DNA from: a virus
Virus record (IMG/VR): IMGVR_UViG_3300042881_000699
Location: 1-23,243 of that record
Length of the DNA: 23,243 nt
Reading direction: 5' to 3' (one strand)
Shown: piece after piece, positions 1 through 23,243 of the stretch
How positions within the stretch are numbered: position 1 is the first letter of the stretch
Layout: every line of letters begins with the position of its first letter
Notes under the pieces: model-generated
The model's database searches: none
Told to the model about the DNA's origin: nothing
What the model saw: the letters and a program-made list of their open reading frames with translations, nothing else
Made by a program: the position numbers and the translations under genes

Positions 1-1011
1 ATATACATTAACGAGAAGGACTCAGGCGTAGGCTATCATAGATTGCAAATACCTTTTGCAAACTTAGACCAAGACTATAAGGACTTAGACATTAAGGGAA
101 CGAATGGTTTTACACTTGAGTTTCATCCTCGCCAATTTGATATCGTAGTTTTGAACCGAATGTATAAGCATGACGAAGACTATTTGTTAAAGGCAAAAAA
201 TAGTGGTTGCAAGATTATCCTTGATATAGACGATTGGATTAAGCTACCTGAATATCACCATAAGGATGGCGTTAAGGATTCTATTTTAGAGCAAAGAATA
301 TTAGATGCCATTGGATACGCAGATGTTATTTGGACGGCTTCAGAGTATCTTAAGGAGTGTTTAAAGGACTATCATACAAATATAGTTTATATTCCTAACG
401 GCATAGACTTCACACAACCTCAGTTTATACCTAATAAAAAACCTCAAGACAAATATACTATTGGTTGGATAGGGGCAAACAACCACCATTTAGATTTAAA
501 GAAGTTAGCAGAACCGTTTACTAAATTACTTAAGAATAAGAATCATTCCCTTTTATTGGGAGGCTACAATGACAGTTCAAACGAATACTATCAACTAATT
601 GAAAGTTACTTTACATCTAACTTTCAGCGACCACCTAATCAATACACAAGAGTTGAATGGATGGATGTCATGAATTATGCACTAATGTACAATTTAATGG
701 ACTGCGCTTTAGCTCCTTTGGGTAGTGACAAGTTTAGCCAGTGCAAGTCAAATCTTAAAGTCTTGGAGGCAGGAGCGTTTAGTTTACCTATCATATGTTC
801 AAATGTAGAGCCTTACAAAGAGTTTATAGAACAAGGCTTAGTGCTTACACCTAAGGGCGATTGGGACGGAGTTATGAAAGGATTAATCAGCAACCCAAAG
901 AAAGGAATTGAACTTGGCGCAAAGCTTCACAAATACGTTAAAGAGAAATATAACATTAAAACAATTAATAAATTAAGATACAAATCAATAATGAATTTAA
1001 TAAGCAAATAA
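1..1011 (+). CDS. GT4-like glycosyltransferase, 5' end outside window
   Basis: This is the C-terminal 336 residues of a probable GT-B fold, family 4-type glycosyltransferase, which would transfer a sugar from an activated donor to a glycan or other acceptor. A TTG codon at 43 could start it, but the frame is open to base 1. The residues before the TTG (SGVGYHRLQIPF) match the N-terminal glycine-rich/arginine loop normal for this family, so the true start lies upstream. Visible motifs are LDIDDW, IPNGIDF (the usual inter-domain linker loop), YTIGWIGANNHH at the start of the C-terminal Rossmann domain, and LEAGAFSLPIICSNVEPYKEF, the donor-binding E-rich motif. The stop lies one base before the next ATG. 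Acceptor and donor cannot be predicted. The fold assignment is fairly secure, the biological role is inference. Confidence 0.8.
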   Translation: MYINEKDSGVGYHRLQIPFANLDQDYKDLDIKGTNGFTLEFHPRQFDIVVLNRMYKHDEDYLLKAKNSGCKIILDIDDWIKLPEYHHKDGVKDSILEQRILDAIGYADVIWTASEYLKECLKDYHTNIVYIPNGIDFTQPQFIPNKKPQDKYTIGWIGANNHHLDLKKLAEPFTKLLKNKNHSLLLGGYNDSSNEYYQLIESYFTSNFQRPPNQYTRVEWMDVMNYALMYNLMDCALAPLGSDKFSQCKSNLKVLEAGAFSLPIICSNVEPYKEFIEQGLVLTPKGDWDGVMKGLISNPKKGIELGAKLHKYVKEKYNIKTINKLRYKSIMNLISK

Positions 1012-1012
1012 A

Positions 1013-1543
1013 ATGGAAGAAATATTTAAAGATATAGAAGGATATGAGGGCATTTATCAAGTTTCAAATCTTGGTAATATAAAATCTTACAATCAAAATA
1101 AAGAAGGTAAAATATTAAAGCCAAGTGCACATAGCAGAGGTTACGTAACAGTTAATTTAAGAGGCAATATAAATAAAACTTCTACTATTCATAGGTTGGT
1201 AGCAGAAGCATTTATAAGCAATCAACAAAATAGAAAAGAAATCAATCATATAAATGGTATTAAAACCGATAATAGATTAGAAAATCTTGAATGGGCTACT
1301 CGCTCTGAAAATCTTTTACACGCCTATAAAACAGGTCTTAGAAAAGCTAATGATAAAAAAGGCAAAGACCACCCACTATCAATCCCAGTGGTTCAGTTAA
1401 CATTAGATAATATTATCGTAGGGGTTTATGCAGGGGTAAATGAAGCAGCGAGACAAACAGGGGGAAATCAATCTGCAATATCAAACTGCTGTAATGGTAG
1501 AAGTAAAACAGCCTTAGGATATAAATGGCAATTTTCAATATAA
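1013..1543 (+). CDS. HNH homing endonuclease (NUMOD4-HNH-NUMOD1)
   Basis: This 176-residue protein has the classic free-standing phage homing endonuclease architecture. NUMOD4 occupies residues 1-50 (DIEGYEGIYQVSNLG), the HNH_3 nuclease core about 58-96 (H60-R61, N78-H79-I-N81-G, then N87, N91 and the closing LEWAT), and a NUMOD1-type DNA-binding helix module about 133-172 (GVNEAARQTGGNQSAISNC, then GYKW). Such enzymes nick or cut an intron-less or variant allele and spread by repair. The gene fits with 1 nt and 3 nt spacers between two other genes, without disrupting either, as expected for a mobile gene landed in an intercistronic gap. No group I intron core is evident around it. All nuclease residues look intact, so it is probably active. 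Confidence 0.9.
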   Translation: MEEIFKDIEGYEGIYQVSNLGNIKSYNQNKEGKILKPSAHSRGYVTVNLRGNINKTSTIHRLVAEAFISNQQNRKEINHINGIKTDNRLENLEWATRSENLLHAYKTGLRKANDKKGKDHPLSIPVVQLTLDNIIVGVYAGVNEAARQTGGNQSAISNCCNGRSKTALGYKWQFSI

Positions 1544-1546
1544 ATT

Positions 1547-1780
1547 ATGATAATATTAATAAAAGCGTTATGGATTTCAGGTTTTGCCTTTGCACTGCAT
1601 GAGTTCTTCCAATTCTTAATCAGTAAGTTTCCGAATAGAAAACTTAAGAAGCCATTTTCTTGCGTCACTTGTCTTTCTATGTGGCTTGGTGTAATAACAT
1701 CCATTGTAATGTTAGACCCTTTGCTTATCTTTGTTCCGTTTGTTCTAACCAAAGTAATTAACAAGTTTTTATGGAATTAA
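1547..1780 (+). CDS. Small membrane protein with CxxC motif
   Basis: This 77-residue protein has two likely membrane segments, about residues 2-25 and 46-70. They are separated by a basic loop (KFPNRKLKK) and a PFSCVTCLSMW motif where the second segment begins. The CxxC followed by aromatic and glycine residues resembles small DUF1360-like membrane proteins found in phages and bacteria, though I cannot confirm that family. The ATG follows the HNH stop by 3 nt and the 3' end overlaps the next gene by 10 nt, which suggests translational coupling. It has no lysis partner nearby, so a holin role is not favoured. Function unknown. Confidence 0.65.
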   Translation: MIILIKALWISGFAFALHEFFQFLISKFPNRKLKKPFSCVTCLSMWLGVITSIVMLDPLLIFVPFVLTKVINKFLWN

Positions 1781-2013
1781 CGAAGGCGCAATATGAGCTT
1801 ATTGTAGACTCAATCGGTAGATACCGTTTAACAATGTCTGAAAGATTCATGGTCTACCATGATGAAGACCAACATAAGGCAAGAGTCTTGCGAAAAGATT
1901 TAGGAATAGATACACCATTGCCGAACTGTTCATCCTGCGATGGGTTGGCTTATAGTGAGGCTTTATTTGGGGAGTTAAATAAATTAGTTATAGAATATGA
2001 AAAAATACATTAA
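1771..2013 (+). CDS. Small hypothetical protein with CSSC motif
   Basis: I do not recognise this 80-residue, mostly acidic and helical protein. It contains a single C-x-x-C (NCSSCDG) around residues 52-56 and no membrane segment. Its ATG lies inside the last ten bases of the membrane-protein gene, and its own 3' end overlaps the following glycosyltransferase by 17 nt. That tight overlap is the main argument that it is real. One CxxC is not enough for a classical zinc finger, so metal binding would need a dimer or partner. Confidence 0.6.
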   Translation: MELTKAQYELIVDSIGRYRLTMSERFMVYHDEDQHKARVLRKDLGIDTPLPNCSSCDGLAYSEALFGELNKLVIEYEKIH

Positions 2014-2770
2014 GGTAGTTCACGATGGTAATGCAGGGGACGTAATATATTCATTGTCAAGTCTTTACGATTATTGCCAAAAGAATGACTGCAAGATAGT
2101 TTACTATATTAGAATAGGAACACCGAGTGGGTTTACTGATGAGACACACCCCGTAGGCGATGTTATGTGCAATGATGCGATGTACAACTTTATTGAACCA
2201 TTGCTAAAGGCTCAACCTTATATTCATGATGTTATCAAATTAAACAAGGGCGAGAACATGGTTGTAGACTTTGACTTAAACTTGTTTAGAAAAGAATACA
2301 AGAACCTAAGTGCAGGTAACATTCAAAACTGGATAGCAAACGCGTATCATGAATTTAGACCGAACCTATCAAAGCAATGTGTATTTTTACCTGAGAACAT
2401 CGGCAACAATTATATAATCGTAAACCGAACTACAAGATACAATAACTTTTTTATTGATTACACGATGTTAGAGCAATACGATAATGTGTACTTTGTAGGG
2501 ACTGAGAAAGAATTTAAGAGGTTTGCAATTCACAACGATAAGATACAACACTTAAAAGTTTCTAACGCCTTAGAGATGGCAATAGCGATTAATGGTTGCA
2601 AGTTATTTATAGGCGGTCAGAGTTTAGCCTTTAGCATAGCAGAACAATTAAAAGTAAAAAGGATATTAGAACAGTACTTATATGCTCCTAACGTAATCCC
2701 TCAGGGTGGCGAGTGGTTCACTTTTCACACCAACGAACAATTTAAAACAATTTTAGATAAAACATTATGA
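1997..2770 (+). CDS. GT9-like (heptosyltransferase-type) glycosyltransferase
   Basis: This 257-residue protein is probably GT-B fold and related to family 9 (ADP-heptose type) transferases. The N-terminus VVHDGNAGDVIYSLSSLYD matches the GDxI/L loop that opens GT9 domains. Near residues 198-220 the segment NGCKLFIGGQSLAFSIAEQL corresponds to the family FIGxDSG..H.A nucleotide-sugar site, but here it reads GGQS and the usual histidine is not evident. The donor may therefore differ, or activity may be altered. At 257 residues it is shorter than a typical heptosyltransferase (about 320-350). It overlaps its upstream neighbour and ends in an ATGA overlap with the methyltransferase downstream, so the two are likely translated together. 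The acceptor is unknown; a surface or virion glycan is inference. Confidence 0.6.
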   Translation: MKKYIKVVHDGNAGDVIYSLSSLYDYCQKNDCKIVYYIRIGTPSGFTDETHPVGDVMCNDAMYNFIEPLLKAQPYIHDVIKLNKGENMVVDFDLNLFRKEYKNLSAGNIQNWIANAYHEFRPNLSKQCVFLPENIGNNYIIVNRTTRYNNFFIDYTMLEQYDNVYFVGTEKEFKRFAIHNDKIQHLKVSNALEMAIAINGCKLFIGGQSLAFSIAEQLKVKRILEQYLYAPNVIPQGGEWFTFHTNEQFKTILDKTL

Positions 2771-3414
2771 TTGACGAATACGAAAAAATAGGCAACAGTT
2801 ACAAGAGCAAAGTTTTTGGCAACCCCCAAGACATTTATACGGATAACTACTGGAGTACACCGATAAGGTCATCCATTGACGAACAAGTGTCTAATGTTGT
2901 AGACAAGAATAGACTTGTCATTGAAAACTTAACACACATATTCCCAATGAAAAATCTTGAGATTGCTTGTTCGCCAGGCATTCTATTAAAGGAAATGACT
3001 TTAAGATTTGATTGCGTAGGGATTGAGGTTGATGAAAAGTACAAAGAGCAAATAGAAAAATATTCTAATCCTGCTAAATTACATTTTGGGTTCTTCCCTG
3101 AAATTAGTAAAGAATGGGAATCAAACCAATATAGCAACATAATTGCTTTAGATGTCTTTGAACACATTGAGGATTCAAACGGATTCCTTGAGGAGTGTAA
3201 CCGTTTAATGGTAACGGGTGGACACTTAATAATTCAAAGTCCTATTATCCTTGAGGACGGTCAAATGGATGGCAAAATGTTTAACGGACTTGAGCATATT
3301 TGGATATACGGGATTCAGGACTTAAAACAATTACTTAATGAACATGGCTTTAAAGTTTTAAAAGTAGATAGGCACATTATCGGACACGAACAAATAACCG
3401 CAATAAAATTATAA
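2767..3414 (+). CDS. Class I SAM-dependent methyltransferase
   Basis: This 215-residue protein has a class I Rossmann methyltransferase layout. Motif I is LEIACSPGILLKEM near residue 60, followed by an acidic strand end (GIEVDEKY) for the SAM ribose. LDVFEHIED is the type 11/12 post-motif II signature and GGHLIIQSP is motif III. Motif I is degenerate: the usual GxGxG is replaced by CSPG, with C and P at normally glycine positions. The DVFEHIED signature is typical of enzymes methylating small molecules, lipids or sugars rather than of sequence-specific DNA methylases, and there is no DPPY or PC motif. It is translationally coupled to the GT9-like gene by an ATGA overlap. A glycan O-methyltransferase is the simplest reading. 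Confidence 0.75.
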   Translation: MIDEYEKIGNSYKSKVFGNPQDIYTDNYWSTPIRSSIDEQVSNVVDKNRLVIENLTHIFPMKNLEIACSPGILLKEMTLRFDCVGIEVDEKYKEQIEKYSNPAKLHFGFFPEISKEWESNQYSNIIALDVFEHIEDSNGFLEECNRLMVTGGHLIIQSPIILEDGQMDGKMFNGLEHIWIYGIQDLKQLLNEHGFKVLKVDRHIIGHEQITAIKL

Positions 3415-3416
3415 TT

Positions 3417-3980
3417 ATGGCAGAAACAAGCAAATCAAGACCAAGAAGAGAAGCAAACGGATTCTTTGACAAGTATGTTCAAGGCAAAGTAATTGACATC
3501 GGAGTAGGTAGAATTGACACTTATGACGGTGCTGACCCCTTAACTGATTGGTGCGACACTTGGGATAAGGACAACGGCAACGCAGAACTTATGGAGGAAG
3601 TCGAGGACAATACCTATGACTTAGTTTATAATTCTCATTTACTTGAACACTTAGACCGCCCTGAGTTAGCAATAATGAATTGGATGCGAATCACTAAGCC
3701 AGGGGGTTACCTTATTATGGCAGTTCCACACCGAGACTTATACGAGAGAAAAACCAAGATGCCGAGCAAATGGAATCGTGACCATAAATTCTTTATAATG
3801 CCTGACGAAGAAACCTTGCCTGACACTCGAAGCTTTAAACATCTTATTGAAGTTGGTTGCAGGAATTTTAAGTATAAAATAATCAGCATTGAGACCAATG
3901 ACACCTCAAGCAATAAGGATAAACCCGAAAAACATGGCAACGGGGAATACCAAATAGAGGCAATCATTCAGAAACTTTAA
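3417..3980 (+). CDS. Second SAM-dependent methyltransferase-like protein
   Basis: This 187-residue protein is again class I-like but distinct from its neighbour. VIDIGVGRIDTYDGADPL is motif I plus the following loop, YDLVYNSHLLEHLDRP is motif II/post-II and MRITKPGGYLIMAVPHRD is motif III. The pattern of LLEH followed by KPGG is typical of methyltransferase type 11 enzymes acting on small molecules or lipids. The N-terminus is very short, so the cap or substrate domain must come from loops; the protein is below the usual 220-250 residues. The C-terminal third (FKYKIISIETND) may complete the sheet. It starts 2 nt after the previous stop. Two adjacent methyltransferases behind two glycosyltransferases support a decorated-sugar pathway, but no substrate can be named. 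Confidence 0.7.
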   Translation: MAETSKSRPRREANGFFDKYVQGKVIDIGVGRIDTYDGADPLTDWCDTWDKDNGNAELMEEVEDNTYDLVYNSHLLEHLDRPELAIMNWMRITKPGGYLIMAVPHRDLYERKTKMPSKWNRDHKFFIMPDEETLPDTRSFKHLIEVGCRNFKYKIISIETNDTSSNKDKPEKHGNGEYQIEAIIQKL

Positions 3981-3988
3981 ACAAAAAA

Positions 3989-4004
3989 CAATATATTATA
4001 AATA
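3989..4004 (+). promoter_or_regulatory. Recurrent AT element before start codon, copy A
   Basis: The 16 bases caatatattataaata directly abut the ATG at 4005, in a 24-nt gap. The same pattern, roughly AATATTATATANNTA-ATG, recurs at 8219, 14138 and 16871. It could be a -10-like promoter box with a very short leader or a Bacteroidota-style A/T-rich translation initiation region; sequence alone cannot separate these. Confidence 0.35.
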
Positions 4005-5009
4005 ATGGGAGTACCTAAAACGCAAACGAACAAATTGACTGAGGATGCAATAAACAAGTTTCCTGAGATGTCAAAGTCGGCAATAGCGAGATACTTACAC
4101 GCTACCTACCCAACACACTTTAATAACATTGAGAATGCCAGGTCAATGATTCGTAAGTTAACAGGAGCGCAAGGGGATGGAAGACGAAAGTACAAACAGT
4201 TAGACCACACCCCTGCAATCGAAACTCAATTTAATCTACCAAAGTCAGAGGGTAGGCAAAGAGAGTTCTACCATTTAGACAAAGGAATTAAGAATGCTTT
4301 AATTCTTTCAGACATACACTTTCCTAATCACGATGTCGAAGCCTTAAGGAATGCTTTGATATACGGTAAGGAGAACAACATTGATTGTATAATCTTAAAC
4401 GGGGATATATTAGATAACGAACCATTCACAAACCACGATGCCCCACCTCAAAAGTTGACCGCAGTCGCTGATTGGTTTCAAATGGCAGAAGACTTTTTAG
4501 ATATGTTAATCAAAGAGTTTAACGTACCTATACATTGGACGGAAGGCAACCACGATAACTGGTATAAGCGTTGGCTAATGAAGAAAGCCCCTATCTTATT
4601 CAATGATGCTTACTACACAATGTCCTCAAGACTTAAGTTAAGAGAGAAAGGAATAAAGTTCCATGACCAAGATGTCATCTTCATGGCGGGTAAACTCCCA
4701 ATCACTCATGGTCATTTATTAGTAAGGGGCGCATTTAGTCCAGTGAATCCATCAAAGGGAATCTTCAACAAGTTAAAAGGCTCTATGTTAATAGGACATT
4801 GCCACCAAACAAGTGAACACTCTGAGAGCTTATTAGACGGCACATTGATAACAACTTACTCAACGGGTTGCCTTTGCACCTTAGCCCCAAGCTATGACCC
4901 TCACAATATGCGCCATAACTTAGGATTTGCAAGAGTAGAGATAAGAGATGGCGGACAATACCGAGTACACAACAAACGAATAGACTACTTTACTAAACAA
5001 ATATACTAA
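4005..5009 (+). CDS. Calcineurin-like metallophosphoesterase
   Basis: This 334-residue protein has the complete metal-binding set of a calcineurin-type phosphoesterase: D103-x-H105 (SDIHF), G133-D134 (NGDILD), G181-N-H183-D (EGNHDNW), H235-G-H237 and G264-H-C-H267. These enzymes use two metal ions to hydrolyse phosphomonoesters, phosphodiesters or nucleic acid ends. Residues 10-60 form a separate helical region (AINKFPEMSKSAIARYL, then IENARSMIRKLTG) that looks like a helix-turn-helix or a small DNA-binding bundle, an arrangement I know from Bacteroidota phage phosphoesterases next to terminase. A role in DNA end or recombination-intermediate processing before packaging is therefore plausible, but a sugar-phosphate or nucleotide phosphatase serving the upstream cassette cannot be excluded. 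It starts after a 24-nt gap carrying AT element copy A. Confidence 0.85.
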   Translation: MGVPKTQTNKLTEDAINKFPEMSKSAIARYLHATYPTHFNNIENARSMIRKLTGAQGDGRRKYKQLDHTPAIETQFNLPKSEGRQREFYHLDKGIKNALILSDIHFPNHDVEALRNALIYGKENNIDCIILNGDILDNEPFTNHDAPPQKLTAVADWFQMAEDFLDMLIKEFNVPIHWTEGNHDNWYKRWLMKKAPILFNDAYYTMSSRLKLREKGIKFHDQDVIFMAGKLPITHGHLLVRGAFSPVNPSKGIFNKLKGSMLIGHCHQTSEHSESLLDGTLITTYSTGCLCTLAPSYDPHNMRHNLGFARVEIRDGGQYRVHNKRIDYFTKQIY

Positions 5010-5010
5010 T

Positions 5011-5238
5011 ATGTGGATTGAAATATTTGAACTAACGGCAGAACAAGAAGACCAAGATTGGTATGATTTAGCAGAGTGTAACATCGTTTCAAGATTCTTT
5101 CTTACGATGGACAACTTCTCCAAGTACACCGATGTAAACGGCTATGAATATGTATCTTTCTATTCAGGGGGGTGCGAATGGATATCGATATTAAAATTGG
5201 ACGAGTTTTTGGAGCTATACATTAATAAAACACCATGA
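5011..5238 (+). CDS. Small acidic hypothetical protein
   Basis: I do not recognise this 75-residue protein. It is acidic and rich in aromatic residues (W, Y, F) with the segment FYSGGCEWISILKL, which reads like a small beta-rich fold, and has no membrane segment. It begins 1 nt after the phosphoesterase stop and its TGA overlaps the ATG of the next small ORF (ATGA at 5235-5238). The tight packing supports coding status, the function is unknown. Confidence 0.6.
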   Translation: MWIEIFELTAEQEDQDWYDLAECNIVSRFFLTMDNFSKYTDVNGYEYVSFYSGGCEWISILKLDEFLELYINKTP

Positions 5239-5381
5239 AGCCAAGACAAAGAACCGACCACGACTTATTAAGCAGACAAGAGGAGGCGAAAGTAATAATC
5301 AAACGCCCTCAGTTTACCAGTAATTTCACAACCGACAATAAACTATTCTATTTATACTTAGACATAATAAAACAAAAATGA
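5235..5381 (+). CDS. 48-residue ORF coupled on both sides
   Basis: This short ORF runs from ATG 5235 to TGA 5381 and translates to 48 residues beginning MKPRQRTDHDLLSRQEEAKV. Its start overlaps the previous stop as ATGA, and its own stop overlaps the terminase small subunit ATG (5378) as a second ATGA. Without it there would be a 139-nt hole between otherwise touching genes. The product is basic at the N-terminus and has an aromatic-rich C-terminus (NKLFYLYLDIIKQK). No family is recognised. Confidence 0.6.
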   Translation: MKPRQRTDHDLLSRQEEAKVIIKRPQFTSNFTTDNKLFYLYLDIIKQK

Positions 5382-5770
5382 AAGAATTAAACGAGAAACA
5401 AAAGCTATTTTGCAAGTACTATGTAAGTGAGGAGTTCTTTGGTAACGGAGTAAGAGCTTATTGCATGGCATATGGGCTTGATTATACGGACATTAGGGAA
5501 TACAATGGGGCGAAAGTTAGTGCTTGTGAGCTATTAACTAAACCTAACATCCTCGCGTGCATCAATGAGCAACTTGATGAGGCAGGATTAAACGATAACT
5601 TTGTAGACAAACAGTTATTATTTGCCCTTACTCAAAACGCTGACATGAGCAGTAAAGTTAAAGCGATAGGAGAATACAATAAGTTAAGACAAAGAATCAT
5701 TGACAAGTCTAAGGTTGAAACCTCAGGCGAAATAATAGTAAAGTATGGCGACGGAGTTAATCCTGCATAA
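5378..5770 (+). CDS. terS: Terminase small subunit
   Basis: This 130-residue protein fits the phage terminase small subunit family (Terminase_2-like), which recognises packaging-site DNA and recruits TerL. The N-terminus LNEKQKLFCKYYVSEEFFGN followed by RAYCMAYGL is the characteristic KQ..F...Y...GNG..AY..AYG opening of the HTH domain. ASCELLTKPNILACINEQL matches the family LL..P.V...I segment. The C-terminal region about residues 85-112 is helical and suited to oligomerisation, ending in a short TerL-facing tail. Its last 26 nt overlap the terL start, a common coupling for these subunits. Confidence 0.85.
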   Translation: MKELNEKQKLFCKYYVSEEFFGNGVRAYCMAYGLDYTDIREYNGAKVSACELLTKPNILACINEQLDEAGLNDNFVDKQLLFALTQNADMSSKVKAIGEYNKLRQRIIDKSKVETSGEIIVKYGDGVNPA

Positions 5771-6905
5771 GCCACATGAGGCACAACAACAAATTTTAAA
5801 CTGCGATAAACGATTTATTGTTTTATTGTGTGGAAGGAGGTTTGGCAAGAGTTTAATAAGCTCTCAAATCTCAATCCTAAATATCATGTCACAAAAAAGA
5901 GTGGCATACATTACACCGACCTATCAATTAGCATCGGTGTTCTTTGATGAGATAGTTAAATTAGGGGGTAATATCTTTAAGACCAATCGAACCGAACTAA
6001 CAATAAAATTTAATAATGGGGAACTAAGGTTCTTCACTGGAGAGAACATCAACTCATTAAGGGGACATAAATTCCACATGGTAATAGTAGACGAGGCTTC
6101 TTATGTCAAAGACTTAAAGGAAGCATGGGAAAGAGTTATAAGACCAACGCTAACGGACTATTCAGGTAAGGCTTTATTTGTATCAACTCCAAGAGGCTTT
6201 GATTACTTCTATTCACTTACTCAAAACAGTGGACATGATTGGAGGACATTTAAGTTTAGTACTTATGACAATCCTTATATACCAGTGTCAGAGATTGAGG
6301 AGGCAAAACAAATGCTACCTAACGCAGTCTTTGAGCAAGAGTACATGGCTAACCCAATGCAGAACGCTGACAATCCATTTGGTTCTGATGCTATAAGAAA
6401 CTGCATTCAACCTTTAAGCACTAAACCTGCAAAGTACTTTGGAATAGATTTAGCCAAGTCTTATGACTATACGGTTATAATTGGTTTAGACCAAGACGGA
6501 AATGTAGCACACTTTGAACGCTTCCAAAAGTCATGGCAACACACAAAGGATACTTTATTACAACTAAGTAGAAACACAGTAGGGTATGCCGATAGTACAG
6601 GAGTGGGCGACCCAATCATTGAAGAGATAAGTTTAAGCATACCAAACATTCAAGGCTTTAAGTTTACCGCTCAAAGTAAGCAACAATTAATGGAAGGCAT
6701 AGTAAGTGCAATACATCAAGGGTTAATCGGTTATCCAAAGGGGACTATAACCGATGAGCTTGAAGTGTTTGAATACAAGTTTACTTCAACGGGTGTTAGA
6801 TACTCAGCAAGGGACGGCTTCCATGATGACTGCGTTATGGCTTTAGCACTGGCATACAAATCATTTAAAGAAAACAAAACAATCGGCACATATAGAATAA
6901 GATAA
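5745..6905 (+). CDS. terL: Terminase large subunit (ATPase-nuclease)
   Basis: This 386-residue protein is the packaging motor. Walker A is CGRRFGKS (29-36), Walker B with catalytic glutamate is MVIVDE (112-117) and the coupling motif is STPRG (147-151). The RNase H-like nuclease domain follows, with GIDLAKSYDYT (D235), YADSTGVGDP (D283) and the closing DGFHDDCVMALALAY (D361/D362). All expected catalytic residues are present. At 386 residues it is on the short side (many TerL proteins are 420-550). The start at 5745 lies inside terS, and LHKPHEAQQQIL soon after it matches the normal N-terminal adenine-binding region. It acts at the portal, although the portal gene is about 10 kb away here. Confidence 0.95.
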   Translation: MATELILHKPHEAQQQILNCDKRFIVLLCGRRFGKSLISSQISILNIMSQKRVAYITPTYQLASVFFDEIVKLGGNIFKTNRTELTIKFNNGELRFFTGENINSLRGHKFHMVIVDEASYVKDLKEAWERVIRPTLTDYSGKALFVSTPRGFDYFYSLTQNSGHDWRTFKFSTYDNPYIPVSEIEEAKQMLPNAVFEQEYMANPMQNADNPFGSDAIRNCIQPLSTKPAKYFGIDLAKSYDYTVIIGLDQDGNVAHFERFQKSWQHTKDTLLQLSRNTVGYADSTGVGDPIIEEISLSIPNIQGFKFTAQSKQQLMEGIVSAIHQGLIGYPKGTITDELEVFEYKFTSTGVRYSARDGFHDDCVMALALAYKSFKENKTIGTYRIR

Positions 6906-6906
6906 G

Positions 6907-7539
6907 ATGAACATAAAACAATATCAAGGACTCTACAACGCCATTAAGTTAGGCGACAACAATGAAATAAGAACGGCATACAATGTTATGTCAGTGCTTA
7001 CCGGTAAACCTATTTCAGAATATAGACGAATGAAATGGGTTGACTTTCTTAAGGAGCAAGAGGGCATAACGATTCCCGACATCAGCTCATTCCCTGACAA
7101 ATGGGTTACTGAGTTTATGGTGCAAGGCGAAAAGTATTTTGTCAATCAGTATATAACCGATTGGAATACCGAGCAGTTTATATCCATGTCATCATTGACT
7201 AAAGAGAAAGAGGCTATTGTTGACAACCTGCATTTAATTTTAGCTACGATGTGCTACAAAGAGAAAGACGAAGATGTGCAAATGACTGAGTTCAATCGGA
7301 GAGCTGAGTTATTCAGGGAGCATTTGGATGTGGATGTCGCTTATCCGATAGGGTTTTTTTTTGCACTTCTTTTAGTGAAATTGTCTCAGGCTACCCCGTC
7401 TTATTCAACAAAGAAAAGGAAACCGAAGAAGAAGAACAAGAGTCGGATTGGTTCGCTTCTAAGTGGTCTTGGTATGCGACAATCGATAAGCTCTTTGCTA
7501 AAGAAGATAGGTCAAAGTTTTCGTTCTATTTTAAAATGA
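6907..7539 (+). CDS. Probable tail assembly chaperone, zero frame
   Basis: The zero frame encodes 210 residues. The first about 150 (to IGFFF) look like a genuine folded domain, with RRMKWVDFLKEQEG, a central helical region and LHLILATMCYKEKDED, similar to proteins acting as tail assembly chaperones in Bacteroidota phages. After a T9 run at 7354-7362 the frame continues for 59 codons as a strongly basic, low-complexity stretch (KKRKPKKKNKSR) unlike the preceding protein. The -1 frame from the same point reads as a natural continuation, see the entry at 7362. The zero-frame tail is therefore either an alternative product or an artefact of one missing T. In other siphophages such chaperones precede the tape measure gene, here it directly follows terL. 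Confidence 0.65.
   Translation: MNIKQYQGLYNAIKLGDNNEIRTAYNVMSVLTGKPISEYRRMKWVDFLKEQEGITIPDISSFPDKWVTEFMVQGEKYFVNQYITDWNTEQFISMSSLTKEKEAIVDNLHLILATMCYKEKDEDVQMTEFNRRAELFREHLDVDVAYPIGFFFALLLVKLSQATPSYSTKKRKPKKKNKSRIGSLLSGLGMRQSISSLLKKIGQSFRSILK
7354..7362 (+). other. T9 slippery run, candidate -1 frameshift site
   Basis: Nine consecutive T residues fall as GGG TTT TTT TTT GCA in the zero frame, giving a T-TTT-TTT heptamer on which both tRNAs can re-pair after a -1 slip. It is also long enough for RNA polymerase slippage. A 4-bp hairpin (CACT at 7364, AGTG at 7374) follows immediately but is too weak to be called a stimulator. A homopolymer miscount (true length T10) would give the same protein. 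Confidence 0.6.
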
Positions 7540-7607
7540 ACGCTTATGACTTCTTAAACCATTTATGTTATTTAAAAGATAAAGCCGATAACACACCAAA
7601 GAAATGA
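7362..7607 (+). CDS. -1 frame extension of tail assembly chaperone
   Basis: From the T9 run, the -1 frame is open for 81 codons to TGA 7605-7607, which overlaps the next ATG. It reads CTSFSEIVSGYPVLFNKEKE, an acidic linker, then DWFASKWSWYATIDKLFA and NAYDFLNHLCYLKDKADN. The W-rich K-W-x-W-Y-x-x-I segment and the final L-x-Y-x-K-D-K helix are what I expect at the C-terminus of Bacteroidota tail chaperones. There is no ATG, GTG or TTG in this frame before 7536, so an independent gene is unlikely. Fused to the upstream part, the product would be 233 residues, the equivalent of a gpGT-type long form. Confidence 0.65.
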   Translation, partial: CTSFSEIVSGYPVLFNKEKETEEEEQESDWFASKWSWYATIDKLFAKEDRSKFSFYFKMNAYDFLNHLCYLKDKADNTPKK

Positions 7608-8200
7608 AACTAAGTGACGATATATTAGACAAGTGCGCAAGTGCCTTAAAGTTATGGGGCAACGCCAACGCTGAAAGTATGCGACAACTGTTAAGACAGA
7701 GATTGAAGCATAAGAACACGGAGAGTAATTTGGCTCAAAGTATAGTTTTAAAGAATCCAACTGTCAAAGGAACTGTGGTCAATATGGCTATTGAGTTAAA
7801 CGATTACTGGATGTTTATAGATTTGGGGGTAAAGGGTTTAAAGAATCAATCGGCTTCAGGCGTTCCAACTAAGACATATACTAACAAGGACTTTCCTCAA
7901 GGGTTTGCATTTAAGAACATGGCAACTCCGCCTCAAATGATTAGTAGTTTACAGGACTTTATTGCAAGAAAAGGAATACCCGTAAGGACAAGCAAGAATC
8001 AAAGTGGAGCAGAGGTAATACAAAACTCATTCACAATGGCTCAAGCAATGGCGGATTCAATTAAAAAGAAAGGTATAGACGGGACTAAGTTTTACACCGA
8101 CACATTTAACCAAGAGAGTTACAACGAGCTTACAACTATGCTGAGTGATATTATAGGAAAAGAAGTAGAGTTTAAATTAATAACCGAGTTTAAGCGGTAA
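7604..8200 (+). CDS. gp10-like tail completion protein candidate
   Basis: This 198-residue protein resembles the HK97 gp10-like group of neck/tail-completion proteins as seen in Bacteroidota phages. It has an N-terminal helix (SDDILDKCASALKLWG), a beta strand pair, then YWMFIDLGVKGLKNQSASG, which matches the typical FID.GV.G signature with a flexible loop, and FAFKNMATPPQMISSLQDFI. The C-terminal helix carries conserved-looking hydrophobics. The ATG overlaps the -1 frame stop of the chaperone (ATGA), which itself supports that frame being translated. The gene is placed among tail genes. The role at the head-tail joint is inference from similarity and context. Confidence 0.55.
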   Translation: MKLSDDILDKCASALKLWGNANAESMRQLLRQRLKHKNTESNLAQSIVLKNPTVKGTVVNMAIELNDYWMFIDLGVKGLKNQSASGVPTKTYTNKDFPQGFAFKNMATPPQMISSLQDFIARKGIPVRTSKNQSGAEVIQNSFTMAQAMADSIKKKGIDGTKFYTDTFNQESYNELTTMLSDIIGKEVEFKLITEFKR

Positions 8201-8218
8201 GGTATTTTTAACCTTAAT

Positions 8219-8234
8219 TAATATTATATAGATA
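8219..8234 (+). promoter_or_regulatory. Recurrent AT element before start codon, copy B
   Basis: The bases taatattatatagata abut the ATG at 8235 in a 34-nt gap and match copy D at 13 of 16 positions. A weak 5-bp hairpin (AAGGT/ACCTT) precedes it but lacks a T-tract, so it is not called a terminator. Promoter -10 box or A/T-rich initiation region are both possible. Confidence 0.35.
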
Positions 8235-9464
8235 ATGGCAGTTACATTTATTCAACAACCTGACTTATTCGTTAGTGGTTTTGACCCAATTATTTATTTG
8301 GCAAGTTCTTCTGAAACTACTCAAACTAACTTTAGATATAGAATCCAAGTCTTAGATGCTTCGGCAAATGTAATCACTGAGTTAAGAAAACCTGCTTACT
8401 ACGCTGACGGAACGGTTGACTTAGATGCTCATAGAATCATTGAGAACTATTTAAGTTATGACATGACTAACTTAATCGCAGGTTCGGTCGGGTTTAAGAC
8501 TGGAGTCAATGTGTTCAAGAAGTTCAAAGTAAACATACGAGAGGAATATGGAGCAGTGATAAGTGGTTATGCCAGTGCCGAGAGTACATACATTTATGCG
8601 ATTAACTCAGCTCAGACTTACCTTAACCAAATTAACAACCCAATAGATGACTTAGTTTACAAAGGCATCCCGACAACCTCAGGAACATTCTTGACTAACC
8701 AACCATCAACAATAGATATAAGAGTTGGGGATTCTTACGAGCTTGGATTCCTTAACTATGCGACCAACGGCACAAATCAAATGAGGGTTAAGACCTATGA
8801 TTTGGCAGGAACGCTACTTAAGAATAGCACATTTACTAATCCATTTGTCGCTGACACAACGGACAAGGAACACTTCTTATCGGTTTTAGTTGGCGCAGGT
8901 AACCTTAACTCTTGGACAGTTGCAACGGGTTCGGCTCAACCTATGATTGCAGACAATGTTGCAAAGTATGAAATCAGTTTTGAAAACTCAAGTAATACAA
9001 GCGTATCAAATACTCTGACTTTTAAAATAGACCGTGAGTGTACTCGTGACGGAAACTATAACCGTTTGTTTTGGCTTAACTCACTTGGCAGAATGGATGC
9101 GTTTAATTTCACTCAAATAGCTGACGATAACATTACCGTAGAAAGTAGTAATTATAATCGTTTACAAGGCACAAGAACAAGCAGTGGGATAACCTTTAAC
9201 ACTTACTCACACGAAAGAAGTAACTTCTTTAACTCAAGCAAACAAAGATATACCCTTAACTCAGGTTATGTGAATAGCGAAACAAGTCTTTGGCTTAAGG
9301 AGTTAGTACAATCCCCTTTAATCTATATGATTATCGGAGGGCAGTTTGTGGCGGTCAACATTCTTACTACGGAATACCAGGCCAAGTCAACTATCAAAGA
9401 CAAGTTAATTAACATAAGCATGGAAGTTGAATTGAGTGCGGATACTAAAAGACAAAGATTGTAA
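8235..9464 (+). CDS. Tail tip / distal tail-like structural protein
   Basis: This 409-residue beta-rich protein resembles a family I know from Bacteroidota prophage tails. The N-terminal part (FIQQPDLFVSGFDPIIYLAS and a following YRIQVLDASANVI strand set) looks like an immunoglobulin or fibronectin-like sandwich. The central-to-C-terminal part has the recurrent signature REC.....YNRLFWLNSLGRMDAFNF, where a cysteine is followed by LFWLNSLG and an aromatic F-x-F. The final 80 residues (LWLKELVQSPLIYMI) read as a distal-tail/baseplate hub-like beta domain. No signal peptide or enzymatic motif is seen. It overlaps the next gene by one base (TAATG) and together they probably make the tail tip. The exact role (distal tail protein versus baseplate wedge) is uncertain. 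Confidence 0.6.
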   Translation: MAVTFIQQPDLFVSGFDPIIYLASSSETTQTNFRYRIQVLDASANVITELRKPAYYADGTVDLDAHRIIENYLSYDMTNLIAGSVGFKTGVNVFKKFKVNIREEYGAVISGYASAESTYIYAINSAQTYLNQINNPIDDLVYKGIPTTSGTFLTNQPSTIDIRVGDSYELGFLNYATNGTNQMRVKTYDLAGTLLKNSTFTNPFVADTTDKEHFLSVLVGAGNLNSWTVATGSAQPMIADNVAKYEISFENSSNTSVSNTLTFKIDRECTRDGNYNRLFWLNSLGRMDAFNFTQIADDNITVESSNYNRLQGTRTSSGITFNTYSHERSNFFNSSKQRYTLNSGYVNSETSLWLKELVQSPLIYMIIGGQFVAVNILTTEYQAKSTIKDKLINISMEVELSADTKRQRL

Positions 9465-12361
9465 TGCGTAATGAATTAGTAATAGGAGGATATTCAATAG
9501 ATACCATTGAAGACCTTGACATCAACATCACTAAGGAAGTCTACAACATAGATGACCCAAGTAAAAGACAATCGGACTTTAGTAAGTCGGTCGACATACC
9601 TGGTAGCAAGTTAAACGATTTTGTATTTAAGTCTTTGTTTGATGTATCGTTCTCAATAAGAAACTCAGACCAACTCAATCCCGACTTTAACCCAAGCAAG
9701 AAGGCATCTTGTATTTATTACCAAGACACCCTGCAACAAATAAGCGGTTACTGTCAGCTTAACGAGATTAAGATTTTAAACAATGACCAAGTAACTTACT
9801 CGATAACTATCTACGGTAAGAACATTGACATATTTTCTAAGCTAACCGATAAAACCTTAAACGACCTTACCACTTTAGGCACGGCAACTTGGAATGATAC
9901 TGAGATAGTAAACTCTTGGACTGCAACCTTTGACCCGACAATTAAGTTAACTTACCCAATGTTAGATAGGGGAGTGAGTAAGTATGGAAGAAACACTGAC
10001 GCAAGTTCAAATTTAAGTTATAACTACAACGCCTTTAAACCGTTTATTTATGTTAAGCATTTAGTTGATGCAATCTTTAATGAGGCTCAAGTCCCTTTGG
10101 AGATTGCAACTTTTTTTAATACAACACAATTTAAAAAGTTAATACTTGAATGCGATGTCGCTAAGTTTCAATTCAACCAATCCGAGAAAGACAATAGTAT
10201 AGTTGAGGCAACAAGGTCAACAAATCAAACCATTGGCATAGTATCAACTGCAAATGCAGGAAACTTAAGTTTAGTTTATGCAAATGCGTTTCAATATAAC
10301 ATAACTAGTTCAGACCCGTTAGCTCAATACAATGCAACTACAGGAACATTCACTAAGCTTGTAAACGGATATACTAACTTTGAGGTTTCAGGAACTTTAG
10401 AAGTTACAAACTCAGCATTTGGAGATTTGTATTTATACGCAATAAAAAAAAGTGGTTCTAATTATCAGATAATAGGACAAGATATGCTTTCTATTTTTTC
10501 TGCATCTCCTCAAAACTATGCTTTTAAAATTGATGTTGATTCAGCTGAACTATTGGCAGGGGATGAAGTTCGTTTTTGTATAGGTAACTTCTTTTATTTT
10601 GGAAACATTGACAATAGTTACATCACAAATTTAAGGTTATTAAACACAACAAACTCGTATAAACAATATGTTGATGGGCAAATAGAGTATAACCAAACTT
10701 TCCCTATTGCAAGAATACTCCCAAACATAAAACAAACTGATTTTTTAATGGCAATTATAAAGATGTTTAATCTTTACATGAGTCCTATTTATGAGAATGG
10801 AGTTGTAATTGAGCCGAGAGATACTTATTATACTTCGGATATAGTTGATTGGACAACCTTGTTAGATACTTCTAAAGACTTTACAATTAAGCCTCAGGGG
10901 TTATTAGAGAATAAAGAATTAGTTTTTACTTATGCAGATAACGAGGACGATACAAACAAAGACTTTAAACAAGCCACATCATTTAATTTTGGTTATAGAG
11001 ACTTAATATTTGACAATGAGTTTGTAAAGGAAACTAAGAAAGTTGAAATACCTTTTTGTTTAATACCGTTAAAAAAGGATGACGATCAAAATGTAATGAT
11101 GCTGACAATCTTTGATGCAATGAGTCAGGAGAAAAGTCCTAAACCGATTATTGCTTATTTTGGTGGAATGAAGTCAGGGCGTTTAAGATATTGGAACTAC
11201 AATAATACAACGGCTACCGATTACACAACTTATCCATACGCTGGACACATCGATGACTTAACCGCTCCAAACTATGACCTTGCGTTTGATGTTCAAGATT
11301 TTTATTATTATATAACCCCAAATAGTTCGGGCGTTACTACAACGGACAATAATTTATACAACCAATTTCATAAGTCACAATGGGAGCAAATAGGCAATAA
11401 GGATTCTAAGTTAATTGAAGCTTACTTTAATTTAAGACCGAACGATATAGCTAACTTAGACTTCCGTAAGACTTATTGGATTAAAGATAACGCTTATCGT
11501 TTGTTGAGTGTTCAAGACTATGACCCAAACGGTAACTCAACCACTCTATGTAAACTTTTAAAGTTCGCTTACCAAGATGCTTTCGTCCCTACCATACTGC
11601 AAACAAACGGAGGCAATGGACAAGGCGAGAAAGACGGTGGATATAATACAACCTCAGGAGTAATTAAGAAAGGCATCCTTGCAACGGGTGGCAATGTGAT
11701 AAACGATAATACTGTCGGCATAGTTGTAACGGGCAAAGGCAATAACTTAGGGGGCGACAACTCTAACGTAATGATTGCAGGGGATAACAATATTATCTTA
11801 CCAGGCATTACGGATGTGATGTTGATTAATACGAGTAATTTAACAATTGCAGAGAGTAATGTAACTTATATTGATGGGGTTAAATATTCTTCAGCGACTA
11901 AGAAGTACGGGGCGTTTCATGATGAAAGCACCCAAACTGTTGCAGCGATAAATACAAATTATGAAATCTTGTTAAGCAATACCGATTTAAGCAACGGAAT
12001 TTCAATAGGTTCTCCGACTTCAAAAATAGTATTTGCAAATTCAGGAATATACAATATTACTTTTAGCATTCAGTTAGTGAATCAATCAGCGCAGATTCAG
12101 GATGCAAACATATTTTTAAGATTAAACGGAAGTAACCTTGCAAACTCAAATAGTCATACTTCAATGCTTGAAAAACATGGGAGTAAGCATGGGGGACTTA
12201 TTATAACGGTTAATTTTTTATTGGAAATAAATGCTAATGATTATATTGAGTTAGTGTGGAATACCACATCAACGAATGTATCAATAGAAACTATCCCTTT
12301 AATCGCAAGTCCAAGTACACCTGCAACCCCATCCGTAATTATAACTTTACAACAAATTTAA
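9464..12361 (+). CDS. Large modular tail/baseplate protein with adhesion-like C-terminus
   Basis: This 965-residue protein is probably the main tail-tip protein. Residues 1-150 (SKRQSDFSKSVDIPGSKLND, then YCQLNEIKI and SITIYGKNIDIF) match a hub-like beta domain common in Bacteroidota phages. About 245-390 is a separable beta-sandwich-like insertion (NFEVSGTLEVTNSAFGDLYL and ELLAGDEVRFCIGN) coded by visibly more AT-rich DNA, like a carbohydrate-binding module. About 395-715 returns to the tail domain, ending in YRLLSVQDYDPNGNSTTLCK. About 718-814 shows short N-rich repeats (VVTGKGNNLGGDNSNVMIAG) that suggest a beta-helix. Residues 815-965 (YGAFHDESTQTVAAINTNYE, then NSGIYNITFSIQL) look like a C1q/TNF-type jelly roll, often a trimeric receptor-binding tip. 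Domain limits are judged by eye. Confidence 0.65.
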   Translation: MRNELVIGGYSIDTIEDLDINITKEVYNIDDPSKRQSDFSKSVDIPGSKLNDFVFKSLFDVSFSIRNSDQLNPDFNPSKKASCIYYQDTLQQISGYCQLNEIKILNNDQVTYSITIYGKNIDIFSKLTDKTLNDLTTLGTATWNDTEIVNSWTATFDPTIKLTYPMLDRGVSKYGRNTDASSNLSYNYNAFKPFIYVKHLVDAIFNEAQVPLEIATFFNTTQFKKLILECDVAKFQFNQSEKDNSIVEATRSTNQTIGIVSTANAGNLSLVYANAFQYNITSSDPLAQYNATTGTFTKLVNGYTNFEVSGTLEVTNSAFGDLYLYAIKKSGSNYQIIGQDMLSIFSASPQNYAFKIDVDSAELLAGDEVRFCIGNFFYFGNIDNSYITNLRLLNTTNSYKQYVDGQIEYNQTFPIARILPNIKQTDFLMAIIKMFNLYMSPIYENGVVIEPRDTYYTSDIVDWTTLLDTSKDFTIKPQGLLENKELVFTYADNEDDTNKDFKQATSFNFGYRDLIFDNEFVKETKKVEIPFCLIPLKKDDDQNVMMLTIFDAMSQEKSPKPIIAYFGGMKSGRLRYWNYNNTTATDYTTYPYAGHIDDLTAPNYDLAFDVQDFYYYITPNSSGVTTTDNNLYNQFHKSQWEQIGNKDSKLIEAYFNLRPNDIANLDFRKTYWIKDNAYRLLSVQDYDPNGNSTTLCKLLKFAYQDAFVPTILQTNGGNGQGEKDGGYNTTSGVIKKGILATGGNVINDNTVGIVVTGKGNNLGGDNSNVMIAGDNNIILPGITDVMLINTSNLTIAESNVTYIDGVKYSSATKKYGAFHDESTQTVAAINTNYEILLSNTDLSNGISIGSPTSKIVFANSGIYNITFSIQLVNQSAQIQDANIFLRLNGSNLANSNSHTSMLEKHGSKHGGLIITVNFLLEINANDYIELVWNTTSTNVSIETIPLIASPSTPATPSVIITLQQI

Positions 12362-12362
12362 A

Positions 12363-14111
12363 ATGGCAAAAACTAAAATAGAAGTCGACTTAGTCATCAA
12401 AGGTGGCGAAAGTGTAGAGCAAGTAGAGAACAAGACCAAAAGTCTGAAGGCTCAGTTAAAAGAAATAAAAGCCTTGTTGGCTTCAGGTACTTTAGATAAT
12501 CAAACATTTAATAAACTATCAAGAGAAGCAGGAGAGCTTCAAGATAGGATTGGAGATGTAAGCGCAAGGGTTAAAAACTTAGCCAGTGACTCTAAGAGGT
12601 TAGATGCTTTGATGTCGGCTGCTCAAGGTTTAGTCGGTGGGTTTGCTGCCGTTCAAGGTGTAGCTGCTTTACTTGGCGATGAAAACGAAGACTTGCAAAA
12701 ATCAATGGTCAAGCTTCAAGGAGCAATGTCAGCTCTTGCAGGTATTCAGGCGGTTGCAAATACTTTAAATAAAGAGAGTGCGTTAAGTACAAACTTATCA
12801 GGTAAGGCAAATATTTTCAATTCAATTCAACTTGGTGTTTCAAGTGCGGCTCATTATGTTTATGCCACTGCGGTTGGAACATCTACGGGACTAACTAAAG
12901 CTTTTAGAATTGCTTTATTAGCTACGGGAGTGGGTGCAATTATAGTGGGTATAATTGCGCTTGCAAGTGCTATGGATAGTTTTGGCGATAGCACTAAAGA
13001 AACTAACGAGAAACTTGAAAGGCTTAAAAAGATTCGTGAAGATTTAAACGCACAAGCGGAAAAAGAATATGAGTTAAGGGATGCAAATAGAAAGGCGGCA
13101 TCAGATGGGACATTAGCACTTAAAAGAGAATTGGATTTATTAATTGCGAAAGGAGCAAGTGAAAAGGAAATATACGAAGCAAGTAAAAAACTAAAAGAGC
13201 AGGAAAGAAAAGACATAAATGACCAAATTGGTTCTTTAGGAGATAGCATTAAAAGAACGCAAGAACTTAAAGACAATGAGAATGAAATGAACATTCTTGA
13301 CGAATCCTATAAAAAAGGAATTAGAGATAAGGCAGAAGCAGACAATAAAAAGGCTCAAGAGAAAAGGGATGCCGATGCTAAGAAAAGACAAGAAGAAAAA
13401 AAGGCGGCTTCTGAAAAAGAGATGTCAGATTTGATGGCTGCACTTGAAGAAGAAAACGCAGCAGAGGAAAGGCAAAACGAAAGAGTAAGAATACAAGGCG
13501 AGAAAGAGATGGCAGAGCTTATGGCTCAGTTAGAAGCAGAAGTCAAAGCCGAGCAAGATGCAGCAGATAGAAAAGTTGAGTTAGATAAACAAGCTGCTCT
13601 CCAATCATTACAAGACAGAAAAGACATTGAAAATGCTAAAATAGCAATCGTAAATGATTCTTATTTAGCGTTAAATGCTTTAGGCGAATTGGCGTTAGGT
13701 CAACAATTTAAAAATACCAATGCAGGAAAAGCCTTAGCCTTAGCACAAATAGCAACGGACACGGCATTAGGATTTATACAAGGTTTGAGAATTGCTCAAC
13801 AATCTGCGATAGGGACTGGCCCTGCGGCTGCGTTTGCTATGCCTGTGTTTTATGCTTCTCAAGTAGCTGCGGTATTAGGTGCAGCAAGTAAAGCAAAGGG
13901 GTTGTTAGGTGGCGGAGGTTCAACATCTGCTCCAAGTGGTTCGGGTGGTGGTGGCGGTGGTTCAATCTCAAGTCAACCTCCGAGAATGGATAAGTTTGAA
14001 AGCAACCGACCTGCAATGAATCCTAATCAAAGAGTCTATGTTTTAGAAAAAGACATAACCGATTCTCAAGGTAGGGTGGCGAAGATTAGACATAACGCAA
14101 CTTTGATTTAA
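12363..14111 (+). CDS. Tape measure protein
   Basis: This 582-residue protein sets tail length and is expelled during DNA injection. Residues 15-80 are coiled coil (VENKTKSLKAQLKEIKALLA), about 85-210 are Ala/Gly-rich and hydrophobic with a clear membrane-like stretch at 182-203 (RIALLATGVGAIIVGIIALA), about 215-425 are a long charged coiled coil full of K/E/A, and 440-520 are again hydrophobic. A Gly/Ser linker (GSGGGGGGSISS) precedes the conserved-looking C-terminus RVYVLEKDITDSQGRVAKI. This C-terminal motif is typical of Bacteroidota tape measures. By the usual rule of about 1.5 angstrom per residue the tail would be near 85-90 nm, a short siphovirus tail. It starts 1 nt after the previous stop, and a 42-nt gap follows it. 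Confidence 0.85.
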   Translation: MAKTKIEVDLVIKGGESVEQVENKTKSLKAQLKEIKALLASGTLDNQTFNKLSREAGELQDRIGDVSARVKNLASDSKRLDALMSAAQGLVGGFAAVQGVAALLGDENEDLQKSMVKLQGAMSALAGIQAVANTLNKESALSTNLSGKANIFNSIQLGVSSAAHYVYATAVGTSTGLTKAFRIALLATGVGAIIVGIIALASAMDSFGDSTKETNEKLERLKKIREDLNAQAEKEYELRDANRKAASDGTLALKRELDLLIAKGASEKEIYEASKKLKEQERKDINDQIGSLGDSIKRTQELKDNENEMNILDESYKKGIRDKAEADNKKAQEKRDADAKKRQEEKKAASEKEMSDLMAALEEENAAEERQNERVRIQGEKEMAELMAQLEAEVKAEQDAADRKVELDKQAALQSLQDRKDIENAKIAIVNDSYLALNALGELALGQQFKNTNAGKALALAQIATDTALGFIQGLRIAQQSAIGTGPAAAFAMPVFYASQVAAVLGAASKAKGLLGGGGSTSAPSGSGGGGGGSISSQPPRMDKFESNRPAMNPNQRVYVLEKDITDSQGRVAKIRHNATLI

Positions 14112-14137
14112 GTCTATATTGTACATAGTTTAATTAT

Positions 14138-14153
14138 AAATATAATATAATCA
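14138..14153 (+). promoter_or_regulatory. Recurrent AT element before start codon, copy C
   Basis: The bases aaatataatataatca abut the ATG at 14154, in the 42-nt gap between tail and head blocks, and match copy D at 13 of 16 positions. It includes TATAAT at 14141, so a promoter for the head block is possible. An initiation-region role remains an alternative. Confidence 0.4.
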
Positions 14154-15314
14154 ATGAAGCTACCTTTATATGTTTTGGACATTGACGAGAACTTGGAGGA
14201 TGAAACCTCAGTATTCGCAGTTGGCTTAGTATTGCAACCCGCCATTGAGCGTAATTGGCACACCTTTTCTGCTGAAGAACCTGCGATTGAACACAAATTT
14301 ACTGTAGTTGATGAAGAAAAGAAGATATTAGGTGGATTTTTAATGATAGCCGAACAACCAATTTACCGCAAAGACGAAGACGGGACTGAGTATTATGTAA
14401 AATTTACTGCCGAAAGCATTGCAAGAATAGTAAATAAGTTGGCTAAGAGTGGCAAACCACTAAGTTTTAACCTTAATCATGACGATAATAAACCCGTTAA
14501 AGGTGCTTATTTGTTATCTCACTTCATTATCGATAGCAAATTAGGAATGAAAACCCCTGACAACTTCACTCCTGCACCCGACGGCTCATGGTTTGGATAT
14601 GTTAAAATAGAAGACGATGCAGTTTGGGACATGGCAAAGAGTGGAGAGATAAGAGGTTTCTCGGTAGAGGGATACTTTAACGATAAGAAAGTGGATGAAG
14701 CCGAGCAAAAAGAATACGAAGACATTAAAAATAAAATAATATCGAATATGGAATTTAATAAATTAAAAAAAGTCTTAGGCGAAGACTTGACGAATCAACT
14801 TAAGAAAGTTTTTTCTGAAGAAACGCCTGTAGCTCCTGCAATCGAGTTTGTAGAAACAAGCTTATTGGACGGTAGCGGAATTGTAAAAGGTACTATCGCA
14901 GTTGGCGAAACAGTTACTTTGGTTTTACCTGACGGCTCTGAAGTTCCTGCTCCAGACGGACAACACACTTTAGAAGGCGACATCGTTATCACTGTAATGG
15001 ATGGAGTTATTGCAGAAGTAGCAACACCTGAAGAGGAAAGCCCGTTGAATGACGAAGCATTAATGTCTAAAGTAAACGAAGCATTGGAAGCTCAAGCAAA
15101 TGACTTTAACAATCAAATTGCTGACATCCACTCAAAGTATGCTCAAGAGATTGAAGCACTAAACGCAAAGACAACCGCATTATTTAGCGCAGTTGGAATC
15201 CTTGCTAAGACCGAAGAAGTTGAAGTAGTAAGCAATGATGCAAAGAGAAAAAGTGCATCAGTAAGCGCAACTCAATTCTCAAGATTAACTGAAATATTAA
15301 ACAAAATAAAATAA
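14154..15314 (+). CDS. XkdF-like prohead protease fused to scaffold
   Basis: The first about 175 of 386 residues resemble XkdF-type prohead proteases. ILGGFLMIAEQPIYRKDEDG, FTAESIARIVNKL, NLNHDD (candidate catalytic H109), GSWFGYVKIEDDAVW and IRGFSVEGYF (candidate nucleophile S170) appear in family order. Residues about 200-290 include a Pro/Asp/Gly-rich beta segment (LLDGSGIVKGTIAVGETVTL). Residues 295-345 form a coiled coil (EALEAQANDFNNQIADIHSK) typical of a capsid scaffold, and the end is basic. The protease would cleave the scaffold after the MCP shell assembles. The MCP gene follows within 10 nt, which fits. An in-frame ATG at 14748 (M199) with a strong A/T-rich leader may start a separate scaffold. 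Confidence 0.75.
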   Translation: MKLPLYVLDIDENLEDETSVFAVGLVLQPAIERNWHTFSAEEPAIEHKFTVVDEEKKILGGFLMIAEQPIYRKDEDGTEYYVKFTAESIARIVNKLAKSGKPLSFNLNHDDNKPVKGAYLLSHFIIDSKLGMKTPDNFTPAPDGSWFGYVKIEDDAVWDMAKSGEIRGFSVEGYFNDKKVDEAEQKEYEDIKNKIISNMEFNKLKKVLGEDLTNQLKKVFSEETPVAPAIEFVETSLLDGSGIVKGTIAVGETVTLVLPDGSEVPAPDGQHTLEGDIVITVMDGVIAEVATPEEESPLNDEALMSKVNEALEAQANDFNNQIADIHSKYAQEIEALNAKTTALFSAVGILAKTEEVEVVSNDAKRKSASVSATQFSRLTEILNKIK

Positions 15315-15324
15315 ATAAAATAAG

Positions 15325-16287
15325 ATGAAACTTAAAAAATTCTCATACGATACTACTGGACTACCAGCAGTCGTTAACGACCAATCACTTGAATTGCTTA
15401 TTCGTTCTTTCTACGAAGGAAAGACAGGAGCAACTTTCGCTAAACAAACAGGTATCAAATCAACTGCTGATTTGCATTACATCACAACTGAATTGTTCTA
15501 CCAAGCTGACACCGCTTGTGCATTTAACGCTTCAGGTAAGACTGGCTTCTCTAAGAGAACCATCACTGTAGGTAAAATCAAAGTTCAACAAGAGTTCTGT
15601 GCTAAAGAACTTGAAGGTTTTTGGACTGAAAGAGCATTGCGCCCAGGCACTATGTATGACTACATTGCATTCGAAGCTGACTTCACTAACTTCTTAGTAG
15701 GTTTGTTGACTGAGGCTAAAGAAACTGCATTGTGGCAGTCTGCAATCGGTGGTTCAGGTGGAAGCAACTTAACTCAATTTGATGGTTTCAACAAAATCAT
15801 TTTAGATGCAAGTGCAACTACAATAAACGGTAACCCAACAGGTATCACTACAGGAACAGGCATCACTTCTGCTAACGTAATAGGTATATTCGACGGTATG
15901 TGGGCAGTTCTTCCAGCAAAATTGAAAGGCAAAGCTGATTTGCAGTTTTATGTAGGTGGCGACACTTTTGACAAATTGATTCTTGCTTTGAAATCTGCAA
16001 ACTTATTCTACTATGATGGTGTAAACGGTTCTGCTTACCAATCTCAAGAATTAATCTTGCCAGGAACTGGAATTAAGGTTGTAGCTTACTATGGTTTGGA
16101 CGGTACTAACCGCATCCATCTTGGTAGAACTTCAAACTTTGTAATCGGAACTGACTTGGAGTCTGACGAAGATATGTTCAACATCCGTGAGAATCCAATC
16201 AGCTTGACTATGATGTTAGACATCCACTTCAAATTGGGTACTCAGGTTAAATTCCCGAACGAAATCGTAACCTTTAAATTAGTATAA
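15325..16287 (+). CDS. Major capsid protein
   Basis: This 320-residue protein is the probable HK97-fold capsid subunit, assigned mainly from its place directly after the protease-scaffold and from its size and family look. RSFYEGKTGATFAKQTGIKS, FSKRTITVGKIKVQQEFCAK, IGGSGGSNLTQFDGFNKIIL and MWAVLPAKLKGKADLQFYVG are typical of Bacteroidota phage capsids, the last two covering the A/P-domain helices and strands. The C-terminus (SLTMMLDIHFKLGTQVKFPN) is beta-rich. Codon choice differs from the neighbours: more C-ending codons for Phe, Asn and Ile and frequent GGT/GCT, a sign of selection for high expression. The leader AAATAAATAAAATAAG before the ATG is extremely A-rich and lacks a Shine-Dalgarno. 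No signal or membrane segment. Confidence 0.85.
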   Translation: MKLKKFSYDTTGLPAVVNDQSLELLIRSFYEGKTGATFAKQTGIKSTADLHYITTELFYQADTACAFNASGKTGFSKRTITVGKIKVQQEFCAKELEGFWTERALRPGTMYDYIAFEADFTNFLVGLLTEAKETALWQSAIGGSGGSNLTQFDGFNKIILDASATTINGNPTGITTGTGITSANVIGIFDGMWAVLPAKLKGKADLQFYVGGDTFDKLILALKSANLFYYDGVNGSAYQSQELILPGTGIKVVAYYGLDGTNRIHLGRTSNFVIGTDLESDEDMFNIRENPISLTMMLDIHFKLGTQVKFPNEIVTFKLV

Positions 16288-16289
16288 TT

Positions 16290-16805
16290 ATGGCTTGTTT
16301 ACTATCAACTGGATTCACATTGGACTGCCGAGATAGTATTGGCGGAGTCGATGAAGTTTACATAGGCGAGTTAGAGTATTTAAACACTGCTACTTTTGCA
16401 AGTTCAGCAGGTGCGGTAACTGTAATGGCAATGACGGGTGGAAAGAAGTTCTACAAGTATGAACTTAGACGTAACACGGCAGAAGCTAAAGCGGACAACG
16501 CAGGTGAGGTTACAAGCGGAAGCGGTTACATTATGCAAAGTGTTGAATTTTCTTTAGATAAATTCGATGTTGCCAAACGTAACGAGATTCGTGTTCTTGC
16601 TCAAAAGCCTTTGATGTTTATCGTTAAAGACAAGAACGGTTTGTTCTCCTTGTACGGTTCTGAGAATGGTCTTGACCTATCTACGGGAACTGCAGGAACA
16701 GGCAAAGCGGCATCTGACCTTAACGGTTTTGTGTTAACATTCACAGGCGAAGAAAAGACTTATCCTTTGGGCGTGTCTCAAGCGATTGTCACTTCTTTGA
16801 TTTAA
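16290..16805 (+). CDS. Probable tail tube (major tail) protein
   Basis: This 171-residue beta-rich protein resembles Bacteroidota phage major tail proteins. GGVDEVYIGELEYL at the N-terminus, GGKKFYKYELRRNTAEAKAD, a strand block QSVEFSLDKFDVAKRNEIRV, then FIVKDKNGLFSLYGSENGLD and a closing DLNGFVLTFTGEEK. The order V-x-D-x-N-G-x-x-x-L-x-G-x-x-x-G-L followed by D-x-N-G is the signature I associate with this group. It is placed 2 nt after the MCP stop and just before the strong terminator, so the two most abundant virion proteins would share a transcript. A head decoration protein is the main alternative. Confidence 0.6.
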   Translation: MACLLSTGFTLDCRDSIGGVDEVYIGELEYLNTATFASSAGAVTVMAMTGGKKFYKYELRRNTAEAKADNAGEVTSGSGYIMQSVEFSLDKFDVAKRNEIRVLAQKPLMFIVKDKNGLFSLYGSENGLDLSTGTAGTGKAASDLNGFVLTFTGEEKTYPLGVSQAIVTSLI

Positions 16806-16817
16806 TAAATTATAATT

Positions 16818-16853
16818 AAAAAAAGGGAGGCTTAACGGCTTCCCTTTTTTTTT
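16818..16853 (+). terminator. Strong rho-independent terminator
   Basis: Seven As, then stem GGGAGGC (16825-16831), loop TTAACG, stem GCTTCCC (16838-16844) and nine Ts. The 7-bp stem contains one G-U wobble and can be extended by pairing the A-tract with the T-tract. The symmetry means it could act in both directions. It lies 12 nt after the tail tube stop and would end the abundant head-block transcript. Confidence 0.9.
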
Positions 16854-16870
16854 GTATTTATTTAAGTTTT

Positions 16871-16886
16871 AAATATTATATAAGTA
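16871..16886 (+). promoter_or_regulatory. Recurrent AT element before start codon, copy D
   Basis: The bases aaatattatataagta abut the ATG at 16887, only 17 nt after the terminator T-tract. Transcription of the portal block must restart here if termination is efficient, so this copy is the best candidate for a promoter. A TTTG at 16851-16854 sits 18 nt before TATTAT, close to a Bacteroidota -33/-7 arrangement but not a full match. Confidence 0.45.
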
Positions 16887-17279
16887 ATGATAAGAGTTAA
16901 TTTAGGAAGTAATGTAGTGGTATTGACGTTATCTGAAAAGGTAACCATTAGCAATCCTAACTATTTATTTGAGTTTATTAATAACCAGACTCAGCAAAAG
17001 TACTATTGCATCTCAGCTGATACAAGCCTCTACACGGATAGATATAATAAGTTTAACATAATCGTTAAAACTACAACTCCGAGTCCTTTAATTGGCGAGA
17101 TTCAGATACCTTTAGGCGATGAATACACCTACAATGTTTACGAGCAGGTCAGTTCAACAAATTTAGTGCCTACGGGTTTAAATGTGGTTGAGAATGGACT
17201 GATGACTTATGATAAGACAATGACTTCACGGATTCAAAATGAATCAACCTTAACCCGCAAAGCATATGAGCCTAACTAA
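16887..17279 (+). CDS. Small beta-rich phage protein, function unknown
   Basis: This 130-residue protein belongs to a group I recognise from Bacteroidota phages without a known role. The pattern VVLTLSEKVTISNPNYLFEF, a Q-x-x-Y-Y strand, R-Y-N-K-F, IQIPLGDEYTYNVYEQ and LNVVENGLMTYDK is preserved. It reads as a compact beta sandwich. The C-terminus is polar (TSRIQNESTLTRKAYEPN) and its last 14 nt overlap the portal gene, implying coupled translation and perhaps a structural partner of the portal or head. It is the first gene after the terminator. No membrane segment. Confidence 0.6.
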   Translation: MIRVNLGSNVVVLTLSEKVTISNPNYLFEFINNQTQQKYYCISADTSLYTDRYNKFNIIVKTTTPSPLIGEIQIPLGDEYTYNVYEQVSSTNLVPTGLNVVENGLMTYDKTMTSRIQNESTLTRKAYEPN

Positions 17280-19239
17280 TAACTATTCATTCTCTAAGTT
17301 TCCACTTTATGCGAATGAAACGCCCATTTTTCGCAAACAACCTAACATGTTGTATGTGCCTTATGGTAAAAATAACGATTATAGCGATTACCTATCTTAT
17401 TTATATAATAACTCAGGCATACACGGAGCGATTATAAAAGGTAAGGCGACTTATATCTTTGGTAAAGGTTTTAAGATTCGAGCCGATTGGAACGGTGACA
17501 AGATAGGTTTACAAAAAACTCTAAACTCAATAAACAATAGTCAGACGGCTGATGAATTAGCAAGAAAGAAAATCTTTGAACGAACTTTATACGGTGGGTG
17601 CGCTTACTTAATTGAATGGGATGTTTTTGGTAACATGAAAAGTGTCAAGCTTCAACCTTTTAACACGATTAGAACTTGTGTTGATAAGTCAGAGTTCTAC
17701 ATTAGCAAGGAATGGACAAGAGAACAATCGACTAATAGTAAATGGAAGAAGTCAAACGGTAGATTACCTGACGATACGGTTACATTACCAGCGTTTAACC
17801 CGTTAAAAAGAGAGGGCAAACAAATCCTTTACCTAATAGACGATAACCCCGCAAGTGATATATACCCATTGCCTGAGTACAATAGTGGTGCAACGCCTAT
17901 TGAAACCGACATTGAGTGCAACTTCTTTCAACTTAACAATGTTAAAACGGGATTTAGTGCGGGAACAATGGTCACTTTCTTTAATGGAACGGCTATTAAT
18001 GACGAAGAGCAAATTGAAATTGAACACGCTTTTAAAAGTAAAGCTTCAGGAACGGACAACGCAGGAGAAATACTTTTAAACTTTCAGAATCCAAACACAA
18101 CCGCTCCGACAATTAGTCCTTTGCGTTCTAATGACTTAGATAAACAGTATGAGCAGTTAAGTAAAGATACTATAAATAAGATTCTTTATTCTCATAGAGT
18201 TTCAAACGGTTTACTTTTTGGTATAAAGACTCCAGGCGAATTGGGTGGCGGTCGGTCAGAGTTTGATTTGTCTTGGGAACATTTTTCTAACACCTATGTA
18301 AAGCCAAAACAACAAGAGGAAGAAGAGGACATGAACTATATCCTTAGTCTTTACGGTTACATCGGCAACCCAGTAGAATTAACTACACTTGACCCTATTG
18401 GAATAGAGTTGACAAGTGAAGTAATAAGCAGAACAATAGATGCGGATTCATTTGCTGACATGGTTTATATGCGTTTAGGAATTGAAAAGCCTAACCTTGT
18501 TAAAAAGGATGACATCTTAACTATAATAAATTCAAATCCTATTATTGCACCTAAGATTCTTGAAAGTTTAACAACTAACGAAATTAGGCAATTAATTAGC
18601 TTACCTGCAATAATTGGGGGCGATGATTTAAAAACGAGCGCATTCAGTCAAGAAGAAGATTTTATCTTGGCTAAGTTTTTAGAGATTGGCGAACCTGCCG
18701 AGAATTACACAATAGTAAAATCTTGTTTTGTTTACTCAGACTCTGAGAATTTCGCTAAAGAAGATGACGATAAATTAATTGAGGCGATAAAGAAAAATAA
18801 GAAGATTAAAATATCTGACTTGGCTAAGAAATTAGGACTTTCAGAAAGTGAAATTTACAAAAGTTTAGAACGCTTAAATAAGTCAAATACTTTATTAGTA
18901 GACTACACGGAAACCAACGGAGAGATAAGCATCACTCCTAAAGAGATTCAAGAGCCACCGACTCAAGAGGTGGGATTGGAAACTAAATGGAGATACACAA
19001 CTAATTTAAGCCCCAAACTTTTAGATACAAGCAGAGATTTTTGTATTAAACTTATAGGGGCTAATCAATTATATTCACGAGCGCAAATAGATGCAATGCA
19101 AAATGAAGCAAGTACAAGAGGTTATAATGATGATGTATTTAAATACAAGGGAGGGTGGCAGACTATTAAAGGGACAGTCACTCATATTCCATCATGCAGA
19201 CATTTTTGGGAATCAGTATTGGTTAAAAAGAATAAATAG
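17266..19239 (+). CDS. Portal protein with winged-helix and MuF-like C-terminus
   Basis: This 657-residue protein is probably the portal. Residues 35-420 show portal-like features: LSYLYNNSGIHGAIIKGKA, IFGKGFKI, the wing region around LKPQF-like LQPFNTIRT, INKILYSHRVSNGLLFGIKT and GRSEFDLSWEHFSNTYVKPK, the stem/crown transition with a long helix. Residues 500-546 (DLAKKLGLSESEIYKSLERL) read as a compact winged helix. Residues 575-649 (SRDFCIKLIGANQLYSRAQI, GGWQ, PSCRHFW) match the C-terminal motif of MuF-type minor head proteins. Separate MuF and portal genes would be usual, here they seem to be joined. It overlaps the previous gene by 14 nt and precedes the connector by 2 nt. Portal call fairly secure, accessory domains by eye. 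Confidence 0.75.
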   Translation: MSLTNNYSFSKFPLYANETPIFRKQPNMLYVPYGKNNDYSDYLSYLYNNSGIHGAIIKGKATYIFGKGFKIRADWNGDKIGLQKTLNSINNSQTADELARKKIFERTLYGGCAYLIEWDVFGNMKSVKLQPFNTIRTCVDKSEFYISKEWTREQSTNSKWKKSNGRLPDDTVTLPAFNPLKREGKQILYLIDDNPASDIYPLPEYNSGATPIETDIECNFFQLNNVKTGFSAGTMVTFFNGTAINDEEQIEIEHAFKSKASGTDNAGEILLNFQNPNTTAPTISPLRSNDLDKQYEQLSKDTINKILYSHRVSNGLLFGIKTPGELGGGRSEFDLSWEHFSNTYVKPKQQEEEEDMNYILSLYGYIGNPVELTTLDPIGIELTSEVISRTIDADSFADMVYMRLGIEKPNLVKKDDILTIINSNPIIAPKILESLTTNEIRQLISLPAIIGGDDLKTSAFSQEEDFILAKFLEIGEPAENYTIVKSCFVYSDSENFAKEDDDKLIEAIKKNKKIKISDLAKKLGLSESEIYKSLERLNKSNTLLVDYTETNGEISITPKEIQEPPTQEVGLETKWRYTTNLSPKLLDTSRDFCIKLIGANQLYSRAQIDAMQNEASTRGYNDDVFKYKGGWQTIKGTVTHIPSCRHFWESVLVKKNK

Positions 19240-19241
19240 AA

Positions 19242-19814
19242 ATGAGTTTAAAACCACTTTTCGTATCCACCGCAACCATTAAAAAATATGGTGTAATTGA
19301 GAATAATGTCGATGACAAGTTGATTGCTCAAACAATAATTATGGTGCAAGATTTACAACTTCAACAAATTTTAGGCTCAGACCTTTACAATGAAATTGCA
19401 AACCAAATAAACGCATCTACTCTAACGGGCTTGAATCAAACTTTGTTAGACGAATACATTAGAGATTTTATTATCAACGCAACCATTGCTGATGGGGCAA
19501 TAATATTTAACTACCGATTCTCTAATAAAGGCGTAGTAACACAAAATAGCGACAACCAACAACCAGTATCTCAAAGAGAGCTTGAATTGATTGAACAAAA
19601 ATGGGGGCGTATGGCTGAGTTTTACGGCAAAAGACTTTCAGGTTATTTAGCTGAGAACTCAAACATTTACCCTCTATGGATGTCGGGCAACAATAAACTA
19701 CAAGACATTCAAAGTAGAGAATTAGGATATAGCACAGGTTTCTTTTTAGGCAGGTCACGAAGAACAACAACAAACAATGAGCGAAAATACTACCCATACT
19801 GCAAAGACTGCTAA
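19242..19814 (+). CDS. Head-tail connector-like protein
   Basis: This 190-residue helical protein resembles the adaptor proteins of Bacteroidota phages (DUF6712-like). FVSTATIKKYGVIENNVDDK, then MVQDLQLQQILGSDLYNEIA, TLLDEYIRDFIINATIADGA and a polar loop (FSNKGVVTQNSDNQQPVS) fit the pattern of a helical bundle with a disordered loop. These adaptors bind below the portal ring. The C-terminus (about 170-190, RSRRTTTNNERKYYPYCKDC) looks unstructured and overlaps a 32-codon ORF by 38 nt, so it may be partly constrained by that frame. It starts 2 nt after the portal stop. Confidence 0.65.
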   Translation: MSLKPLFVSTATIKKYGVIENNVDDKLIAQTIIMVQDLQLQQILGSDLYNEIANQINASTLTGLNQTLLDEYIRDFIINATIADGAIIFNYRFSNKGVVTQNSDNQQPVSQRELELIEQKWGRMAEFYGKRLSGYLAENSNIYPLWMSGNNKLQDIQSRELGYSTGFFLGRSRRTTTNNERKYYPYCKDC

Positions 19815-19875
19815 TAAGAAAATCACTAAGAAGAACTTGCAAAAGTTAATGATTTACATAGAAAAGAAAAAATGA
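19777..19875 (+). CDS. 32-residue basic ORF
   Basis: A short frame from ATG 19777 to TGA 19875 encodes 32 residues: MSENTTHTAKTANKKITKKN, then LQKLMIYIEKKK. It starts within the connector gene and ends in an ATGA overlap with the next ATG (19872). It fills a 57-nt hole in a tightly packed operon, the chief evidence. Hypothetical, function unknown. The alternative is that the spacer is simply untranslated. Confidence 0.4.
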   Translation: MSENTTHTAKTANKKITKKNLQKLMIYIEKKK

Positions 19876-20300
19876 TAACTAAGAATACTTTATATCAATA
19901 CTTCAAAGACTTTGCAGATAATCATTTGCAAATTAAAGACTATGGGTATGGCGACCTTTGGGAAATTAGTGCGTCTACGGCTACGCAATACCCTTTATTT
20001 TGGGTTAGTCCGCAACCCTCTAACATCTCAGGGAACGATATAATATATAATTTTAACATCTTAATAGGCGATAGGGTTGAAGACGGAGAACTAAACAAAG
20101 TCGAAATTGAATCGGATACTTTTCAAATTGGTTTAGACTTATTTGCAACTCTTAATCTTCATACCGAATTAGACCTGGATAAGACATCAACATTTACCCC
20201 ATTCGTACACGATTTTAAAGATAAGATAGCAGGACATTTAATTACATTGAGCGTATCAGCTCCTTTCAATTATGATGAATGCGCAATACCCCAAATATAA
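19872..20300 (+). CDS. Tail terminator-like protein
   Basis: This 142-residue protein sits in the position of tail terminator or head-tail joining proteins and resembles the Bacteroidota group I know. The layout is an N-terminal helix (LYQYFKDFADNHLQIKDYGY), GDLWEISASTATQYPLFWVS, a strand ending in IIYNFNILIGDRVEDGELNK, a long helix with DTFQIGLDLFATL, and a final strand HLITLSVSAPFNYDECAIP. The C-terminal D-x-C-x-x-P is characteristic. Such proteins cap the tube and bind the connector. Its start overlaps the small ORF before it, and a 21-nt A-rich gap follows. Confidence 0.6.
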   Translation: MITKNTLYQYFKDFADNHLQIKDYGYGDLWEISASTATQYPLFWVSPQPSNISGNDIIYNFNILIGDRVEDGELNKVEIESDTFQIGLDLFATLNLHTELDLDKTSTFTPFVHDFKDKIAGHLITLSVSAPFNYDECAIPQI

Positions 20301-20321
20301 AAAAAATAAAAAAATAATATT

Positions 20322-20588
20322 ATGACAAGTTTAGAAAGAATTTCAGGCGCAGTAGGAAGTCAATTAGTAACTGGCACTTCCACAGTAACAAGAGTATTTA
20401 GTGCTTTAAGCATCAACGCTGATGCGGTAATAGCCGAGATTTACTATGACAACGATTTAGCGACAAACCAAGTAACCGCATTAGGAATTAACGCCCAAAC
20501 ATTGAGCGCAGGTTCTATTATGTTCTGCAAAAACGATGTGCAATTTGGTAAAATTAAATTAACCTCAGGCTCGGTTTTTATCCACTAA
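20322..20588 (+). CDS. Small fibre-module protein
   Basis: This 88-residue protein lies just upstream of the duplicated fibre. It is Ser/Thr/Ala-rich with alternating hydrophobics (AVIAEIYYDNDLATNQVTAL, then GINAQTLSAG) and ends in LTSGSVFIH, a beta-rich pattern I associate with small proteins next to Bacteroidota phage fibres. It may be a decoration or fibre-adaptor protein, but this is not firm. The leader is a long A-run ending AATAATATT before the ATG. It ends 2 nt before the fibre gene. Confidence 0.55.
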   Translation: MTSLERISGAVGSQLVTGTSTVTRVFSALSINADAVIAEIYYDNDLATNQVTALGINAQTLSAGSIMFCKNDVQFGKIKLTSGSVFIH

Positions 20589-20590
20589 TT

Positions 20591-22159
20591 ATGTTAACTG
20601 TTGGACTAAATTTAAAGCCAAGAGTTAAGAAAAGTTTTGACTCAGACGCTCAGGCATTCTTTACAAGAGTGACGGTTGCAGGTGGAACACTTTCAGCAAC
20701 GGAAAAACTTGCGACTAATCAACTTGTTTTAGATTTAAAGAGTGCAGGTATATGGACTTCAATGAAGGCTATCTACCCAATGGTTGGGGCCAGTGCAGCA
20801 GCTTGTGCGCAGAACTTAAAATCATCAAGTTTTACGGGGACATTTAGTTCAGGCTGGACATTTGCAAGTACGGGTGTAACGCCTAATGGTACAAGTGCGT
20901 TTATGGATACAAACTATAATCAAACAACAGCAGGGGACAATTTAAACTCAGCACATTTAAGTTTTTATTCAAGAACTGATCTTAATATTTCACAAGTAGA
21001 GATGGGAATACAAAATCCTGCAAGCACTTATAATTTATTAGAACTTAGGACAGCAGGAATAACTTATTTTAATATTAATTCAACACTTCTTGCTACATAT
21101 ATAGATGCAAATTCATTGGGATTTTATGTAGGAAATAGACAAGCAGCAACCGATTTGGATTTATGGAAAAACGGGACTAAAGTAATAAATGGAACAATAA
21201 TAAGTAGTTTTTTACCAAATGGCAATATATATATTGGTGCTATTAATAATTTAGGTACTGCTGGTGCTTTCTCAACTAAACAATGTGCATTAGCTTCCAT
21301 AGGTAATGGCTTAACCGACACCCAAGCATCCAACTTTTACACCGCAGTACAAACATTTAATCAAACTTTATCACGTCAAGTAGGCGCACAAATAGTAAGT
21401 GATTCAGATGCACAAGCATATATAAATAGAGTTTATGCCGCAGGTGGAACATTAACCAATACAGAAGCAACGGCAGTTAATCAATTAACGATTGATATGA
21501 AAGCTTCAAATGTATGGACATCTATGAAAGCCATTTATCCAATGGTTGGGGCGAGTGCAGCAGCGTGTGCGCAGAATCTTAAGAGTTCAAGTTTTACTGG
21601 TAGTTTTTCAAGTGGTTGGACATTTGCAAGCACCGGTGTAACGCCTAACGGAACAAGTGCGTTTTTTGATACAACATTAATTCCAAGTACAAGTTTAACA
21701 GTAAATTCAACACACGCAAGTATATATCTAAATACAAATAATGTTCCTACTAGTGTTGACCCTATTGATATGGGTTCTTATAATTCAGCAACTCAAACAC
21801 TGCTACTTGTACAAACTTCTTTAGCGTCATTAATATACGCATCAAGAAATTTAGGTACTTCAATACAAACAACACAAGCAACAAGACAAGGTTTTGGCAT
21901 TACATCAAAAACAAGTGCAACATTAACAACATTGTACAAAAATGGTACAAGTGTAGTAAGTGGAAATAGTGGTGGGACTTTGCCAAGTTTTAATGTCTAT
22001 ATTGGTAATTTAAATTTTATGGGTTTACCTTATCCGCAAGGTTATACCAATAATAAAATAGCTTTTTCTTCAATTGGAGATGGCTTAGACAATACTCAAG
22101 CATCAGACTTTTATACCAATGTACAAACATTCAATACAACATTAAGCAGACAAGTTTAA
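20591..22159 (+). CDS. Tandem-duplicated tail fibre / receptor-binding protein
   Basis: This 522-residue protein consists of a 16-residue N-terminus and two copies of one unit, residues 17-264 and 271-522. Each begins DSDAQA, contains the block WTSMKAIYPMVGASAAACAQ and ends LSRQV. The block 55-107 and its copy 309-361 are identical at 51 of 53 residues. The later half of each copy is much less similar and reads as a beta jelly roll (HLSFYSRT, GFYVGNRQAA and NIYIGAINN in copy 1). Single-unit versions are common as Bacteroidota phage fibre proteins with a lectin-like (LamG-type) domain, the likely ligand-binding part. It lies between a small structural gene and the lysis cassette, the usual place for host-range proteins. 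Substrate unknown. Confidence 0.75.
   Translation: MLTVGLNLKPRVKKSFDSDAQAFFTRVTVAGGTLSATEKLATNQLVLDLKSAGIWTSMKAIYPMVGASAAACAQNLKSSSFTGTFSSGWTFASTGVTPNGTSAFMDTNYNQTTAGDNLNSAHLSFYSRTDLNISQVEMGIQNPASTYNLLELRTAGITYFNINSTLLATYIDANSLGFYVGNRQAATDLDLWKNGTKVINGTIISSFLPNGNIYIGAINNLGTAGAFSTKQCALASIGNGLTDTQASNFYTAVQTFNQTLSRQVGAQIVSDSDAQAYINRVYAAGGTLTNTEATAVNQLTIDMKASNVWTSMKAIYPMVGASAAACAQNLKSSSFTGSFSSGWTFASTGVTPNGTSAFFDTTLIPSTSLTVNSTHASIYLNTNNVPTSVDPIDMGSYNSATQTLLLVQTSLASLIYASRNLGTSIQTTQATRQGFGITSKTSATLTTLYKNGTSVVSGNSGGTLPSFNVYIGNLNFMGLPYPQGYTNNKIAFSSIGDGLDNTQASDFYTNVQTFNTTLSRQV
20639..21382 (+). repeat. Intragenic fibre repeat, copy 1
   Basis: Encodes residues 17-264 of the fibre. Period to copy 2 is 762 nt (254 codons). 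The conserved core lies at 20753-20911, the second half is diverged from copy 2. Confidence 0.85.
21401..22156 (+). repeat. Intragenic fibre repeat, copy 2
   Basis: Encodes residues 271-522. The core at 21515-21673 matches the copy 1 core in 51 of 53 residues, while the base differences are largely at third codon positions. An 18-nt linker separates the copies. Confidence 0.85.
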
Positions 22160-22170
22160 AATAAAATAAT

Positions 22171-22395
22171 ATGAAAGGTTATCAATTAACAATAGAACAA
22201 AAAGAATCAATTCAAGGAGTCGAATATACTCCCTACCAATTTTTTAACTGTGTCCAAGACATCAACAATGTATGGTTTACTTTTTTGTCAGAATCTGACA
22301 TAGTAGCAATTACCGACTCTGAATGGTCTTGGATTTTAGAATGTCCATTAGTAGAGTATGTTCCACCAACGCCACCGCCATTCCCTAACGAATAA
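22171..22395 (+). CDS. Small fibre-associated hypothetical protein
   Basis: This 74-residue acidic protein follows the fibre gene by 11 nt, with a leader AAATAAAATAAT before the ATG. The first part (YQFFNCVQDINNVWFTFLSE) has alternating aromatic residues and the end is proline-rich (LVEYVPPTPPPFPNE). I have seen similar small proteins with a LVEYVPP-type tail next to Bacteroidota phage fibres, but no function is known. It may be a fibre chaperone, this is a guess from position. Confidence 0.55.
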   Translation: MKGYQLTIEQKESIQGVEYTPYQFFNCVQDINNVWFTFLSESDIVAITDSEWSWILECPLVEYVPPTPPPFPNE

Positions 22396-22419
22396 TTTAT
22401 TTAATTACTCCGATACCAT

Positions 22420-22596
22420 ATGAAACACAGCAACGATAATATAGCTGACCTACTCCTTACCACAAGTTTTCTCGGCACGATTGCCCATTACTCGTCACTT
22501 ATGCAACCTATCGTGAGCCTACTCGCTGGACTAATTGCAATTGTATCAGGTGTATTTGCTATTAGGTATTACTATTTAAAATCAAAAAATGGCTAA
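22420..22596 (+). CDS. Holin-like 58-residue membrane protein
   Basis: ATG 22420 to TAA 22596 encodes 58 residues beginning MKHSNDNIADLLLTTSFLGT. A clear membrane segment covers about 31-53 (IVSLLAGLIAIVSGVFAIRY) and a weaker one about 10-27, with a short charged C-terminus (LKSKNG). The size, two segments and location just before an endolysin suit a small holin. Its 3' end overlaps the next ORF by 8 nt. A 24-nt gap precedes it without an obvious promoter. Confidence 0.6.
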   Translation: MKHSNDNIADLLLTTSFLGTIAHYSSLMQPIVSLLAGLIAIVSGVFAIRYYYLKSKNG

Positions 22597-22711
22597 AGTA
22601 AAAACAATCACAAATTCTTTCAGAAAAAAAGCGAAAAAGAACGGAAAAGGAATCCATTCTAAAAACAATAAACCATTAAAGAAGTATAGGGGGCAAGGCA
22701 AATGTCGTTAA
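22589..22711 (+). CDS. 40-residue highly basic protein
   Basis: ATG 22589 to TAA 22711 encodes 40 residues, of which 15 are Lys or Arg. KAKKNGKGIHSKNNKPLKKY leads into RGQGKCR. The Y-R-G-Q-G ending resembles small basic proteins I know from Bacteroidota phages, whose role is unknown. It overlaps both neighbours (8 and 10 nt), consistent with translation as part of the lysis cassette. Nucleic-acid or membrane-surface binding is possible but unproven. Confidence 0.55.
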   Translation: MAKVKTITNSFRKKAKKNGKGIHSKNNKPLKKYRGQGKCR

Positions 22712-22917
22712 GAAAAACAAATACACCAAAATGGTTAAGTATAACCAGGAAGATAATGATTTACATCGGAGGGGCAACTTTTCTGCCTATGCTATTCGGT
22801 AAAATAGGAATTAAAGATGTAGAGTTTGCGCTTCAATGTTGGCTCGGTGCTTTAGGGTTGTTGCAACTTTACATCGATAGTAAGTATAAAAAAGAACAAG
22901 ACATTTATAAGCCATGA
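22702..22917 (+). CDS. Holin-like 71-residue membrane protein
   Basis: This 71-residue protein has a basic N-terminus (SLRKTNTPKWLSITRK), two membrane segments at about 18-37 (IMIYIGGATFLPMLFGKIGI) and 42-60 (FALQCWLGALGLLQLYIDSK), and a charged tail. This is class II holin topology. Its stop overlaps the amidase ATG (ATGA at 22914). Together with the 58-residue protein there are two holin candidates; one could be a holin and the other an antiholin or spanin-like helper. Assignment between them is not possible from sequence. Confidence 0.6.
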   Translation: MSLRKTNTPKWLSITRKIMIYIGGATFLPMLFGKIGIKDVEFALQCWLGALGLLQLYIDSKYKKEQDIYKP

Positions 22918-23243
22918 AACATTTAGAAATAGCAATCTCACAAATAGGAGTTGAAGAAGTTCCAAGAGGAAGCAATTGGGGAGCTGATGTTAAAAAGTAT
23001 TTAAATAGTGTAGGGATTAATTTTCCTGCTTCATGGTGCATGGCTTATGTATATTGGTGTTGCAAAGAGGCAGGAGTTAACCTATTTAAAACGGGTGGAG
23101 TTTTGGCTCAATGGAATAAAACACCAAAAGAAAAGAAGTCATTGACTCCTGTAGTCGGCTCTATTTTTATAATGGACTACGGCAAAGGTTTGGGACACAC
23201 TGGCTTTGTGGAAAGAATAGACGGAACAAGTATACACACGATT
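22914..23243 (+). CDS. CHAP/NlpC-P60-type endolysin, 3' end outside window
   Basis: The visible 110 residues begin MKHLEIAISQIGVEEVPRGS and continue NWGADVKKYLNSVGINFPA, then SWCMAYVYWCCKEAG with the candidate nucleophile C42, and GLGHTGFVERIDG with the candidate catalytic H95. This spacing and the GxxEvP N-terminus fit a CHAP/NlpC-P60 cysteine amidase or peptidase that cuts peptidoglycan cross-bridges. The remaining active-site acid or polar residue and any C-terminal binding domain would be past the right edge. No signal peptide, so release would depend on the holins upstream. Coupled to the preceding gene by ATGA. Confidence 0.8.
   Translation, partial: MKHLEIAISQIGVEEVPRGSNWGADVKKYLNSVGINFPASWCMAYVYWCCKEAGVNLFKTGGVLAQWNKTPKEKKSLTPVVGSIFIMDYGKGLGHTGFVERIDGTSIHTI

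Follow-up and report, generated by a model that had tools for sequence, protein, structure and literature searches.

Recoding in the tail assembly chaperone genes of phages is a textbook case of ribosomal frameshifting. In phage lambda and its kin, the tail cluster encodes a short protein (gpG) and a -1 extended form (gpGT), and a chaperone gene of this type is usually, but not universally, the immediate upstream neighbour of the tape measure gene. Chaperones of this type bind the tape measure and major tail proteins and do not occur in virions. The design in which a -1 shift yields two products is typical of the tail assembly chaperones of long-tailed phages; ribosomal frameshifting is the usual mechanism there, sometimes without stimulators (PMC5009743). 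In the Shigella mxiE gene, by contrast, a run of Us gains one more U, which fuses two overlapping ORFs into a longer product. T runs of more than eight have been named as slippage sites, with mxiE as an example (PMC3711429), and in many bacterial genomes selection against polymerase slippage becomes apparent once A or T runs reach nine (PMC1088944).

The gene described here is found in a 23,243-nucleotide stretch of viral DNA, IMG/VR record IMGVR_UViG_3300042881_000699 (hereafter the window), and its features are all on the + strand. An ORF at 6907–7539 encodes 210 amino acids and contains nine consecutive Ts (T9) at 7354–7362, read as GGG TTT TTT TTT GCA. Starting at T9, the -1 frame stays open as far as 7604, and the stop codon that closes it (7605–7607) overlaps the ATG of the next gene (7604) as ATGA. 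An earlier note on this DNA had described a frame switch at T9, with a zero-frame tail ending at 7539 and a -1 frame running into the ATGA overlap, and had stated that the -1 frame has no start codon before 7536. Both descriptions hold, the earliest ATG in the -1 frame being that at 7536. The N-terminal, G-like part (6907–7353, residues 1–149) is common to both products, and the W-rich, T-like C-terminal part occupies the -1 frame from 7362 to 7607, including the stop. Joined by the shift, the two parts make a product of 233 amino acids. The only other T9 on the + strand of the window (16845–16853) belongs to an intrinsic terminator, as its U-tract (gggaggc-ttaac-ggcttccc and then Ts), and is not a recoding site.

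Is the frame switch a property of the gene or of the assembly? A search with the N part returned 31 IMG/VR loci at 82–100% identity, all with GGGTTTTTTTTTGCA and a -1 C part, and with T9 in 31 of 31; a profile search added loci L033–L036 (61–82% identity), which also have T9. Searching with the C part led to distant loci at about 40% identity, whose zero-frame N part precedes the C part and meets it at a T9, and tblastn from these extended the set to two cultured Nonlabens phages, P12024L and P12024S. Each wider search contributed as many as 80 viral loci, and two MAG contigs from Bacteroidetes were added; in a profile comparison, the window family and the distant group aligned over 217 columns (E = 3e-19). 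The final set of 139 distinct relatives comprises IMG/VR contigs, the cultured Nonlabens phages and Bacteroidetes MAG contigs. In all loci examined (139 distinct sequences), the W-rich C part is in the -1 frame relative to the N part; a genome with both parts in one frame was found in 0 of 139. The run at the junction is invariant in the window family, and in the whole set it is T9 in 135 of 139 sequences, T8 in two and T10 in two.

In the cultured phages, the homologous genes are annotated as separate hypothetical proteins: genes 40/41 of P12024L (L062 13561–14255; phrog_32199) and genes 38/39 of P12024S (L063 4561–5255). Each pair occupies two frames directly after terL and carries T9 followed by a -1 W-rich C part. 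They differ from the window gene in that the first T of T9 is the second base of its codon (CTT TTT TTT TAT). Each pair looks like one recoded gene.

The earlier note had allowed for either a slip or a missing T. Homopolymers are error-prone, and a single-ORF homologue exists in the Duneviridae, so that an ordinary gene with a base lost from its assembly might have been imagined. The same -1 relation, however, recurs across many samples, in 139 distinct sequences that include cultured P12024L and P12024S, and both frames are restrained just past the run. A missing T is excluded by the T9 in 135 of 139 sequences and by a C part that is always in the -1 frame, and to read the gene as a single ORF is hardly credible; as judged from the comparison of genomes, the recoding is real biology, and the earlier note's reading of a slip is supported. 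Replication slippage is another possible source of frame change. T9 is slippery for DNA polymerase too, and the rare T8 and T10 variants do exist, so a mixture of T9 and T10 genomes might switch the C part on and off. Such phase variation is very improbable: the T8 and T10 variants keep the -1 relation, and the in-frame genome that it calls for is the one found in none of the 139. Two close kin, L183 and L191, have T10 and T8 at the junction with the -1 relation kept, and provide a natural test of run length.

The pattern of substitution indicates which frame is read where. In the large clusters, synonymous changes dominate the zero frame as far as the run; the next 6–12 codons show low variation, with neither frame alone free; and beyond this dual stretch purifying selection acts in the -1 frame alone. 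The change of frame falls 10–16 codons past the run. In the window gene, the dual-coded stretch corresponds to 7363–7395, where the zero frame ends its last helix while the -1 frame starts the C part, both frames being restrained at codons 4–16 from the run. The remainder of the zero frame (7396–7539) is the basic distal tail of the unshifted product, where nonsynonymous changes dominate. The earlier note had looked to homologues for any conservation of this tail; over the whole overlap in the window family, the ratio of synonymous to nonsynonymous changes was 2827:928 for the -1 frame, against 811:3642 for the zero frame and 395:3769 for the third, an outcome in favour of the note's reading. 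Since purifying selection acts first on the zero frame, past the run, and after that on the -1 frame, it appears that both products are used. The part of the short product that matters seems to end about 10–16 residues past the slip, and in relatives the zero frame extends 23–58 codons past it.

This is consistent with the AlphaFold model of the window product. The N-terminal part is mostly a confident helical domain, and its last helix (142–162) ends ten residues past the run, in agreement with the selection data; residues 162–191 have pLDDT below 50. An internal start for the C part was considered and rejected: most loci lack a -1 start codon before the run, and an ATG lies between the run and the W motif in 2 of 192.

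Further light on the fused form comes from the Duneviridae. The phrog_25418 proteins of Flavobacterium phage FPSV-F7 and Cellulophaga phage Ingeline are encoded in one open frame of 293–301 amino acids, in which a shift is unneeded. In pairwise profile comparison (hhalign), this family aligns over the N part, the junction and the C part (235 columns, E = 2.8e-7), a result obtained with the distant group and with the joint profile but not when the window family was used by itself. Since a single-ORF protein aligns through the junction, the fusion is suggested to be a real protein architecture, and the shift not to be universal in the wider family. In Flavobacterium phage 6H, an annotated 191-amino-acid ORF (L219 10352–10927, minus strand) diverges, from residue 186 onwards, from the undivided 293-amino-acid ORF found in FPSV-F7 and others, which is either a sequence error or a true variant.

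How is the frame changed? T9 occurs in all three codon phases, as TTT TTT TTT GCA (phase 0), GTT TTT TTT TCG (phase 1) and GGT TTT TTT TTG (phase 2), and the flanking residues differ between the phases. Common to all T9 variants, whatever the phase, is an in-frame T_TTT_TTT core. If this heptamer alone mattered, its extensions to the left and right would be expected to vary independently; instead, they sum to two, giving T9, in 44 of 48 lineage states (defined at 80% identity), compared with a mean of 22 and a maximum of 34 in 20,000 shuffles, which ignore ancestry. On a tree from which the junction residues had been left out, the run changed phase at least nine times (well-supported branches alone force fewer) and length four times. 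The near-identical phages represented by L068 and L071 differ by a run that has slid one base with its length unchanged. Outside the junction, these loci amount to 976 kb with only four T9 and one T10 on that strand; the T9 at the junction is not there by chance.

These observations bear on the rival view that the ribosome makes a conventional programmed -1 shift on T_TTT_TTT, in the manner of lambda G/GT, under which the extra two Ts would be meaningless. Whichever of the three phases the run takes, the heptamer is in frame and fits the X_XXY_YYZ pattern of such sites, and its presence throughout makes ribosomal slippage possible. For the ribosome, however, seven Ts would suffice and a C would be allowed at the last position, yet T7 and T_TTT_TTC are absent at the junction among the relatives; TTC has no uses in the two core Phe codons, whereas its share of Phe codons is 21% within the N parts and 27% within the window. 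The compensation of the extensions to nine also speaks against this explanation, as does the lack of a stimulatory structure in the folded stretches: seven downstream and one upstream were no better than shuffles (z from -1.3 to +1.5) in a test confined to stem-loops, which are common but not obligatory stimulators. Ribosomal frameshifting by itself is accordingly the less probable course, although a serious competitor.

Polymerase slippage is favoured because T9 is kept at exactly nine in every codon phase, although a -1 ribosomal slip needs only T_TTT_TTT. Programmed transcriptional slippage sites are homopolymers of at least 8–9 A or T that persist whatever the reading phase, and T9 fits this description; such a site would yield transcripts of mixed run length. 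Slippage by RNA polymerase, alone or with help from the ribosome, is somewhat better than an even bet from these patterns, against which stand the T8 and T10 runs in 4 of 139 sequences. More than 100 related phages of Bacteroidetes-type bacteria have kept the run at nine even when it moved, which suggests a slip by the polymerase and not only by the ribosome. Early closure of the +1 frame was discarded as evidence for slippage. Stops occur within eight codons in 43 of 46 lineages, and this is weak evidence because the background in the same region is already 0.74.

The best explanation, to which we assign a probability of roughly 0.6, is thus one recoded gene with two products, polymerase slippage on T9 and a role as tail chaperone. 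Most transcripts would carry U9 and direct synthesis of the 210-amino-acid protein, consisting of the N domain, a helix extending about ten residues past the run and the unselected basic tail. A fraction would be read one base back to give the 233-amino-acid fusion of N and C parts; from the selection pattern, we infer that both proteins are made. The likeliest source of the shift would be RNA polymerase slipping on T9 and adding one U (U10), and ribosomal -1 slippage on U_UUU_UUU, the heptamer being in frame in every T9, may assist. The addition of a U that fuses two overlapping frames would resemble the case of mxiE; unlike that bacterial regulator gene, the window gene belongs to phage morphogenesis and has been retained in a large group of phages.

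By analogy with lambda gpG/gpGT, the short form would act on the tape measure protein and the rarer long form would bring in the tail tube subunit. A literature search, with subscription journals outside its scope, found no report of polymerase slippage in a tail chaperone gene. The wider proposal, that a group of Bacteroidetes tailed phages sets its tail chaperone ratio by polymerase slippage on exactly nine Ts and not by ribosomal frameshifting, is tentative and falls a little short of even odds. If true, an exact run of nine Ts in any phase would show that a polymerase can set the same protein ratio, and phage and host would be coupled via the fidelity of RNA polymerase. The recoding also provides a likely function and a correct gene model for many phage genes annotated as unknown, which in the cultured phages appear as two proteins.

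Which role do the two products play? The earlier note had named the gene a tail assembly chaperone candidate, and a G/GT-like role is likely, given the two-product -1 design and the operon of tail genes, although this falls short of proof and the family searches gave no match. Upstream is the large terminase subunit (5745–6905, +; phrog_2, E = 2e-41), which has the same position in P12024L, L036, L059 and L060. The downstream neighbour (7604–8200, +) is neck- or tail-completion-like, with a weak match to phrog_29822, and the member of its family in P12024L matches tail completion/Neck1 phrog_5. The tape measure protein (12363–14111, +; phrog_1538 and phrog_24676, tail length tape measure) is encoded in the same cluster. 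The gene order in the window is terS, terL, the T9 gene, a neck-like gene, two tail genes, tape measure, protease, major-capsid-like, portal and adaptor. P12024L has this order too, including the operon terL – X – neck – tail – tail – TMP.

As in lambda, a short protein and a -1 extended form are predicted within the tail cluster of a long-tailed phage. The window gene differs from gpG/gpGT in having no detectable sequence relation to them and a slip site that is a T9 of fixed length. Two traits that the earlier note had flagged as atypical are likewise differences from lambda: the unshifted product runs 23–58 codons past the slip, and the gene lies beside terL, with three genes (7604, 8235 and 9464) between it and the tape measure gene and more in P12024L. 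The location, adjoining terL and neck-like genes and not immediately ahead of the tape measure gene, would also suit another head–tail or neck morphogenesis factor that is genuinely recoded, as would the failure to find a chaperone family match. Such a factor is unlikely, since the -1 two-product design is typical of the tail chaperones of long-tailed phages (PMC5009743) and no second gene of this design was seen in the tail cluster of the window. Genes 48/49 of P12024L, which precede its tape measure gene, were considered as the real chaperone pair and set aside because their sequences do not fit.

The tail chaperone role was also sought in structures and families. No named match to a known chaperone family was found in PHROGs, Pfam or NCBIfam, PDB sequence profiles gave no convincing match, and Foldseek against PDB returned no match with E < 0.001 for the window model. 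The first structural match for this model was 2ob9, the HK97 chaperone gp13 (Z 2.5, rmsd 2.8, 52 residues). It is counted as noise because the better model, that of L065 (pLDDT 91), did not list it; the L065 model matches P12024S and many unnamed phage proteins.

Another protein of the window, encoded at 16290–16805 (phrog_19091), is homologous to two genes of P12024L, 03 and 09, which suggests a duplicated structural protein.
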